From the NCBI RefSeq assembly GCF_018919265.1, contig NZ_JAHLQO010000004.1, forward strand, positions 62,001 to 126,000: DNA of 64,000 nucleotides. The letters run 5' to 3'. The position numbers and the translations under genes are program-made. The notes below the pieces were generated by a model that worked only from the letters and a program-made list of their open reading frames with translations, had not been told where the DNA came from and ran no database searches. Positions 1 through 64,000 of this stretch are shown one piece after another. Origin of the DNA: Peptoniphilus ovalis (lineage in GTDB: Bacteria > Bacillota > Clostridia > Tissierellales > Peptoniphilaceae). Positions within the stretch are counted from its first letter, which is position 1; the number at the start of each line of letters is the position of its first letter.

Positions 1-90
1 TCAATTGATAAGAAACTCAAAGAGAAAAATATCCCAATAATTACAGAAGAAGAAATTAAAGAGGTTTGTGATTATTGGAAGAACTATTAA
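1..90 (+). CDS. C-terminal tail of an unidentified protein (5' end outside window)
   Basis: Frame 1 is open from the first base to a TAA at 88-90, giving the last 29 residues of a protein, charged and ending in DYWKNY. The codons are A/T-rich like the neighbours and the stop lies 60 bases before the MATE start, so it reads as a genuine upstream gene on the same strand, perhaps co-transcribed with the MATE exporter. The fragment is too short to name; no function is proposed. Confidence 0.55.
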   Translation, partial: SIDKKLKEKNIPIITEEEIKEVCDYWKNY

Positions 91-149
91 ATTTATTTAA
101 TGCAAAATCTTTAAAAAGTATTATAATAGATATAACCTTGGAGGTGACA

Positions 150-1487
150 ATGGAAAAAGAGATTGACAAATATGAAGAGATGATAAATACTCCTTTAGAA
201 AAATTAATTTTAAAGCTATCTGTACCCGCAATATTTTCAATGATAATAATTACACTGTATCAAAGTGCGGATACTTTTTTTGTATCAAAGATTAATGCAA
301 AGGCAACCGCTGCTGTTGGAATCGCGACTTCAGTTATTGCTTTTATTGAAGCCATAGGTTTTTTCTTAGGACAGGGTTCTGGAAATAATATTTCAAAATT
401 TCTTGGAAAAAAAGATCACGAGGCTTCAAGTATTTTGGCAAGTGTTGGGTTTTTCTCTGCACTTATAGTGGGTCTAATAATTGCAGTAGTAGGTAATTTA
501 ATTTTGCCAAGCATAATGCCTATTTTGGGATCAACTGATACTATTACGCCTTATGCTATTTCTTATCTTAGAATAATTTTATTATCTAGTCCTTACTATT
601 GTGCAGCACTTGTATTAAATGTAATTCTAAGGTTTCAGGGATTTCCAAAACTTGCAATGTATGGATTATCTTCAGGTGCAATTTTAAATATTATCCTTGA
701 TCCGATATTCATCTTTGTACTTGATTTAGGAATTGCAGGAGCTGCAATAGCTACAATTATTTCTCAATTTTTAGTATTTATTGTACTTTTATATTTTATT
801 AATAAAAAAGGCTTGGTAAAAATTTCAATTAAAAACTTTAAACCAAGCAGCAAATATTTATACTTAATTTTTAATGGAGGTATACCTTCATTATTTAGAC
901 AAATGTTCATATCATTAGCTATTGTCTCAGTAAATACATCACTTAAACTATACGGGGATAACGCACTTGCAGCTTATGCAATAGTTAATCAAATTACAAA
1001 GCTAACAACTTCAGTGGTTGTTGGGCTTTGCCAAGGTTATCAACCAGTTTGTGGTTATAACTTCGGTGCAAGAAAAATAGATAGAGTTAAAAAAGGCTTT
1101 ATATTTATAGTAAAATTTTCAAGTATATTACTTGTGTTTGTTTCAATACTTCAAATTATCTTTGCAAAAAATTTAATTGGAATATTTAGACATGAAGAAG
1201 AAATTATTAGACTTGGAACACTTGCCTTAATCTTACAAAGCCTGGTGTTCTACTTAACTCCATTTATAACAGCTTCAAATATGATGCTTCAAACTATAGG
1301 ATATGCCTTTAGTGCAACTCTAATAGGAATATCAAGAAATGGAATGTTGTTTTTGGTAATACTTGTAAAAATACTTCCAAAATACTTAGGAATAACTGGA
1401 GTGTTTTTATCAAGCCCACTTGCAATAATACTTTCCTTTATGCTAACACTTGTCATTCAATTAGATTTATTTAGAAAATTAGACTGA
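150..1487 (+). CDS. MATE family multidrug/Na+ (H+) antiporter
   Basis: A 445-residue polytopic membrane protein of the MATE family, which exports cationic drugs or metabolites using a Na+ or H+ gradient. About twelve hydrophobic segments are visible. An early segment reads PAIFSMIIITLYQSADTFFV, typical of MatE repeat 1, and the second half repeats the pattern (GGIPSLFRQMF, then NQITKL and a GYQPVCGYNFGA loop, a strong MATE signature). The open frame extends 25 residues upstream to 75, but the ATG at 150 is chosen because GGAGGTG at 140-146 sits directly before it and the residues after it (MEKEIDKYEEMINTP) match the usual MATE N-terminus. Substrate unknown. A bidirectional terminator follows. 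Confidence 0.9.
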   Translation: MEKEIDKYEEMINTPLEKLILKLSVPAIFSMIIITLYQSADTFFVSKINAKATAAVGIATSVIAFIEAIGFFLGQGSGNNISKFLGKKDHEASSILASVGFFSALIVGLIIAVVGNLILPSIMPILGSTDTITPYAISYLRIILLSSPYYCAALVLNVILRFQGFPKLAMYGLSSGAILNIILDPIFIFVLDLGIAGAAIATIISQFLVFIVLLYFINKKGLVKISIKNFKPSSKYLYLIFNGGIPSLFRQMFISLAIVSVNTSLKLYGDNALAAYAIVNQITKLTTSVVVGLCQGYQPVCGYNFGARKIDRVKKGFIFIVKFSSILLVFVSILQIIFAKNLIGIFRHEEEIIRLGTLALILQSLVFYLTPFITASNMMLQTIGYAFSATLIGISRNGMLFLVILVKILPKYLGITGVFLSSPLAIILSFMLTLVIQLDLFRKLD

Positions 1488-1492
1488 TATGT

Positions 1493-1521
1493 AAAAATCC
1501 TCCCAAAAGGGAGGATTTTTT
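1493..1521. terminator. Bidirectional rho-independent terminator
   Basis: Stem AAAAATCCTCCC (1493-1504), loop AAAA, stem GGGAGGATTTTTT (1509-1521). It has a T run on both strands and lies between two convergent genes (MATE exporter on plus, CoA-transferase on minus), so it should end both transcripts. Confidence 0.9.
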
Positions 1522-1527
1522 TATTTA

Positions 1528-2871
1528 TTATCTCTTATTTGAATTTCTCCAAATATTCATTTTTTCTGCTTCTTTAATTAAATCATCTCTAAATTCTGGT
1601 GCAGCAAGGTTAATTATTCCTTCTGCTCTTTGCCATGTTGACATTCCTTTACAGTTAAATTTACCGTGTTCTGTTACAATCCAATGTGTATTTGGTCTTG
1701 CAGCAGTTATTGCAGAGAATGTTTCGAAATTAGGAACTATTCTAGATTCATCTTTTCCAGTTTTCTTATTGTGGAATTTTGATGATAGACAGATAAATGA
1801 TTTTCCACCTTTAGATAAATAAGCTCCAAGCACGAAGTCAAGTTGTCCACCTGCTCCAGAGATGTGTTTTAATCCTGAAGATTCAGAACTTACTTGTCCA
1901 AATAAGTCAATATTTACTGCGTTGTTAATTGATACAAAGTTATCAAGTTGAGCAATAACCCTTGCATCATTTGTATAAGATACTGGTGCAGCCATACAAT
2001 CAGCATTGTTATCAATGTAATCAAGCATTTCTTTTGAACCAGCAGCAAATCCATAAGTTTGTCTAAATCTATCTATATTTTTCTTAGCTCCAGTAAGCTT
2101 ACCTTTTTTAGCCATTTCAACGAATCCATCAACATACATTTCTGTATGAACTCCAAGATCCTTTAAATCTGATTCTGCGATAAGAGATCCTACTGCATTT
2201 GGCATTCCACCAATTCCAAGTTGTAGAGTAGCCCCATTAGGAATTTCTTCTACGATTAATTCCGCAACTTTCTTATCTACTTCTCCAAAGCTTCCTGATG
2301 GAAGAGTTGCAATGTCAGGGTTTTCTCCTTCAATTATATAGTCAACATCTTTGATATTGATTTCGTGTTCAAATCCACCAAGAGCTGTTGGCATTTTTTC
2401 GTTAACTTCTATAATTACTTTGTCAGCTGCTTCAATAACTGCCATTAAGTGAGATGCACTTAGTCCAAAGTTGAAATTACCGTGTCTATCCATTGGAGGA
2501 GTAACTATTACTGCAATATCAACCTTACAGTTTTCTCTATACCATTTTGGAAGTTCAGAATATCTTAGTGGACTGTAAAATCCACCTTGAGTTTTATTAA
2601 TTCTATTTCTGTCTGGTCCACCAGCATGCCAAGAATTCCATACTACTTTTTCTCCTTCTGGATCCTTTTTAAATACTTCAGGTTCCCAAAGAAGTACCCC
2701 ACCTCTTAAATAAATTTCATTTAATTCATCCAGTCTTTCAGCTAAAGCCTTATCAAAAGCAACCGGAGTGTTAACACACCATGCATAATCAATCCACATA
2801 TTGTCCTTTACCATAGCTGCTGCATCTTTAGCAGAAATTAATTTTGATTCATATTGTTTAGAATAGTCCAT
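1528..2871 (-). CDS. Acetyl-CoA hydrolase/transferase family CoA-transferase (butyryl-CoA or 4-hydroxybutyrate type)
   Basis: A 447-residue cytoplasmic CoA-transferase of the family that includes butyryl-CoA:acetate and 4-hydroxybutyrate CoA-transferases, moving CoA from an acyl-CoA to acetate at the end of butyrate-type fermentation. Visible marks: [15 protein letters not shown] near 124-138, the CoA-binding SGAGGQLDF near 338-346, and HTEMYVDG with Glu244 in the position of the catalytic glutamate that forms the glutamyl-CoA intermediate. Length fits the family (about 430-450). RBS GGAGG lies just upstream. It is 16 bases downstream of a helicase-nuclease gene and is probably co-transcribed. 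The exact acyl substrate cannot be told from sequence; butyryl-CoA is plausible given the acyl-CoA dehydrogenase fusion at 32207-34144. Confidence 0.85.
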
Positions 2872-2887
2872 ATTTCCTCCTTTAAAA

Positions 2888-5827
2888 CTATATATAATCC
2901 TTATAACTATTGTGACATCTTAAGAATTTAATAAACTTTTCAAACTCTTTTATGATATCCCTTTCACTTCCTACATTAGTCTCAACATATATTTTATTCC
3001 TACCCCTTAAGTCAAAAATATAAGCACCCTTTACAGTAATTTTGTATAGGTCTTCGAAAAATTTAGAGTATAAAATTAGCTGGTCCTTGTAAGTTTCATA
3101 TATTTCTCCAATTGGCAGTGAAGATGTTTTCAAATCTATTATATAATATTCTCCATCTATTATTACAACTTGATCAATAAATCCCTTTACTAAATATCCA
3201 TTTAAGCTGTAATAATAAAGAAGTTCCTTATAAATTATATCATCTTCTTCCATTTCAAGATAATTTTTACAAAGTTTTGAAACAAGTTTATATTTTTCTT
3301 CCGTTAATTCTTCCTCGTAAAAATTAAAAATTCTCTCTATATAAATTTTTATATCATCTATTTTTATATCTTTTTTGGAATAATTTTCTGCAAAGAAATG
3401 CACAATAGTTCCCAGTAGCATAGGATCCATTACTTGTTCTTTCCCGCTACCCATTGTATACTCATCAATTCCTAAAAAGTATTTTTTATAAAAATCCTCT
3501 CTATTTCTTTTAAAATTTATAAAATCAGTAACTGTATAGTACTCTCGAATTCTGCTTTCATTATTCTCAAAGGAACCTAGATTTTCATAAGTTTTTACTT
3601 CAATCGCTTTTCTTTCTTCACTTGTAAACTCATAATCTAATAAATTTAAGTCACAGTTTTCCATCATTTTAAAATATGAATCTGATTGAGGTTTGTCAAA
3701 ATTTCCAAATAAAATAAGTTTTTCCATTGCCCTTGTCATTGCAACATATAGAATTCTCTTTTCTTCTTCTGAGTCCATATCTTTATTAAAATTAACAATA
3801 TTTTTAAATTTATAATTTGAATATTTTGATTTAATTCCTAGTCCATTTTCACTTACTACAATTTTATTTGTTACATTTTTGGATCTTTTAGAATCCATAT
3901 TTGATATAATTAGTGCTTTAAATTCGAGACCCTTAGACCTGTGAATTGTAAGTAAGTTAATTCCATCTTCTAAATCGTCAAATTCCTTTAACTCAATGTA
4001 TTCTTCAAATAATCTATAATCACTGGAAAATTTTTCTACAAATTCAGTTATTATATCTTGAAACTGGAATAGATATTTCATTTCATTGCTTGTCAAATTT
4101 TTAAGAGAATAAAAGTATTTTATAACTTCTTTAGCAACTTCATCTAAATATAAAGTTTTTGATTTTTCTTGAAGTTCTACTAAGAAATTTATAAATTTTT
4201 CTAATTTATCTCCCTTTTTTTCAATATTTAATAAATCTTCAAAACTCTTTGCATTGCTATTTAAAACATTGAGCAAATCTTCAAATTTAAAATTTAAAAT
4301 TGGTGAATTAAATAGAGATAAAGTCTTTATAAAATCATCGGGACTGTAAATAGTTGACAAAATATTATTTGCAAGTTTTAAAACTTCAATTTCTTTTATA
4401 TTTTTCTTGCCTTTATTAAAAGCAATATCATTTGCATAAAATACTTCGGATAATTCTTGAATTTGATTATTACTTCTAGCAAGAATTGCTATATCTTTAA
4501 CATCAAAATTTTTTTGCAAATCTTTTACTAAATTAACTATTTCAGATTTTTTATCTGTGTTATAAAGATAAACTCCACCATCAAAACTTTGGTCAGAAAT
4601 TAATTCTTCGTAAGGGTCTAAAATCTCATTAAATACATTATTTATAAAATCTATTATATTTTTGTCACTTCTATAATTAATATTCATCAAAAGAGATTTT
4701 CCCATAGACTTTACATAATCCGAAAAATTATAATAGGAATCTAAATCAGATCCTCTAAATGCATATATTGACTGCTTTGGATCCCCAACAATAAAAAGAT
4801 TGGAATCTCTAAAATTTCTAACTATTTTATTTTGAATTTTATTAGTATCTTGATATTCATCAATTAAAATGTATTTGTATCTTTCTTGAATTTCTTTTTT
4901 TAAGTATTCATTTTCAATAATTTCACTTGTGTAAATTATTATGTCATCGTAATCAAGAAGATTTAAGAAGTTTTTTCTAGTCGAGTATTCCTTGTCAATT
5001 TCTTTTAAAATATCAATTATAAAAATATAATAATCTTTATTCTTTGATTCTAAATTCTTTTTTAGTTCTACAATATATTCTGTTATTTCATGAATTTTAT
5101 CTTGATTAGGTTTAGAGCTTCCAAGATTATTTAAGATTTTATCAAGTATTTCTCCATTATATTCAGAAGAATTTCTTATCTCTTCAAATTCTTCTGTTAA
5201 ATATAATTTATTAAATTTTGAAGTTGGTTTTAAAACTTTTGAGTAATCTTCTAGCAAAATAAGTAAATTATTAAAATCTCCACTAGAATCTTCAAAAATC
5301 AATGATTTATGTAGTATTTCATCGAAATCATAATTATTATTTCTAAAATCATTGTAAAGATTTATAAATTCATCTAATTCCTCAAAAGGCGTTGTTCTAA
5401 AATCTTTTAAGTAACTTTCGTAGTCACCACCCTTATATGTATATAAAACTTTTTTAACACTTTCTTTAATTAGTGTTGTAGACATTGCTTCATCGCAAAC
5501 ATCAAAATTAGGATTAATCCCTATTACTAGGGAATAATCCTTAATCATTTCAAGACAAAAAGCATGTATTGTCATAATATTTAATTCTGACTCATCAAAA
5601 GAAATCTCTTCTTCAACCATTTCCTTAGAAATTCTTGACTTCATTTCTTCTGCTGCTTTATTTGTAAAAGTAATTGCAAGAATGTTTCTAGGAAGAGTGT
5701 TGTGTTTTACAATATTAATAAATCTTGAAGTCAGTACTCTAGTTTTACCTGTACCAGCTCCAGCTATTAAAGTTATATTTTCATCTATTAAATTAACAGC
5801 TTTTTCTTGAATATGATTTAATTTCAT
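2888..5827 (-). CDS. UvrD/RecB-type ATP-dependent helicase with C-terminal RecB-like nuclease (AddA-like)
   Basis: A 979-residue superfamily 1 DNA helicase-nuclease. Walker A AGAGTGKT is at 22-29, Walker B DEYQD at 323-327, [12 protein letters not shown] at 348-359 and NYRS at 384-387; a late [11 protein letters not shown] segment matches helicase motif VI. The C-terminus carries a PD-(D/E)XK nuclease core: GFID (Asp885), then DLKT (Asp898, Lys900), followed by a QLILYSKFF helix. This matches AddA/RecB proteins, which process DNA double-strand ends for recombination, but it is shorter than a typical AddA (about 1200) and no addB neighbour is present, so a solo RecB-like repair nuclease is equally possible. 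It lies between arsR (15-base gap) and the CoA-transferase (16-base gap). Confidence 0.82.
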
Positions 5828-5842
5828 TATTTCTCCAATAAA

Positions 5843-6121
5843 CTAACTAAATAATGCTCGTGCTACAGAAATGATAAGATCATTTTCAACTTTGTAAAAT
5901 ATTTCCGTACCTTTTCTAGTACTTTCTAAAATTCCAGCTCTTTTTAATTTGCCTAAGTGAGAAGAGATTGTAGGCTGTGGCACTTGAAATTTTTCTTGCA
6001 TACTACCTACGTTACAAGGTCCATTATCAATTAAATTCTTGATGATATTAAGTCTGACTGGGTGAGCCATGACTTTAAGTACCTCTGCTGTCTTGTCTAA
6101 ATCTAATGTTTTATCTTTCAC
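5843..6121 (-). CDS. ArsR-family winged-helix transcriptional regulator
   Basis: A 92-residue single-domain DNA-binding protein. The ArsR fold is clear: LKVMAHPVRLNIIKNL near 15-30, recognition region VPQPTISSHLGKLKRAGI near 47-64, and wing RKGTEIFYKV near 69-78. The classic metal-binding ELCVC motif is absent; one cysteine remains in GPCNVG (Cys36), so the signal may be a thiol or oxidant, or there may be no ligand. The start is GTG at 6119-6121, preceded by GGAGGT. It is the first gene of a three-gene run with the helicase-nuclease and CoA-transferase and may repress its own operon. Ligand unknown. Confidence 0.88.
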   Translation of the reverse strand: MKDKTLDLDKTAEVLKVMAHPVRLNIIKNLIDNGPCNVGSMQEKFQVPQPTISSHLGKLKRAGILESTRKGTEIFYKVENDLIISVARALFS

Positions 6122-6339
6122 TTAATACCTCCAAATTATTTTATATAATAACATTATAATATTTAATAATTGAATCTTTGTCAATTCTTCGAGGTTTTGA
6201 AATCTATTATTAAAATTGCTATATAAAGCCATTTAACCTTATTGTAAATTTTGTGTAAAAAATCTTAGACTTTACTTAACTTTTGTTTAAATTTATATTA
6301 AATTTTTTAAGTATTTACAAATAAATTTTATTAGTCTTT
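6122..6339. other. Intergenic region upstream of arsR
   Basis: About 218 A/T-rich bases between the end of the frameshifted nitrilase frame and arsR. It must hold the arsR promoter on the minus strand, but no convincing -35/-10 pair or dyad operator could be picked out. No RNA gene or ORF seen. Confidence 0.4.
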
Positions 6340-7115
6340 TTAATATAATTCTTTTCTTCGAGAACTCATTAGGTCGAATGTTTTTAATAGTTTCTTTTTA
6401 TAGTTTAAATCAATCTCTGTGAATTTAATTTCTATTTTTTTATCAGGGCTTATTAAGTAATCACCCATTGGGTTTATTACCGCACTTTGACCACAGAATC
6501 TATCTTTGGAATTTTTTGAAGTCTATTATTTGCAACAACAAAAATTTGATTTTCTATCGCCCTAACCTTGCAATAGGTTTTAAAATTTTCTTCTCCAGCT
6601 TCCGGCCAAGCTGCGACTATAAATAGTATTTCTATTCCTTGTAAGGCTAGTTTTCTAATCATTTCCGGAAAGCTAATGTCAAAACAAATTGCAACTGAAC
6701 ATTTAATATTATCAATTTTAAAAGTTATAAAATTACAACCTTGTGCTGTAAATTTATCTTCATCTGAACCTATATAAAGATGAGTCTTATCATAGGAAGC
6801 TATAAGTTCACCACTTCTATTATAAATAAAAGAAGTGTTTTTTACTTCTCCATTATAAAAATTCGCAACGCTTCCTCCTATTATATTTACATTTAGTTTT
6901 TTAGATAGTTTTGAGAAAAATTTATTTACTCTATCTCCTTCTCCAATAACTTTTTCTTTTAACTCTTCATCAAATTCACAAATATTCCAAAGTTCAGGTA
7001 GAACTATAGTATCAGGTCTATTTTTAGCTGCTTCTAGAATTTTTTCTTCAGCAATTTTATAATTTTTATCTATATTTACAGGGTCAAATTTATCTTGAAT
7101 AATTGCTATTTTCAT
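6340..7115 (-). pseudogene. Nitrilase-superfamily carbon-nitrogen hydrolase (omega-amidase-like) with a single frameshift
   Basis: From the ATG at 7115 (AGGAGGG upstream) the frame encodes 212 residues of a C-N hydrolase with the whole catalytic triad: Glu41 in LPELWN, Lys110 in YDKTHLY and Cys144 in AICFDISFP. It then stops at 6477. The family's conserved C-terminus continues in another frame: NSKDRFCGQSAVINPMGDYL followed by about 40 residues to a TAA at 6340-6342. The switch point is the T6 run at 6512-6517 (A6 on the coding strand); one extra A would join the halves into a 258-residue protein, the normal family length. It could be a recent mutation, a sequencing error, phase variation or slippage. 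A hairpin terminator after ileS sits just upstream. Confidence 0.85.
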
Positions 7116-7129
7116 AAGCCCTCCTATAT

Positions 7130-7155
7130 AAAAAGGTCCAGCAATGCTGAACCTT
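7130..7155 (-). terminator. Rho-independent terminator after ileS
   Basis: On the minus strand AAGGTTCAGC-ATT-GCTGGACCTT is followed by TTTAT. It starts a few bases after the ileS stop and should separate ileS from the nitrilase gene downstream, whose own promoter is not evident. Confidence 0.85.
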
Positions 7156-7159
7156 AATA

Positions 7160-10100
7160 TTATAACTTTTCTATTGCTATCTTAATATCGTGACCATTTA
7201 AGTTTTCAACTTCAGAAGAGTTGTCTACATTCTCAATCTCAAGAGCAAGAGTTTCAGTTTTAATAAATTCTTTTTCTGATTCAATTGCTTCTGTAACTTC
7301 TTCATCAGTAGTGTATTTAATCTTAATATTGTCAAGAATATCTAGATCTTTTTTCTTTCTAAGTTGTTGAACTTTAGATACAAATTCTCTTACATAACCT
7401 TCTTTTAAAAGTTTTTCATCGAGCTCAGTGTCAAGAATTACGAAAAGATTATTTTCCATAACTACGTCAAAACCTTCTTTGGCGCTAATTTTAACTTCAA
7501 CAAAATCTCTTTTGATTTCTGTTTCTTCTCCGCCAAGTTCTAACATAACATCTTTTTCATTTAGTTCATTAAGGAATTCTTTAGAATCTAATTCGCGAAG
7601 TACATTTCCGAATTCTTTAACTTTCTTTCCAAGTACGCTACCGCAAACTTTGAAATTTGGTTTTAATTCAAATTCCATATATTTAGAAAGATCTTTTTCA
7701 AATACAACTTCTTTGACATTTAATTCTTCTTCGATTAAATCAGTTAATTCGCCAATTATTTCTTGATATTTACCATCGATAATTACCTTATTAAGAGGTT
7801 GTCTAACTTTAATCTTAGCTTCCTCTCTTGAAGCTCTACCAAGTGTTACTAAATCTCTAACAAGATCCATTTTTTCTTCGACCTTGTCATCAATTTTAGC
7901 TTCATCAAATTCCGGATAATCTGCAAGATGAACTGATTCTCCCTCAGTTAGTGATTTATACATTTCTTCAGCTATAAATGGAACAAATGGAGCTATTAGT
8001 TTAGTTACTCCTAAGAGAACATCATAAGTTGTCTTGTAAACTGCAAGTTTAGTTTGATCTTTATCAGTTTTCCAGAATCTTCTTCTGTTCCTTCTTATAT
8101 ACCAGTTAGAGATATCCTCGATTACAAATTCTTGGATTTCACGAACTACTTTTGTAAGTTCAAATTGATCCATATCTTCTCTAACATTTTTAACAAGTCT
8201 ATTGTATTTAGAAACTAACCATTTGTCGATTTCATCTAAGTCTTCGTATTTAACATCGTATTCTCTTGGATCGATTTCATCTGTATTTGCATAAAGACTA
8301 AAAAAGTTGTAAGTGTTTCTTAAAGATCTAAAGAATTTAGATTCAATTTCTCTTAATCCATCTTCATCAAATTTTGTAGGAGCCCATGGTGGTGATACAT
8401 AAAGTAAGTACCATCTCACAACGTCAGCACCGTATTTATCAAATAATTCAAATGGTGCTACAGTATTTCCTCTTGATTTAGACATCTTCTTTCCTTCTTT
8501 ATCAAGAATTAAGTCATTTACAAGTACATTTTTATACGGACTCTTTCCAGTCATATAAGTTGAAATTGCAATTAAGGAGTAGAACCATCCTCTAGTTTGG
8601 TCAATTCCTTCACAGATAAAGTCTGCTGGGAATAATTCATCAAAGTTTTCTTTATTTTCAAATGGATAATGCCATTGTGCAAAAGGCATTGAGCCAGAGT
8701 CAAACCATACATCAATTACATCAGGTTCTCTCTTCATTTCCTTGCCACAGTGAGGACATTTCAAATGAATATCATCAACATAAGGCCTGTGAAGCTCTAC
8801 ATCTTCAGGTACATCTTCAACGGCTTTATTTCTTAAATCTTCGATAGAACCAACTGATTCTGTATGACCACATTCACATCTCCAAATTGGAAGTGGTGTT
8901 CCCCAATATCTTGAACGAGAAATTGCCCAGTCATTAAGATTTTCTAGCCAATTTCCAAATCTCTTTTCTCCGACAAAATCTGGGAACCAATTTACTCCGT
9001 TATTATTTTCAATTAGCTTATCCTTAAACTTAGTAACTTCAATGTACCAAGATGGATGTGCGTAATAAATAAGTGGAGTGTGACATCTCCAACAGTGTGG
9101 ATAATTATGTGACACTTTTTGCTTAGAGAATAGTAAATCGTGATCAATTAAATAATGAAGAATTTCATGATCTGCGTCAATTACAAATTGACCCTTCCAT
9201 GGAGTTTCAGTAAACTTGCCTTCTTCATCTACTGGTTTAATCATCGGAAGGTCATATCTTCTTCCAGTTTGGTAGTCATCTTCACCAAATGCAGGTGCAG
9301 TATGAACAATACCAGTACCATCTTCTGTAGTTACATAATCAGCTAAAACGACATAAAATGCTTTTTTATCTGGTTTTATAAAATCAAGTAATTGTTCGTA
9401 TTCAATGTGTTCAAGTTCTTCACCTAGAAGAGTTTCAACTACTTCATATTCACTGTCTTTAAAAACATCTCCTGCAAGATTTTTTGCAACATAATAGAAA
9501 TTTCCATCTTCATGCTTAACTTTTACATATTCAACTTTTGGATTAACTGCAAGGGCAATATTTGATGGAAGAGTCCATGGTGTAGTTGTCCATGCTAGGA
9601 AATATTCATTATCTATGTCTTTGATTTTAAATTTACAAGTTGCAGTAACTGTTTTGATTTCTTCATAGCCTTGTGCAACTTCGTGAGATGCAAGTCCAGT
9701 TCCACATCTTGGACAATATGGCACAATTTTATGACCTTCATATATAAGTCCATCATTAAACATTTTGTCTAGAATATGCCATACAGATTCTATATAAGAA
9801 TTTTCAAGAGTGATGTAAGGATGATCTAAGTCAATTAAATATCCCATTCTTCTAGTAAGTTGTCTCCACTCTTTTTCATATTCAAAAACAGACTCTTTAC
9901 ATTTTTTATTAAATTCTTCAACTCCATAAGCTTCAATGTCTTGTTTATTGTGAAGATCTAATTTCTTTTCAACTTCAATTTCTACTGGTAGACCATGAGT
10001 ATCCCAACCTGCTTTTCTCTTAACTTCATATCCAAGCATTGTATGATATCTACAAGTTAAATCCTTTAAAGTTCTCGCCATTACATGGTGAATTCCAGGT

Positions 10101-10261
10101 TTACCATTAGCTGTTGGAGGTCCTTCATAGAAAATATATGGTTGTCCATCTTTTCTTGTCTCCACAGATCTGTGAAGAAGATCGATGTCATCCCAAAATT
10201 CTGAAATTTTTTCTTCTCTCTCACTAACATGAGCTTTTGATAATTCTTTAAACTTTGCCAT
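7160..10261 (-). CDS. ileS: Isoleucyl-tRNA synthetase, type 2 (IleRS2), with GIHH signature
   Basis: A 1033-residue class I aminoacyl-tRNA synthetase that charges tRNA-Ile. The N-terminal Rossmann fold starts with GPPTANGKPGIHH (47-59); the KMSKS loop is at 592-596; the editing (CP1) domain lies between them and the anticodon-binding domain and C-terminal extension follow. The length and the GPPTANG form place it in the eukaryote-like IleRS2 group rather than the ~920-residue IleRS1, and IleRS2 enzymes are generally mupirocin tolerant. Unusually, residues 56-59 are GIHH where class I enzymes have HIGH (HXGH); I confirmed this from the codons at 10085-10096. Expression is controlled by the T-box leader upstream, and a terminator follows the stop. 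Confidence 0.97.
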   Translation of the reverse strand: MAKFKELSKAHVSEREEKISEFWDDIDLLHRSVETRKDGQPYIFYEGPPTANGKPGIHHVMARTLKDLTCRYHTMLGYEVKRKAGWDTHGLPVEIEVEKKLDLHNKQDIEAYGVEEFNKKCKESVFEYEKEWRQLTRRMGYLIDLDHPYITLENSYIESVWHILDKMFNDGLIYEGHKIVPYCPRCGTGLASHEVAQGYEEIKTVTATCKFKIKDIDNEYFLAWTTTPWTLPSNIALAVNPKVEYVKVKHEDGNFYYVAKNLAGDVFKDSEYEVVETLLGEELEHIEYEQLLDFIKPDKKAFYVVLADYVTTEDGTGIVHTAPAFGEDDYQTGRRYDLPMIKPVDEEGKFTETPWKGQFVIDADHEILHYLIDHDLLFSKQKVSHNYPHCWRCHTPLIYYAHPSWYIEVTKFKDKLIENNNGVNWFPDFVGEKRFGNWLENLNDWAISRSRYWGTPLPIWRCECGHTESVGSIEDLRNKAVEDVPEDVELHRPYVDDIHLKCPHCGKEMKREPDVIDVWFDSGSMPFAQWHYPFENKENFDELFPADFICEGIDQTRGWFYSLIAISTYMTGKSPYKNVLVNDLILDKEGKKMSKSRGNTVAPFELFDKYGADVVRWYLLYVSPPWAPTKFDEDGLREIESKFFRSLRNTYNFFSLYANTDEIDPREYDVKYEDLDEIDKWLVSKYNRLVKNVREDMDQFELTKVVREIQEFVIEDISNWYIRRNRRRFWKTDKDQTKLAVYKTTYDVLLGVTKLIAPFVPFIAEEMYKSLTEGESVHLADYPEFDEAKIDDKVEEKMDLVRDLVTLGRASREEAKIKVRQPLNKVIIDGKYQEIIGELTDLIEEELNVKEVVFEKDLSKYMEFELKPNFKVCGSVLGKKVKEFGNVLRELDSKEFLNELNEKDVMLELGGEETEIKRDFVEVKISAKEGFDVVMENNLFVILDTELDEKLLKEGYVREFVSKVQQLRKKKDLDILDNIKIKYTTDEEVTEAIESEKEFIKTETLALEIENVDNSSEVENLNGHDIKIAIEKL

Positions 10262-10286
10262 CTAAAACTCCTTTTTCTTCTAAATA

Positions 10287-10488
10287 TAAAAATCCCTTCT
10301 CAATATGGAGAAGGGACGAATTAACCGCGGTACCACCCTAATTATAGGTATCTATCACTTAATAATTTTATCGCAATTAACGTGAAGACTTTTAATCTTC
10401 AAGCTCCGAGGTGATCTATGCATTATTAAAACTCAGCCTCTCACCAATTAGCTGATCTCTGTGGTTTAGACAAATGCACTCTTCTCAT
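10287..10488 (-). promoter_or_regulatory. T-box riboswitch, isoleucine (ATC specifier)
   Basis: On the minus strand the leader of ileS contains the canonical T-box sequence AGGGTGGTACCGCGG (10325-10340) followed by an intrinsic terminator (stem TCCCTTCTC at 10293-10301 with GGAGAAGGGA at 10307-10316, then T5). Upstream is a Stem I with GAGAAGAGTGC, an AG-bulge-like segment, a TTGGTGAGAGGC loop and the specifier loop ATAGATCACC, where ATC is an Ile codon followed by the expected purine. Uncharged tRNA-Ile should stabilise the antiterminator and switch ileS on. The element begins only a few bases after the rrf2 stop codon. Confidence 0.95.
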
Positions 10489-10494
10489 CATAGC

Positions 10495-10902
10495 TTATAT
10501 AAACTTGTCAATTGTTTGACTTTTAAACATTTTAATAATATTACTTTGAATTCCACCTAAGCTACTGTGGAATTTACAATGTTTAACATCATCTTTTTCT
10601 CTCTTGTTACAATGATTGTCTTCATAAAGACATCTATTAATAACAATTGGTCCGTCCACTGCAACGATTATATCGTAGAGTGTAATATCTTCTTTGGGCT
10701 TATTTAAATAATAGCCACCTGTAGAGCCTCTCTTGGCAGCTGTTATCCCTGCAAGATTTAATTTACGAAGTATGCGAAGTGTAAATCTTTTTGTCACAGC
10801 TTCTTCTTCGGCAATTGTTGGAGCGCCAACAACTTCATTTTCATGTCTTGCTAGGTAGCTCACAATTCTAAAGGCATAATCTGTTTCTTGCGTAATTCTC
10901 AT
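10495..10902 (-). CDS. Rrf2-family transcriptional regulator
   Basis: A 135-residue winged-helix regulator. The N-terminus MRITQETDYAFRIVSYLA and the RGSTGGYYLNKP wing are diagnostic for Rrf2. Three cysteines and a histidine, Cys91, Cys98, Cys109 and His112, lie where IscR and NsrR hold an iron-sulfur cluster, though the second gap is longer than in IscR. That makes an Fe-S, NO or redox sensor likely, which is inference. It follows the SAF-domain dehydrogenase by 43 bases on the same strand; RBS AAGGGG precedes the ATG. Its targets are unknown. The stop lies immediately before the ileS T-box, so readthrough into that leader is possible. Confidence 0.9.
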   Translation of the reverse strand: MRITQETDYAFRIVSYLARHENEVVGAPTIAEEEAVTKRFTLRILRKLNLAGITAAKRGSTGGYYLNKPKEDITLYDIIVAVDGPIVINRCLYEDNHCNKREKDDVKHCKFHSSLGGIQSNIIKMFKSQTIDKFI

Positions 10903-10945
10903 TCTATACCCCTTTTCGACTATTTATCCATTATATCATCTATTA

Positions 10946-12223
10946 TCACATTTTGAAATAGTCATCTTGTAATTTTCTAATTTTAACAATACTTGAATTT
11001 TCATTTAACACTACATCTTCATAGGTTAAAATTTTATCTTTTTTTATATCTCTCTTTGCAAATGATCCTTCTACAATTATTCCAATTGGAATGTGATTTC
11101 CCTTTAATTGATCTTCTTTAGTTTCAAGTGTTCCAAAAATCATATCACTACCTATGGACTCTAAGCTCTCACCCTTTTTAATATCTCTTTTTGCAACTGC
11201 AACGGTTTCTGCAACGGGTCCTTTACATGGTGCTATAGATGAGTCACCTAGTACAACTGCCTTTATAATTGACCTAGGTGTTTCTAAACTTGTAAGGTGA
11301 TAAGGCCTGTAAATTGTATAATTAGGTCCATCTCCCATAGATAAGTAATTCATTTCGTAGTTTATTATATCAGATTTTGCACGAACAACGGCAAATACTC
11401 CAGGTGCAATTCCAGTTGCAAAATCTACAACTTTATAATTATTTAAAATTCCACCTTCTGATTTTAATTTAAAGTCGTCTGCAATATTTTTTGGTGTCGT
11501 ATCAATAAAATGGCATCCTCTAACATCTGGTACAAAACCAAGAGCATTGCAAACTGCATTTAACTCAATCATTGTATTTGTACCATCTACAAAAGAAGTC
11601 AACATTCTTGGATTTAATTTCTTAGCTTTTGCCTTTTCATAAAGCTCGGATGGAGTTGCATAATTATTTAATTCATTGTTTTTTCCCTTACCTAGAACTA
11701 AAACTTCAAATCCACATTCCCTTGCAAATTCATAGAGTTCAATAATTGCTCCAGGTTCATCTCCATAGCTTCCAGAATATACAACTTTCTTTTCATCAGC
11801 CAAATGTTTTAAATAAGGACCAATTGTAGCGTCCATTTCAACATTTAAACTAACTATATTGACACCATTTTCAATAGCATTAAGACTTATTTCAGTACCA
11901 GCTTCAGTATTTCCTGTACAATCTACTACAACATCTACAATACTTGATGCTATATTATTATTAGTTGTAATTATAAATTTTTTATTATCTATTACTTTCT
12001 TAGCTTCTTCTATGTCATCAGTATAAAAAGTATCAGCTTCATTTACATTTGCACTTTCCACTGCTTTTTTTAAAGTTTCTTTATTTCTTGAAGCAAGAAC
12101 TATTGGATAAAAATTCCCCTTTTCTACAAGAAGACTAAATAGTGTAGAACCCATTAGTCCTGTTCCCACTATTCCAACAGAAATATTTCCATATTCTCTT
12201 AATTTATTTTCTAAATAAAACAT
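10946..12223 (-). CDS. NAD(P)-dependent oxidoreductase with homoserine dehydrogenase-like Rossmann domain and C-terminal SAF domain
   Basis: A 425-residue protein of the 'predicted homoserine dehydrogenase with SAF domain' type (COG4091). The Rossmann motif GIVGTGLMG is at 18-26, a DVVVDCTGNTEAG segment follows near 97-109, and a C-terminal SAF-like module spans roughly 340-415 (VAVAKRDIKKGESL, later SFAKRDIKKDKIL). Members act on hydroxy or sugar acids in several catabolic routes; true homoserine dehydrogenase activity is unproven for the family and the substrate here is unknown. RBS GGAGG precedes the ATG. The BaiN-like flavoprotein lies 18 bases upstream and the Rrf2 regulator follows, suggesting one transcript. 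Confidence 0.75.
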   Translation of the reverse strand: MFYLENKLREYGNISVGIVGTGLMGSTLFSLLVEKGNFYPIVLASRNKETLKKAVESANVNEADTFYTDDIEEAKKVIDNKKFIITTNNNIASSIVDVVVDCTGNTEAGTEISLNAIENGVNIVSLNVEMDATIGPYLKHLADEKKVVYSGSYGDEPGAIIELYEFARECGFEVLVLGKGKNNELNNYATPSELYEKAKAKKLNPRMLTSFVDGTNTMIELNAVCNALGFVPDVRGCHFIDTTPKNIADDFKLKSEGGILNNYKVVDFATGIAPGVFAVVRAKSDIINYEMNYLSMGDGPNYTIYRPYHLTSLETPRSIIKAVVLGDSSIAPCKGPVAETVAVAKRDIKKGESLESIGSDMIFGTLETKEDQLKGNHIPIGIIVEGSFAKRDIKKDKILTYEDVVLNENSSIVKIRKLQDDYFKM

Positions 12224-12241
12224 TTGTCCTCCGCTTCCAAT

Positions 12242-13438
12242 CTATTTTGTCTTTTCATTAAGTATTTTACCTAGTCTGTATCCACATGCAAAGGCAAAGT
12301 GAAGATTATATCCTCCACAATCTCCGTCAATGTTTAATGCCTCTCCTATGATGTATAAATCTTTAATTACTTTTGAAGAGTAGTCACTGGAGTTTACTTC
12401 ATTTAATATAACTCCACCTCTAGTAACTTGAGAATTTTTAAATCCAGTATTACCTGTAACTGTAAATTTTGATCTCAAAAGAAGATTTATAATTTTTATA
12501 AACTCTCTATCATCTATTGCATCAATTACAATATCTTTATCTAACTTTAGACTATCTAGTATATAGTGAATAAATTTTTTGTCGACTATACCCATTAAAA
12601 ATTCTACTATAGAAAATTCTTTAAACATATAGTACCTAGTGTAAAGCATGTCCATTGTATTTTCATCTACATTATTAATAATGGGAACTTCTAGATAATC
12701 TCCGCTATTTGCATAAACTGATAAGTCAAGGATTGGCGGTCCACTTATTCCATAATTAGTAAATAAAATTTCTCCATTTGCCTCAATTATTATACCATCT
12801 TTTTTTAAAAGTTTAGCATCTCCTACAACTTTAACTCCACTTAAATGTTTTAAATATTTTGAATCAAGCGTAAGTTGTGTGAGAGCTGGCTTTAAATCAG
12901 TTATGTGATGACCTAAATCTCTTAATATTTTAAAAGATTTTCCATCAGATCCGCTTGAAGGCATTGAATTTCCACCAAAAGCTGCAATAACTTTATCTGC
13001 ATATAGCACTTCATCTTTAGTAGTAACTTGAAATTTATTCTTTTTCTTTTCAATTTTTAAAACTTCTGAGTCGGTTTTTATTTCAATATTTTTCTTCTCA
13101 AGCCAATATATTAAAATGGACAAAACTGTATTTGCCTTTAATGTAATGGGATAAACTCTATTGCCATCAGTTGTTGATTCAAGTCCATGAATTTTAAAAT
13201 AATTAATTAAGTCTTGATTTTTAAAATCTTCTAAAGTTTCCTTTACAAAATTAGGATTTGAATAATTATTTTCATCTAGATTTAGATTTGTATAATTACA
13301 TCTTCCATTACCTGTTGCTAATAATTTTTTCCCTATTCTATTGTTTTTTTCAAGTAAAATAACATTGTTGTTTTCATTTTTTGCTTCTATTGCACAGACC
13401 ATACCTGCTGGCCCTGCTCCAATAATTATTATATCCAT
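12242..13438 (-). CDS. BaiN/HI0933-type FAD-dependent oxidoreductase
   Basis: A 398-residue flavoprotein. GAGPAG at 7-12 starts an FAD-binding Rossmann fold, then NRIGKKLLATGNGRCNYTN near 42-60, the hallmark of the HI0933/BaiN/YhiN family. A late GGYNLHFAFACGYRLG segment closes the FAD site. The family is very widespread and poorly defined; some members are annotated as aminoacetone oxidases, and BaiN was linked to bile-acid reduction. No substrate can be assigned. It is the first gene of a run with the SAF-domain dehydrogenase and Rrf2 regulator, with a promoter at 13453-13482. Confidence 0.85.
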   Translation of the reverse strand: MDIIIIGAGPAGMVCAIEAKNENNNVILLEKNNRIGKKLLATGNGRCNYTNLNLDENNYSNPNFVKETLEDFKNQDLINYFKIHGLESTTDGNRVYPITLKANTVLSILIYWLEKKNIEIKTDSEVLKIEKKKNKFQVTTKDEVLYADKVIAAFGGNSMPSSGSDGKSFKILRDLGHHITDLKPALTQLTLDSKYLKHLSGVKVVGDAKLLKKDGIIIEANGEILFTNYGISGPPILDLSVYANSGDYLEVPIINNVDENTMDMLYTRYYMFKEFSIVEFLMGIVDKKFIHYILDSLKLDKDIVIDAIDDREFIKIINLLLRSKFTVTGNTGFKNSQVTRGGVILNEVNSSDYSSKVIKDLYIIGEALNIDGDCGGYNLHFAFACGYRLGKILNEKTK

Positions 13439-13452
13439 AATATCACCATTAA

Positions 13453-13482
13453 ATTATATCCTAATTCCCTATTATTTTACAA
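13453..13482 (-). promoter_or_regulatory. Probable sigma-A promoter for the BaiN-like gene
   Basis: Minus-strand TTGTAA (plus 13477-13482), an 18-base spacer and TATAAT (plus 13453-13458), shortly upstream of the start codon at 13438. The spacing and -10 are good; the assignment is by eye. Confidence 0.55.
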
Positions 13483-13498
13483 TAAATTAAGAAATCTA

Positions 13499-13507
13499 TG
13501 TTATAAT
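13499..13507 (+). promoter_or_regulatory. Extended -10 promoter for the pyrophosphatase gene
   Basis: TGTTATAAT is a perfect extended -10 (TGnTATAAT). It places transcription start near 13514, about seven bases before GGAGG (13521-13525) and the ATG at 13530. No good -35 is present at 17 bases, which extended -10 promoters can tolerate. Confidence 0.55.
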
Positions 13508-13529
13508 ATCATAGAAATTTGGAGGAATT

Positions 13530-15164
13530 ATGAAAAATAAAATTTATATAACAGGTCATAAAAATCCAGACACTGACAGTATTTGTTCTGCAATCGCTCT
13601 AGCTGAACTTAAAAATAAAATGGGAGAAGATGCAGAAGCTATTAGACTAGGTGGTCTAAATAGAGAAACTGAATTTGTCTTAGATTATTTTAAAGTTGAT
13701 AAACCAAGGCTTAAAACTTCAATCAAGCCACAAATTAGAGATATTGAAATTGATGCGGCTTATTGTGTGAATCCATCGCTTTCAATGGCAGGAGCAATGG
13801 ATTTAATCCAAAAGAACAATATTAATTCTCTTCCAGTTGTCGATGATGAAGAGAATTTAATTGGAATTGTAAGTCTATCTAATATTGCATCTTCTTATAT
13901 GGAAATTTGGGACGATTCAATAATTGGAAGAAGTAACACAAGTCTTGAAAATATAATTGATGTACTCAAAGCAAAAATTTTATACATGCCAGAAAATCCT
14001 AGAGAACTTTCAGGAAAGATGGCTGTTAAGGCAATTAAAAATCAAGATTTAATAAATGAAGGCGATATTGTTATAGTTGGAGATGACGAATCTGACCAAG
14101 AATCAGTTATTAATAAGGATATTTCTCTTTTAATTTTGACTATCTCTACTAAACTTAATGATGACTTATTAAAGCTTGCAAAAGAAAGAAATGTAACAGT
14201 TATTAACACTGGCCTTTCAACTTTTATGGTTGCAAGAATATTACCTCAAGCTGTTCCAGTTGAATATGTAATGACTAAGGAAGATTTAGTTGTATTTCAT
14301 AAAGATGATTTAATTGACGATGCTAGAGAAAAAATGAGTCAATCAAGATTTAGGTCCTATCCTGTTCTTGATGACAAAAATCAAGTTATTGGAAATATTT
14401 CTAGATATCACTTAATTTCTAATTTAAAGAAAAAAATAATTCTTGTCGACCACAACGAGAGAAACCAATCAATTGATGATATAGATTCTGCTGAAATTGT
14501 ACAAATTGTCGACCATCACAGAGTTGCCAATGTCTCAACTTCTCAGCCAATTTATTTTAGAAATGAGCCAGTTGGATCAACTTCAACAATTATTTCAAAA
14601 ATGTTTTTTGAAAATGGAATAAAGCCATCTAGGAAAATTGCAGGACTTCTTTGTGCTGCTATTATTTCTGATACTCTTTTATTCCGCTCACCAACTTCTA
14701 CAGAAACTGATAAATATGTTTTAAAGAAGATGAGTAAAATTGCTGCAATTGATGTTGAAGATTTTGCAATGAAAATGTTTAAAGCCGGAACAAGTCTTGA
14801 AGGTAAAAAGCCTGAAGAACTTTTAAACTCTGATGTTAAAAACTTTTCTTTTGAAGGTAAGAACGTAAGAGTTTGCCAAATCTTTACAATGGATTTAGAT
14901 TCTACTACATCAGTTGAAAAAGATTTAAAAGATGCAATGAATGATTATATCAATACAGAAAATTGCGAGTCATTTATTCTTATGATTACAGATATATTTA
15001 GAGAAGTTTCTGAAGTTATTGTAGTTGGAAGCTTTAAAGATTCCTTGGCAAGACAATTTGGTCAAGAAATTAAAGATGGAAAGTTTATGGCAGATGGACT
15101 TCTATCTCGTAAGAAACAATTAATTCCAAATTTAAGTGCTGCGGTAAACGAAGATTTAAATTAA
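13530..15164 (+). CDS. ppaC: CBS-domain family II (Mn/Co-dependent) inorganic pyrophosphatase
   Basis: A 544-residue soluble enzyme splitting pyrophosphate to two phosphates. The DHH domain begins with ITGHKNPDTDS, giving metal ligands His10, Asp14 and Asp16. CBS modules near 72-130 and 246-300 flank a DRTGG domain (about 130-245). The second part of the DHH domain has IVDHHRV near 328, and a DHHA2 domain ends the protein. This is the regulated CBS-PPase, about 230 residues longer than the simple family II enzyme; in characterised members AMP/ADP inhibit and diadenosine polyphosphates activate. GGAGG precedes the ATG. A bidirectional terminator follows directly. Confidence 0.95.
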   Translation: MKNKIYITGHKNPDTDSICSAIALAELKNKMGEDAEAIRLGGLNRETEFVLDYFKVDKPRLKTSIKPQIRDIEIDAAYCVNPSLSMAGAMDLIQKNNINSLPVVDDEENLIGIVSLSNIASSYMEIWDDSIIGRSNTSLENIIDVLKAKILYMPENPRELSGKMAVKAIKNQDLINEGDIVIVGDDESDQESVINKDISLLILTISTKLNDDLLKLAKERNVTVINTGLSTFMVARILPQAVPVEYVMTKEDLVVFHKDDLIDDAREKMSQSRFRSYPVLDDKNQVIGNISRYHLISNLKKKIILVDHNERNQSIDDIDSAEIVQIVDHHRVANVSTSQPIYFRNEPVGSTSTIISKMFFENGIKPSRKIAGLLCAAIISDTLLFRSPTSTETDKYVLKKMSKIAAIDVEDFAMKMFKAGTSLEGKKPEELLNSDVKNFSFEGKNVRVCQIFTMDLDSTTSVEKDLKDAMNDYINTENCESFILMITDIFREVSEVIVVGSFKDSLARQFGQEIKDGKFMADGLLSRKKQLIPNLSAAVNEDLN

Positions 15165-15194
15165 AAAAAAGATGGGTTTTAGCCCATCTTTTTT
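15163..15194. terminator. Bidirectional terminator between convergent genes
   Basis: A8 then GATGGG (15171-15176), loop TTTTAG, CCCATC (15183-15188), then T6. It has T runs on both strands and overlaps the stop codons of the pyrophosphatase and the His/Cys-tailed protein. Confidence 0.88.
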
Positions 15195-15711
15195 AATGTA
15201 ATATGTGATTGTGATTGCAAGAATCTCCATGACAAGAACAATTGTGATTATGTTCATGATTATGCTCATCTAAGTCCTCATCATCTGTATAAACATTTAT
15301 ATCTTTAATGCCGTAGATTTTTTCAAGCTCCTCAGCAAATTCTACTACAGTTTTTTCATCAAAATCATAGATATAAACTTCAGAACCAAAATTTATTATC
15401 TCCAATTTTAAAATTCCATCTTTATAAAGGCTTATGTCAGTGAAATTAATCGCCATCTCACCTATTAGATTTTCCAAAATCATTTCTTTAAAATCTTCAT
15501 CGATTAATCCTTGAAATATATACTCGTATTCATTATCGTCAGAATAAATTTCATAATCTTCTAGAACTTTCTTATACTTTGCATCTTCTTTTAAAATCTT
15601 AATTTGAAAAGAATCACATTTATTAAGATAAATTCTAAAAATATCTTTAATTGGTTCTAGATTTATATCTTCATCTATAAAAACGTCATTTTCAAAATTT
15701 ATATAATACAA
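15193..15711 (-). CDS. Uncharacterised acidic protein with His/Cys-rich C-terminal tail
   Basis: A 172-residue protein I do not recognise. The first ~145 residues are acidic and look like a mixed alpha/beta cytoplasmic domain, with no signal peptide or membrane segment. The last ~25 residues are dominated by histidine with three cysteines (HNHEHNHNCSCHG, then DSCNHNH), resembling the metal-storage tails of nickel, zinc or copper chaperones. The start is TTG at 15709-15711, chosen because GGAGTG lies five bases upstream and no ATG is near. It begins four bases after the DUF4153 membrane protein gene, so the two probably form an operon. The tail suggests metal binding; the function is unknown. 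Confidence 0.7.
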   Translation of the reverse strand: MYYINFENDVFIDEDINLEPIKDIFRIYLNKCDSFQIKILKEDAKYKKVLEDYEIYSDDNEYEYIFQGLIDEDFKEMILENLIGEMAINFTDISLYKDGILKLEIINFGSEVYIYDFDEKTVVEFAEELEKIYGIKDINVYTDDEDLDEHNHEHNHNCSCHGDSCNHNHILH

Positions 15712-15715
15712 ATTA

Positions 15716-17476
15716 TCACTCCACTAATAAATAAAATTCAACATAGGCATTATTTGAAACATTTTCATTATAAAAATAAATGTGTTTAAAGATTACCTTG
15801 TAGCCATCTTCAGTAATGGCAAGATCTTCTGGGTTTATTCTATCTTTAGTTTTAGAAAGCATTTTAAGATTGTCTTTAACCTTTGAAAGATCAATACTAA
15901 ATTCAAAAACATAATTTTTATCTACCATTTTATAAACTTCGATAAATTTATCATTTTTAACGAATTTAAAATCTCCCCTTACAACTTTGTCATAAGAATT
16001 ATTTGCATCGATAAGCCTACTATAACCTTCGATATTTATTCCCATGTCATTAGTCGATCCATTTTCCATTTCATTTTCATCAATATTATATCCAAGATAT
16101 TCATTATCACGAATTATATTACTAAATCCAAATAATTTTTTGAAATTTTCTTCTTCGTATTTAAAATCTTTTGGAAGATATTTAAGTTTATCAACTCTAT
16201 CTTTCGATGCCATATAAGATACAATTTCAACAATTTCTCTTCTGTCTTGACTTTTTATATTAGGATTTTGTTTTATATTTTCTCTTTGAATCATATTGTT
16301 TTTTTCTAGAATACTTACAAACCTGCCACTTTGACTTTTTATACTTAAATTTGTAGCAGAAGCTGGCCCTATTCCTGAAATTAAAATTATCACAAATAGA
16401 AATATTGGTACGGTAATATTTGAATTATCTTTGTAAAAAATAAAATAAATCAGTGATAACAATATCCAAATTCCTGCTGCAAAAGATAAGAATCTATTTT
16501 CTGTAATTCCATATTCTTGAATTCTTAAAATCAGTGCAAAAAACATCATTAAAAGAAGTGGAATTATTGCAATTGGAAGTATCTTTTTAAATTTATTTAT
16601 AATTTCATAGTTTTTAATCCTAGAAAGGAAAAATAAATAAAATACAGAGAATACTCCAAACCATAGAACTAAATTTACAATAATATTATTTGGTATTTCT
16701 TGAATAAGTATTACTTTTAAAAAATATGCAAATAATATTAAAGTATAGATTGCAACAATTGGTGTCAAAATATAAACCAGTAAAAACCTAAAGGCTTTTG
16801 GATATTTGTACTCAATATATGAATCTCTAACTTTTGGAAAATCAGATAAAAATGTAACAACATTAAATAAAATAAATGAGAAAATAAATATTTTAAGATA
16901 AATATTTTCAGCAAATTTTACATTAAATAAACTTGAAAAAGCAAAAACTATTCCTGAAATTCCAACAAAAACTATAAAACTATAAATATTAGAAACTATA
17001 AAAGATTGTAAAATCTTTGAAACATAGGCAACATAATCTTTATGATAATTAAATTTTCCTATAAAAGAACATCCAACTATTAAAGCAGTAATTAGTGTTC
17101 CATAAATAAAATTAGAATCGTAATCACAGAGGTATCCATTTTCACAACTTACTAATTCTACGATTCCATATAGAATTGGAATTGCTATGACATAGGATAA
17201 AATTGTAACAAGATAATTATTTTTTATATTTTTCAAATCATAATAATTTTTAAGCGCTTCATTAAATAGCTTAATAAAAGCAAATAAAAATATTCCAAAT
17301 ATAGCAACAAAGGCTATTGTTCCAATTTCAACATAATAAGCATCTTTATCAGTTATAGATAAAGACATTATTAAAAATATCGTGCCAATTAATGCACTTA
17401 AAATGGTCAAGGGAAATCTCTTTACAGTACTTTTAATTCTAGTAAAGTCCAGTAAATTTATATTGAAAAATTTCAT
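15716..17476 (-). CDS. DUF4153-type polytopic membrane protein
   Basis: A 586-residue integral membrane protein. About a dozen hydrophobic segments fill residues 20-365, starting with RFPLTILSALIGTIFLIMSL, typical of DUF4153. The remainder (about 370-586) is polar, contains ENEYLGYNIDENEMENG and probably faces outside. The function of the family is unknown; members occur in many Firmicutes. RBS GGGAGGT precedes the ATG. Its stop is four bases from the start of the His/Cys-tailed protein, pointing to a linked function, possibly involving a metal, but that is inference. Confidence 0.72.
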   Translation of the reverse strand: MKFFNINLLDFTRIKSTVKRFPLTILSALIGTIFLIMSLSITDKDAYYVEIGTIAFVAIFGIFLFAFIKLFNEALKNYYDLKNIKNNYLVTILSYVIAIPILYGIVELVSCENGYLCDYDSNFIYGTLITALIVGCSFIGKFNYHKDYVAYVSKILQSFIVSNIYSFIVFVGISGIVFAFSSLFNVKFAENIYLKIFIFSFILFNVVTFLSDFPKVRDSYIEYKYPKAFRFLLVYILTPIVAIYTLILFAYFLKVILIQEIPNNIIVNLVLWFGVFSVFYLFFLSRIKNYEIINKFKKILPIAIIPLLLMMFFALILRIQEYGITENRFLSFAAGIWILLSLIYFIFYKDNSNITVPIFLFVIILISGIGPASATNLSIKSQSGRFVSILEKNNMIQRENIKQNPNIKSQDRREIVEIVSYMASKDRVDKLKYLPKDFKYEEENFKKLFGFSNIIRDNEYLGYNIDENEMENGSTNDMGINIEGYSRLIDANNSYDKVVRGDFKFVKNDKFIEVYKMVDKNYVFEFSIDLSKVKDNLKMLSKTKDRINPEDLAITEDGYKVIFKHIYFYNENVSNNAYVEFYLLVE

Positions 17477-17539
17477 GTCTACCTCCCTAAAATTATAATA
17501 TAATAAAATAATTTCTTTTTAAAGATAATGGCTTAAATC

Positions 17540-18817
17540 TTAGCCTTTGTATCCTTTTTGAAACTTTTTATAAACTACATTTCCCCTTGAAATTGTATAA
17601 ATTATTTCTCCTTTTAGAGTTTTTTCTTTGAATGGAGAATTTTGTGATTTAGACTTAAATTTGTCGATTTTATATTCACTATCTAAATCTATAATCGCAA
17701 TGTCTGCATCTTCGCCAACTTTTATTTTTCCTGCATTTAAATTATAAATTTTAGCTGGATTAGTACTCATTAGCTCTATTAATTTATTAATTGAAATGAT
17801 GCCACTTAAAACTAATTCTTCATAACAAATTGAAAATGAAGTTTCTAGTCCAATTATTCCAGAAGGTGCTTTTGTAATTTCTACATTTTTTTCTTCTTCG
17901 CTGTGAGGTGCATGATCTGTGGCAATTATTTCTATTGTGCCTTCTGCAATTCCTCTAATTATTCTCTGTCTATCTTCTTCGCTTCTTAAAGGCGGATTCA
18001 TTTTTGCAAGTGTGCCATATTTTAAAACTGCTTCATCATTTAAGGCGATGTGATGAGGTGTAACTTCTGCATAAACTTTTGCACCCATTTCTTTTCCAAA
18101 CTTAACAAGATCTACGCCAAGACCTGTAGAAAGATGTTGAATTGAAACTTTTGCTCCAGTATAGATTGCCATTGCTATATCTCTTGATATAAAAGAAGTT
18201 TCAGCAATATTTGGAGATCCATAAATTCCTAACTCATCAGAAACATTTGAATGATTTATACCATTTTGCTTAATTAAATTTGGATCTTCTTCGTGAAAAG
18301 ATATAATCGCATCAAGTTCCTTAGCACGATTCATAGCTTCAAGAATTAAATCAGTATTCCTATTGGGAATTCCATCATCAGTAAATGCTACTGCACCTGC
18401 TTTTAAGTTTTCTTCCATATTAACAAGCTCTGTATCTCCAAAATTTCTAGTCAGTGCAGAAACTGTATAAACTTTAAGTGGCAATTCTCTTGCTCTTTTA
18501 TAATGCTCTTTGATAATTTCTGGATTGTCAATTTTAGGAGCTGTATTTGCCATTTGAATCACAGTAGTAAAGCCACCAGCCACTGCAGATTCTGACCCAG
18601 TTGTTAAATCTTCTTTATGAGTCATTCCTGGATCTCTAAAGTGAACGTGAACATCTACAAGGCCTGGTACAACAATTTTTCCGCCTGCATCAATAGTTTC
18701 ATCATCTGCTTCAATATTTTTACTAATTTCAATTACTTTTCCATCTTTAATTTTTATATCTAAAATCTCATCAGTATTTGAAATTGGATCTATTACTCTA
18801 CCATTTTTTATAATCAT
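17540..18817 (-). CDS. pyrC: Dihydroorotase
   Basis: A 425-residue zinc amidohydrolase that closes carbamoyl-aspartate to dihydroorotate, step three of pyrimidine synthesis. VDVHVHFRDPG gives zinc ligands His57 and His59; EVTPHHIAL and ATDHAPHS supply later metal and catalytic residues. Length and motifs fit the class I (type II, Gram-positive) dihydroorotase. It is not clustered with the other pyr genes; pyrE and pyrF lie about 10 kb away at 28333-29666. A promoter is visible upstream and the RBS is AAGGTGA. No pyr attenuator is evident in the short leader. Confidence 0.95.
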   Translation of the reverse strand: MIIKNGRVIDPISNTDEILDIKIKDGKVIEISKNIEADDETIDAGGKIVVPGLVDVHVHFRDPGMTHKEDLTTGSESAVAGGFTTVIQMANTAPKIDNPEIIKEHYKRARELPLKVYTVSALTRNFGDTELVNMEENLKAGAVAFTDDGIPNRNTDLILEAMNRAKELDAIISFHEEDPNLIKQNGINHSNVSDELGIYGSPNIAETSFISRDIAMAIYTGAKVSIQHLSTGLGVDLVKFGKEMGAKVYAEVTPHHIALNDEAVLKYGTLAKMNPPLRSEEDRQRIIRGIAEGTIEIIATDHAPHSEEEKNVEITKAPSGIIGLETSFSICYEELVLSGIISINKLIELMSTNPAKIYNLNAGKIKVGEDADIAIIDLDSEYKIDKFKSKSQNSPFKEKTLKGEIIYTISRGNVVYKKFQKGYKG

Positions 18818-18848
18818 AAAATCACCTTTTTATTTTTAATTTTATCAG

Positions 18849-18878
18849 ATTATATGTCTAAATGAAAATTAATTGCAA
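18849..18878 (-). promoter_or_regulatory. Probable sigma-A promoter for pyrC
   Basis: Minus-strand TTGCAA (plus 18873-18878), 18-base spacer, TATAAT (plus 18849-18854), about 30 bases before the pyrC start codon. Confidence 0.55.
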
Positions 18879-18880
18879 CT

Positions 18881-18899
18881 AAAAAAGGCCCTAAGGCCA
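18881..18899 (-). terminator. Terminator after the glycerophosphodiesterase gene
   Basis: On the minus strand GGCC-TTAG-GGCC followed by T6, directly after the stop codon at 18900. A short but GC-rich stem. Confidence 0.75.
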
Positions 18900-19589
18900 T
18901 TAATATTTAAAATCTAGTTCGGGATAATTTGTAATTATTCCATCTACTCCTATTTCTATTAATTTTTCATAAGAATTTTTGTCATTTACTGTCCAAGTAT
19001 TTATTTCTATTGCTGCTTCATGTAATTTTAAAACTTCATCTTTATTTAATGTTGTAAAGAATGGATGATAAATTTCAATTTTATTTTCTTTTAAATACTT
19101 TGAAGGATTTATTATATTGCTCTCTGTCAAAGCCGCTACTTTTAAATTTGAAATTTCCTTAAATCTAAGAAGTGAGTAGTGATTAAAACTTGAGATTAAT
19201 AGTCTATCTAGCATATTGTATTCACTAAATAAATTATAAACTTTCTCTTTTATTCTAATATATTCAAAAACAGAAGTTTTAAGTTCACAATTTGTAATTA
19301 GATTTGAGTTTTTTACTATATCTAAGTATTCATTAAGAGTAATAACAGATTCTCCATTTGAGTATTTATAACTTTTTAACTCTTCAAGTGTTAAATCCTT
19401 TACAAAAGCTTTCAAATTTAAAAGTCTTTCCAAGTACTCATCATGAATCACAACTACTTCTTTATCCTTTGTAAGCTGCACATCTAATTCAATTCCTGTA
19501 ATATTTAAATCCAAACAAGCTTCAAAACTTTGTTTTGAATTTTCAAAATATTTTGAGCTATATCCTCTATGGGCATATATATTTGTCAT
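18900..19589 (-). CDS. Glycerophosphodiester phosphodiesterase family protein
   Basis: A 229-residue single-domain GDPD enzyme, which hydrolyses glycerophosphodiesters to glycerol-3-phosphate and an alcohol. The TIM-barrel core is marked by YAHRGYSSKYFENS near 4-17 (His-Arg pair and the following Glu), GIELDVQLTKD near 32-42 and VVVIHDE near 46-52, which hold the calcium and catalytic histidine. There is no signal peptide, so it is the cytoplasmic UgpQ-like type, suited to recycling lipid headgroups. RBS AGGAG precedes the ATG. It lies between the metE-metF terminators and pyrC, with its own terminator. Confidence 0.9.
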   Translation of the reverse strand: MTNIYAHRGYSSKYFENSKQSFEACLDLNITGIELDVQLTKDKEVVVIHDEYLERLLNLKAFVKDLTLEELKSYKYSNGESVITLNEYLDIVKNSNLITNCELKTSVFEYIRIKEKVYNLFSEYNMLDRLLISSFNHYSLLRFKEISNLKVAALTESNIINPSKYLKENKIEIYHPFFTTLNKDEVLKLHEAAIEINTWTVNDKNSYEKLIEIGVDGIITNYPELDFKY

Positions 19590-19686
19590 AATTGCTCCTA
19601 TTTTTAATTAATCACTTAATTTTTAACTACTATAATTTCTTTATTATTTTATCAGATTTTAATATTTAAATAAAATTTTCAAATAG

Positions 19687-19750
19687 AAAAAGTGCAAATA
19701 GAAAATTATTTCTACTTACACTTTTATGGTACTAAATGGCCATAAGGCCA
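19687..19750 (-). terminator. Tandem terminator hairpins downstream of metF
   Basis: Two hairpins follow metF on the minus strand. The first is TGGCC/GGCCA with an ATAA loop (19737-19750). The second is an A/T-rich long stem (19687-19725) pairing AAAAGTG..AATAGAAA with TTTCTA..CACTTTT, followed by TTC and more T. Together they should end the metE-metF transcript. Confidence 0.65.
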
Positions 19751-19808
19751 ATTTTATATATTTTATTTTAAATAAGGAGATTTTAAAAACATTTTTTTAA
19801 CTATTATA

Positions 19809-20681
19809 TTAAGATGCTTTCTTTTCTAATAATAAATTAGCAACTGCTTCATGAACTTTTCTTGCAATGTATGAATTGTTCATAGTGTATAAGTGAATAC
19901 CATCAACGCCTTGAGCAATTAAATCAACAATTTGGTCAATGGCATATGCTATTCCTGCATCTCTCATAGCGACAGGATTATGTTCGTATCTCTCCATAAT
20001 CTTTATAAATTTTTTTGGAAGTTTAACTCCACATAATGAAGTCATTTTTTCAATTTGTTTTTTATTTACAACAGGCATAATCCCTGCTTCTATAGGTACA
20101 TTGATATCTGCAAGTTCGCATTTTTCTTTAAAATTATAAAATACATTATTATCTAAAAATAGTTGTGTCATTAATTGACTTGCTCCAGCATCTACTTTTA
20201 TCTTTAAATTTTTAACATCTTCGACTATATTTTTACAATCAATATGTCCTTCTGGATAGCATGCTGCAATTATATTAAAGTTACCATTTTCTTTAATAAA
20301 TCTAATTAAATCAGAAGCGTAGGTAAAATCGCCTTTTTTATAATCTCCTTCAGGCAAATCTCCTCTTAAAGCTAAGATATTTTCAATTCTAAGCTTTTTT
20401 AATTCTTCCAATTTTTCTAATACATCTTCTTTAGTAAGACCTATACATGGAAGATGTGTGATAGATTCAATACCGTAAGATTTTATTGCAGAAGCTATTT
20501 TAAATGTTTCTTCATTGTTCTTTGCTCCTAGTGCTCCATAAGTAACACTTATAGAGTCTGGGGCTAATTTTTTTAATTCTTCAATAGTTTTATAAATTGT
20601 ACTCACATTAGAGCTTTTCTTAGGAGGAAAAACCTCATAAGAAAAAACTTGTTTATATTTAAATATTTCTGTTGTTTTCAT
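19809..20681 (-). CDS. metF: Methylenetetrahydrofolate reductase
   Basis: A 290-residue flavoenzyme reducing 5,10-methylene-THF to 5-methyl-THF, the methyl donor for methionine synthase. Marks: SYEVFPPKK near 14-22 with the family's N-terminal Glu, SVTYGALGA, the ALRGD segment near 102-106 and an ASQLMTQLFLDN segment near 168-179. The TIM-barrel length is right. It overlaps the 3' end of metE by 23 bases, so the two are translationally coupled and supply and use the same methyl group. RBS AAGGGAAG lies inside metE. A terminator pair follows. Confidence 0.96.
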   Translation of the reverse strand: MKTTEIFKYKQVFSYEVFPPKKSSNVSTIYKTIEELKKLAPDSISVTYGALGAKNNEETFKIASAIKSYGIESITHLPCIGLTKEDVLEKLEELKKLRIENILALRGDLPEGDYKKGDFTYASDLIRFIKENGNFNIIAACYPEGHIDCKNIVEDVKNLKIKVDAGASQLMTQLFLDNNVFYNFKEKCELADINVPIEAGIMPVVNKKQIEKMTSLCGVKLPKKFIKIMERYEHNPVAMRDAGIAYAIDQIVDLIAQGVDGIHLYTMNNSYIARKVHEAVANLLLEKKAS

Positions 20682-22938
20682 CTCTTACTTCCCTTGTTGC
20701 ATTTAATAAATTTTTCAAACTTTCTCTAACTTCTTTATTTCCTCTAGTTTTTAAACCACAATCTGGATTAATCCATAATTTTTCTGGACTTACTTTTTCT
20801 AAAATTCTTTTAATTTGATTTACCAATTCTTCTTTTGAAGGAATTCTTGGAGAATGAATGTCATAAACTCCTGGTCCAACTTGAGTTTTAAAATTGTTTT
20901 CTTTTAAAGAATCTAAAATTTGTAAATCCGATCTTGAAGCCTCAAAAGAAATTACATCTGCATCCATATCATCTATTGCTTTTATAATATCTGTAAATTC
21001 GCTATAGCACATATGAGTATGAATTTGTGTATCTTCTTTAACACCAGAATGAACTAATCTAAAGGCAGGTATTGCCCAAGCTAAATATTCTTTAAACCAG
21101 TCAGATTTTCTTAATGGTAATTTTTCTCTTAAAGCAGCTTCATCTACTTGAATAATGTTAATTCCATTTTTTTCTAAATCTAAAACTTCATCTCTAATTG
21201 CAAGAGCAATTTGTAAAGTTTGCTCTTTAATTTCTATATCTTCTCTTGGAAAAGACCAGTTTAAAATAGTTACAGGACCTGTAAGCATTCCCTTAACCTC
21301 TTTATTTGTTAATGATTTTGCATATTTTGACCAAAAAACAGTCATTTGATTTTTTCTGAAAACATCTCCCCATATTATTGGAGGTTTTACGCATCTAGTA
21401 CCATAAGATTGAACCCAAGCTTTTTCTGTAAATAAGAAACCATTTAGTCTTTCTCCAAAGTATTCAACCATGTCATTTCTTTCAAATTCACCATGAACTA
21501 ATACGTCTATTCCAATTTCTTCTTGTTCTCTTATACATTCTTTAATTTTTTCTTTATTAAAAGCTATATATTCTTCTTCACTAATTAAATTATTTTTAAA
21601 ATCAGATCTATTTTTTCTAACTTCCTTTGTTTGTGGGAAAGAGCCTATTGTAGTTGTAGGAAATAATGGTAATTTAAATTTTTCTCTTTGAATCTTTTCT
21701 CTAGTTTCAAAATCCGGTTTTCTAATATAGTCTTCTTCTTTTATATTATTAACTCTATTGTTTACATCTTTGTCGTAAGAATCAGGTCTGTTGTTAAATA
21801 ATTTTTGATTTTCAATGTATTTTTTATCAGTTTCATAATTATTTTCAGAAAGTTCTTTTAAATCTTTTAATTCTACTAACTTTTCTTCAGCAAATGAAAA
21901 ATGTTCTAAGTATTTATTATCTAATTTACTTTCATTTTTTAGAGTATATGGTACATGTAATAATGAACAAGAAGTATTTAACACGAAATTTATATTTTTA
22001 TTTTTCAAAAATTCAATAGTTTCTAATGTTTTTTTATAATTATTTCTCCAGATGTTCTTTCCGTTAATTAAACCTGCGAATAAAATTTTATCTTCTTTAA
22101 AACCATATTCATCAATTAAATCTTTAGTTTTTAATCCTTCAATAAAATCTAAACCTATTGCATCAAAATCTAATTCCAATAGATTTAAATAAATATCTCT
22201 CACATCTCCAAAGTAAGTTTGAATTAATATTTTAGAATTATTTTTTGATTTTAGAATTTCTGAATATAATTTATTGAATAAATTCTTATCACCATCTGTT
22301 AAGTCATAAACAATTTCAGGTTCGTCAAACTGTATCCATTCTGCTCCTAATTTATTTAATCTTTCGATAATTTCCTTATATACAGCTATGAAATCATCAG
22401 AAAAATCATTAGCTTTTTTATCTCCAACATATCTTAATTTCTTAAGTAGTGTATAAGGTCCTATAAGAACAGGCTTTGAAAGAATGTCTTCATTCTTTGC
22501 TTCTTTAAATTCATCAAATACTTTTGTTCCAACTAATTTAACTTCTGTTTCATCGTCAATTTCTGGTACCATGTAGTGATAATTTGTATTAAACCATTTT
22601 TTCATTGCTAAAGCTTTTACATCACCATTTTCTCCTTGGTAACCCTTAGCCATTGCAAAATATTCTTGTAAATCATCAAGACCTAAATCTTTGTATCTTT
22701 TAGGAATAATATTAATAAGTACAGCTGCATCTAATGTCAAATCATAAAAAGAAAAATCATTAGATGGTATAAAATCTAGTCCAGATTCTTTTTCTAATTT
22801 TAAATTTTTAATTCTTAGTTCTTTTGCAATTTTTTCTAATTCATTTCTATCAATTTCATTTCTAAAAAACTTTTCAGTTCCAAATTTTAACTCTCTTAAA
22901 CTTCCAACTCTTGGAAATCCTATTATTGATGTTTTCAT
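20659..22938 (-). CDS. metE: Cobalamin-independent methionine synthase
   Basis: A 759-residue zinc enzyme transferring the methyl group of 5-methyl-THF-triglutamate to homocysteine. Both barrels are present. The N-terminal half starts SIIGFPRVGSLRELK; the catalytic C-terminal half includes FPTTTIGSFPQT, MLTGPVTILNWSF, the zinc ligands in HTHMCYSEF (His, Cys) and the distal cysteine in NPDCGLKTRG. RBS AGGAG precedes the ATG. It lies downstream of a LysR regulator on the same strand, separated by a hairpin at 22966-23008, and overlaps metF. This gives the cell a vitamin B12-free methionine route. No S-box riboswitch was seen in the ~99-base leader. Confidence 0.97.
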   Translation of the reverse strand: MKTSIIGFPRVGSLRELKFGTEKFFRNEIDRNELEKIAKELRIKNLKLEKESGLDFIPSNDFSFYDLTLDAAVLINIIPKRYKDLGLDDLQEYFAMAKGYQGENGDVKALAMKKWFNTNYHYMVPEIDDETEVKLVGTKVFDEFKEAKNEDILSKPVLIGPYTLLKKLRYVGDKKANDFSDDFIAVYKEIIERLNKLGAEWIQFDEPEIVYDLTDGDKNLFNKLYSEILKSKNNSKILIQTYFGDVRDIYLNLLELDFDAIGLDFIEGLKTKDLIDEYGFKEDKILFAGLINGKNIWRNNYKKTLETIEFLKNKNINFVLNTSCSLLHVPYTLKNESKLDNKYLEHFSFAEEKLVELKDLKELSENNYETDKKYIENQKLFNNRPDSYDKDVNNRVNNIKEEDYIRKPDFETREKIQREKFKLPLFPTTTIGSFPQTKEVRKNRSDFKNNLISEEEYIAFNKEKIKECIREQEEIGIDVLVHGEFERNDMVEYFGERLNGFLFTEKAWVQSYGTRCVKPPIIWGDVFRKNQMTVFWSKYAKSLTNKEVKGMLTGPVTILNWSFPREDIEIKEQTLQIALAIRDEVLDLEKNGINIIQVDEAALREKLPLRKSDWFKEYLAWAIPAFRLVHSGVKEDTQIHTHMCYSEFTDIIKAIDDMDADVISFEASRSDLQILDSLKENNFKTQVGPGVYDIHSPRIPSKEELVNQIKRILEKVSPEKLWINPDCGLKTRGNKEVRESLKNLLNATREVRDENNRNI

Positions 22939-22965
22939 AATTTCTCTCCTATCGCATAAAATAAA

Positions 22966-23008
22966 ATAAGCTTTAACTTGTTATTTATTATAACCAGCTA
23001 AAGCTTAT
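22966..23008 (-). terminator. Long hairpin with T-rich tail between lysR and metE
   Basis: ATAAGCTTTA (22966-22975) pairs with TAAAGCTTAT (22999-23008); inside, GTTAT pairs with ATAAC, with small bulges. On the minus strand it is followed by TTTATTTTAT, so it looks like a terminator for lysR or an attenuator in front of metE. A TATAAT on the minus strand lies in the loop side, so a metE promoter or LysR operator may overlap the hairpin. Confidence 0.6.
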
Positions 23009-23037
23009 AATCGTTAATACTTAATAGTTTTGAGTTG

Positions 23038-23961
23038 TCATAAGTTTAAGTTATGACGATAGGTTTTTATATAGTTTTTTAAATGTTCTATATAGGATTT
23101 GCAAATCGAAGAAAGAGGTCTGTCAATATTTTTAATATAGCCAATTTCCATAACTTCATCAGAAACTAATGGAATTGAAACTATATTTGTGCCATTTAAA
23201 TCTTCAGATAATATTCCTGAAGATATTGTATATCCATTTAGTCCAATCATTAAATTAAATATTGTTGCCCTATCTGTTACGACAATATTTTTATCATTTT
23301 CTTCAATGGAATGTGGCTCTTCAGCAAAATAAAAAGAATTATTAATTCCTTGATCATAATAAAGTCTAGGATATGTATTTAATTCATCAAGAGTAACAGT
23401 ATCTTTTTTTGCTAATGGATTGTTCCTTGATACAAATACATGTGGTTTAGCCGTAAATAGAGAAACAAATTCCAAATCGGCATTTTCAAACATTTTAATT
23501 AAAACTTCCCTATTAAAATTAGATAAAAATAAAACTCCTATTTCAGATCTCGATGTTCTAACATCCTCAATTATGTAATGAGTTAAAGTTTCCTTTAAAG
23601 AAAATTCATATCTATCTTTGCCATATTCCTTAACAAGTGCAACAAAAGCATTAACTACAAAGGCATAATGTTGACTTGTAATTGAAAATACACGTCTTAA
23701 TTTTTCTTTATTTTTATACCTATTTTCTAACAAGTCAGCCTGTTCAACAACTTGTCTAGAATATGATAAAAAACTTATTCCCTCTTCTGATAAATATACT
23801 CCTCTGTTATTTCTATAAAATATTGTAATTCCCATTTCATTTTCAATTTCTGAAACAACTTTTGATAGAGAAGGTTGCGAAACTAATAATTTTGAAGCCG
23901 CAGATGTAATTGAACCCGCTTCTGCAATAGCAATAATATATCTTAATTGTTGTAATGTCAT
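23038..23961 (-). CDS. LysR-family transcriptional regulator
   Basis: A 307-residue LysR protein. The N-terminal helix-turn-helix reads MTLQQLRYIIAIAEAGSITSAASKLLVSQPSLSKVVSEIE, followed by a periplasmic-binding-like effector domain (about 90-300). It lies directly upstream of metE on the same strand rather than divergently, with a 99-base gap. Control of methionine synthesis (MetR- or CysR/MtaR-like) is a fair inference from position only; the effector is unknown. RBS AGGAG precedes the ATG. A terminator isolates it from truA upstream. Confidence 0.93.
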   Translation of the reverse strand: MTLQQLRYIIAIAEAGSITSAASKLLVSQPSLSKVVSEIENEMGITIFYRNNRGVYLSEEGISFLSYSRQVVEQADLLENRYKNKEKLRRVFSITSQHYAFVVNAFVALVKEYGKDRYEFSLKETLTHYIIEDVRTSRSEIGVLFLSNFNREVLIKMFENADLEFVSLFTAKPHVFVSRNNPLAKKDTVTLDELNTYPRLYYDQGINNSFYFAEEPHSIEENDKNIVVTDRATIFNLMIGLNGYTISSGILSEDLNGTNIVSIPLVSDEVMEIGYIKNIDRPLSSICKSYIEHLKNYIKTYRHNLNL

Positions 23962-23995
23962 TTTTCTCTCCTGGTCTATATTATTTTTATTTAAG

Positions 23996-24020
23996 AAAAA
24001 AGCTTCTAAATAGAAGCCTT
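23996..24020 (-). terminator. Terminator after truA
   Basis: On the minus strand GGCTTCTA-TT-TAGAAGC followed by T6. It ends the ecfA1-ecfA2-ecfT-truA transcript before lysR. Confidence 0.85.
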
Positions 24021-24036
24021 AATCCAAATTTTATTT

Positions 24037-24777
24037 TTAATTTTCATCGTATTTAACATCCATTAAATAAAGTCCACATGCTGGAGCAGTTGGCCCAGCT
24101 TTTTTTCTATTTTTTGAAACTAAAGCTTTTTCCATGTAATCTATATCTCTAATGCCTCTACCAATTTCAATGGCAGTTCCAACGATTATTCTAATCATAT
24201 TTTTAAGAAAACTTTTAGCCGTAAAATCAAAGTAAATAAATTTTTCATCTTCAGTTATTTCAATTTCATCAATTGATCGAATTGAATCTTTTACTATTGC
24301 ATTTCTACCCATAAAAGATGCGTAATCATGCTCCCCTAATAAACATTTTACAGCTTCTCTCATTCTATCTATATCAATTTCATGAGGATATTCATAAGCT
24401 CTATTAAAAAGTAGTGCATTTCTGTAACGAGATTTATAAATTACATATCTGTATTTCTTTTTCTTAGCATCAAACCTCGCATGAAAATTTTCTGGTACAA
24501 TCTTCGAATCATTGACTGAAACATCATTTGGCAAATTATAATTTAATACCTTTGGAAGATTACCTATATCAATTGTCGTGTCAACATAAAAGTTTGCATA
24601 TTGTCCAAGTGCATGGACTCCCCTGTCAGTTCTTCCTGCATAGTAAATTTTTATTTCTTCGTTAAAAGTTTTAAAAAGGCCCTTATTTAATTCACCTTCA
24701 ACAGTTCTTCTGTCTGGTTGATATTGAAAGCCATGAAAATTAGTTCCATCATAGACAATTTTTATTAAAATATTCAT
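24037..24777 (-). CDS. truA: tRNA pseudouridine(38-40) synthase
   Basis: A 246-residue TruA, converting uridines 38-40 in the anticodon stem-loop of tRNAs. YAGRTDRGVHALGQ holds the catalytic Asp51; KKKKYRYVIY and a FTAKSFLKNMIRIIVG C-terminal motif complete the family pattern. The start overlaps the end of ecfT by four bases, the usual Firmicute order ecfA-ecfA-ecfT-truA. The common downstream rplM-rpsI pair is absent here; a terminator follows instead. Confidence 0.96.
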   Translation of the reverse strand: MNILIKIVYDGTNFHGFQYQPDRRTVEGELNKGLFKTFNEEIKIYYAGRTDRGVHALGQYANFYVDTTIDIGNLPKVLNYNLPNDVSVNDSKIVPENFHARFDAKKKKYRYVIYKSRYRNALLFNRAYEYPHEIDIDRMREAVKCLLGEHDYASFMGRNAIVKDSIRSIDEIEITEDEKFIYFDFTAKSFLKNMIRIIVGTAIEIGRGIRDIDYMEKALVSKNRKKAGPTAPACGLYLMDVKYDEN

Positions 24778-25571
24778 ATCTTTGAGCCCACTATAACTGC
24801 AACAAAGAAAATAATATTTCCCACAAAAATTGAAATATCTTTAGATGTAATCTTTGATGTATTCATTTTAGTTCTTCCATCTCCACCTCTGTAACATCTT
24901 GACTCCATGGCTGTTGCAAGTTCTTCAGCACGTCTAAAGGAGTTTATAAATAGTGGAACTAATAGCGGAACTAAATTTTTTGCTCTTGAAATTAAATTAC
25001 CAGATTCGAAATCTGCTCCCCTTGCCATTTGAGCTTTCATAATCTTATCAGTTTCTTCAATAAGTGTAGGAATAAACCTAAGAGCAATTGTCATCATCAT
25101 TGCTATTTCGTGACTTGGAACTCCAATTTTTCTAAAAGGTCTTAATAGTGACTCAATTCCATCAGTAAGTTCTATTGGAGAAGTTGTGTAAGTTAATAAA
25201 CTTGTTCCCAGTACTAATAAAATTAATCTAATTCCCATAAAGAACGCAAGATCAATTCCCTCTTGTGAAATTTTTAAAAAACCTAGTTCATAAATTGGTT
25301 TTCCAGGTGTAAAGAATAAATTAATTAAAAATGTCACAAAAATAATTAATCTCAAAGGTTTTAATCCTCTTAATACAAGTCCAACTGGAAGTTTTGCATT
25401 GAAAAGTATTAAAAATAAATAAATAACAATTGGAATATACATAATAAAAGAATCTATAAAGAATAGTGAAATTATGTATACAAACATTGTTAAAATTTTT
25501 AATTTGGGATCATATTCGTGTACTAAACTGTCTCCTGGAAAATATTGACCTATTGTAATATCTTTAAGCAT
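24774..25571 (-). CDS. ecfT: Energy-coupling factor transporter transmembrane protein EcfT
   Basis: A 265-residue membrane scaffold of group II ECF transporters, linking the two ATPases to interchangeable substrate-binding S components for vitamins and metals. At least five hydrophobic segments are visible. The two coupling helices carry the Ala-Arg-Gly signatures, seen here as AQMARGADF and a later [10 protein letters not shown]. It overlaps ecfA2 by 8 bases and truA by 4. The S components are not in this window, as expected for a shared energising module. Confidence 0.95.
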
Positions 25572-26430
25572 TTTTCTTACCCCTCAAATATTTTTCCAAT
25601 GAAATTTTTGCTTCCTCTATTGTTATGGCATTCTCATTGATGTCAAGTCCTCTCTTTTTAAGCTCATGCATTAGAGATGTTACTTGCGGAATACCAAGTC
25701 CAATTGATTTTAATTTATCTTCTTGTTTAAAAATTTCTCGTGGAGCTCCATCTAACACTGCATTTCCAGAGTCCATTACAATTATTCTCTGTGCAATATT
25801 CGCAATATCTTCCATTGAGTGTGAAACTAAAACAACTGTCATATTGCTATTTTTATGAATGTTTACAATCTCTCCTAGAATTTCATCTCTACCTCTTGGG
25901 TCAAGACCTGCAGTTGGCTCATCGAGTATTAAAACTTTTGGATTCATTGCAAGAACTCCCGCTATTGCAACTCTTCTTTTAAGTCCTCCAGAAAGTTCAA
26001 AGGGAGAAGCATCTTTATACCTCTCATAATCAAGTCCCACTGATTCCATTGCATTTCTAACTCTAGTGCTAACCTCAGCATCATCAAGAGATAAGTTATT
26101 TGGTCCAAAAGCAATGTCTTTTTCAACAGTTTCTTCAAATAACTGATACTCTGGATATTGAAACACTAGTCCAATTTTTCTTCTAAGTTCTGTTAAATCC
26201 TTGGTATCTTTCTCAATTTTTATATTATCTACAATTATTTCTCCACTACTTGGTTTTAAAAGTCCGTTTAAGTGTTGAATTAATGTAGATTTTCCCGACC
26301 CAGTATGACCAATTAATCCAATAAATTCATTTTCTTCAATTTTTAAATTTACATTATTTAAAGCAATTTTTTCAAAGGGAAGTCCTTCACTGTAAACATG
26401 TTTTAAATTTTTAATTTCTATCAAGGACAT
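25564..26430 (-). CDS. ecfA2: Energy-coupling factor transporter ATP-binding protein EcfA2
   Basis: A 288-residue ABC ATPase. Walker [10 protein letters not shown] at 41-49, Q-loop [10 protein letters not shown], signature [14 protein letters not shown] and Walker [13 protein letters not shown]. The [21 protein letters not shown] segment is typical of EcfA2. It forms a heterodimer with the product of the adjacent gene on the inner face of the membrane and drives EcfT. It overlaps both neighbours (10 bases with ecfA1, 8 with ecfT), indicating tight coupling. Confidence 0.95.
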
Positions 26431-27245
26431 AATTCATTCACCATTTCATCTATATTTAAAATTTCTGTTGAAATATCAAATCCACTTTTTTGTAAATCAT
26501 AGGCAAGCTCTGTTACTTGAGGTACATCAAGACCTATAGCCTTAATCTCTTCAACTTGTGAGAATACCTCTCTAGGATTTCCCTCGAGAACTACATTTCC
26601 ATCTTCCATTACAACAATCCTATCTGCAAGAGCCGCCTCTTCCATGTAATGTGTAATTAATATAATAGTTTTTTTTTGATTTTTATTTAGATTAATTAGA
26701 GTTTCCATAACCTCTGCTCTACCACTTGGATCAAGCATTGCTGTAGGTTCATCTAAAATGATATATTTTGGGCTCATAGCAAGAATTCCAGCGATAGCAA
26801 CTCTTTGTTTTTGCCCACCAGATAAAAGATGAGGTGCATTTTTTTTGAAATCACTCATATTTACAATTTCAAGTGCCTCATCTACTCTTTTTCTTATTTC
26901 TTTTGGCTCAACTCCAAGATTTTCAGGACCGAAAGCAACTTCATCTTCAACTATTGTTGCGACTAATTGATTGTCTGGATTTTGAAAAACCATTCCAGCA
27001 TTTTTTCTAATGTCCCAAATTTCTTCTTCATTTCTAGTATTCATACCATCTACTAAAACATCTCCTGAAACAGGAGTAAGAAGTCCATTAATTAACTTTG
27101 CAAGAGTTGATTTTCCTGATCCATTATGTCCTAGAAGAGCTATAAATTCGCCTTCATGTATATCTAAATTAATATTATTTAAAATTTGTTTAGAATTTTC
27201 ATCTTCTGCGTCATATTTAAATGACATATTATTTATGCTAATCAT
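26421..27245 (-). CDS. ecfA1: Energy-coupling factor transporter ATP-binding protein EcfA1
   Basis: A 274-residue ABC ATPase, partner of EcfA2. Walker [10 protein letters not shown] near 39-47, Q-loop [24 protein letters not shown] (characteristic of EcfA1), signature [13 protein letters not shown] and Walker [13 protein letters not shown]. First gene of the ecfA1-ecfA2-ecfT-truA operon; RBS GGAGTG precedes the ATG and a minus-strand TATAAT lies in the 69-base gap upstream. Confidence 0.95.
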
Positions 27246-27314
27246 TTTATCACTCCGATATTTGTTAACTAATTATAATATAAAACTTGACGATTTGCTA
27301 TAATTTATTTAAAT

Positions 27315-27914
27315 TTATTTAGATATATATTTATTACCCTTGATAAAAAATCTAAGTGGAAGCTCTGCATCTTCTCCTGCATAATCTATTCCAATTCTTT
27401 TATCCTTTTCTATTTCTACTTTCTCTTTGCAATCTTCAATGTAGAGATAATCCTTGGATAAAATTTTACCATTTAAACTTCTATCAATATCTAAAGCTTT
27501 AGTTAGTTTTCCAGGACCATTGCATAGATTTTTCCTTTGATAACTACTTAGCTTGTCATAATTTTTATTAAATCTATTCATAGACATTTTATCAATGCCT
27601 TTTATAGGCTCCACTGCTCTTATTAATACAGCTTCAGGGTGATTTTTATCCATTGTTACAATATTAAACAAATCATAAATTCCATATATTAGATAGATAT
27701 AAATATGTCCTCCATCTTTATACAAAATCTTATTTCTATTTGTTATATTACCTCCGTAGCTGTGGCAAGCCTTGTCATTAAGACCTAGATAAGCTTCAGT
27801 TTCAACTATTTTTGCACACAAAAAATTATCAGAAGTGACTCTGATAATTTTCTTGCCAAGTAAGTCTTTGGCTACCTCTATTGTATCTCTTTTAAAAAAA
27901 TTAAGATCTAGCAT
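27315..27914 (-). CDS. DNA-3-methyladenine glycosylase (AAG/MPG family)
   Basis: A 199-residue base-excision repair enzyme removing alkylated purines. Family marks: LLGKKIIR near 18-25, VETEAYLGLNDKACHSY near 37-53 (holding the catalytic Glu), GGHIYIYLIYGIYDLFNIV near 68-86 and LIRAVEPI. Length fits (about 190-210). The start codon lies inside the 3' end of the preceding YkvA-like gene (14-base overlap), so it is translationally coupled to it, with GGAAAG as RBS. It is the last gene of the prfB-pyrF-pyrE-ykvA-mpg run. Confidence 0.93.
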   Translation of the reverse strand: MLDLNFFKRDTIEVAKDLLGKKIIRVTSDNFLCAKIVETEAYLGLNDKACHSYGGNITNRNKILYKDGGHIYIYLIYGIYDLFNIVTMDKNHPEAVLIRAVEPIKGIDKMSMNRFNKNYDKLSSYQRKNLCNGPGKLTKALDIDRSLNGKILSKDYLYIEDCKEKVEIEKDKRIGIDYAGEDAELPLRFFIKGNKYISK

Positions 27915-28284
27915 TTTCTTTCCAAATTCTATATTTTTCTAATTCATCTTTAAGCTTTTTAATTATATAAGCTAATACACTTAAATCATCAACAAATCCA
28001 ACGCCAATGATGAAATCGGGAATTATGTCTGCTGGGTTTAAAAGATATAAAAGTGCTGCCAACATAAGAAATATATCTTTTTTCTTAATATTTCTGTAAT
28101 TTCCTCTTCTGTAATCCTTAAGTAGTCCAAAGACTAATCTGAGTTCATGGGAAATTTCTTTAAATAAATCTACTTTGTTGGACTTTCGCATTGATTCATC
28201 TACTACACTTTTAAATCTATTTTTATCTTTGTAAACTTTTCTAGCCATTGGGAAAAGTTTTCTTAAAACACTAAAATAATTCAA
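27901..28284 (-). CDS. YkvA-type DUF1232 small membrane-associated protein
   Basis: About 127 residues. The DUF1232 core is clear near the C-terminus: AALLYLLNPADIIPDFIIGVGFVDDLSVLAYIIKK, a short hydrophobic hairpin with the NPxDIIPD motif. The function of the family is unknown. The frame is open to a TTG at 28299, but that codon lies upstream of the Shine-Dalgarno; the TTG at 28284 is preferred because GGAGGG (28290-28295) sits about six bases before it. It overlaps the glycosylase start by 14 bases and follows pyrE. Confidence 0.75.
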   Translation of the reverse strand: MNYFSVLRKLFPMARKVYKDKNRFKSVVDESMRKSNKVDLFKEISHELRLVFGLLKDYRRGNYRNIKKKDIFLMLAALLYLLNPADIIPDFIIGVGFVDDLSVLAYIIKKLKDELEKYRIWKENARS

Positions 28285-28332
28285 TTCATCCCTCCACAAA
28301 TTAATTACCCAATTTATTTTTAAGTGAAACTA

Positions 28333-28959
28333 TTAGTCCATCCAGCTTGAGTCTTGTGGATTATCTCTAAATTTTTTAAGTTTTTCTATTTGATCTTCTT
28401 TTATATAATCTAGTTCATGAGCAACTTCAATTAATTCATCGAAGTTTGAAAGTGAATAATGATTAAATCCAGCTTTCTCAAAGTTTTCTTTGGCAGAATT
28501 CATATTGTAAGTAAATATACTTACTATTCCCAAAACTTCATAGGATTCATCTACTAAAGCTTTTGCTGCTTCAATAGAAGATCCTCCAGTTGAGAATAAA
28601 TCTTCAATAACCACAACTCTTGCACCTTCAATTTTTGCACCTTCAATTTTATTTCCCTTGCCATGGTCTTTGTTTGAACTTCTTACAAATCCCATAGGAA
28701 GATTCATTTTATCTGCAATAATAGCAGCATGAGGTATGCCTGCAGTTGCAGTACCCATAATGTATTCTACATTTTCAAAATTTTCTTCAATAAGTTTTAC
28801 AAGTGAATCTTCAACTAAATCTCTGTCCTCTGGATAAGAAAGTATTAGTCTATTGTCGCAATATATTGGAGATTTTATTCCTGAAGCCCATGTATATGGA
28901 TCATCTGGAGAAAGAGTTACTGCTTTTTGCTTTAATAAAATCTTTGCTACTTCTTTCAT
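28333..28959 (-). CDS. pyrE: Orotate phosphoribosyltransferase
   Basis: A 208-residue enzyme that attaches phosphoribosyl from PRPP to orotate, giving OMP. The PRPP-binding loop reads VVVIEDLFSTGGSSIEAAKAL near 111-131, and YTWASGIKSPIYCDNR at the N-terminus is the family's orotate-binding pattern. It starts one base before the end of pyrF (TAATG overlap), so the two consecutive steps are co-translated. RBS AGGAGG lies inside pyrF. Confidence 0.96.
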   Translation of the reverse strand: MKEVAKILLKQKAVTLSPDDPYTWASGIKSPIYCDNRLILSYPEDRDLVEDSLVKLIEENFENVEYIMGTATAGIPHAAIIADKMNLPMGFVRSSNKDHGKGNKIEGAKIEGARVVVIEDLFSTGGSSIEAAKALVDESYEVLGIVSIFTYNMNSAKENFEKAGFNHYSLSNFDELIEVAHELDYIKEDQIEKLKKFRDNPQDSSWMD

Positions 28960-29666
28960 TACTTGCCTCCTAAAAATTCTTCTTTAATTTCTCTATAAGC
29001 ATTAAGTGGATTTTCTGCTTTTGTAATAGGTCTTCCCACTACGATATAGTCAGATCCTAGTTTTCTTGCATCCTTTGGAGTTACTACTCTTTTTTGGTCA
29101 TCAGAATTATTTTTGTCTTTTCTAATTCCTGGTGTAACTGTTATAAATTCTTCTCCAAGTGCCTCTTTTATTTTAGGAACTTCTAATGCAGAGCACACTA
29201 TTCCGCTAAGACCTGAATTTTTTGAAAGCTTTGCATATGAAAGCACAACGTCTTCTAGGACTAAATCTTTATCGATTTTTATTTCATCATGCATTGTATC
29301 TTCATCAGTTGAAGTAAGCATAGTAACTGCAAGACTAATTACTTCTTTATTAGATTCTTTAATTAATTTTGAAGCTTCATTAAGCATTTTACCAGTGCCT
29401 GCAGCATGGTAATTAATCATATCTACATCAAGAGATAAAAGTGATCTTGTAGCACCAGCGCATGTATTTGGAATGTCGTGAATTTTTAAATCAAGAAAAA
29501 TCTTATGACCAAGTTTTTTTATTTTTCTAACAATTTCTGGACCTTCTTTATAAAAAAGTTCCATTCCAACTTTTACAAAAACTTCTTCTTCTTTGAAATT
29601 TTCTAAAAAACTTAAAGCATCTCTTCCATTTGGAAAATCAAGTGCAATTATTACATCTTTTGCCAT
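28959..29666 (-). CDS. pyrF: Orotidine 5'-phosphate decarboxylase
   Basis: A 235-residue enzyme making UMP from OMP. IALDFPNGRDAL at the N-terminus, the catalytic DLKIHDIPNT (Asp-x-Lys-x-x-Asp) near 60-69 and VTPGIR plus VVGRPIT at the C-terminal phosphate site identify it. The frame is open to 29711, but the ATG at 29666 is chosen: AGGTT sits just before it and MAKDVIIALDF is the standard start. The prfB stop at 29674 overlaps the RBS, so pyrF is probably coupled to prfB. Confidence 0.95.
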   Translation of the reverse strand: MAKDVIIALDFPNGRDALSFLENFKEEEVFVKVGMELFYKEGPEIVRKIKKLGHKIFLDLKIHDIPNTCAGATRSLLSLDVDMINYHAAGTGKMLNEASKLIKESNKEVISLAVTMLTSTDEDTMHDEIKIDKDLVLEDVVLSYAKLSKNSGLSGIVCSALEVPKIKEALGEEFITVTPGIRKDKNNSDDQKRVVTPKDARKLGSDYIVVGRPITKAENPLNAYREIKEEFLGGK

Positions 29667-29673
29667 ATTAACC

Positions 29674-30789
29674 TCAACTTTCTTCAGTAGCTTTATCTTG
29701 AAGATAAGCATTTATAAAGACATCTAAATCTCCATCCATAACCTTATTTACATCACCAACATCTACATTAGTTCTGTGGTCTTTAACCATTGTGTAAGGT
29801 TGGAAAACATAGGAACGAATTTGTGAACCCCAAGCAATTTGTGAATAATTTCCTTGTAAGTCTTCGATTTTTTCTTTCTTTTCTTCTTCTGCTAGGGCTA
29901 TAAGTTTTGCCTTTAACATATTCATTGCCTTTTCTCTGTTTTGAATTTGGCTTCTTTCGTTTTGACATTGAACAACGATACCTGTTGGAATATGTGTAAT
30001 TCTAACTGCAGAGTCAGTAGTATTTACGTGTTGTCCGCCTGCTCCTGATGAACGATAAGTGTCTACTTTAATTTCATCTTCTTTAATTTCAACTTCTGTA
30101 TCATCATCAAGTTCTGGGAAAACATCCACTGATGAGAATGAAGTGTGCCTTCTCTTATTAGAATCAAAAGGAGAAATTCTTACAAGTCTGTGAACTCCCT
30201 TTTCACCTTTTAAATATCCATAGGCGTTGTCTCCTAAAATTTTCAAAGTAACTGATTTGATTCCAGCCTCATCTTCTTTTAAAATATCTAGAGTTTCAAT
30301 TTTAAATCCCTTGTTTTCAGCATATCTTGTATACATTCTTAAAAGCATACTTGCCCAGTCTTGAGCTTCAGTTCCACCTGCTCCTGCGTGAATTGAAAGA
30401 ATTGCATCGTGAGAATCATACTCTCCATTTAAAAGTGTATCTAGTTTAAAAGCTGAAGTTTTCTTTTCAATCTCATCAACTAATTCTTGAAAATCTGAAT
30501 ATGACGAATAATCTTCCTCAATTTCCATAAGAGTAATTAAATCTTCTGCATCTTCTATTAAACTTTTAATATCTTCATATTGATTAACTTTATTCTGATA
30601 GTGATTAGTTTCTTTTATAACTTTTTGAGCTGAATCATTGTCATCCCAAAAACCTGGTTCCATTTGTTTTTTATTTAATTCAACAACTTTTTCTTTTAAA
30701 TCATCTATTTGAATAGATTCGCCCAAAGATTTTGTCGTTGTTTTGGAACTTTCCAGTCGCTCTTTATCTAAATAGATATTTTGCTCCAT
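29674..30789 (-). CDS. prfB: Peptide chain release factor 2
   Basis: A 371-residue RF2 that reads UGA and UAA stop codons. The stop-codon-reading tripeptide SPF (RISPFDSNKRRHTSF) and the GGQ peptidyl hydrolysis motif (SSGAGGQHVNTTDSAVRITH) are present. Many bacteria autoregulate prfB by a +1 frameshift at an in-frame UGA near codon 25; here the frame is uninterrupted through that region (GESIQIDDLKEK) and no CTTTGA is present, so that control is absent. RBS AAAGGAGG. First gene of the run to pyrF, pyrE, ykvA and mpg. Confidence 0.96.
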   Translation of the reverse strand: MEQNIYLDKERLESSKTTTKSLGESIQIDDLKEKVVELNKKQMEPGFWDDNDSAQKVIKETNHYQNKVNQYEDIKSLIEDAEDLITLMEIEEDYSSYSDFQELVDEIEKKTSAFKLDTLLNGEYDSHDAILSIHAGAGGTEAQDWASMLLRMYTRYAENKGFKIETLDILKEDEAGIKSVTLKILGDNAYGYLKGEKGVHRLVRISPFDSNKRRHTSFSSVDVFPELDDDTEVEIKEDEIKVDTYRSSGAGGQHVNTTDSAVRITHIPTGIVVQCQNERSQIQNREKAMNMLKAKLIALAEEEKKEKIEDLQGNYSQIAWGSQIRSYVFQPYTMVKDHRTNVDVGDVNKVMDGDLDVFINAYLQDKATEES

Positions 30790-30886
30790 AAAAGCCTCCT
30801 TTATATTATTTATTTAAGTATATCACATTAATTATCTTTGTATATTTTATTGCATAAATGGCGATAATTCAATAAGATTATAAAAT

Positions 30887-30922
30887 AAAAAATTCGGCTG
30901 CATCCATAGACAGCCGAATTTA
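30887..30922 (-). terminator. Terminator after the flavodiiron protein gene
   Basis: On the minus strand ATTCGGCTG (plus 30911-30919) pairs with CAGCCGAAT (plus 30892-30900), followed by T5-6 and ATTTTAT. It ends the two-gene acyl-CoA dehydrogenase fusion / flavodiiron operon. Confidence 0.88.
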
Positions 30923-30956
30923 ATCTATTCATCCACACCGATTTGGTTAGGTATTT

Positions 30957-32195
30957 TTAGTTTGCAGATTTTTCTTTTACTTCTCTAATTTTTGCCATTG
31001 ATTCGATAATTGAATCAGCTAAAGCTTCCATGTCGTTTTCGTTAGCCTTATTTAAAGCTGAGTTAATAGTAACTCTTTCTGGAAGTACATCAAATAATTT
31101 AAGATTTTCATCAATAAATTCTTCAATCTTATCTCCAACTGTACAAGCCCAAGTACCATTTTCGATAATACCAACAGTTCTGTTTTGTACATTAAGAGCT
31201 TCAAGATCCATTAGGAAGTTCTTCATTACTGGATAAATTCCTAGATTGTATGTTACTGATGCAATGACAATGTGGGAATATTTAAAAGTATCAGAGATTA
31301 AATATGACATGTGAGTGTTACTTACATCGTGTACAACTACATTAGTCATTCCCTTATCGCATAGTCTACTTGCAAGAGCTTGAGCAGCACGTTCTGTATT
31401 TCCATACATGGATGCGTAAACAATCATAACTCCTTCTTCTTCTGGTTCATATCTTGACCATTTGTCATATTTATCAATAAACCATCCAATATTTTCTCTC
31501 CAAACTGGTCCGTGAAGTGGACAGATATATTTAATATCAACAGTTGAAGCTTTTTTAAGAACGTCTTGTACAAATGGTCCATATTTACCTACGATATTAG
31601 TTAAATATCTTCTAGCAGAGTCAAGCCAATCTCTTTCGAAATTAACTTCATCAGCAAATAGTTTTCCGTCTAAAGTTCCGAAAGTACCAAAAGCATCTGC
31701 TGCGAATAATACTCCATCAGTTGTATCAAAACTTACTAGAACTTCTGGCCAGTGAACCATTGGAGCTTCTAAGAATATAAATTCGTGTTTACCGAAAGAA
31801 ATAGTATCTCCTTCTTCAACGATAATTGATTGTTCTTCGCTTACATGGAATCCATATTGTCTCATGAATTCAAAGCCTTGTTCACTTGCAATTACTTTAA
31901 CATTTGGATATCTTAATACAATTTCATCAATTGTTGCAGCATGGTCTGGTTCTAAGTGGTGAATTACAAGATAATCAAGATCTTCTCCATCAAGAACTTC
32001 TGCTACATTTTCTAAGAAATCTTTAGCAATTGACCAATCAACAGTATCAAATACTACATTTTTTTCATCCTTTAGTACATATGAGTTATATGTTACTCCT
32101 TCAGGAATAGGGAATATATTTTCAAACAATGATAATCTATGGTCATTACCACCAACATAATATATATCATCTGTAACTTTTCTAACAGTATACAT
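30957..32195 (-). CDS. Flavodiiron protein (FprA-type rubredoxin:oxygen oxidoreductase)
   Basis: A 412-residue soluble enzyme reducing O2 to water, or NO to N2O, with electrons usually delivered by rubredoxin. The N-terminal metallo-beta-lactamase-like domain (1-250) carries the diiron ligands: HHLEPDH (His80, Glu82, Asp84/His85), MVHWPE, LFAADAFG and CPLHGPVW. The C-terminal flavodoxin domain (about 253-400) starts VIVYASMYGNTERAA. This is the class A two-domain form. RBS AAAGGAGG. It follows, by 11 bases, the acyl-CoA dehydrogenase fusion that ends in a rubredoxin domain, its natural electron donor, so the pair probably works together in oxygen defence. Confidence 0.95.
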   Translation of the reverse strand: MYTVRKVTDDIYYVGGNDHRLSLFENIFPIPEGVTYNSYVLKDEKNVVFDTVDWSIAKDFLENVAEVLDGEDLDYLVIHHLEPDHAATIDEIVLRYPNVKVIASEQGFEFMRQYGFHVSEEQSIIVEEGDTISFGKHEFIFLEAPMVHWPEVLVSFDTTDGVLFAADAFGTFGTLDGKLFADEVNFERDWLDSARRYLTNIVGKYGPFVQDVLKKASTVDIKYICPLHGPVWRENIGWFIDKYDKWSRYEPEEEGVMIVYASMYGNTERAAQALASRLCDKGMTNVVVHDVSNTHMSYLISDTFKYSHIVIASVTYNLGIYPVMKNFLMDLEALNVQNRTVGIIENGTWACTVGDKIEEFIDENLKLFDVLPERVTINSALNKANENDMEALADSIIESMAKIREVKEKSAN

Positions 32196-32206
32196 TTGTT
32201 CCTCCT

Positions 32207-34144
32207 TTATTTTCTATCTGCTGGGTATTCTTCTTCAATGAAGTTTTGTTTTTCTTCTTGACATTCTGGACATGTCCAATCATCAGGTAATCTATCGAAT
32301 TCTGTACCAGCATCGATTTCTCCTTCTGGATCACCGAAGTTTGGATCATATTCGTATCCACATCCTGGACAAACCATTACTTTGTAGTTAGGAGCTAATT
32401 TTCTTGGTTTAGATCTTCTAACTTTTTTCATTGGAGGAGCTGGATCTTTTTCACCAGTACCAAATGCTTCTGCAAGAAGTGGCATAATTTCAAACATATC
32501 TCCAACAATACCATAGTCACAGTTCTTAAATATTGGAGCACCAGCATTTTTGTTGATAGCTACAATAGTTGAAGCATTTTTAATACCCTTTAAGTGTTGG
32601 TTAGCTCCAGAAATACCACAAGCTATATATAGATTTCCGTTGAATTTTTGTCCTGACATACCAACATATCTTTCAAGAGGAATTAATTTCATAGTTTCAG
32701 CAACAGGTCTAGATCCACCTAGTGCAGCACCAGCAGCGTGAGCAAGTTCTCTTGCCATATCCATATTTTCTTCTCCACCGATACCTTTACCTACAGCAAC
32801 TACTCTTTCAGCATCATAAACTGGAGTATCAATATCAATACCTACTGAGAAGTCATAACCATCTTTCTTAAGGTTTTTAACAAGAATTTCTACAGCTTCT
32901 TCAGCAGTATCAGCCTTGATGATTTCTCTCTTTCTTTCTCCTGTAATAGGACCTGCTTTTTTATCAATTGCAGCAGCTTTTCCTTTTTTCTTAGGAGCTT
33001 TACCTATTAGGTGACTTGCTACTACAACTCTTTGAATTTCAGATGTACCTTCATAAATAGTAGTAATCTTAGCATCTCTGAAGAATCTTTCTACATCCAT
33101 TCCCTTTAGGTAACCATTACCACCGTGAATTTGAAGTGCTTCATTTACAACCCACATTGCAACTTCAGATGCAACTGTCTTACACATTGCAGCTTCCATT
33201 GAATAATTTTCATGATTTTGTTTCATTTCAGCAGCTGAATAAATCATAAGTCTTGCTGCTCTAATTTTAGTTGCCATATCAGCAATCTTAAATCTAATAG
33301 CTTGTTGAGAAGCAATTGGTCTACCAAATTGAACTCTTTCTTTTGCATAAGAAAGTGCAGCTTCATATGCACCTTGTGCAATTCCTAGAGCTTGAGAAGC
33401 GATACCGATTCTACCGCCATCAAGTGTTTGCATTGCGATTCTAAATCCTTGACCTTCTTTACCAAGTAGATTTTCTTTAGGAACTTTAACATTGTTAAAT
33501 TGAAGTTCAGCAGTAGTTGAAGATCTAATACCTAATTTGTCATAGTGGTCTCCAAATGTAAATCCTTCCATTCCTTTTTCAAGAATGAATGCTGAAATAC
33601 CGTGAGTTCCAATTCCTGGAGTTGTTACAGCATATACTACATATATATCAGCTGCTGGAGCATTAGTAATAAATATCTTATTACCATTTAAAATGTAATA
33701 ATCTCCTTCAAGAACAGCTGTTGTTTCAGTTCCCCCTGCATCAGAACCTGCATTAGGTTCAGTAAGACCAAAAGCACCTAGCTTTTCCCCTTTAGCTAGT
33801 GGAACTAAATATTTTTCTTTTTGTTCTTGTGTACCAAAAGCTTGGATAGGATAAGAACCAAGTGATGTATGAGCTGATAAAACTACCCCAACACCTGCAT
33901 CTACTCTAGATAATTCTTCTACAGCAATTGCATAAGAAATAACATCTTTTCCTGCTCCGCCTTCTTCTTCTGAATAAGGAAGTCCCATCCAACCATTTTC
34001 ACCAATTTTTTTGATGATTTCTTCTGGAAATTCATTGTTTTGATCAAGGCCAAAAGAAAGTGGCTTAATCTCAGATTCTGCAAATTCTCTTATAGCTTTA
34101 CGAAGCTCTTCATGTTCTGCAGTAGTCTTGTACATATTTGACAT
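32207..34144 (-). CDS. Acyl-CoA dehydrogenase / ETF-alpha FAD domain / rubredoxin fusion
   Basis: A 645-residue three-part redox protein. Residues 1-382 are a short-chain acyl-CoA dehydrogenase ([24 protein letters not shown], and [11 protein letters not shown] with catalytic Glu365). After a Lys-rich linker, about 405-562 form the C-terminal FAD domain of electron-transfer flavoprotein alpha ([33 protein letters not shown]); the EtfA N-terminal domain and EtfB are not present. Residues 588-640 are a rubredoxin (Cys592, 595, 625, 628). The frame is open to 34225, but the ATG at 34144 follows AGGAGG and begins the real domain. A strong promoter and operator-like dyad lie upstream; a flavodiiron gene follows. 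Confidence 0.93.
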
Positions 34145-34204
34145 ATTTTCCTCCTTCTTAAATAAAAAAATACTACATGTTACCAATTTCATTTTAAATA
34201 AAAA

Positions 34205-34225
34205 TTGTACCAAACCGGTATACAA
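34205..34225. promoter_or_regulatory. Operator-like inverted repeat at the transcription start
   Basis: TTGTACC (34205-34211) and GGTATACAA (34217-34225) form an imperfect dyad covering positions from about +1 downstream of the promoter at 34233-34261. GTATACAA recurs at 34234-34241 across the -10 box. A repressor bound here would block transcription. It does not match Rex or another operator I know. Confidence 0.5.
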
Positions 34226-34232
34226 TAATTAC

Positions 34233-34261
34233 AGTATACAACAACTTATCTAAAGTGTCAA
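34233..34261 (-). promoter_or_regulatory. Near-consensus sigma-A promoter for the acyl-CoA dehydrogenase fusion operon
   Basis: Minus-strand TTGACA (plus 34256-34261), exactly 17 bases, then TATACT (plus 34233-34238). The predicted start is near 34226, leaving a leader of about 80 bases. The remaining gap to the divergent nitroreductase gene (34262-34475) is A/T-rich, with nothing else recognised. Confidence 0.8.
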
Positions 34262-34475
34262 AGGTTTTCTCAAACGATAAAAATATAAAAATTTGTTGGA
34301 AAACTAAGAAATTAAACATACTTTTAGATAAATCCGTTTGATTGATTTATACCCAAATTATACAAAATAATCATTATATATTAATTTTTTTGCTTTTTCT
34401 CTTTAATATATTTTATTTTTTAGTGAAATAATATAAAATTTAATAAACAAGAAAATTTTGGTGATGGAGGTTAAT

Positions 34476-35057
34476 ATGGATTTAAAAAAATTATTAGAAT
34501 GGCGAAGAACTTATAGGAAATTTAACGAATCAAAAAAGATTGATAAAAATGACATCGAAGAAATTTTAGACTCAATTAAATTTGCTTCATGTGCAAACAA
34601 TAGACAGTTCTTAAGATTTATTTCAATTGAAAGCGAAGAAAAGGTTTTAGAAGTTTTTAAAAATTCTCTATGGGCTGCATCTCTTCCCCGTGATGTTGCT
34701 ACACCTAAAGAAGGCGAAAGACCAGTTTACTTTGTAGCAATTCTAACTGATGAAAAGAGAAAATTAAGATTTAATGGAATTGATGAAGGTTTAGTGATTT
34801 CAAATTTAACTCTAGCTGCTGCAGAAAAAGGAATTGGATCATGTATCATTGGAAGTGTAAAAGATGCAAAGATACGTGAAATTTTAGGTTATGATGAAAA
34901 TTATTCATGCGAAGTTGTAGTTGCCTTTGGCTATCCAATTGTAGAATCATCAATTAAAGAGATTGAAATTGACGAAGATCAGTCATATTATTTAGATGAT
35001 AAGGGAAATTATGTAGTTCCTAAATATAAAAAAGAAGATATAGTAAAAAGAATATAA
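34476..35057 (+). CDS. Nitroreductase family protein
   Basis: A 193-residue FMN-dependent NAD(P)H oxidoreductase of the nitroreductase fold. LLEWRRTYRKFNESKKID at the N-terminus is the FMN-phosphate binding pattern, and ISNLTLAAAEKGIGSCIIGSVKDAKIREILGY is the family's central helix and loop. The physiological substrate is unknown (quinones, nitro compounds or flavin are possible). The frame reaches a TTG at 34458, but the ATG at 34476 is chosen because GGAGG (34466-34470) precedes it. Monocistronic, divergent from the acyl-CoA dehydrogenase operon, followed by terminators. Confidence 0.88.
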   Translation: MDLKKLLEWRRTYRKFNESKKIDKNDIEEILDSIKFASCANNRQFLRFISIESEEKVLEVFKNSLWAASLPRDVATPKEGERPVYFVAILTDEKRKLRFNGIDEGLVISNLTLAAAEKGIGSCIIGSVKDAKIREILGYDENYSCEVVVAFGYPIVESSIKEIEIDEDQSYYLDDKGNYVVPKYKKEDIVKRI

Positions 35058-35118
35058 AAACATTTTAAAAGAATATAAAAAAGTCTCTTATGAGAAGCTT
35101 TCAAAGTGTCAAAAAGTA

Positions 35119-35164
35119 AAAACCCACTATAAAAGCGAAATTCTGTGAGCTTTATAGTGGGTTT
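35119..35164 (-). terminator. Terminator for telA operon (minus strand)
   Basis: AAACCCACTATAAA pairs with TTTATAGTGGGTTT across a ~17-base inner stem-loop. On the minus strand it is followed by TTACTTTTTG, so it fits best as the end of the cca-to-telA transcript. Confidence 0.7.
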
Positions 35165-35179
35165 ATCTAATGACTTAAT

Positions 35180-35203
35180 ACCTCCTATAAGGAGGTGTTT
35201 TTT
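35180..35203 (+). terminator. Terminator for the nitroreductase gene (plus strand)
   Basis: ACCTCC-TATA-AGGAGGT followed by a T6 run on the plus strand, overlapping the telA stop codon. Together with the hairpin at 35119-35164 it insulates convergent transcripts. Confidence 0.75.
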
Positions 35204-36326
35204 ATTTATTTGCTATATCTCTAAGTGAGTTTTTTAAATTTTCTTCTATTTTTCTTAGCTCTTCACTTGCTTCTTCTCTCTTCTTATGGCCCTCTCGTTG
35301 AATTTCACGAACTTCAGTTAGGGCTTGAATAAGTTGATCATTAGTATATTTTATAGTTTCCATATCAACAATTCCTCTTTCAGATAATCTTGCCGTGTCA
35401 ACTGTAGTTTGTTTTAATGTCTCTGCATTTTTCTTTAAGAGTTTGTTCGTTAAATCAGTAACTTCTTTTGTAGTCTTAGCTGCTTCCCTAGAATGATTAG
35501 CTCCAAGTGCAATAACCATTTGTGACTTCCAAAGTGGAATAGTGTTTACAATAGTAGATTGAATTTTTTCAACCATAACTGTGTTAGAAGATTGCACCAT
35601 TCTAATTTGAGGAGCCATTTGAAGTGAAACCATTCTTGTTAAGTCCAAGTCGTGAAGTTTCTTTTCAAATCTATTAATCATATTTACATAGTCATTTGCC
35701 TTTTGTGCATCTACTGGAAGATTTGATGTATTTGCCTTTGATTGAAGTTTTGGAAGCTCTTCATTCATTGCGATTTCTAGTTTTTTTCTACCAGCTAAAA
35801 TATACATGCTAAGTTCTTTATAATATGACTCGTTTAACTCATACATTTGGTCAAGAGTTGCTATATCTTTCATTAGAGTTACTTGATGATTTTCAAGTGA
35901 CTTAATAATTGCATTTACATTTTTTTCTGCAGAGTCGTATTTAGTTTTTAGAGATGATACATTGTTAAATTGTTTTTTAAAGAATCCAACAAGCTTGTTG
36001 TCATTTTCATCAATATCAAAACTATTTAGTTCAGTTACAACATCATTAAGTAAATGTCCCACATCTCCTAAATCTTTAGTTTTTACTGATTCTAAAGTCT
36101 TTTCCGAAAAATTAGAAATCTTTCTCTGAGCTCCTACTCCATATTGAAGAACTACATTTGAATTTGTAAGATCTATCATCTCTGCAAATTCATCGACTTG
36201 CTTTTGTTCTTCTGGAGAAAGTTTTACTTCAGCTTTATTTTCATCAATGTCATCAATTTTTACAATCTCATTTTCTTGTTCTAAATTTTCTGCTCCATCT
36301 AGGGATAATTTAATTTCTCTTTCCAA
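35202..36326 (-). CDS. TelA-family toxic anion resistance protein
   Basis: A 374-residue coiled-coil protein of the TelA/YaaN family, named after tellurite resistance but broadly linked to cell-envelope stress. Diagnostic segment: LENHQVTLMKDIATLDQMYELNESYYKELSMYILAGRKKLE near 147-187, with long predicted helices throughout and no membrane segment. The start is TTG at 36324-36326 with GGGAGGT eight bases upstream; no closer ATG exists. It follows xpaC by five bases, the same pairing as B. subtilis xpaC-yaaN. The molecular role is unknown. Confidence 0.9.
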   Translation of the reverse strand: MEREIKLSLDGAENLEQENEIVKIDDIDENKAEVKLSPEEQKQVDEFAEMIDLTNSNVVLQYGVGAQRKISNFSEKTLESVKTKDLGDVGHLLNDVVTELNSFDIDENDNKLVGFFKKQFNNVSSLKTKYDSAEKNVNAIIKSLENHQVTLMKDIATLDQMYELNESYYKELSMYILAGRKKLEIAMNEELPKLQSKANTSNLPVDAQKANDYVNMINRFEKKLHDLDLTRMVSLQMAPQIRMVQSSNTVMVEKIQSTIVNTIPLWKSQMVIALGANHSREAAKTTKEVTDLTNKLLKKNAETLKQTTVDTARLSERGIVDMETIKYTNDQLIQALTEVREIQREGHKKREEASEELRKIEENLKNSLRDIANK

Positions 36327-36331
36327 AATAT

Positions 36332-37453
36332 TTACCTCCCAATTTTAAATTCATCTTCATCTAAAAGACCTTCTTGTCTTAGCATATTTTTTAAAACGCT
36401 AATATCACTTGAAAGATCCATAGCTTTTTCTGCGTACAAATTATCAAGCAGCTTTAGAAAGGCTTGTTTAATTGTATCCATTGTGTTCTCTATTTCAATT
36501 ATAGATGATTTTGCTGATTCAGTAGGTTTTTCACTCATTTCAATATAAGACTCTGATAATTTAACTGTAGTTGGTAGGTAATATTTAACTGCCCTATCTA
36601 AATCAGAAGCTGTATTTGGATTTTCTCTAAGTAGTTCAAAAATCTTTACAGTAATATTTAAAATCTCACGAACTTTAGAACTCATTGGCTCTTTAATTTC
36701 TTCAGATATTTTAGTAAGTTTAGTAACTTGAATCTTAGCATCATTAATTAAACTTTGAATATCTTCATTAACTTCACTGTTATTATTTGACTCATTTAAT
36801 TCTAAAAGATGTTCTTTATATAATTTATAAGTCTTAGAGTCAAGTATAAAAAGCTCACCATTTTCTACAATTCTCGCCTGTCTGTAATAATCTTTGTCTA
36901 TCATTTCAAGCAAATCATTTATAGTGAATTCTATTGGTTTTGCAGTAATTGCTGCAAGATCTGCCACAGGAATTACAGTATTATTTCCTATTTCACGATT
37001 GTATTTTCTAAATCTTATTAATAAATCCTTTGTACGTTTTGCCTTTCTAACTCCATAAAATGAAGCGGCTAATGCTGGAATAATCCAAACAACCATAAGA
37101 ATTAAGTTTTCTATTATAGATTTAGGTGCACTTAATGAACTGACAGCATCCATAAGAAGTCCAGCCAAGATAAAAAGATGAACACCAATTGAAACTTTAC
37201 TCAATGTATCCCAAGTTTTAATTTGTTTAACAGCCTTTGGACTTTGATTTATAACTCTATCGTCATTTTGTATTGAATAGGGAATTTTCGAAGAATCTCT
37301 ACCAACTATCTTTGATAGAGATTTTCTAGTGAAGTCTAAAGCAGTATCAATTCCCCCTTCAATTAAATCTCCGATTTCTTTAAAGTTTTCGTTTTTAATA
37401 GCATTATTTATAATATTTTCAAATTTATTTTCTCTATCAGTATTTTTATTCAT
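36332..37453 (-). CDS. XpaC-like 5-bromo-4-chloroindolyl phosphate hydrolysis family protein
   Basis: A 373-residue protein. Two hydrophobic segments near 98-115 (SIGVHLFILAGLLMDAVSS) and 122-143 (NLILMVVWIIPALAASFYG) form a hairpin, followed by a basic stretch and a long helical cytoplasmic part. This layout and the telA neighbour match XpaC. The family name records a phenotype; enzymatic hydrolysis is not established. A GTG at 37459 is in frame, but it lies inside the Shine-Dalgarno GAGGTG; the ATG at 37453 with five-base spacing is preferred. Confidence 0.8.
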   Translation of the reverse strand: MNKNTDRENKFENIINNAIKNENFKEIGDLIEGGIDTALDFTRKSLSKIVGRDSSKIPYSIQNDDRVINQSPKAVKQIKTWDTLSKVSIGVHLFILAGLLMDAVSSLSAPKSIIENLILMVVWIIPALAASFYGVRKAKRTKDLLIRFRKYNREIGNNTVIPVADLAAITAKPIEFTINDLLEMIDKDYYRQARIVENGELFILDSKTYKLYKEHLLELNESNNNSEVNEDIQSLINDAKIQVTKLTKISEEIKEPMSSKVREILNITVKIFELLRENPNTASDLDRAVKYYLPTTVKLSESYIEMSEKPTESAKSSIIEIENTMDTIKQAFLKLLDNLYAEKAMDLSSDISVLKNMLRQEGLLDEDEFKIGR

Positions 37454-37460
37454 ACTCACC

Positions 37461-38294
37461 TCAATAAGCTATTACAATACCTCCCAAGTCGGCATAACCT
37501 GAAGATAATCCATTTGTATGTCTTATATGAACTTTAACATTTTTATAAAGTTCTTTAATATTTTCTCCTAATTTTTCAGCTCTTTCTTTATTTCTAACAT
37601 AAGAAATAGTAACTATATCTAAATCTTTTTCATTTTTTAAAGATCCTATTGCCTTTGCCATTTTGTCTAGAGATTTTTTTGTACCACGACTAATTTCATA
37701 TGGCTCAATTTCTCCATTATTAGCAATCATAATAGGTCTAATATTTAAAACATTTGCTAAAAGTCCAGTTGTCTTTTTAATTCTTCCGTTTTTAATTAAA
37801 TTTTGTAAGCTTTCTAGTACAAACATAGTCTTTTGATTGTCTACAAATTCTTCAATGATTTTAATAGTGCTATCAAAATCATTTTCTTTTAAAACTTCTA
37901 GCATTTTTAAAGCTATTCTAGTTTGTCCTGCTGAAGCTGATTTTGAATCTATTACATGAATCTTAATATCAGGATGTTTTTCTTTAGCTTCCTTTTCTGC
38001 AACTTTTGCAGAATTATATGAGCCTGAAAGTTTAGACGATATTGTCAAAATATAAATATCTTTGTCTAAATTTCTTTCTATTACATTTAAGTAATCATAA
38101 GGTGATGGACAAGCTGTCTTTATAGGATTTTTTGAATTCTCCATTTTACCTAGGTATCCTTCAATATTTAAATTATTATCATCCTTATACTCAACGCCGT
38201 CCACTTCAATTATAAAAGGAACATATTCAATGTTCATTTCAACTATTTCCTTTTTTGTTAAGTCACAACTTGAATCGCTAATTATTTTGTACAT
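37461..38294 (-). CDS. DegV family fatty-acid-binding protein
   Basis: A 277-residue EDD-fold protein. YKIISDSSCDLTKKEIVEMNIEYVPF at the N-terminus, a TISSKLSGSYNSAKVA segment near 81-96 and a C-terminal HTNGLSSGYADLGGIVIAY fit DegV/FakB, proteins that hold a fatty acid for phosphorylation by FakA kinase. No fakA is nearby, so which lipid it carries is unknown. RBS GGAG. Embedded between glmM and xpaC with gaps of 8 and about 7 bases, so in one operon. Confidence 0.9.
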   Translation of the reverse strand: MYKIISDSSCDLTKKEIVEMNIEYVPFIIEVDGVEYKDDNNLNIEGYLGKMENSKNPIKTACPSPYDYLNVIERNLDKDIYILTISSKLSGSYNSAKVAEKEAKEKHPDIKIHVIDSKSASAGQTRIALKMLEVLKENDFDSTIKIIEEFVDNQKTMFVLESLQNLIKNGRIKKTTGLLANVLNIRPIMIANNGEIEPYEISRGTKKSLDKMAKAIGSLKNEKDLDIVTISYVRNKERAEKLGENIKELYKNVKVHIRHTNGLSSGYADLGGIVIAY

Positions 38295-38302
38295 ATGAAC
38301 TC

Positions 38303-39646
38303 CTAATTTAATTTATTTTCTATTAATTTAACTAATTTGTCTGCGTCTTTTTCTAAAAGACTTTGGTCATTTCCTTCAATCATTACCCTAACTAAGGCTT
38401 CTGTTCCAGAAGGTCTTATGACTATTCTTCCATTTCCATCATAATGCTTTTCTATTTCTTTTATTTTATCTGTAATTTCTTCATATTCTGAGAATTTATA
38501 TTTTAAATCAGCTCTAACTTTTGCATTTTTAAGAACTTGAGGATAATCCTTCATAAGGTCGTTTAACTCAGATAATTTCTTTTTAGTCTTTTTCATTATT
38601 TCAAGAAGGTGAATTCCAGTAGCTAATCCATCTCCAGTGGTATTATAATCTAAGAATATTACATGACCTGATTGTTCTGCTCCTATTACATAGCCTTCTT
38701 GAAGCATATTTTCTAATATATATCTATCTCCAACTTTAGTCTCACTAAACTTGACATCAATGGATTCTAGATATTTCTTAAGTCCCATATTTGACATAAT
38801 AGTTCCAACTGCAGTATTATTCTTTAGTTTTCCTTCTTCTTTTAAATAAGTAGCAACTATTGCAAGGATATGGTCACCATCTACAACTCTTCCTAGTTCA
38901 TCAACAGCAATTATTCTATCTGCATCTCCATCAAAGCTCATTCCAATTTGAAAGTTATCTTTTTTTACAAGATCAACTATTAAATCTGGATTAGTTGAGC
39001 CACAATTGTCATTTATATTTTTGCCATTGGGAGCATCATTAATAATATTTACAGTTGCTCCATAACTTTCTAGCACTTCTTTAGCAATATGGTATTGTGC
39101 ACCATTTCCTGCATCAACTGAAACTCTTATTCCTTCAAAGCTCTCCTCAGTTAGACCCTTTAAGTACTCTTTATATTTATTAACAAATTCATCGGATCTG
39201 TTTACTTTCCCAATTTCATCTCCAGTGACGTCTTTATAAATTTTCGTACTTGATAAAATTTTCTCTTCAATTTCTTCTTCTATTGAATCGTCAAGCTTGA
39301 GCCCTTCGCTTGAGAAGAATTTAATTCCATTGTATTCAAAGGGATTGTGAGATGCTGATATTGAAACTCCGCATAGATAATCTCCAGTTCTTGTTAAATA
39401 AGCTACTCCTGGAGTCGGAATAATTCCTGCAACATCTACATCAAGACCAATGCTCATAAATCCACTGATTAAAGCTGATTCAATTAAATCTCCCGAAAGC
39501 CTAGTATCTCTTCCAACTAAGACTTTTCCCTTTTTATCTTTTGCAAGTACAAAGGCTGCAGCTCTTCCCACATCATAACACAGTTTTGGATTTAACCCCT
39601 TATTAGCTATATCTCTAATTCCATCAGTACCAAATAATTTTCCCAT
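38303..39646 (-). CDS. glmM: Phosphoglucosamine mutase
   Basis: A 447-residue enzyme interconverting glucosamine-6-P and glucosamine-1-P on the way to UDP-GlcNAc and peptidoglycan. KLFGTDGIRDIAN at the start, the phosphoserine loop GVSISASHNP (Ser99), the metal loop SFDGDADR near 237-244 and the C-terminal phosphate loop RPSGTEALVRVM are all present. RBS AGGTGAT. Four bases after cca and eight before degV. Confidence 0.97.
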   Translation of the reverse strand: MGKLFGTDGIRDIANKGLNPKLCYDVGRAAAFVLAKDKKGKVLVGRDTRLSGDLIESALISGFMSIGLDVDVAGIIPTPGVAYLTRTGDYLCGVSISASHNPFEYNGIKFFSSEGLKLDDSIEEEIEEKILSSTKIYKDVTGDEIGKVNRSDEFVNKYKEYLKGLTEESFEGIRVSVDAGNGAQYHIAKEVLESYGATVNIINDAPNGKNINDNCGSTNPDLIVDLVKKDNFQIGMSFDGDADRIIAVDELGRVVDGDHILAIVATYLKEEGKLKNNTAVGTIMSNMGLKKYLESIDVKFSETKVGDRYILENMLQEGYVIGAEQSGHVIFLDYNTTGDGLATGIHLLEIMKKTKKKLSELNDLMKDYPQVLKNAKVRADLKYKFSEYEEITDKIKEIEKHYDGNGRIVIRPSGTEALVRVMIEGNDQSLLEKDADKLVKLIENKLN

Positions 39647-39650
39647 TACA

Positions 39651-40973
39651 TCACCTATAATTTTCTTTTATATATAGAGTCAAATATTCTTTGTTGTTCT
39701 TTGAAGGATCGTCGTATACTATTTCTTCTAAATCTTTTAAAATCTTTCCGATAATTTTCCCTTCTTGAAATCCCAAAGATTTTATTGTATTTCCATCTAT
39801 TTCTAAAAACTTATTAGATTTCATTTCTTTTTCTTCTAATAATTCTTTTACCCTATTTTTTCTTTTTATAATAAAGCTTGCATCTCTATCTGTCCTAGTC
39901 GCCATGCAATCAGCAATCATTAAATCATATAAATCTAGGACATTTTCTCTTCCTACTCTTTTTATTTGTCTTCTAAGAGCCTTATCAGTCATTTCAGAAT
40001 GAACTTTCATATGATCTGAAATTAAAATTTTAACTTTTTCAATAATTTTATTAGATGCCTTATACCTCTTTAAAATCTTTTCTGAAAGTTCTGCCCCGTA
40101 AATTTCATGACCGTAAAAATGACCTCTCCCATCTTCGCCAATTGAAAATGTGTCGACTTTTGAAATATCATGAAATAACGCAGCAAGCCTTAAAGCTAAA
40201 TCACCTTTTACAAAATCTGTTGTAAGGACTAAGTGGTCAAAAAGTGTCTTGTCATGAAAAGGAGTATGTTGATTAAAGCCAATTGTCCTTTTTAGTTCAG
40301 GAAATAAAACAGTTAAAACTCCTGTCTCTTCCATAAGTAGTAAATACTTTGATGGATTATCAGCAGTTATCATGGCCTTAAACTCGTCAAAAATTCTTTC
40401 AACAGATATATTTTTAAGAAGTTCTCTTTCATTAGAAATTGCTTCGTGCAAATCTTCTTCTAAATAAAAATCAAATCTTCCAGAAAATCTTATTGCCCTT
40501 AAAATTCTAATTGCATCTTCTCTTAGTCTCTCGTAAGGATTTCCAACTGCTCGAATAATTTCTTCAGCTAAATCTTTTTTTCCATTAAAAGGGTCATATA
40601 AGTTTTTATTTCTATCCATTGCCATTGCATTAATTGTAAAGTCACGTCTTTTTAAATCTTCAAGTAAATTATCTGAAAATTCTACACTTTCTGGTTTCCT
40701 ATTATTTAAATACTTACCATCAATTCTAAAAGTAGTGATTTCATAACTTATACCATTAATTATAACAGCAACAGTTCCATAAGCTTCGCCCACCAAAATA
40801 GTTTTAAAGTCTTTAAAAACTTCTTTTATTTCATCTGGTCTTGCTGAAGTTGTAATATCATAATCATTTGGAGTATTCCCAAGTAAATAATCTCTTACGC
40901 ATCCTCCAACAATATAAGCTTCAAAGCAATTTTCATTTAATTTATCTAAAATAAAAATTACATCAAGTGGCAT
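39651..40973 (-). CDS. cca: CCA tRNA nucleotidyltransferase / polynucleotide polymerase family
   Basis: A 440-residue class II nucleotidyltransferase that adds or repairs the CCA tail of tRNAs. AYIVGGCVRDYLLGNTPNDYDITTSA gives the GG-x-VRD motif and catalytic aspartates; RRDFTINAMAMD and EDAIRILRAIRFSGRFDF follow. A C-terminal HD-type region (LAALFHDISKV) is present, as in the longer family members. Some Firmicutes split CCA and poly(A) functions; only one such gene is visible here. First gene of the cca-glmM-degV-xpaC-telA operon. Confidence 0.92.
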   Translation of the reverse strand: MPLDVIFILDKLNENCFEAYIVGGCVRDYLLGNTPNDYDITTSARPDEIKEVFKDFKTILVGEAYGTVAVIINGISYEITTFRIDGKYLNNRKPESVEFSDNLLEDLKRRDFTINAMAMDRNKNLYDPFNGKKDLAEEIIRAVGNPYERLREDAIRILRAIRFSGRFDFYLEEDLHEAISNERELLKNISVERIFDEFKAMITADNPSKYLLLMEETGVLTVLFPELKRTIGFNQHTPFHDKTLFDHLVLTTDFVKGDLALRLAALFHDISKVDTFSIGEDGRGHFYGHEIYGAELSEKILKRYKASNKIIEKVKILISDHMKVHSEMTDKALRRQIKRVGRENVLDLYDLMIADCMATRTDRDASFIIKRKNRVKELLEEKEMKSNKFLEIDGNTIKSLGFQEGKIIGKILKDLEEIVYDDPSKNNKEYLTLYIKENYR

Positions 40974-41046
40974 TATATCACCCTTTTTATTATATCATTC
41001 TTATTACTATTTTAAAATTAATATAATTTTTTTGATAGAACGTTTA

Positions 41047-41055
41047 TGGTATAAT
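41047..41055 (+). promoter_or_regulatory. Extended -10 promoter for the lipoprotein / stalk-domain pair
   Basis: TGGTATAAT (TGnTATAAT) lies 11 bases before GGAGG (41066-41070) of the lipoprotein gene. No -35 at standard spacing; TTGATA at 41032-41037 is too close. Confidence 0.45.
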
Positions 41056-41075
41056 GAACTAAATTGGAGGTAATT

Positions 41076-41549
41076 ATGAAGAAAATAACGTTAATATTAT
41101 TATCAATTGTTTTATCTCTAGGCCTTATGGCTTGTGGAAATAAAACTAAAACTGATGTAAAAACAAATAGTGCTTCTAAAGTATCTACACAGACTTCTGC
41201 AAATGAAACTGAAGAAGAAAATTTATCTACATCTAATTTTGACAAAGAATTAATTGACGGCCTTATTAAAGAGTCAGATTACATATCTAGACTTCGCTTA
41301 CAAACTTCTACTGCTGAAGGAGTCAATGCAACTTTTATAAGAGATTATAGAGGCGATTTATCAAAAATAGACATTACTATTCCTAAGACACTTTCACCTG
41401 GCAAAGAATATATTGTTTTCTATAAAGATGACCAAAACGGCGATGTAGTTCCTACTGAAAGAGAAGGAGTTTTTATAGAACTTAATGGCGATAAGGATAC
41501 TAATCTAACTTATGTTGAAAAGAAATTTGGAACAACTAATTCTAAATAA
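41076..41549 (+). CDS. Small putative lipoprotein
   Basis: A 157-residue secreted protein. A lipoprotein signal peptide is clear: MKKITLILLSIVLSLGLMAC with lipobox LMAC and Cys20 as the lipidated residue. A Ser/Thr-rich, acidic linker (about 21-60) follows, then a small beta-rich domain. I recognise no domain. The frame reaches 41064, but ATG 41076 fits GGAGG at 41066-41070. It is 12 bases before the stalk-domain protein and shares its promoter, so it should be a surface lipoprotein expressed with it. Confidence 0.8.
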   Translation: MKKITLILLSIVLSLGLMACGNKTKTDVKTNSASKVSTQTSANETEEENLSTSNFDKELIDGLIKESDYISRLRLQTSTAEGVNATFIRDYRGDLSKIDITIPKTLSPGKEYIVFYKDDQNGDVVPTEREGVFIELNGDKDTNLTYVEKKFGTTNSK

Positions 41550-41561
41550 TGGAGGTAAAAA

Positions 41562-42488
41562 ATGAAAAAGAATAAAATATTTTCAATTCTAATTATTTTA
41601 ACAGCATTTTTCCTAAGTGCAAATGTATTTGCAGCGAGAACACCAATTATAGAATACAATGGAAAAATTATTGAAACTGATGTAAAACCATTTATTGAAA
41701 ATGACAGGACTTTAGTTCCTATTAGATTTATCTCAGAAACTTTGGGATATTCTGTTAAATGGAATAATGACACTAGAGAAGTAACTATTGAAGACAATAA
41801 CACAAATATTAAACTTACAATTGGAGCAAAAAATGCCCTTGTTAATTCAAAAAATGTAGAACTTGATGTAGCTCCAGTTATTAAACAAGATAGAACTTTC
41901 GTGCCACTTAGATTTGTTGCAGAAAATCTTAACGCTGATGTAGATTGGGATGCGAAAAATTTCAAGGTAATCATTACAAAAAATAAATCTCTTGGAATTA
42001 ACTTAACTGAAGCTGAATCTTCTTATGTAGATGGATTTACAAATTTATTTAAAGATTTAGATAGAGATTACACTGAACTTAAAACTAATTTCTTTGAAAA
42101 AGAATCTAAGCTAACTAAAGACGAAATAATTGCAAATACAAATAAATTATTTTCTCAAATTGAAAACACAGTATCTAAAATTAAAAATTTAGATGCACCA
42201 GAAAGATTTAAAAATTCTCACAATCACGCAGTAAAAACAGGAGAAAAGATTGTCGATATAATTCCTAAATTAAAGGAATCAATGATTTCAAGAGATACAA
42301 CTTTAATGACTGGTTTAACAGCAGAATTAATGGACTATGGATTCCAAATAGCTGAATCAAAAAATGCTTTTGAAGCAGCACTAAAGGGCGAAGAATATAA
42401 AGTTAAAGATGATATAAAGTATTATAACGAAGGAAAAGAAAATTCAAATTTAAAAAAATCTTTAGAAAATATATTTAAAAATCTATAA
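41562..42488 (+). CDS. Secreted protein with copper amine oxidase N-terminal-like ('stalk') domain
   Basis: A 308-residue exported protein. The signal peptide ends near ANVFA (residue 24). Two stalk-type repeats follow, marked by ENDRTLVPIRFISETLG near 46-62 and KQDRTFVPLRFVAENLN near 107-123, each ending in a V-x-W motif. This domain is common on surface proteins of clostridia and does not imply amine oxidase activity. The C-terminal half (about 145-308) is helical, rich in Lys and Glu, and unrecognised. RBS GGAGG. Same domain as in the small NEAT protein at 53329-54210. Confidence 0.82.
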   Translation: MKKNKIFSILIILTAFFLSANVFAARTPIIEYNGKIIETDVKPFIENDRTLVPIRFISETLGYSVKWNNDTREVTIEDNNTNIKLTIGAKNALVNSKNVELDVAPVIKQDRTFVPLRFVAENLNADVDWDAKNFKVIITKNKSLGINLTEAESSYVDGFTNLFKDLDRDYTELKTNFFEKESKLTKDEIIANTNKLFSQIENTVSKIKNLDAPERFKNSHNHAVKTGEKIVDIIPKLKESMISRDTTLMTGLTAELMDYGFQIAESKNAFEAALKGEEYKVKDDIKYYNEGKENSNLKKSLENIFKNL

Positions 42489-42504
42489 AATTTAATATGT
42501 ATTA

Positions 42505-42535
42505 GAAAAAGGGTAGAATGAAATCTACCCTTTCT
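42505..42535. terminator. Bidirectional terminator
   Basis: AAAGGGTAGA (42506-42515), loop ATGAAA, TCTACCCTTT (42522-42531), with A- and T-rich flanks on both sides, between convergent genes. Confidence 0.85.
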
Positions 42536-42536
42536 T

Positions 42537-45500
42537 TTATAGCTTCATTGAAGCTGTACTTTTAAGTTTTTCAACTTTGTATTTATTGTCATCATCTTCC
42601 ATATTTTTCCTAGCTTGTGAAAGCATGAGCTTTATTCTGTTAAATTGATTTACTTCTGAAGCTGAAGCATCGTAATCAATTGGAATTATATTTGCCTTTT
42701 CATATGTGTTTCTAATTGCTTTTATAACTCCCTTACCAGTAATATGGTTAGGAAGGCAACCAAAAGGTTGAACACAAATTATATTTTCAACGCCATCTTC
42801 TATTAACTCAACCATTTCACCAGTTAGAAGCCAGCCTTCTCCATATTGATTTCCAAGATCTACATATTTTTTGGCATAATCTACAATCTCTTCTATCTTT
42901 CCTGGAGGAGTAAATCTAGTGCCTTCAAGTGCTTCTCTTATATATTTTCTGTAAGATTCAATATAACTTATTCCTATTTCGCAAATGAATGATGTAAGTC
43001 TTGATTTAGAAAGTTCTTCAGCCTTTGCCTTTGCATTCTTAAATGAATACATCATAAAGTCTGTAATATCAGAAATTACAACTTCTGCTCCCTCCTCTTC
43101 AAGAAGGTCTGCTACATAGTTGTTTGCAGCTGGATGATATTTAACTAGTATTTCTCCAACAATTCCAACTTTTGGTTTCTTTTCATTAGTTATTTCTAGT
43201 CTTTCAAATTCAGAAACCATTTTATTTACATTTTCTTTGAAAGATTTTTTGCTGTAACTTAAATCACTTGAACTTACAATATCCATCCATCTATCTCTTA
43301 GTATATTAGTTGATCCTTTAATCACTTCATAAGGTCTAGTCGCTTGAGTAAGTCTCATAATTAAATCTGCGTATAAAAGTGCTTGCACTAATTTTGTTCC
43401 AAGCCTTACTAAAGTTACTTTATCAAGCTCTAGTCCTGGATGCGATTCAATTTGTTGGAAAGAAAGACCAATTACTGGAATGTGCCCATAACCTGCATCT
43501 GCAAGTGCTTTTCTTATAAATCCAACATAGTTTGAAGCTCTACAAGCTCCACCAGTTTGACTCATTAAAAGTGCAATTTTATTTGTGTCATATTTTCCAG
43601 ACTTAATTGCATCTATAAATTGACCAACTACAAATATCGATGGATAACATGAGTCGTTATTTACATATCTAAGTCCTTCGTTGACAACTTTGTGTCCATC
43701 GTCTTGAAGAACTTCAATATTAATTCCCTCTTGACGAAGTATTGGTTCAAAGATGCTAAAGTGAAGTGGTGCCATTTGAGGCATTAAGATAGTGTAATTA
43801 TCTTCCTTCATTTTCTTAGTAAATAAAACTGGATTGTCATCAAGCAGTCCTTCTAAGTCAGCATCAATTTTTTCAAATTCACGTTTTTCAGCTGCTTCAA
43901 TTAAAGATCTAATTCTAATTTTTACAGATCCTAAGTTTGAAACTTCATCTATTTTTAAAACAGTATAAATCTTGTTATAAGATTCAAGAATGTGTTGAAC
44001 TTGGTCAGTTGTTACTGCATCAATACCGCAGCCAAAGGAATTCAATTGTACTAGTTCAAGATTGTCGTGTTCCCCAACAAATTTTGCCGCTCTATAAAGT
44101 CTAGAGTGATAATTCCATTGGTCAAGGACTCTAATTCTTGAATCAATTTCAACATTTCTTGCAACTGCATCTTCAGAGATAACTGCAAGTCCAAGACTTG
44201 TTATAAGTTCTGGAATTCCGTGATTTATTTCTGGGTCAATGTGATAAGGTCTACCTGATAAAACAATGGCTTTTTGACCTTTTCTTTCGATTTCTTCAAG
44301 AATTCTAGTACCTTCATTTAGCACATCCATTCTGTATCTGTCTTGCTCTTCGTAAGCAAGTCTTACAGCTTTCTTAACTTCTGATGATGGGATGTCTTTG
44401 AATACATCTGAAAGTCTCTTTTCAAGTTTCTTTCTATCATCAAAGGACAAAAATGGATTCATAAATTTAATATTTCCATTTAAAATTTCATCTACATTAT
44501 TTTTAATAACTTCAGAATATCCAGCAACTACTGGACAGTTTAAAGTATTGTCAGCATTTTTAAATTGCTTTTCTTCATAAAACACTGCAGGATAGAATAT
44601 AAATTTAATTCCCTGTTCGATTAAATCTTCTATATGACCGTGAGAAATTTTTGCAGGATAGCAAGCAGTTTCACTTGTTATTGTTTCAATTCCCTTTTCA
44701 TAAACTTCTCTTGTACTCTTTGCCGAAAGTTTTACTGAATAGCCAAGTTCAGTGAAGAATGTATGCCAAAATGGGTAGTTTTCATAAATATTTAGGACCC
44801 TTGGAATACCAACAACTCCACGCTTAGCAGTTTTTTCATCTAATGATTCGTAATCAAATACTCTTTGATACTTATATCTGTACATATTTGGAAGTTCATC
44901 TTCACTGCTTCTAACTTTACCTGCTCCCTTTTCACATCTATTTCCAGAGATAAATCTTTTTCCATTAGGGAAGATATTTACAGATAAACTGCAGTGATTT
45001 GTACATTGTCGACAATTTGTAGAAATTGATCTATATGTGAACTCATCAAGTTCTGCTGCTGAAATTAAACTAGATTTGCCATCAGATTTTTCCTTAGCAA
45101 TAAGAGCCATTCCAAGTGCTCCCATTAGTCCTGCAATTTTTGGTCTTGTAACTTCAACACCTGTTAAATTTTCAAATGCTCTTAAAACTGCATCTGATAA
45201 GAAAGTACCACCTTGTACAACAATATGCTGACCTAAATCTTTAGGGTCTCTAATTTTTATAACTTTTTGAATTGCATTTCTAATTACCGAATATGCAAGA
45301 CCTGCAGAAATATCTGCAACTGACGCACCTTCTTTTTGAGCTTGTTTTACATTTGAATTCATAAATACAGTACATCTTGATCCTAAATCCACAGGCGTGC
45401 GAGATTTTGTAGCTTCGTTTGCAAATTCACTTGCACTCATATTTACTGAATGAGCAAAAGTTTCAAGAAATGACCCACAGCCAGCAGAACATGCCTCATT

Positions 45501-46817
45501 TAGAAGAATTGATTCAATTACCCCATCTCTAATTTTCATGGACTTCATGTCTTGTCCACCAATGTCTAGAATAAAATCAACTTTCGGGTCAAAAAATTTA
45601 GCTGCAGTAAAGTGGGCAATTGTCTCAACTTCACCTATATCAAGATTAAGAGCTGCCTTTAAAAATTCCTCTCCATAACCTGTAGTTCCGCAACCTGCAA
45701 AGTATGAATCATCATTTTTTAATCTATAAATTTCTTTTAATTGCTCAACAGCAATATCTAAGGGATTGCCATTATTAGAGCCGTAAAAACTAAATAAGAG
45801 TTCATTTTTATCAGATATAGCAACAACTTTTGAAGTAGTTGATCCTGAGTCAATACCTAAATAAATTGGTCCCCTATATGTCTTTATATCAACTTCTTTT
45901 AAATCTTTTGTTTCGTGTTTTTTCCTAAAATCTATAACTTCTTCATCGCTTGTAAATAAAGGATCCATAACATCATTTTGTGAAATCTCAACACTTTCTC
46001 CCTTATTAACTCTATTTAAAAGTTCAACAAAAGATATAGGTTTAGATTCAATGCTTGATAAAGCTGCACCAAGTGCCACAAAGATTTGTGAATTTTCTGG
46101 AGCAATTACTTCATCTTCAGTTAGATTTAATGTCTCAATAAATCTTTCTTTAAGCATTGGCAAGAAATGAAGTGGTCCACCTAAGAAAGCAACGCGACCT
46201 CTGATAGGTCTACCGCAGGCAAGATTAGATATAGTTTGATTTACAACTGATTGGAAAACAGATACTGCAATATCTGCCTTGCTTGCTCCTTGATTTACAA
46301 GTGCTTGCACATCAGTCTTTGCAAATACACCACATCTTGAAGCAATTGGATAAAGCTTTTTATAATCCTTAGCCATTTCATTTAAACCAGCAGCATCAGT
46401 TTGTAAAAGAGATGCCATTTGATCTATAAATGCACCTGTACCGCCTGCACAAATACTGTTCATCCTTTGTTCAACAGAGCCTCTTAGATAAGTGATTTTA
46501 GAATCTTCGCCACCAAGCTCAATTGCAACATCAGTTTCAGGTATAAAACAAGAAATAGCTTCCCTACCGGCAACTACTTCTTGAATAAAATCTATGTCTA
46601 AAAATTCGTGAACTGATAGTCCACCACTACCTGTAACATTAATTGTTACAGTGTCGTATTTGAAATCATTGTATACTTCATTTATAACATCTTTGACAGT
46701 TTTTCTTACATCAGAAAAATGTCTTCTATATGTTTTATATAGGATATTGAGTTTTTTGTCTAAAATAACAAGTTTTACTGTAGTTGAACCTACATCCAAT
46801 CCCATATGGATTAGCAT
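42537..46817 (-). CDS. Giant 2-hydroxyacyl-CoA dehydratase activase-like protein (duplicated BcrAD/BadFG ATPase plus DUF2229 and HgdB-like regions)
   Basis: A 1426-residue protein. Two actin-fold ATPase domains of the HgdC/BadF type are fused: 1-260 (GLDVGSTTVKLV, NSICAGGTGAF with Cys123, FLGGPLHFLP) and about 317-580 (GIDSGSTTSKVV, DIGGQDMK, NEACSAGCGSF with Cys443). In the homodimeric activase the equivalent Cys residues bridge a 4Fe-4S cluster; here the two copies could do so within one chain. Next come a Cys cluster (CRQCTNHC) and C-terminal regions with NSFGCGID, NNDSCYP, GGACRASN and PFGCLPNH, typical of DUF2229/dehydratase-like parts. This large form is widespread in anaerobes with no proven substrate. 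Monocistronic, with a hairpin in its leader. Confidence 0.88.
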   Translation of the reverse strand: MLIHMGLDVGSTTVKLVILDKKLNILYKTYRRHFSDVRKTVKDVINEVYNDFKYDTVTINVTGSGGLSVHEFLDIDFIQEVVAGREAISCFIPETDVAIELGGEDSKITYLRGSVEQRMNSICAGGTGAFIDQMASLLQTDAAGLNEMAKDYKKLYPIASRCGVFAKTDVQALVNQGASKADIAVSVFQSVVNQTISNLACGRPIRGRVAFLGGPLHFLPMLKERFIETLNLTEDEVIAPENSQIFVALGAALSSIESKPISFVELLNRVNKGESVEISQNDVMDPLFTSDEEVIDFRKKHETKDLKEVDIKTYRGPIYLGIDSGSTTSKVVAISDKNELLFSFYGSNNGNPLDIAVEQLKEIYRLKNDDSYFAGCGTTGYGEEFLKAALNLDIGEVETIAHFTAAKFFDPKVDFILDIGGQDMKSMKIRDGVIESILLNEACSAGCGSFLETFAHSVNMSASEFANEATKSRTPVDLGSRCTVFMNSNVKQAQKEGASVADISAGLAYSVIRNAIQKVIKIRDPKDLGQHIVVQGGTFLSDAVLRAFENLTGVEVTRPKIAGLMGALGMALIAKEKSDGKSSLISAAELDEFTYRSISTNCRQCTNHCSLSVNIFPNGKRFISGNRCEKGAGKVRSSEDELPNMYRYKYQRVFDYESLDEKTAKRGVVGIPRVLNIYENYPFWHTFFTELGYSVKLSAKSTREVYEKGIETITSETACYPAKISHGHIEDLIEQGIKFIFYPAVFYEEKQFKNADNTLNCPVVAGYSEVIKNNVDEILNGNIKFMNPFLSFDDRKKLEKRLSDVFKDIPSSEVKKAVRLAYEEQDRYRMDVLNEGTRILEEIERKGQKAIVLSGRPYHIDPEINHGIPELITSLGLAVISEDAVARNVEIDSRIRVLDQWNYHSRLYRAAKFVGEHDNLELVQLNSFGCGIDAVTTDQVQHILESYNKIYTVLKIDEVSNLGSVKIRIRSLIEAAEKREFEKIDADLEGLLDDNPVLFTKKMKEDNYTILMPQMAPLHFSIFEPILRQEGINIEVLQDDGHKVVNEGLRYVNNDSCYPSIFVVGQFIDAIKSGKYDTNKIALLMSQTGGACRASNYVGFIRKALADAGYGHIPVIGLSFQQIESHPGLELDKVTLVRLGTKLVQALLYADLIMRLTQATRPYEVIKGSTNILRDRWMDIVSSSDLSYSKKSFKENVNKMVSEFERLEITNEKKPKVGIVGEILVKYHPAANNYVADLLEEEGAEVVISDITDFMMYSFKNAKAKAEELSKSRLTSFICEIGISYIESYRKYIREALEGTRFTPPGKIEEIVDYAKKYVDLGNQYGEGWLLTGEMVELIEDGVENIICVQPFGCLPNHITGKGVIKAIRNTYEKANIIPIDYDASASEVNQFNRIKLMLSQARKNMEDDDNKYKVEKLKSTASMKL

Positions 46818-46843
46818 ACTTTATTACTCCCTTCAAATTAAAA

Positions 46844-46870
46844 AATATAGTTCAAAAATAGAACTATATT
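46844..46870 (-). terminator. Terminator-like hairpin in the leader of the giant activase gene
   Basis: AATATAGTTC and GAACTATATT form a 10-bp stem with a 7-base loop; on the minus strand it is followed by T5, 27 bases before the start codon. Either an attenuator or the end of a short leader transcript. Confidence 0.55.
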
Positions 46871-47055
46871 ATACCACCGTTTTTTCTCCTCGATTAATTA
46901 AATATTTCTATTTCAATAAGTATTTTAATAAAATTTTTTAATCATTATATTAATTCCATTCTAATAAAAATCTAAGAAATGTCTAAGATTAATTTACTTC
47001 TATTTTCCGATAAAGTCAAGTGAAAAGTACATTTTTTAAATTTTTTGAAGTAAAT
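46871..47055. other. A/T-rich intergenic stretch
   Basis: Together with the hairpins on either side this makes up the ~320 bases between the activase start and the ferredoxin stop. It contains an imperfect inverted repeat built from TCTAAGA (about 46972-46993), but no gene or clear promoter was recognised. Confidence 0.4.
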
Positions 47056-47132
47056 AAAAAAATCTGCCTGGTTATTCAAGCAGATTTTTTATAAAAATAG
47101 ACAAAAAAATAAGGCCTAAGCCTTATTTTTTC
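47056..47132 (-). terminator. Two tandem terminators after the ferredoxin gene
   Basis: The nearer one, AATAAGGC-CTAA-GCCTTATT with A and T runs (47103-47132), starts just after the ferredoxin stop. The second, AAAAATCTGC/GCAGATTTTT with a 12-base loop (47056-47090), also has a T run on the minus strand. Confidence 0.85.
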
Positions 47133-47139
47133 TACATAA

Positions 47140-47310
47140 TTAGTCTTCAGGATTTGGTGCACCTACTGGACAAACTGCTGCACAGCTGCCACAATCGATA
47201 CATTGATCTTGATCAATTTCGTAAATATCTCCTTCAGAAATACAGTTAACTGGACATTCTGGAAGACATGCACCACAAGCGATGCAAGAATCATTAATTA
47301 CATATGCCAT
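47140..47310 (-). CDS. 2[4Fe-4S] ferredoxin, clostridial type
   Basis: A 56-residue electron carrier. Translating the minus strand from the ATG at 47310 gives MAYVINDSCIACGACLPECP at the start and CIDCGSCAAVCPVGA later: two complete CxxCxxCxxxCP motifs, each binding one 4Fe-4S cluster. Cysteines are at 9, 12, 15, 19 and 37, 40, 43, 47. RBS GGAGG lies seven bases upstream. It serves low-potential electron transfer with enzymes such as pyruvate:ferredoxin oxidoreductase or the dehydratase activase. It is monocistronic, ended by two terminators, with a perfect 8-3-8 dyad upstream. Confidence 0.97.
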   Translation of the reverse strand: MAYVINDSCIACGACLPECPVNCISEGDIYEIDQDQCIDCGSCAAVCPVGAPNPED

Positions 47311-47342
47311 ATCTATTTACCTCCATAAGATTTTTATACCAT

Positions 47343-47361
47343 TTATGAATACCATTCATAA
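47343..47361. promoter_or_regulatory. Perfect 8-3-8 dyad upstream of the ferredoxin gene
   Basis: TTATGAAT-ACC-ATTCATAA. On the minus strand an extended -10 (TGGTATAAA, plus 47333-47341) lies next to it, so the dyad covers the expected -35 area and could be an operator. Confidence 0.5.
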
Positions 47362-47760
47362 TCTTCTGAAATTATAATAACATAAAGATATATAAAATAC
47401 AATCATTTATTATTATTTTTTTATGAATATTTTGTGTGAAATTATTGTTAATTTTATGTTAATCCCATAATTTCAATATTAATTGTCATTATTTTTTGAA
47501 ATTTTTGTTTTAATTGATACTGCTTTTCAAAAAGAACTATATATTAAAACTAATAATCATAGTAAATTACTAGGGAATATTATTTTTATTTTTTCTTTTG
47601 ATTTTCCCTTTGCCTATTTTATAATCTATAAATTTATTTTGATTTTAAATTAATTTTAATTATTAAATTTACACTTTATTTTTCTAATCTTTTATGAGAT
47701 AATGTAAAAACAGCAGCTGAAGAGGCTTTGTAAATATTTAATAAAATTTGTAAATAACTG
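47362..47760. other. Gene-free A/T-rich region between the ferredoxin and tRNA genes
   Basis: About 400 bases of very A/T-rich sequence without a credible ORF. A minus-strand TATAAT (plus 47371-47376) may contribute to ferredoxin expression. Near 47713-47727 a 12-base match to the tRNA-Ser D arm appears but has no tRNA structure around it. Confidence 0.45.
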
Positions 47761-47789
47761 TTGACAAAGTCACAAATCTCTTGTAAAAT
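47761..47789 (+). promoter_or_regulatory. Strong promoter for the tRNA cluster
   Basis: TTGACA (47761-47766), a 17-base spacer and TAAAAT (47784-47789), 36 bases before the first tRNA. Confidence 0.8.
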
Positions 47790-47825
47790 AGGTAAAGTAA
47801 GTTGCTAAAGAGTACACTTCTAAGT

Positions 47826-47916
47826 GGAGAAATACTCAAGTGGCTGAAGAGGCTCCCCTGCTAAGGGAGTAGGTCCCGCAAGGGTCGCGAGGGTTCAAAT
47901 CCCTCTTTCTCCGCCA
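47826..47916 (+). tRNA. tRNA-Ser (anticodon GCT)
   Basis: Acceptor stem GGAGAAA (47826-47832) pairs with TTTCTCC (47906-47912), discriminator G and encoded CCA. The anticodon loop CTGCTAA carries GCT, reading AGC/AGT. The long variable arm (GGTCCCGCAAGGGTCGC region) is typical of serine tRNAs, and the T loop TTCAAAT is present. Confidence 0.97.
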
Positions 47917-47923
47917 ATGGTGA

Positions 47924-48000
47924 GGGCCTTTAGCTCAGTTGGTTAGAGCGCCCGGCTCATAACCGGTAGGTCCCGGGTTCAAGTCCCTGAAGGCCCACCA
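47924..48000 (+). tRNA. tRNA with CAT anticodon (elongator Met or Ile2)
   Basis: GGGCCTT (47924-47930) pairs with AAGGCCC (47990-47996), then A and an encoded CCA. The anticodon loop CTCATAA gives CAT. The D arm TAGCTCAGTTGGTTAGAGC and the T loop are normal, and it is not an initiator. By memory the CTCATAA loop resembles tRNA-Ile2, which needs lysidine at C34 (TilS), as well as some clostridial elongator tRNA-Met; identity is left open. Confidence 0.95.
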
Positions 48001-48006
48001 TTACTT

Positions 48007-48082
<76 letters not shown>

Positions 48083-48083
48083 C

Positions 48084-48116
48084 AAAAGACTGTTGAGTTT
48101 TACAACAGTCTTTTTT
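48084..48116 (+). terminator. Terminator of the tRNA cluster
   Basis: AAAAGACTGTTG, loop AGTTTTA, CAACAGTC then T6, directly after tRNA-Phe. Confidence 0.92.
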
Positions 48117-48181
48117 ATTTGCTTTTTTATAATTTTTTTAATTTTATTCATAAAAGTTGGCTACGTATTAGCTAAGATTTT

Positions 48182-48706
48182 TTAAATTATTTTAATATGA
48201 CAGGACTCAAGCACATCTATTGCACTTTTCTTTTTCTCATCTGTCAATCCTTCTGTTAAGTCTTTGTATAGGTAAATATTTTTCTCAGGTAAAAATGCTT
48301 TTGTAATTAAAATATTTGATACTACACAAATATCTGCTACAAGTCCTACAAAATATATATTTTCCAGATTCTCTTTATCATCTAAGTCTTTTAAATACTC
48401 TCCCAATTTTATTGAGCCAAAGGTATATTTTTCAATAATTTTAGAATCTTTAAAAGACTTCGTTTCTTGAAGAGCTTTTGCAATTTCATGTCCTTCTGTT
48501 CCCCTAATGCAATGCTCTATTGGAAGATTTTGTCCTTCAAAGGTATCTAGATAATTCTTCTCATGAGTGTCTTTTGTATAGACCACTTCTCCATTAAATT
48601 CATTTACTTTTTCTACTATTTTATTTAATAGATTAATGCCATCTTTACTTTTTAAAGAACCATCAATAAAATCATTTTGCATATCTATTACAATTAATAC
48701 GTCCAT
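48182..48706 (-). CDS. Isochorismatase-family cysteine hydrolase, probable nicotinamidase
   Basis: A 174-residue enzyme. The catalytic triad of the nicotinamidase/isochorismatase fold is visible: Asp8 in VLIVIDMQNDFIDG, Lys93 in IIEKYTFGS and Cys127 in GLVADICVVSN. Metal-site residues also fit nicotinamidase: YTKDTHEKNY (Asp46, His48) and IEHCIRGT (His64). It would hydrolyse nicotinamide to nicotinate for NAD salvage. RBS AGGAGG. Divergent from sfsA, with a perfect 8-6-8 dyad between the two starts. Confidence 0.85.
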   Translation of the reverse strand: MDVLIVIDMQNDFIDGSLKSKDGINLLNKIVEKVNEFNGEVVYTKDTHEKNYLDTFEGQNLPIEHCIRGTEGHEIAKALQETKSFKDSKIIEKYTFGSIKLGEYLKDLDDKENLENIYFVGLVADICVVSNILITKAFLPEKNIYLYKDLTEGLTDEKKKSAIDVLESCHIKII

Positions 48707-48738
48707 AAAGACCTCCTTTTTTCCTATTTTATATGAAA

Positions 48739-48768
48739 TTTTACTTAAACTAAAGTAAAATGTATAAT
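48739..48768 (+). promoter_or_regulatory. sfsA promoter overlapped by a perfect inverted repeat
   Basis: TTTTACTT (48739-48746), six bases, AAGTAAAA (48753-48760), then TATAAT at 48763-48768. TTACTT inside the left arm is a possible -35 with 16-base spacing. It lies between divergent nicotinamidase and sfsA genes, so a regulator bound here could control either. Confidence 0.5.
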
Positions 48769-48784
48769 ATTTTATGGTGATTAA

Positions 48785-49516
48785 ATGAAATATAAAAGTA
48801 TAATGTCAGCTACATTTTTATATAGAAAAAATAGATTTATCTCAGTTTGTAAAAAAGGATTTTTAGAGCTTGAAGTTTATGTTCCTAATACTGGTAGATG
48901 TAATGAGCTTTTAATTCATGGAACAAAAGTGTATCTTGCCTATAATGACAATCCTAATAGAAAAACTTCTTACACACTTATAATGGTTCAAAAGGGCGAT
49001 AAATTAATTAACATTGATTCACAAGCTCCAAACACATTAGTTGAAGAAGGTCTTAATAATGGAAAGATTGACATTGGTTTCTCCCCTACCTATATCAAAA
49101 GAGAATACACTCATGGTGATTCTAGATTTGATTTTTATATTGAAGGAAAAAACAAAAAGATTCTTTTAGAAGTTAAAGGAGTTACTCTTGAAAATTGTGG
49201 CATCACTGCTTTTCCCGATGCTCCAACAAAAAGAGGATTAAAGCATATCAAAGGTCTTGTAAATTCTCAAGATGAATATGAAGCTTATATAGTTTTTGTA
49301 ATTCAAATGGAAGATGCCAAAATTTTTACTCCTAATTATGTAACTGACAAAGACTTTTCAGAAACTCTTAAAAATGCAAAAGAAAATGGTGTAAATATCA
49401 TTGCATATAATTGCGAAGTTTTTAAAAATGAAATTAATATAAAAGAAGAAATACCTGTTGACTTGGAGGAAATATGGAATTTAGACTTGCAAAACCAGAA
49501 GACAAATCTCAAATAG
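48785..49516 (+). CDS. sfsA: SfsA family DNA/RNA nuclease-like protein
   Basis: A 243-residue SfsA. N-terminal RFISVCKKGFLELEVYVPNTGRCNELL matches the family's OB-like part with the invariant PNTGR. The C-terminal half has a PD-(D/E)XK-like core: SRFDFYIEG then ILLEVKGVTLENCG and FPDAPTKRGLKHIKGL. Named for sugar fermentation stimulation in E. coli, it is now treated as a nucleic-acid-binding nuclease; the physiological role is unclear. Its last 43 bases overlap the start of the acetyltransferase gene, so the pair is translationally coupled. Confidence 0.93.
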   Translation: MKYKSIMSATFLYRKNRFISVCKKGFLELEVYVPNTGRCNELLIHGTKVYLAYNDNPNRKTSYTLIMVQKGDKLINIDSQAPNTLVEEGLNNGKIDIGFSPTYIKREYTHGDSRFDFYIEGKNKKILLEVKGVTLENCGITAFPDAPTKRGLKHIKGLVNSQDEYEAYIVFVIQMEDAKIFTPNYVTDKDFSETLKNAKENGVNIIAYNCEVFKNEINIKEEIPVDLEEIWNLDLQNQKTNLK

Positions 49517-49980
49517 ATGAAATATATGAAGATGGATCAAATAAATTAAGAAAAGAGGGAATTAATCAGTGGCAAGGCGTTGATAAGCCAAACACAGATA
49601 ATCTTGAACAATTAATAAAAGATAAAATTATTTATGTCGTAGAAGATGAAAATAAAATTGTATCCACTGCTCTTATTTATAACTACGACATAGATTATGA
49701 AAGTAATTTAGATGGAGATTGGGTTTCAGATGGTCCTTATATTTCTATTCACAGAGTTGGAACTATTTCTACAGAGAGAAATAAAGGCTATGGCAGAAAA
49801 ATTTTAGAATTATGCGAAAATTATGCAAAAGAAAATAATTTTGATTCCATTAGAATTGATACTCATGAAATGAATACATCAATGCAAAGACTTTTAAAAA
49901 GTTTAGATTATAATCACTGCGGATTTGTTTATTTAGGGGGAATTAATAAGAGAATTGCTTTTGAAAAGATTATAAAATAA
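49474..49980 (+). CDS. GNAT family N-acetyltransferase
   Basis: A 168-residue acetyl-CoA-dependent acetyltransferase. The GNAT core is visible: IHRVGTISTERNKGYGRKILELCENYAKENNFDSIRIDTHEMN, where the R-x-K-G-Y-G loop binds the CoA pyrophosphate and the strand IRIDTHEMN follows. The substrate is unknown. The ATG at 49474 lies within sfsA with TTGGAGG just before it. A terminator follows. Confidence 0.88.
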   Translation: MEFRLAKPEDKSQIDEIYEDGSNKLRKEGINQWQGVDKPNTDNLEQLIKDKIIYVVEDENKIVSTALIYNYDIDYESNLDGDWVSDGPYISIHRVGTISTERNKGYGRKILELCENYAKENNFDSIRIDTHEMNTSMQRLLKSLDYNHCGFVYLGGINKRIAFEKIIK

Positions 49981-50010
49981 GACCCGGTTATCCAGGTCTT
50001 TTATTTTTAT
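49979..50010. terminator. Terminator between the acetyltransferase and mgtE genes
   Basis: AAGACC and GGTCTT pair around a GG..CC inner pairing, followed by TTATTTTTAT on the plus strand; the genes converge here. Confidence 0.7.
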
Positions 50011-50011
50011 A

Positions 50012-51349
50012 TTAAATTAATTTTGGCAAAAACACAGTCGCCATTCCAAGGAATATAAAGAAACCACAAGTATCTGTAAATGTCGTTAAAAATATTGAAG
50101 ACGCAATTGCTGGGTCGACTTTTAATTTATCAAGCACTAGTGGAATTAAAAATCCCATGGAACAGGCAATAATCATATTAAATATCATTGCCAAGAAAAG
50201 AATTAAACCGAGATATAAATTTCTGTGCCAAAAAACAAATACTCCTGCTGCACAAAGTCCTATTAGAGCCCCTTCAGTAAGTCCAAGGAACATTTCCTTG
50301 AAAATTAATTTAAAGTCATCTTTAAGGGACATTTCTCCCCTTGCAATGGAAGTTAAAATAATTGAAAGCGTCTGGGATCCTGCGTTACCTCCCATACCTG
50401 TGACAATTGGCATTGCTGCAGAAAGTACAACTACTTGCGAAATAGTTGATTCAAAAGATTTTACAACAAAAGATGCTAAAAATGCCGTCAAAAGATTTAT
50501 TATAAGCCAGGGTATTCTACTTTTAAAAGAATCAAACCAACTAGAGTCGTATTCTTCATCGGCGTTAACACCGTGCATTTGTAAGATATCTTCGTTGTGC
50601 TCTTGTTCGATGATTGGGATGATATCTTCTGAAGTTATAACTCCTAAAATTGCCATATTGCTATTTACTACTGGCAGCAAGTCAAGCTCATACTTACTAA
50701 ATAAGTTTGCTGCGATTTCTTGGTCATCGGTTCCATATACATAAAAGTCAACTTCTTCAAGAATGTCTTCTAAGAGAGTTTTTGCATCATATACAAGTAA
50801 ATCTCTAATAGTTACAATTCCTTGAAGTCTGTGATAATCATCTGTTACGAAAATCTCATCTATTATTTCCTTTTCAGGAGATATTGACCTAATCTTTTTT
50901 ATGGCTTCTTCTGCAGTTAAATTTTTCTTAAGCGCTATGAAGTTTGTAGACATTATACCGCCGGCAGATTCTTCATCAAAGGATAAAATCATCTTTAAAA
51001 TATTAGAATCGGCCTTTTTCATTATTGATAAAATCGACTTTCTTCTAGCAGTTGACATAAGACCTAAAAGGTCTGCTACAATAGAGTCTTCCATATGAGT
51101 GAAAATTTCAATTAATTCTTCATTAGAAAAGTCCCTAGTAATTTCTAAAAGTATGTCATCTTCAGAAGCTTCAAGAAGAGTTGCCACATTTTCATTAGTC
51201 AAGAGCCTTACAAACTTTTCAATATCATCAGATTCTAATTTCTCAAGTTCCATTGATATATCAACTGCGTGATAATCATCGAATAGCCCATTGGCTAGAA
51301 CTTCGTCTCTTCCATTAATTATAATATTAAGTTCATCCATTAATTCCAT
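50012..51349 (-). CDS. mgtE: Magnesium transporter MgtE
   Basis: A 445-residue Mg2+ channel. The N-domain of helical repeats (EDSIVADLLGLMSTARRKSIL) covers about 25-125. Two CBS domains (about 130-250) act as the Mg sensor. Five membrane helices follow from about 280, with the pore signature PIVTGMGGNAGSQTLSIILTSIARGE. The frame reaches a GTG at 51358, but the ATG at 51349 sits at proper distance from AGGTGA. Its 5' end overlaps the 3' end of the helicase gene by 17 bases. No M-box riboswitch was seen, in line with expression from the helicase transcript. Confidence 0.95.
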   Translation of the reverse strand: MELMDELNIIINGRDEVLANGLFDDYHAVDISMELEKLESDDIEKFVRLLTNENVATLLEASEDDILLEITRDFSNEELIEIFTHMEDSIVADLLGLMSTARRKSILSIMKKADSNILKMILSFDEESAGGIMSTNFIALKKNLTAEEAIKKIRSISPEKEIIDEIFVTDDYHRLQGIVTIRDLLVYDAKTLLEDILEEVDFYVYGTDDQEIAANLFSKYELDLLPVVNSNMAILGVITSEDIIPIIEQEHNEDILQMHGVNADEEYDSSWFDSFKSRIPWLIINLLTAFLASFVVKSFESTISQVVVLSAAMPIVTGMGGNAGSQTLSIILTSIARGEMSLKDDFKLIFKEMFLGLTEGALIGLCAAGVFVFWHRNLYLGLILFLAMIFNMIIACSMGFLIPLVLDKLKVDPAIASSIFLTTFTDTCGFFIFLGMATVFLPKLI

Positions 51350-53192
51350 TATCTTCACCTGCCAAAGTTTCTAAATCCGATAGAAAACTTGAAACCTCAT
51401 TTTTGTTTCCATTTGTGTAATGTGAATACATGAGATAAAGTTCATCTTTCGCTCTAGTCATCGCTACATAAAATAGCCTTCTTTCTTCCTCAATTAAGTC
51501 TTCGTCTTCGCCCAAAGCATCAATACTTGTGCTTGAAGGCAAAGTTCCTTCATATAAGTCTACAACAAAAACCCTTGAAAATTCAAGTCCTTTAGCAGAA
51601 TGTATAGTTGAAAATGTAATATTTGCATCTGAATCTTTGGGCTTCTTTAAAATATATTCTAACTCTTTAAGTCTACCTATAAATAATTCATAGGAGTCTA
51701 CATTTTTTGCAATTAATTTTAAATAATATAAATATTCATTTAAACTTGGAACAGTTTCCTTTAATCTCTTTGCATTATCTCTTAAATAGTCGCCGTAACC
51801 CATTTCCTTGTCAATATAATTAATTGCAGTGTAAACATCACTTCTTGCAATCTTCTTAAATCCAACTAATAAATTGTTTATATTCTTGTGATAATAAGGT
51901 GGAAGTCCAGGATAACCCTTTAATATATTAAAAACATTCTTCCCTCTATGCTTTTTAAGGTACTCAATATGCCTTTTTGAAATATATCCAATGAGTTTAA
52001 AATAAAACTTTTCATATAAATCAATATCTGATAAGTCTCTAGAAAATTCTAAGATATTTAAAATATCTCGAGTTATAAAATGTGAGAAAAATTTTGTCTT
52101 TTTATCTTTTATATTAAAATTATAATTTTTTCTCTCAAAATATTCAACAAGACCAATGCTTGACAAATTATTTCTGTATAGAATTGCGGTGTCTAAATCG
52201 CTTTTATTTATTTCATCTTCTATAATTTTATATTGATCCTTCGGCTCTTTAACTTTTATAATGCTCACAGGATTTTTAAAGGGATTGTCTGTTACAAGAG
52301 TCTTTTCAAATCTATTTTTATTTTGCTCAATGAAAATATTTGAAATATTTACAATATTTTTAGTGGAACGGAAATTATCCTGCATATAAAAGGTCTTTAA
52401 ATTTTTATAATCTTCTTTTAATTTAAATAATTCACTGGGATTTGCACCTCTAAAACCATAAATAGATTGATCATCATCTGCAACGACAAATAAATTATCA
52501 TCAGGCTTAGCAAGAAGCTTTAAAACTAAAAATTGTGACTTACTAGTATCCTGTCCCTCATCAAGTTGGATGTATTTAAATCTGTATCTGTATTTTTTTC
52601 TAATGCTGGCATCTTCTTTAAGAATCACATAGGATTTAGTAATCATATCATCAAAGTCTATTAAATTTTTTTCTTCTTTATACTTCTCATAGGAATTATA
52701 AAAATTCTGGAAGTTTTGCGTTTCACATCTTTTTGATTTTGCAAAGGATTTTGGACTTATCATCGCATTTTTGCAATAGCCAACTTCTGAAATTGCAGTC
52801 TCAATTCTATCCTCAGTTGGATAGTCGCTGTTTACTTTCATATAAATCCCACGAAGTATTTCATATTTTTTTGAAATATTTGAATCGATAAGATTGTAAA
52901 CTCTTCCAACTTTATTTGCATAATCTCTAATAATCGAATAGCAAAATGCGTGAATAGTTGAGAAATATGGTTTATGCACAGAATCCATTTTATAAAATCT
53001 ATTTTGAATATCCACAGCTTGTGCCTTTGAAAAAGTAATAGTCAAAATACTTTTTGGATCAATTCCCAAGTCTATTAATTTTTTTGTTCTATGAAGTATC
53101 ATCGTAGTTTTCCCAGCACCAGGCACTGCTAGAACAATTGCAGGTCCATCTATATGCTCGATTGCTTTTAATTGACTTGATGTTAATTTCAC
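51333..53192 (-). CDS. UvrD/PcrA-like superfamily 1 DNA helicase (short form)
   Basis: A 619-residue ATP-dependent 3'-5' helicase. Walker A AVPGAGKTT at 22-30, Walker B LDEGQD, ADDDQSIYGFRGA, NFRS, and the late TIHSAKGLEF and FYVAMTRAKDELYL motifs are in order. It is about 120 residues shorter than PcrA and ends soon after motif VI, with no nuclease domain. The start is GTG at 53190-53192, preceded by AGGAG. Coupled by overlap to mgtE, an unexpected partner. A second, longer UvrD-like gene is at 2888-5827. Confidence 0.9.
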   Translation of the reverse strand: MKLTSSQLKAIEHIDGPAIVLAVPGAGKTTMILHRTKKLIDLGIDPKSILTITFSKAQAVDIQNRFYKMDSVHKPYFSTIHAFCYSIIRDYANKVGRVYNLIDSNISKKYEILRGIYMKVNSDYPTEDRIETAISEVGYCKNAMISPKSFAKSKRCETQNFQNFYNSYEKYKEEKNLIDFDDMITKSYVILKEDASIRKKYRYRFKYIQLDEGQDTSKSQFLVLKLLAKPDDNLFVVADDDQSIYGFRGANPSELFKLKEDYKNLKTFYMQDNFRSTKNIVNISNIFIEQNKNRFEKTLVTDNPFKNPVSIIKVKEPKDQYKIIEDEINKSDLDTAILYRNNLSSIGLVEYFERKNYNFNIKDKKTKFFSHFITRDILNILEFSRDLSDIDLYEKFYFKLIGYISKRHIEYLKKHRGKNVFNILKGYPGLPPYYHKNINNLLVGFKKIARSDVYTAINYIDKEMGYGDYLRDNAKRLKETVPSLNEYLYYLKLIAKNVDSYELFIGRLKELEYILKKPKDSDANITFSTIHSAKGLEFSRVFVVDLYEGTLPSSTSIDALGEDEDLIEEERRLFYVAMTRAKDELYLMYSHYTNGNKNEVSSFLSDLETLAGEDNGING

Positions 53193-53266
53193 TTAATCAC
53201 TCCTATTAAATAGTTTAAACTATTTTTAAGATATTTGAAATCTATTTTATTATATCAGCTCCAATT

Positions 53267-53300
53267 AAAAAATTCTCCCACCAAAAAGGCAGGAGAATTA
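53267..53300 (-). terminator. Terminator at the end of the NEAT/haem operon
   Basis: On the minus strand ATTCTCC-T-GCC, loop TTTTT, GG-T-GGGAGAAT, then T5-6, about 30 bases after the stop at 53329. Confidence 0.82.
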
Positions 53301-53328
53301 ATTGAGAAAATATGAATTTATAATAGAT

Positions 53329-54210
53329 TTATCTGTTGATAACTACAGATCTAGTGTTGCCATCCCAATCTACTTTTGCACCTAAGATTTCTGCAATTGC
53401 TCTTAGGGGTACGAAAGTTCTTGAATCTTTAATAACTGCTGGTGAATCAATAGTAATATTTTTACCATTTGCTTGAATTTCTTTTGAACCGATAACAAGA
53501 CTTGCTTTATTGTCACCAATTACAACAGTCTTAGTTTCATTTTTCCAATCAACCTTTTCTCCAAGAGCTTCAGATATAAATCTTAGAGGAACCATAGTTC
53601 TTCCATTTTCAATATAAGCTGGAGTTTCAGGCTTGATTTCTTTATTATTTACAATAATTTTAATATCAGATTTAGAAGCTTTTTCTACTTTGTCTGCTGC
53701 TTTCGCATGATTTTTTTCTTGTTTTGCATCTTTATTTTCTGACTTTAATTCCTTTGCATTAGCCCAATCAAATTTAAGATAAGCCTTTTGTTCTCCTGAA
53801 CCTTTGCCACCACCAGCTATGGCATCCATTGCATCAACCCATACAGCAACAAGAATTTTTTCTTCTTTAGGATTTACTCTTTCAAATTCATGAATCTTAT
53901 TGTATTCTCCTTCAACTGGAGTTTGCTTAGTTTCAACTTTATTAGAATTATCATCAGCATCAAATACAAAAAGATTTGTAATTTCTCCTTCCATGTTCAT
54001 GAAATTCATCTTTTTAAGATTTAATGTATAAAAATATTTGCCATCTTTTTCTTCAACTTCTGCAGTTTTCTTTAGCGCAGTATTACCCATAGATTCCTTA
54101 CCAGGCTCTCCAAATTTTTCAAGTTTAACAGGCACTTCATATTTTGCTGCAAATATAGAATTTGGAATTAATACCAAAGCTAATAATAATGTTAAAAGTA
54201 TTTTTTTCAT
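53329..54210 (-). CDS. Secreted NEAT-domain protein with stalk (copper amine oxidase N-like) domain
   Basis: A 293-residue exported protein. The signal peptide ends near NSIFA (residue 21). Residues 24-150 look like a NEAT domain, a haem-binding module of Gram-positive surface proteins: YEVPVKL first strand, ESMGNTAL (Met41), DGKYFYTLNLKKM and a late strand with WVDAMDA (Met128) leading to AYLKFDW. The YxxxY haem motif is absent; Met41 and Met128 could be axial ligands. After an Ala/Lys linker, 183-293 are two stalk repeats (NGRTMVPLRFISEALG, DSRTFVPLRAIAEILG). No sorting signal or SLH is present, so it may be released as a haemophore. It follows the giant NEAT-like protein on the same strand. 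Haem binding is inferred. Confidence 0.75.
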   Translation of the reverse strand: MKKILLTLLLALVLIPNSIFAAKYEVPVKLEKFGEPGKESMGNTALKKTAEVEEKDGKYFYTLNLKKMNFMNMEGEITNLFVFDADDNSNKVETKQTPVEGEYNKIHEFERVNPKEEKILVAVWVDAMDAIAGGGKGSGEQKAYLKFDWANAKELKSENKDAKQEKNHAKAADKVEKASKSDIKIIVNNKEIKPETPAYIENGRTMVPLRFISEALGEKVDWKNETKTVVIGDNKASLVIGSKEIQANGKNITIDSPAVIKDSRTFVPLRAIAEILGAKVDWDGNTRSVVINR

Positions 54211-54230
54211 TTTACACTCCTTTAATATTT

Positions 54231-54250
54231 AGAGCTGCTTTTGCAGCTCT
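54231..54250 (-). terminator. Intercistronic hairpin before the small NEAT gene
   Basis: AGAGCTGC-TTTT-GCAGCTCT, an 8-bp GC-rich stem 20 bases upstream of the NEAT gene start. The minus-strand tail (AAATATT) is poor in T, so it may be a partial terminator or an RNA-stability element that sets the ratio of the two surface proteins. The rest of the gap (54251-54385) shows nothing certain. Confidence 0.5.
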
Positions 54251-54385
54251 TTCAATTATTTGATAATAGTTAAGGATTGTCCTTCTATTTTAAAGCTTTT
54301 GTGAGTACTTCAATATATCAAATATTACTTAATTTAATATAAAATTTCTGGGACTATCCCCTATCTTACTACAACTACTAAAATA

Positions 54386-57300
54386 TTATTGATGATCTAT
54401 ATTGTATAAAACTTGTGCTACTTGAGCTCTTGTAAAGGCTGTCTTTGGAGAAAAGTTTCCATTTTCCATTCCCTTTACTACACCAAGTTTTGCCATTTCA
54501 GCTACTGAATCTTTAGCCCATGGAGCAATCGTATTATTATCATTGAAGTTTACATTACCTTTAACAGATAAGTTTTTATTTGCAATTTTTAAGAACTTAC
54601 TCATCATTACTGCCATTTCTTCTCTAGTTAGTTCCTTGTCTGGTGCAAATTTATTATTGCCAACTCCATTTACTATGCCCATCTTGCTTGCCCATGCAAT
54701 GTATGGACTATAATAAGTGTTTGAATTAACATCGCTAAAGCTTTGAGAAGAATATTCTGAAGTATTTACATTTAACATTCTTCCAAGAACAGTAACAAAT
54801 TGACCTCTTGTTATAGCTTTGTTAGGTCCAAATTCAGTATTGCTTAGTCCTTTAAAATATCCTTTAGATACAACATAATCAATTGCATTCTTTGCCCAAT
54901 GTCCGTTAATGTCGTTAAAATTATTGACATCAGCTTTGTTGCTATTAATAATATTGTTTTTCTTTTCTTCTTCTTTCTTTTTATCTTCAGATTTCTTTGG
55001 CATTTCTACCTTCTTGTTAGGAGCAGGTGTATTAAATCTAGAATCTTCTTTGGTTACAGTTGCGCCTGACCAGTTGAATCTTAAGATAGCATCTTGAGCA
55101 GATGACATTGCAGACACTTCAAAGGAAACTCTTTGAGTATAAACTTTAGAATTTGTAGTCCAGCTAAATGTTCCATTATATCCTCTTGATGCAGTGTATT
55201 TAGTTCCACCATCGTAAATATAAAGTGTATCTACGCCTGCTGTTTTATCTCCAATAGTAAGTTTTCCAAATTGAACAGTATATGTGAATCTTCCGTCTTT
55301 TTCTTCAACTTTTGCATAAGAAGTTAAAACTTTATTTGCCATTGATTCTCCACCAGTTATTTTTTCAGCATATACTGGGACTTCATAAAATCTATTGCCT
55401 TTTTTCTTTGCATTTAAATTTGATTTAGCTACAGAAAGATCTCTAACTGCTTTATCAACTTCGTTTTGGATTGCATTTTTATCATTATATACAGCTTTAG
55501 CTTTACGAAGTTCCGCTCTAAATTCTCTTAAATAAACATCATCTTCAAAATCTCTTTCATAAATCCTTTCAGATTCTTTAATTAAATTAAATAAATCTAT
55601 CTTATTAACATTTTCTTTAAGATTTGAAATTGCATTTTCAAGATTTGTTTTTGCTTCATTTACTTTTTCTTGTGTTGCATTTGAATCTTTAATTAAATCT
55701 TTTGCTACTTTTAATGCTTTTTCAAAATTCTTTACAGATTCAGAAGTATATTTTGAAGTAGAAATTCCATTTGCTTTTTTAATTACCTTATCAAGTTCAG
55801 TCTTATCTATTTTTTTAGCTGGTGGAATTACTTTATTTTCTTCAAATTTATTTATTGCATTTTCAAGATTTGTTTTTGCTTCATCCACTTTATCTTGTTT
55901 TGCATTAATATCATTGTATACTTCTTTCGCTTTATTTAAGGCTTCTTTAAATTTTGCAAACGAATCAGTTGTATAATCAGATTCCTTCTTTCCATTTGCA
56001 CTATCAATTAAAGCCTTTAAAGCATCTTTATTAACCTTAACTGTTGGTGGTGTTTCAGGTTCTTTTTTCTTTGATGCGTTTTCTATAGCTGTGTTTAATT
56101 TAGAAATTGCATTTGTTACATCTTCTTCAGATGCAGCTTTGTTTGTAATTACAGTGCTTGCATTAGTTAATGCATCGTTTAATTGCTTTTTAGCTTCTTC
56201 TGTAGCAGATGCAAAATCTTTATTTTCTATTGATTTAACTAATTTTATTAATTCAGTCTTTTTAACTTCTGTATTTTGATCTTGACCCTCTTCTTGTGAA
56301 ATAACTTCTTTTTGATCAAGATTTACATGAATATCAACACCTATTGGCATTGGCATGTCCTTCGCTTCCATTACTGCTGGAATATCATAGACTCTATCAA
56401 GATCAATGCTTTTTAAATTAATAATATATTGCTCAGGTCTTGTTTCTAGACCTTCTCCAACACTAGTTGTTATAACCTCTCCAATTGGAGTCTTATCAGT
56501 TGAATTATTATATAATTTAGTAACATATTTACCTTGCATACTATTTGATGGTATTAATGTAATTGTTAATTTAGCATTATCGCCCTCAACTAATAATTCT
56601 GCGTTCGGAACTAGTGTATCACCGCCCATAGCAACTGGATTCCCCTTATTTGTTGCACTATAGAATGCTACAGGTACTTTATAAATCACTTTTTTAGCTA
56701 CTGGTGGAGTATAATTATCAAAAGCACTTATTGCATTTTGTAAACTTGTTAGGGCATTATTTAAAACATCTTGAATTGTTGCTGTATTTAAAATATTTGT
56801 TGCAATTGTAATTGAAGCTGATAATTTATCTTTTTCAGATTGAGGTTTATCATCATTAAGCTTTGCTTTTGCATTTTCAATTAATTGTTCTAATGCATCT
56901 TTATTTAATTCAACCTCGTTATCACTTTCATTAAATTCTTTTATAGCAGCATTAAGTCTAGCTATGGCTTTATCTAATGCATCTTTATTTTTAATGCTAT
57001 CTAGAGAAGTTTCAATATCATCAATAACACTTACAAGCTTATTAAAAGCTTCTGCTGTCTTATTACCTTTTTTTATTTCTTTAGCTTTTTCTATTTTACT
57101 TATTAAAGCAGATTTATCTAATACTTTAGATTCTTCTTTAGCTTCCCATTTTGCTATTAATGTGATACTTCCAGTTATAGTTTTAGAGAAGTCAAACTCA
57201 TCATTACCATTAAACCAACCTTTAAATACATAATTCTTGCCGTCTTTGCCTTGAACTTCTGTTATATCCTTTTCAAATCCAGTTGGTTTAGTTAACTTAC

Positions 57301-60300
57301 CATTTTCTTCTACTGCTTGAGCTTTAGGTGCATCTGTGTGATCAGTTTTAAATGTTACTGTATAAGTCTTCTTATTTTCTTCTGTATTTGCAAAAGATAA
57401 AATTGCATCTGCTTCTTTGTTACCAGTTTCAGTTTTAACATCAAGCTTCAAATCAACGCTTTGTTGGTCTTTATTAACTTGCATTCTAACCTTAGTTGGA
57501 GAATTAAATTCTTCGTTATTAACTCTAACTTTTTCTTTAGATAAAACATCTGCATCTTTTAATTCATCATTAAACTTATACTTGACACTAGAAACTGCTT
57601 GTACATATTCTTTTGTAACATCGCGAGAACCTGTAGCCTTTTCAACTGCTTTAAAACTTACTTCAACATAATATTTATCGTTTACCTTTTTACTTATAGC
57701 TTTTCCAACAACTATTTCCGGATTTATTTCTAAAGGTTTGTTATCCTTATTCTTTAAGGATACTTTTATTTCTTTAGATTCTTGTGCTTCAATGTTTTTA
57801 AGTTCTGCAACAGCTTTTTCTAAAGCTTTTAGATGTTCTTCCTTTTTGTATCCTGCTTTTATTCCGTTTCGTTTAGCGTTATCAACCCATGACCTAGCGT
57901 CACTAATCTTTATTTTTAAAGCATCAATACTATCTTTTGTAAAATTACCATTAAGTTTAGTTTCTGATTCTTTTATTTTTTCTTCCAATTTAGAAGTATC
58001 ATATACTAATACATCATCTATTGATTTTATTGCATTATATGCATCACTTATTTTTTTATAATCTGATGCTTCTTTTAGTGCATCTTTAGCCTGTTTTATT
58101 ATTTCTTTATATTTATTTAATGATTCAGCAGTGTATTTGCCAGTTTCACCTTCAAATTCTCTTAGATTTGCTTCCGCTCCTGTTATATAAGTTTGCTTTA
58201 TTTCATATGCATTTCTAAGAGCTTCGCCAACTGGAACTAAATCATTATATGCCTTTTCAATGTTTTCTCTTGTTGCACTTGGATTAGCTACTACTTGTTT
58301 AGCCTTATTTATTTCATTTACTAAATTATTTTTAAGAGTTTCATTTAAATCTTTATTATTTTTTGTGAAACTTGATAAACTTTCATATCCTTTTATTAAT
58401 TCAATTAAAGGTCCCTTATCAACTTTATATTCATTTTCGTTAAATCCATCCACTAAAGAATCCCAGTTAATTCTAATTCTTGCATTAGGACTATATTCTT
58501 CTGAGCTTAAGAAAGTTAAATAGAATAATTGTACAGGTATATCTTTTTGATTCTCTTTTACTTCTAATCTTAAGAATGAAGGAGATTCAAATGAATTATT
58601 TCCAACTTTTACTGGTACTTTACCTAATACTTGGGCAAATTTTTCTTGTCCATCTAATGTGTATTTTAACTTAGTTAATGCACCTGTTGTTTCCATCTTT
58701 TTAGTACTTGGATTCTCATTTTGCATTGGCACAATTTGAAGTTGTAAATACCATTTTCCATTTTCCTTTGTTAATTTTGCTTTATTCCAAAGTACATCTT
58801 TAGCCATAGAAAGTTTTTCTTCTTTTTCATGATATAACTCAACAGTTGCAGTTTTTGTTGCTTCTACATTAACATCTGAGTCTTTTTTATCAGGAGTTTG
58901 TGAGAAATTTTCTATTGCTTTTTCTAATGCTTCATCAGCTTTATTAATATCTGCTTGATTATTTGCCTTCAATGCATTTTTTGCAGTTTCTATTGCTTTA
59001 TTTAAATCAACTTTAGCTTTTTCTTCTTTATTGCTTTTTGCTAAAATATCTTTTGCTTTTGCAATTGTTTTTTCTAATTTATCAGTTTTAAATACATCGT
59101 TAGAATTTTTATAATCTTCAATAGCTTTTTCTAAAGTTTTAACTGCATTATCAATCTCATCTTGTTTTGTTGATTTTAATAATTTTTTTGCAGATTCAAT
59201 TGCAGCATCAATAGTAGTGTTTGCTTCTTCTGATTTAGTATTATTTTTCTTTAATTTTTTAGCTTCTTCTATTTTTTCTTCTAAAGCTCTAGTTGTAACA
59301 TCTTTAGCTGTCTTTTCTTCTAAAGCTTCCATTGCCTTATCCAGTCTCTTAATCCATGTATCGTAAACTAATATATCAAGATTTACACCATCTTTCCCTT
59401 TGTTTTCATCTTTATTAGTATTTTTAGGATCGTTTATATCTGCTAAAAATGCCTTTGCACCATAAGAATTTGATAACCCTTTATAGTTAATTGTATCTTT
59501 ATCATAATATGGCTTATATGAAATATCTGGTTGCTTATATCCATAAAGAGTATCTTTTAAAGCTTTAACACCTTGATCTTTATATTTTCCAGAATTAATT
59601 TTTTCTTCCGCTTCTTTGATTTTTGTTTCAAGAGCTGTCGGATCAAGTCTTAAATAAGAATATAATTCATTTAACTTAGCTGTATATTCTTTTAAATCAT
59701 TTTGAGATATAGTTGGTTGTTTTTTCTTAGCTAATTCTAATAAAATTCCATCAACTTTATCTACTGATTCTTGAGTATATCTCTTTGAAGTTTTTATTTC
59801 ATTAATATTATCCACTTCATCTTGTAATCTATCGATAAAGTTTACCCATGGTTGTATAGCTAGAGAATATCCTTCAAGCTTATTAATAAACCCTTCTTTT
59901 TCTTTAGTAGCTTTTGTTTTTATTTCATCACTTTGGTTTAAAGCAGAAATTATTTCACTCTTTATATTAACTTTTTTAGTTTTTATTTTTTGATTTTCGC
60001 CATTGTTTTGGTTCCATTCTACTGACTTGTCAACTGAATCAAAGACATCTATTTCATCTGGTAAATAAGTTTGAACTTTATTAAAGTTTTCTTTTAGAGT
60101 ATCTAATCTTGTATTTAAAGTTTTGTCTATTGATTCACTTTCCTCTTTTGATTGTTTTTTATTTTCATTTTTTACAAATAAATATATACTAAAGTCATAT
60201 CCTTTTTTATTTGTCTTAGAACTATCATATGCATCAGTTGATAAAACTAATCTTGCGTTTTTATTATCATCAATATCCTTTTCAATATCGAAATTAATTG

Positions 60301-62593
60301 TAAATTCCATTGGAATTTCTTGTGGTGTGTTTTGACCGACTACTTCTTTACTTTCTTTTTTAGTAACTTCAGCATTTTTAGAGCCAGTATATTGTATTGC
60401 AGTTAAATATGTTTTTACTTTCCCGTCTTGCATTTCAGGATTTACCTTTAATTTTAACTTTTTATTTACTGGGTCATAAATTCCCCTTGGTTCAACTAAT
60501 CTTTCAAGATAAGTTTTTTCATTTCCATCTTGGTTTTTAATATCTAATGGAACTTCATATGGTTTAGTTTGTTCTTTTTTCTCATCTTTTTTATTTATTT
60601 CTCCAGAAATAAGTTTTTTGTTTTTTAAATCTAAACCAACTGATATAGCGTTTAGCTCATCATCGCCCATTTTATCTACATCATGATACTTAACATTAAT
60701 ATAAACTGCCGGACTAAGTGTAGATTTCCCAAATACATTAGTTAGAGCTACTTCTCTTAAAATATCCTTTCCTTCATGTTTTCCGTTAGCTGATATTACA
60801 TCTCCCTTTTTTTGTTGAAATTCTGCGTCATAGTATGTTAAATCAGTTATAAAGTTATTATTTTTTTCAAATGTCAGTACAATCTTATTTTCTTTTTCAT
60901 AGTATTTTGCAGTATTTTTTAGTAATGGTCTAACCTTATCGTTTGATACAGACGTTACAGGAACTTCATATACCGCATTTGATTGAGATTTTTTTGAATC
61001 ATCACTTATTTCTGGCACAGGTTGTCCATCTTTTCCTTTGAGAGCTTTTATAGCTTCATCTAATTTTTTATATTGTTCTTCTGTTTCGTTATAACTTGGA
61101 GAATAAGTTTTATTTGCTTCTAGCCATTTTTCTGCTTTTGTTAAAGCTAGTTTCATTGCTAGATAGCTTTCTTGTTCACATTTAGATTCCTCATATTTCT
61201 TTGCTTTTTCAACTAATTTTTCAAGTTTTGAAGTATTATATTTAAGAATCCTGTTTTGTGATGCTCCTTGAACCATGTTAATTCTGTCAACTAATTCCTT
61301 AGCATCTAAATCTCCTGCTTCTTTTTCAGTGTTTTCTAAGAATTTCTTAAAGTTTTCTATACTTTCCTTTGTATATTTATCTTCATTTATTACATCCTTA
61401 GAACTAATATCTTCCATTGCTTCTGCTACTTTAATATTTAATACTTCCATTAAAGTAAATGCATTTTCTATTTCATAAATAGGTTGAGCGTATTCTAATG
61501 CCTTTGTCATAGAAGGTTTATCAGAGTTTCTAAGTTGATTTAATTTTTCGATGCTTTCTGTTACTTTTGCAATCCTTTCTTTATCTTTGTCTACATCAGC
61601 ATCAAGATATTTCCCTATTAAGATTTCTCCTCTTTTTATCCAATATTTAATTCTAGCTTTTGTCTTTTTAGAAAATCTATCAGAGTTATCAGTTAGAGTT
61701 GTTTTTCCCATAGCAGCATAATCTATATCTATTCCAAAAGGACCCACTTTTTTAGTTTCTCCCTCACTGTCTACATAGGACATGGATTCAACTACTAACT
61801 GCTCTCCATTAAGTTCTGCTGGAATTGGAATCGCAACTAAATCATTTTTCTTTAGATTCTTAGGGGCTGAACTTCCTATACTTGCCCAAATATCTTTTCC
61901 TGATACTTTTCTTAAAACCAGTGAATTAATCTTATTTTTTGAAACAAATAATAAATCTAATTCATTTCCCCATTTTACAATTTGCATTTCAGAGAAAATA
62001 TCTTTAATCTCTTGAATTTCTTTTCCAGTCTTCTTATATACAGATGTATTTCCATCTGTATAATCTTGTCTAACTTCTACTATTTTAAAATTCTTACTAC
62101 CTTCGTAGTCTCCATCTTCTTTTAATTTTTGATCATTATTAACAGAATATAAATCTAAAATTCTATTAAGTTCTGCTAATAAAGCATTTGCCCCATCTTG
62201 ATCTAAAGAATCCACGTTATTTTTTGCTTTTGCAAGTTCATCATATATTGCATACCAAGCAGTTTCAGAAATTTGATCAGCTGTTAATATATAAGAATCT
62301 TTACTGTAGAGCTTTCCGCTATCATCAACATCTTCATAATCACCTAGGTCAATACCTGGTGTATAATTTGTATTGTGAGGTGGAGCTAGATAATCTGTTC
62401 CTAATAAATGTTTTTGAATTTCTTGATTTCTTTGAATTTCTTCAATCTTTTGTTTTATAGCTTGTTTTGTTTCGCTATTTGCTGGTGTGAATGCAAATAC
62501 TGGTGTTGCTGTACTCAGCATTGTTATTATTGATAAGCCCAGTGCTACTTTTTTATGCAAGCTAATTATATTTGGCTTTTCTTTTTTGTTCAT
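54386..62593 (-). CDS. Giant SLH-anchored surface protein with NEAT-like and FIVAR-type repeats
   Basis: About 2735 residues. The ATG at 62593 is chosen (GGAG upstream; then MNKKEKPNIISLHKKVALGL); the frame reaches 62662 without a signal peptide start. Signal peptide to about 34, then an unrecognised ~500-residue region. NEAT-like modules begin near 541 (YEVPV), 679 (YEVPL), 1247, 1607, 1970 (YKVPV) and 2402 (YEVPV); the last is the clearest (GESMANKVL, DGRFTYTVQF, RFNWSG). Helical FIVAR-type repeats separate them (about 1095-1235, 1825-1960, 2109-2395), with one InlB_B-like repeat at 1743-1818 (FKGWFNGNDEFDF, ITLIAKWE). Three SLH domains (2558-2735) anchor it to cell-wall polymer. A haem- or haemoprotein-capturing role is inferred from these domains and the ABC/flavodoxin neighbours. 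Confidence 0.82.
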   Translation of the reverse strand: MNKKEKPNIISLHKKVALGLSIITMLSTATPVFAFTPANSETKQAIKQKIEEIQRNQEIQKHLLGTDYLAPPHNTNYTPGIDLGDYEDVDDSGKLYSKDSYILTADQISETAWYAIYDELAKAKNNVDSLDQDGANALLAELNRILDLYSVNNDQKLKEDGDYEGSKNFKIVEVRQDYTDGNTSVYKKTGKEIQEIKDIFSEMQIVKWGNELDLLFVSKNKINSLVLRKVSGKDIWASIGSSAPKNLKKNDLVAIPIPAELNGEQLVVESMSYVDSEGETKKVGPFGIDIDYAAMGKTTLTDNSDRFSKKTKARIKYWIKRGEILIGKYLDADVDKDKERIAKVTESIEKLNQLRNSDKPSMTKALEYAQPIYEIENAFTLMEVLNIKVAEAMEDISSKDVINEDKYTKESIENFKKFLENTEKEAGDLDAKELVDRINMVQGASQNRILKYNTSKLEKLVEKAKKYEESKCEQESYLAMKLALTKAEKWLEANKTYSPSYNETEEQYKKLDEAIKALKGKDGQPVPEISDDSKKSQSNAVYEVPVTSVSNDKVRPLLKNTAKYYEKENKIVLTFEKNNNFITDLTYYDAEFQQKKGDVISANGKHEGKDILREVALTNVFGKSTLSPAVYINVKYHDVDKMGDDELNAISVGLDLKNKKLISGEINKKDEKKEQTKPYEVPLDIKNQDGNEKTYLERLVEPRGIYDPVNKKLKLKVNPEMQDGKVKTYLTAIQYTGSKNAEVTKKESKEVVGQNTPQEIPMEFTINFDIEKDIDDNKNARLVLSTDAYDSSKTNKKGYDFSIYLFVKNENKKQSKEESESIDKTLNTRLDTLKENFNKVQTYLPDEIDVFDSVDKSVEWNQNNGENQKIKTKKVNIKSEIISALNQSDEIKTKATKEKEGFINKLEGYSLAIQPWVNFIDRLQDEVDNINEIKTSKRYTQESVDKVDGILLELAKKKQPTISQNDLKEYTAKLNELYSYLRLDPTALETKIKEAEEKINSGKYKDQGVKALKDTLYGYKQPDISYKPYYDKDTINYKGLSNSYGAKAFLADINDPKNTNKDENKGKDGVNLDILVYDTWIKRLDKAMEALEEKTAKDVTTRALEEKIEEAKKLKKNNTKSEEANTTIDAAIESAKKLLKSTKQDEIDNAVKTLEKAIEDYKNSNDVFKTDKLEKTIAKAKDILAKSNKEEKAKVDLNKAIETAKNALKANNQADINKADEALEKAIENFSQTPDKKDSDVNVEATKTATVELYHEKEEKLSMAKDVLWNKAKLTKENGKWYLQLQIVPMQNENPSTKKMETTGALTKLKYTLDGQEKFAQVLGKVPVKVGNNSFESPSFLRLEVKENQKDIPVQLFYLTFLSSEEYSPNARIRINWDSLVDGFNENEYKVDKGPLIELIKGYESLSSFTKNNKDLNETLKNNLVNEINKAKQVVANPSATRENIEKAYNDLVPVGEALRNAYEIKQTYITGAEANLREFEGETGKYTAESLNKYKEIIKQAKDALKEASDYKKISDAYNAIKSIDDVLVYDTSKLEEKIKESETKLNGNFTKDSIDALKIKISDARSWVDNAKRNGIKAGYKKEEHLKALEKAVAELKNIEAQESKEIKVSLKNKDNKPLEINPEIVVGKAISKKVNDKYYVEVSFKAVEKATGSRDVTKEYVQAVSSVKYKFNDELKDADVLSKEKVRVNNEEFNSPTKVRMQVNKDQQSVDLKLDVKTETGNKEADAILSFANTEENKKTYTVTFKTDHTDAPKAQAVEENGKLTKPTGFEKDITEVQGKDGKNYVFKGWFNGNDEFDFSKTITGSITLIAKWEAKEESKVLDKSALISKIEKAKEIKKGNKTAEAFNKLVSVIDDIETSLDSIKNKDALDKAIARLNAAIKEFNESDNEVELNKDALEQLIENAKAKLNDDKPQSEKDKLSASITIATNILNTATIQDVLNNALTSLQNAISAFDNYTPPVAKKVIYKVPVAFYSATNKGNPVAMGGDTLVPNAELLVEGDNAKLTITLIPSNSMQGKYVTKLYNNSTDKTPIGEVITTSVGEGLETRPEQYIINLKSIDLDRVYDIPAVMEAKDMPMPIGVDIHVNLDQKEVISQEEGQDQNTEVKKTELIKLVKSIENKDFASATEEAKKQLNDALTNASTVITNKAASEEDVTNAISKLNTAIENASKKKEPETPPTVKVNKDALKALIDSANGKKESDYTTDSFAKFKEALNKAKEVYNDINAKQDKVDEAKTNLENAINKFEENKVIPPAKKIDKTELDKVIKKANGISTSKYTSESVKNFEKALKVAKDLIKDSNATQEKVNEAKTNLENAISNLKENVNKIDLFNLIKESERIYERDFEDDVYLREFRAELRKAKAVYNDKNAIQNEVDKAVRDLSVAKSNLNAKKKGNRFYEVPVYAEKITGGESMANKVLTSYAKVEEKDGRFTYTVQFGKLTIGDKTAGVDTLYIYDGGTKYTASRGYNGTFSWTTNSKVYTQRVSFEVSAMSSAQDAILRFNWSGATVTKEDSRFNTPAPNKKVEMPKKSEDKKKEEEKKNNIINSNKADVNNFNDINGHWAKNAIDYVVSKGYFKGLSNTEFGPNKAITRGQFVTVLGRMLNVNTSEYSSQSFSDVNSNTYYSPYIAWASKMGIVNGVGNNKFAPDKELTREEMAVMMSKFLKIANKNLSVKGNVNFNDNNTIAPWAKDSVAEMAKLGVVKGMENGNFSPKTAFTRAQVAQVLYNIDHQ
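55409..56269 (-). repeat. Four consecutive FIVAR-type coding repeats
   Basis: Within the giant surface protein four ~70-residue helical units follow one another, each of the form 'D/N-K-x-x-L ... Y-T-x-x-S ... F ... A ... V-x-x-A-x-x-x-L-x-x-A-I'. Two neighbouring units share the near-identical cores KVDEAKTNLENAI and KVNEAKTNLENAI, which points to recent duplication and possible copy-number change. Confidence 0.75.
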
Positions 62594-62669
62594 TTTACTC
62601 CTTCTTTCTTTATATATAATTAATTGATATCTTCGTTTTCTAATTCCCACCCTACCGCCCATGTTATTT

Positions 62670-63197
62670 TTATAGAAATTCTTCGATTTTTTCTTTGAAA
62701 TACTTTCCTGCTTCTTCTAATTCCTCCTCTGTTGCATATCGAGATGCGATGCTTGTTTCTATCATTTTTTCTTTTACATGCTTTGGAACTACCATTCCAG
62801 TTATTCCTTTTAGTTTTTCTATCATTTTTTCATCTACAAGTCCTGGACATATGTATTGTCCTAGTGATTCTTTATCTTTTAATAATTCTTCTAGATTTTT
62901 TATGACTTTTCTTCCATGTTCGGAGTCTGGCATTGCTCCTAATGTGGCAAAGAGTCCTATTTTTTGATTTTCTAATGATTTAAATAGTTTCATTGCTTTA
63001 TTTTCTAATGTTCCTCTATCTATCCATGCTCCTAATAAGATAAAGTCATAATTTTCTTTATGAGATTCAGTCATATTTTTATATTCTTTTATATCTACTA
63101 AATCTACATCTGAAGTATTACTAATTTCTTGGCATATTACTTCTGCCATGTGTTTTGTATTTCCAGTTTTTGATGAATATATTATTAAGCCTTTCAT
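62670..63197 (-). CDS. Flavodoxin-family protein in the haem/iron operon
   Basis: A 175-residue flavodoxin-like FMN protein. GLIIYSSKTGNTKHMAEVI holds the phosphate loop (SSKTGNT), and FILLGAWIDRGTLENKAMKLF and GLFATLGAMPDSEHGRKV are FMN-edge loops. The C-terminal ~40 residues extend beyond the classic fold, as in flavodoxins of the BilS or HmuF kind. It sits between an iron/haem-type ABC ATPase (106-base gap) and the giant NEAT-like protein (76-base gap), all on the minus strand. Supplying electrons for reductive iron release or anaerobic haem breakdown is plausible but inferred; no radical SAM partner is in the window. Confidence 0.85.
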   Translation of the reverse strand: MKGLIIYSSKTGNTKHMAEVICQEISNTSDVDLVDIKEYKNMTESHKENYDFILLGAWIDRGTLENKAMKLFKSLENQKIGLFATLGAMPDSEHGRKVIKNLEELLKDKESLGQYICPGLVDEKMIEKLKGITGMVVPKHVKEKMIETSIASRYATEEELEEAGKYFKEKIEEFL

Positions 63198-63247
63198 TTT
63201 TCCTTCTTTCTTTTTCTATTGTTTTTCTAGATACAATGATTTTAGAT

Positions 63248-63273
63248 GCAGACAGCCCTAAAGGGCAGCCTGC
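63248..63273 (-). other. GC-rich intercistronic hairpin between ABC ATPase and flavodoxin genes
   Basis: GCAGACAGCCC-TAAA-GGGCAGCCTGC forms a stem with two mismatches, clearly more GC-rich than the surroundings. No T run follows on the minus strand, so it is not an obvious terminator; a processing or mRNA-stabilising element is possible. Confidence 0.5.
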
Positions 63274-63303
63274 TGGGGTTTTGTTTCATTTAATTTAAAA
63301 AAT

Positions 63304-64000
63304 TTACTCACTAGCTAAAACTAATTTTTCTTCTTCAAATTCAACTACTCTAAGTTTAGTGTCATATATTTTAGAAATTTTATCTTCTTCGATTACTTTT
63401 CTAGGATCGCCTTTAAATAAAATTTGTCCTTGATACATTCCTACAACTTCATCTGAATATTTTATAGATTGATTAATATCGTGAAGTACCATTATTATAG
63501 TTTTATTTAAATTTTTATTTAGTTCTTGCACTAACTTTAGGATTTCAATTTGATATTTAATATCTAGGTATGTTGTTGGTTCATCTAATAGAAGTATTTC
63601 ACTATCCTGTGCAATTGCCATTGCTATCCAAGCTCTTTGTACTTGTCCTCCTGATAGGGCGTTTACTTGTGATTTTCGAATTTTCTCGAGTCCACATACT
63701 TCTATTGCTTCTTCTATTTTCTTTTCGTCTTCTTCTTTAGCTCTTTGCATAAATCCTATATATGGATTTCTGCCATATGCTACTAATTCTTCTACTTTTA
63801 TGTCGCCTGTTATGTGGTTTTTTTGTCTTACTATGGCAACTTTTTTTGCATATTCTTTTATATCTATATTTTTTATATTTTTTCCATCAAGTGTTATTTG
63901 ACCCATCTTCGGCTTTTCTGCTCTGCTGATGAGCTTAAATAATGTTGACTTACCACATCCATTTGCTCCCAGTAGTGTTGTGATTTTATTTTTCTTAATA
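63304..64000 (-). CDS. Iron/siderophore/haem-type ABC transporter ATP-binding protein (5' end outside window)
   Basis: The last 231 or so residues of a FecE/FhuC-type ATPase. An ATG at 63906 is internal: reading upstream to the window edge continues with TTLLGANGCGKSTLFKLISR, the Walker A loop, so the true start lies beyond 64000. The Q-loop region is IVRQKNHITGDIKVEELVAYGRNPY, the signature ALSGGQVQRAWIAMAIAQD, and Walker B EILLLDEPTTYLD. These match importers of ferric siderophores, haem or B12. The permease and binding protein would be expected just upstream. It heads the visible part of the operon that contains the flavodoxin and NEAT proteins. Confidence 0.93.
   Translation of the reverse strand, partial: IKKNKITTLLGANGCGKSTLFKLISRAEKPKMGQITLDGKNIKNIDIKEYAKKVAIVRQKNHITGDIKVEELVAYGRNPYIGFMQRAKEEDEKKIEEAIEVCGLEKIRKSQVNALSGGQVQRAWIAMAIAQDSEILLLDEPTTYLDIKYQIEILKLVQELNKNLNKTIIMVLHDINQSIKYSDEVVGMYQGQILFKGDPRKVIEEDKISKIYDTKLRVVEFEEEKLVLASE

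Follow-up and report, generated by a model that had tools for sequence, protein, structure and literature searches.

The isoleucyl-tRNA synthetase (IleRS) encoded in the Peptoniphilus ovalis window (the whole stretch of 64,000 nucleotides analysed here) raises the question of whether an enzyme with the first and third positions of the class I HXGH signature exchanged can serve as the only IleRS of its host, and whether this exchange makes it refractory to mupirocin. The gene, ileS, occupies 7160..10261 on the minus strand, with a Shine-Dalgarno-like AAGGAG 6 bases ahead of its ATG (10268..10273, minus strand), and its 1033-residue product is recognized by matches to PDB sequences and to TIGR00392 (992.8 bits against a cut-off of 621.4), with ValRS models scoring it below their cut-off. 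Translation of positions 10261 to 7160 confirms the preliminary description in placing the codons GGA ATT CAC CAT (10085..10096, minus strand) after the PPTANG stretch, where they specify Gly56-Ile57-His58-His59, a GXHH signature replacing HXGH. It was also right that no shifted HXGH is available at the ATP site: a scan of the whole 1033-residue protein detected no H.GH elsewhere, and in a phmmer search of PDB sequences, which recovered Priestia megaterium IleRS2 entries as the best matches, the motif stretch aligns without gaps with PGVHH of 8c8w and with PHVGH of 8c8u/8c8v and of the Thermus IleRS2 1ile. In an AlphaFold2 model of the protein (built from 35 sequences; pLDDT 86.3, pTM 0.75) the helix comprising residues 57-75 starts at GIHH, and Foldseek searches of the PDB with this model again placed P. 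megaterium IleRS2 entries at the top, the first three with a TM of 0.87 and the swapped mutant 8c8w third among them. The second class I signature, KMSKS (residues 592-596; 8474..8488, minus strand), is canonical.

Several features indicate that this protein is a type 2 IleRS. It contains HYPFE (residues 531-535; 8657..8671, minus strand), the marker of the type 2 (eukaryote-like) enzymes, and in PPTANG it has Thr50 where IleRS1 has the Tyr59 marker; NKIL, another IleRS1 marker, was not found in the protein. (HYPFE as the IleRS2 marker, and Tyr59, NKIL and SSL as IleRS1 markers, are taken from the excerpted text of PMC4861432.) A tree computed without the motif columns separates 47 IleRS2 sequences, including that of the window, from 8 IleRS1 sequences with a branch support of 100; loci L336 and L339, which were missed by the KMSKS filter, stand outside this tree and had both motifs read separately. 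With Gly in the first and His in the third place of its signature, the protein also conforms to the definition of the G/AXHH kind of IleRS2 (Brkic et al. 2023, PMC10485003, in the portion available), with which it shares both the type and the swap of positions 1 and 3. The earlier assignment to type 2 with a GXHH signature is thus upheld by the markers, the tree and the reading of the motif.

The survey of relatives shows that the exchange is fixed in the sampled family. GIHH is present in all 14 genomes of the genus, and each of the 128 readable genomes among the 130 of the family has GXHH (124 GIHH and 4 GVHH), the two unread ones being G089, which yielded no match, and G077, which yielded only a C-terminal fragment. 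Among named relatives, taken as the best 80 of at least 584 in the genome scan, 79 were readable (L069, a partial gene lacking the motif region, was dropped); 68 of these have GXHH (67 GIHH, 1 GLHH) and 11 a canonical signature (10 HIGH, 1 HAGH). In the class sample all 27 further best-scoring loci, three of them family members already counted, are GXHH, and all 20 hand-picked lower-scoring loci are HXGH; the gap in the scores runs from 1438 down to 1181 bits, and the motif readings leave out 19 genes that score between 1438 and 1545 bits. GXHH is common in Bacteroidota and Cloacimonadota too: all 30 loci read from the phylum to which the Bacteroidetes genome G371 belongs (61 genomes) have it, as do all 30 from that of G369 and G370 (Armatimonadota, Cloacimonadota; here Cloacimonadota; 59 genomes), each set consisting of the 30 loci that best match the window protein and hence favouring GXHH. 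Loci L260 and L264 were dropped from all analyses.

The second-ileS look-up bears out the preliminary description's statement that this is the only visible ileS. The genome (14 contigs totalling 2.10 Mb, completeness 99.63%) has a single TIGR00392 match above the cut-off, which is the window gene, and the next matches are a ValRS with HMGH and a LeuRS with HVGH. Every one of the 14 genus genomes likewise has one IleRS match (E <= 1e-90, every candidate scored). As the same query and threshold picked up IleRS1 at E values of 1e-126 to 1e-146 in 10 of 10 control genomes, chosen since IleRS1 seemed present in them, an IleRS1 would have been detected in the genus. In the family 129 of 130 genomes gave a match, 128 of them a single one, and the two matches of the remaining genome, G116, are neighbouring fragments of a single gene that is split; a second ileS is less firmly excluded at this level because at most 6 candidates were scored per genome. 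The G116 gene (L239, C1:466932-470020) is split over two overlapping frames, by a sequencing error or in reality.

The probability that GIHH stems from an artefact of frame or assembly, or that the window ileS is an inactive paralogue, appears vanishingly small: the 1033-residue frame is open throughout, the 13 other genus genomes carry 76-87% identical orthologues with the same motif, and no other IleRS was found in the genome. Since GXHH occurs in all 128 readable family genes, it is not attributable to chance or sequencing error, and the GXHH enzyme very likely functions as the sole IleRS. That an IleRS2 may be the only IleRS gene of a genome is noted in the available text of PMC10485003.

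Upstream of ileS lies a T-box leader RNA (10309..10500, minus strand; RF00230, 113.8 bits, gathering threshold 93), in which the Infernal alignment and the sequence identify the specifier triplet as AUC, for isoleucine (10413..10415, minus strand), followed by A. The leader shares GGGUGGUACCGCG and the specifier AUC with those of T-box regulated aminoacyl-tRNA synthetase genes (RF00230) and shows nothing unusual in comparison with them. As expected from this RNA family, it would read uncharged tRNA-Ile and raise the level of IleRS. AUC is found in the same loop of all 7 related leaders displayed, that of L008 being offset by one column. Given that a T-box reached the gathering threshold in 8 of 13 relatives searched, in one case at about 1.2 kb, such regulation of ileS is not universal; the distant case is that of Peptoniphilus asaccharolyticus (L008 2164-2340), with the T-box about 1.2 kb upstream of ileS and not directly ahead of it. 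The start of the window leader (10495-10500) overlaps the terminal bases of the Rrf2-family regulator gene that lies upstream, and a comparable overlap of the leader with an Rrf2-type gene is seen in Peptoniphilus genitalis (L006). On the other side of ileS, window positions 6477-7115 (minus strand) hold a nitrilase/amidase-family ORF of 212 residues, which appears C-terminally short, its best match covering positions 1-198 of a 262-position model; this ORF was absent from the 3.5 kb after ileS in P. genitalis L006.

The proposed hyper-resistance to mupirocin needs to be considered against enzymes that have been assayed, for which we draw on the portions of PMC10485003 and PMC4861432 available to us. 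According to the former, 86 of 163 IleRS2 have signature positions 1 and 3 exchanged. The preliminary description had invoked a P. megaterium IleRS2 bearing the swap, but this precedent has to be corrected: P. megaterium IleRS2 naturally carries HVGH, with a mupirocin Ki of 1.08 uM, and GVHH is a laboratory mutant, with a Ki of 460 uM, a kcat about 10 times lower and a KM for Ile about 5 times higher (PMC10485003). An engineered GVHH version of the Thermus thermophilus IleRS2 has a Ki of 35 uM (PMC10485003). The naturally swapped enzymes show the larger effects, namely the Deinococcus radiodurans IleRS2 with ALHH (Ki 6.6 mM, falling 823-fold when made canonical; PMC10485003) and that of Streptomyces griseus (Ki 10 mM; PMC4861432). 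The earlier claim of hyper-resistance therefore keeps its footing in the published G/AXHH enzymes, which are hyper-resistant, and loses the P. megaterium one.

The named systems differ from the window enzyme in instructive ways. The D. radiodurans enzyme has Ala in the first signature position where the window enzyme has Gly, and its Ki, like that of the S. griseus enzyme, is known by assay (6.6 mM and 10 mM), whereas that of the window enzyme is a prediction. The closest solved relative is the P. megaterium IleRS2 (8c8u, 8c8v, 8c8w; 46% identity in the fold alignment), whose laboratory mutant 8c8w has GVHH at the very place of the window GIHH; the P. megaterium enzyme carries HVGH in nature and stands beside an IleRS1, whereas the window enzyme has GIHH naturally and its genome yielded no IleRS1. 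MupA, the mupirocin-resistant IleRS of Staphylococcus plasmids, is 43.9% identical to the window protein, but it is a plasmid gene, whereas the window ileS lies on a draft-genome contig amid housekeeping-type genes. An acquired MupA/MupB resistance gene was considered and rejected, the window protein scoring 1011.2 bits with the MupA and 961.9 bits with the MupB exception model, against a cut-off of 1900.

In IleRS2 structures the tip of the signature helix is displaced, such that a His in the third position fits without moving the adenine, replaces the first His and clashes with mupirocin (PMC10485003, available text). By analogy with these P. megaterium structures, His58 of the window enzyme would do the catalytic work of the first HXGH His, a displaced helix tip would allow the bulky third residue to leave the adenine in place, and the same His58 would also clash with mupirocin. 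Near-normal isoleucine activation would then be expected, and for mupirocin a Ki that greatly exceeds the canonical IleRS2 value and is plausibly millimolar. The same source lists Asn70 and Phe586 as mupirocin contacts present in PmIleRS1 and absent from PmIleRS2 (PMC10485003). In our alignment and numbering, Asn70 is equated with Ala62 of the window enzyme, three residues past GIHH (10076..10078, minus strand), in a column that has A, S or G in the 81 GXHH rows and N in the Paracoccus IleRS1 (L265); Phe586, equated with His582 of PmIleRS2, appears to correspond to Leu584, in the Asn582-Asp583-Leu584 stretch that precedes KMSKS (8510..8518, minus strand) and includes the adenine/mupirocin-stacking position. 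Judging by these aligned columns, the window IleRS would be devoid of the two mupirocin-contacting side chains of PmIleRS1, having Ala62 and Leu584 instead.

Taken by analogy with the natural swapped enzymes, the prediction of millimolar mupirocin resistance for the window IleRS seems well founded, and we would expect the Ki to be very high and the strain to be intrinsically tolerant of mupirocin. A millimolar Ki is not guaranteed, as swapped enzymes range from 35 uM and 460 uM (engineered) to 6.6-10 mM (natural), and the susceptibility of the strain could shift through uptake or other targets. We consider it highly probable that the window encodes a sole housekeeping type 2 IleRS with a natural GIHH signature, under an isoleucine T-box, and with a predicted Ki well above that of canonical IleRS2. 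A literature search of titles and abstract openings retrieved no mupirocin assay of this enzyme, its genus or its family, and no mupirocin susceptibility data for Peptoniphilus. Growth of clostridia at 100 mg/L mupirocin provides indirect field evidence, the ileS type of the isolates not being given in the available text (PMC8316555). In a study whose available portion does not name an ileS type, Clostridiaceae were covered best on a medium containing mupirocin (PMC13085705); Peptoniphilus, Finegoldia and Anaerococcus are absent from its text.

The family with GXHH fixed in its sampled genomes includes Peptoniphilus, Anaerococcus, Aedoeadaptatus and Urinicoccus, many members of which live on people. 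If the prediction is true, nasal or skin mupirocin would be predicted to spare the GXHH members of this family, and calling them resistant on the strength of their type 2 IleRS would point to an intrinsic and not an acquired trait. The G/AXHH kind of IleRS2 is already known; what is added here is its family-wide fixation as the sole enzyme and the corrected precedent.

How the exchange arose can be approached through trees computed without the motif columns. On a 105-row tree the 50 GXHH rows of Clostridia group together with a support of 100, apart from a clade of 23 HXGH IleRS2 rows from Clostridia and Bacilli (support 96); the smaller mixture-model tree of 47 IleRS2 and 8 IleRS1 sequences recovers the same two groups with supports of 93 and 88. 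The IleRS2 trees were built without the D. radiodurans and S. griseus sequences. This phyletic pattern shows the swapped motif to be old and inherited. Being old and shared with distant phyla, it was probably not selected by clinical or topical use of mupirocin, and GXHH is unlikely to be an adaptation to topical mupirocin. The co-occurrence of HXGH and GXHH IleRS2 in Clostridia might be taken to mean that GXHH emerged inside the clostridial line through conversion of a canonical HXGH enzyme. We regard this scenario as improbable: the clostridial GXHH clade lies apart from the HXGH clade of Clostridia and Bacilli on both trees, neither of which supports such an origin, the GXHH label needs 2 changes on each of them, and the intermediates GXGH and HXHH are absent among the IleRS2 that were read.

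It is about an even matter whether GXHH represents a catalytic solution, or else a historical state, of its IleRS2 clade, with mupirocin resistance as a by-product and not the selective cause. In favor of this reading, GXHH is the sole state both in one clade of Clostridia and in the 30 of 30 best-match loci from each of the two distant phyla, and the natural swapped D. radiodurans enzyme has a catalytic efficiency similar to that of canonical IleRS2 (PMC10485003, available text). Against it, the authors of PMC10485003, in the same text, infer antibiotic pressure, and mupirocin-like natural products may have been present in ancient habitats. We also considered residues that might have changed in concert with the signature. 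Gly635, Asn118, Ala/Ser62 and Asn582 split GXHH from HXGH IleRS2 almost perfectly, Asn582 being present in 77 of 81 GXHH rows against 0 of 23 HXGH rows. As GXHH and HXGH fall on the two sides of approximately one tree split, such covariation is inseparable from shared ancestry, and we do not retain it as evidence of coupling. Nor is Asn582 required for GXHH, since GIHH occurs with Thr in that column in L263 (a Bacteroidota IleRS2 from Prevotella nigrescens, on a long end branch) and with His in L272.

A second signature variant was found while IleRS1 genes were being read as controls. With one enzyme of this variant as the query, 78 of 291 genomes of the class Clostridia have an IleRS1-type match at E <= 1e-150; in two of these (G338 and G193) the N-terminus is missing from the match, and the other 76 comprise 48 with HXGH, 27 with HXGT (23 HLGT, 3 HMGT, 1 HIGT) and 1 with HLGQ, a partial gene (class loci L330-L339 and L340-L408). 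The Thr does not reflect sequencing error, as it is encoded by each of the four Thr codons and turns up in single-contig genomes too. In five HXGT genomes (G135, G151, G154, G163, G318), with every candidate scored, no further match reached E <= 1e-90, and their HXGT enzymes are on this account very likely housekeeping. HXGT recurs in 27 of 70 loci (L412-L481) of a wider phylum set drawn from 273 genomes with a match, a biased sample that joins the 30 best matches to an HXGT query with 40 picked genes, one each from 40 families, and that has one gene, L427, in common with the class set. Four named IleRS1, from Paracoccus, Fusobacterium, Bacillus and Vescimonas, are HXGH.

On a 148-row IleRS1 tree the signature undergoes 15 state changes, 11 of them forced by supported branches; a thinned 78-row mixture-model tree gives 14, at least 9 of them forced. 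(Both trees omit L427, the same gene as L338, and L408, the HLGQ gene, which at 580 residues is below 700; the thinned one also omits L265, L409, L410, L411 and rows more than 72% identical with the same state.) By our count in an alignment with the Staphylococcus aureus enzyme (1ffy), the Thr of HXGT corresponds to His67 and the stacking residue to Phe587. Among the 148 rows, Tyr or Trp occupies the stacking position (the column of residue 608 of L340) in 40 of the 54 HXGT enzymes, against 4 of the 94 HXGH enzymes. The first 75 rows had shown this tie in 74 of 75 (4 independent pairs, p 0.125), but a strict tie broke down in the wider set of 148. Independent pairs on the 148-row tree give 5.3 in the same direction, 0.2 in the opposite one and 5.5 with no difference (median p 0.0625), and on the thinned mixture-model tree 4.7, 0.3 and 3.9 respectively (median p 0.125). 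The association of a Tyr/Trp stacking residue with HXGT is accordingly suggestive and not significant by independent pairs.

HXGH is stated for all IleRS1, with replacement of the fourth-place His by Gln only in laboratory-selected strains, in the excerpted text of PMC10485003. The alignment behind that survey has 379 sequences, and the four classes listed in its legend sum to 362. A literature search combining 'isoleucyl-tRNA synthetase' with 'HLGT' returned no papers. The PROSITE class I pattern permits H, N, T or G in the fourth place, so Thr at this position is not new to class I enzymes overall. HXGT in IleRS1 is possibly the newer finding relative to GXHH and may be the part that a specialist would not expect; it matters more for enzymology, as the signature has been held invariant and yet Thr is common in the clostridial sample. 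We tentatively propose, with rather less than even confidence, that Bacillota have natural housekeeping signature variants of both IleRS types: GXHH in IleRS2, throughout a family of human-associated anaerobes, and HXGT in IleRS1, where the fourth residue would have alternated between His and Thr many times, often with Tyr or Trp at the adenine/mupirocin residue. If HXGT lowers the affinity for mupirocin, the same ATP site would have been rebuilt independently at least twice on the way to the intrinsic tolerance of anaerobes. Natural pairs of HXGT and HXGH IleRS1 offer material for dissecting the role of the fourth residue in catalysis and mupirocin binding. The single HLGQ gene (L408) comes from G283, a draft of about 250 contigs, and the two other members of its genus that were read have HLGH.
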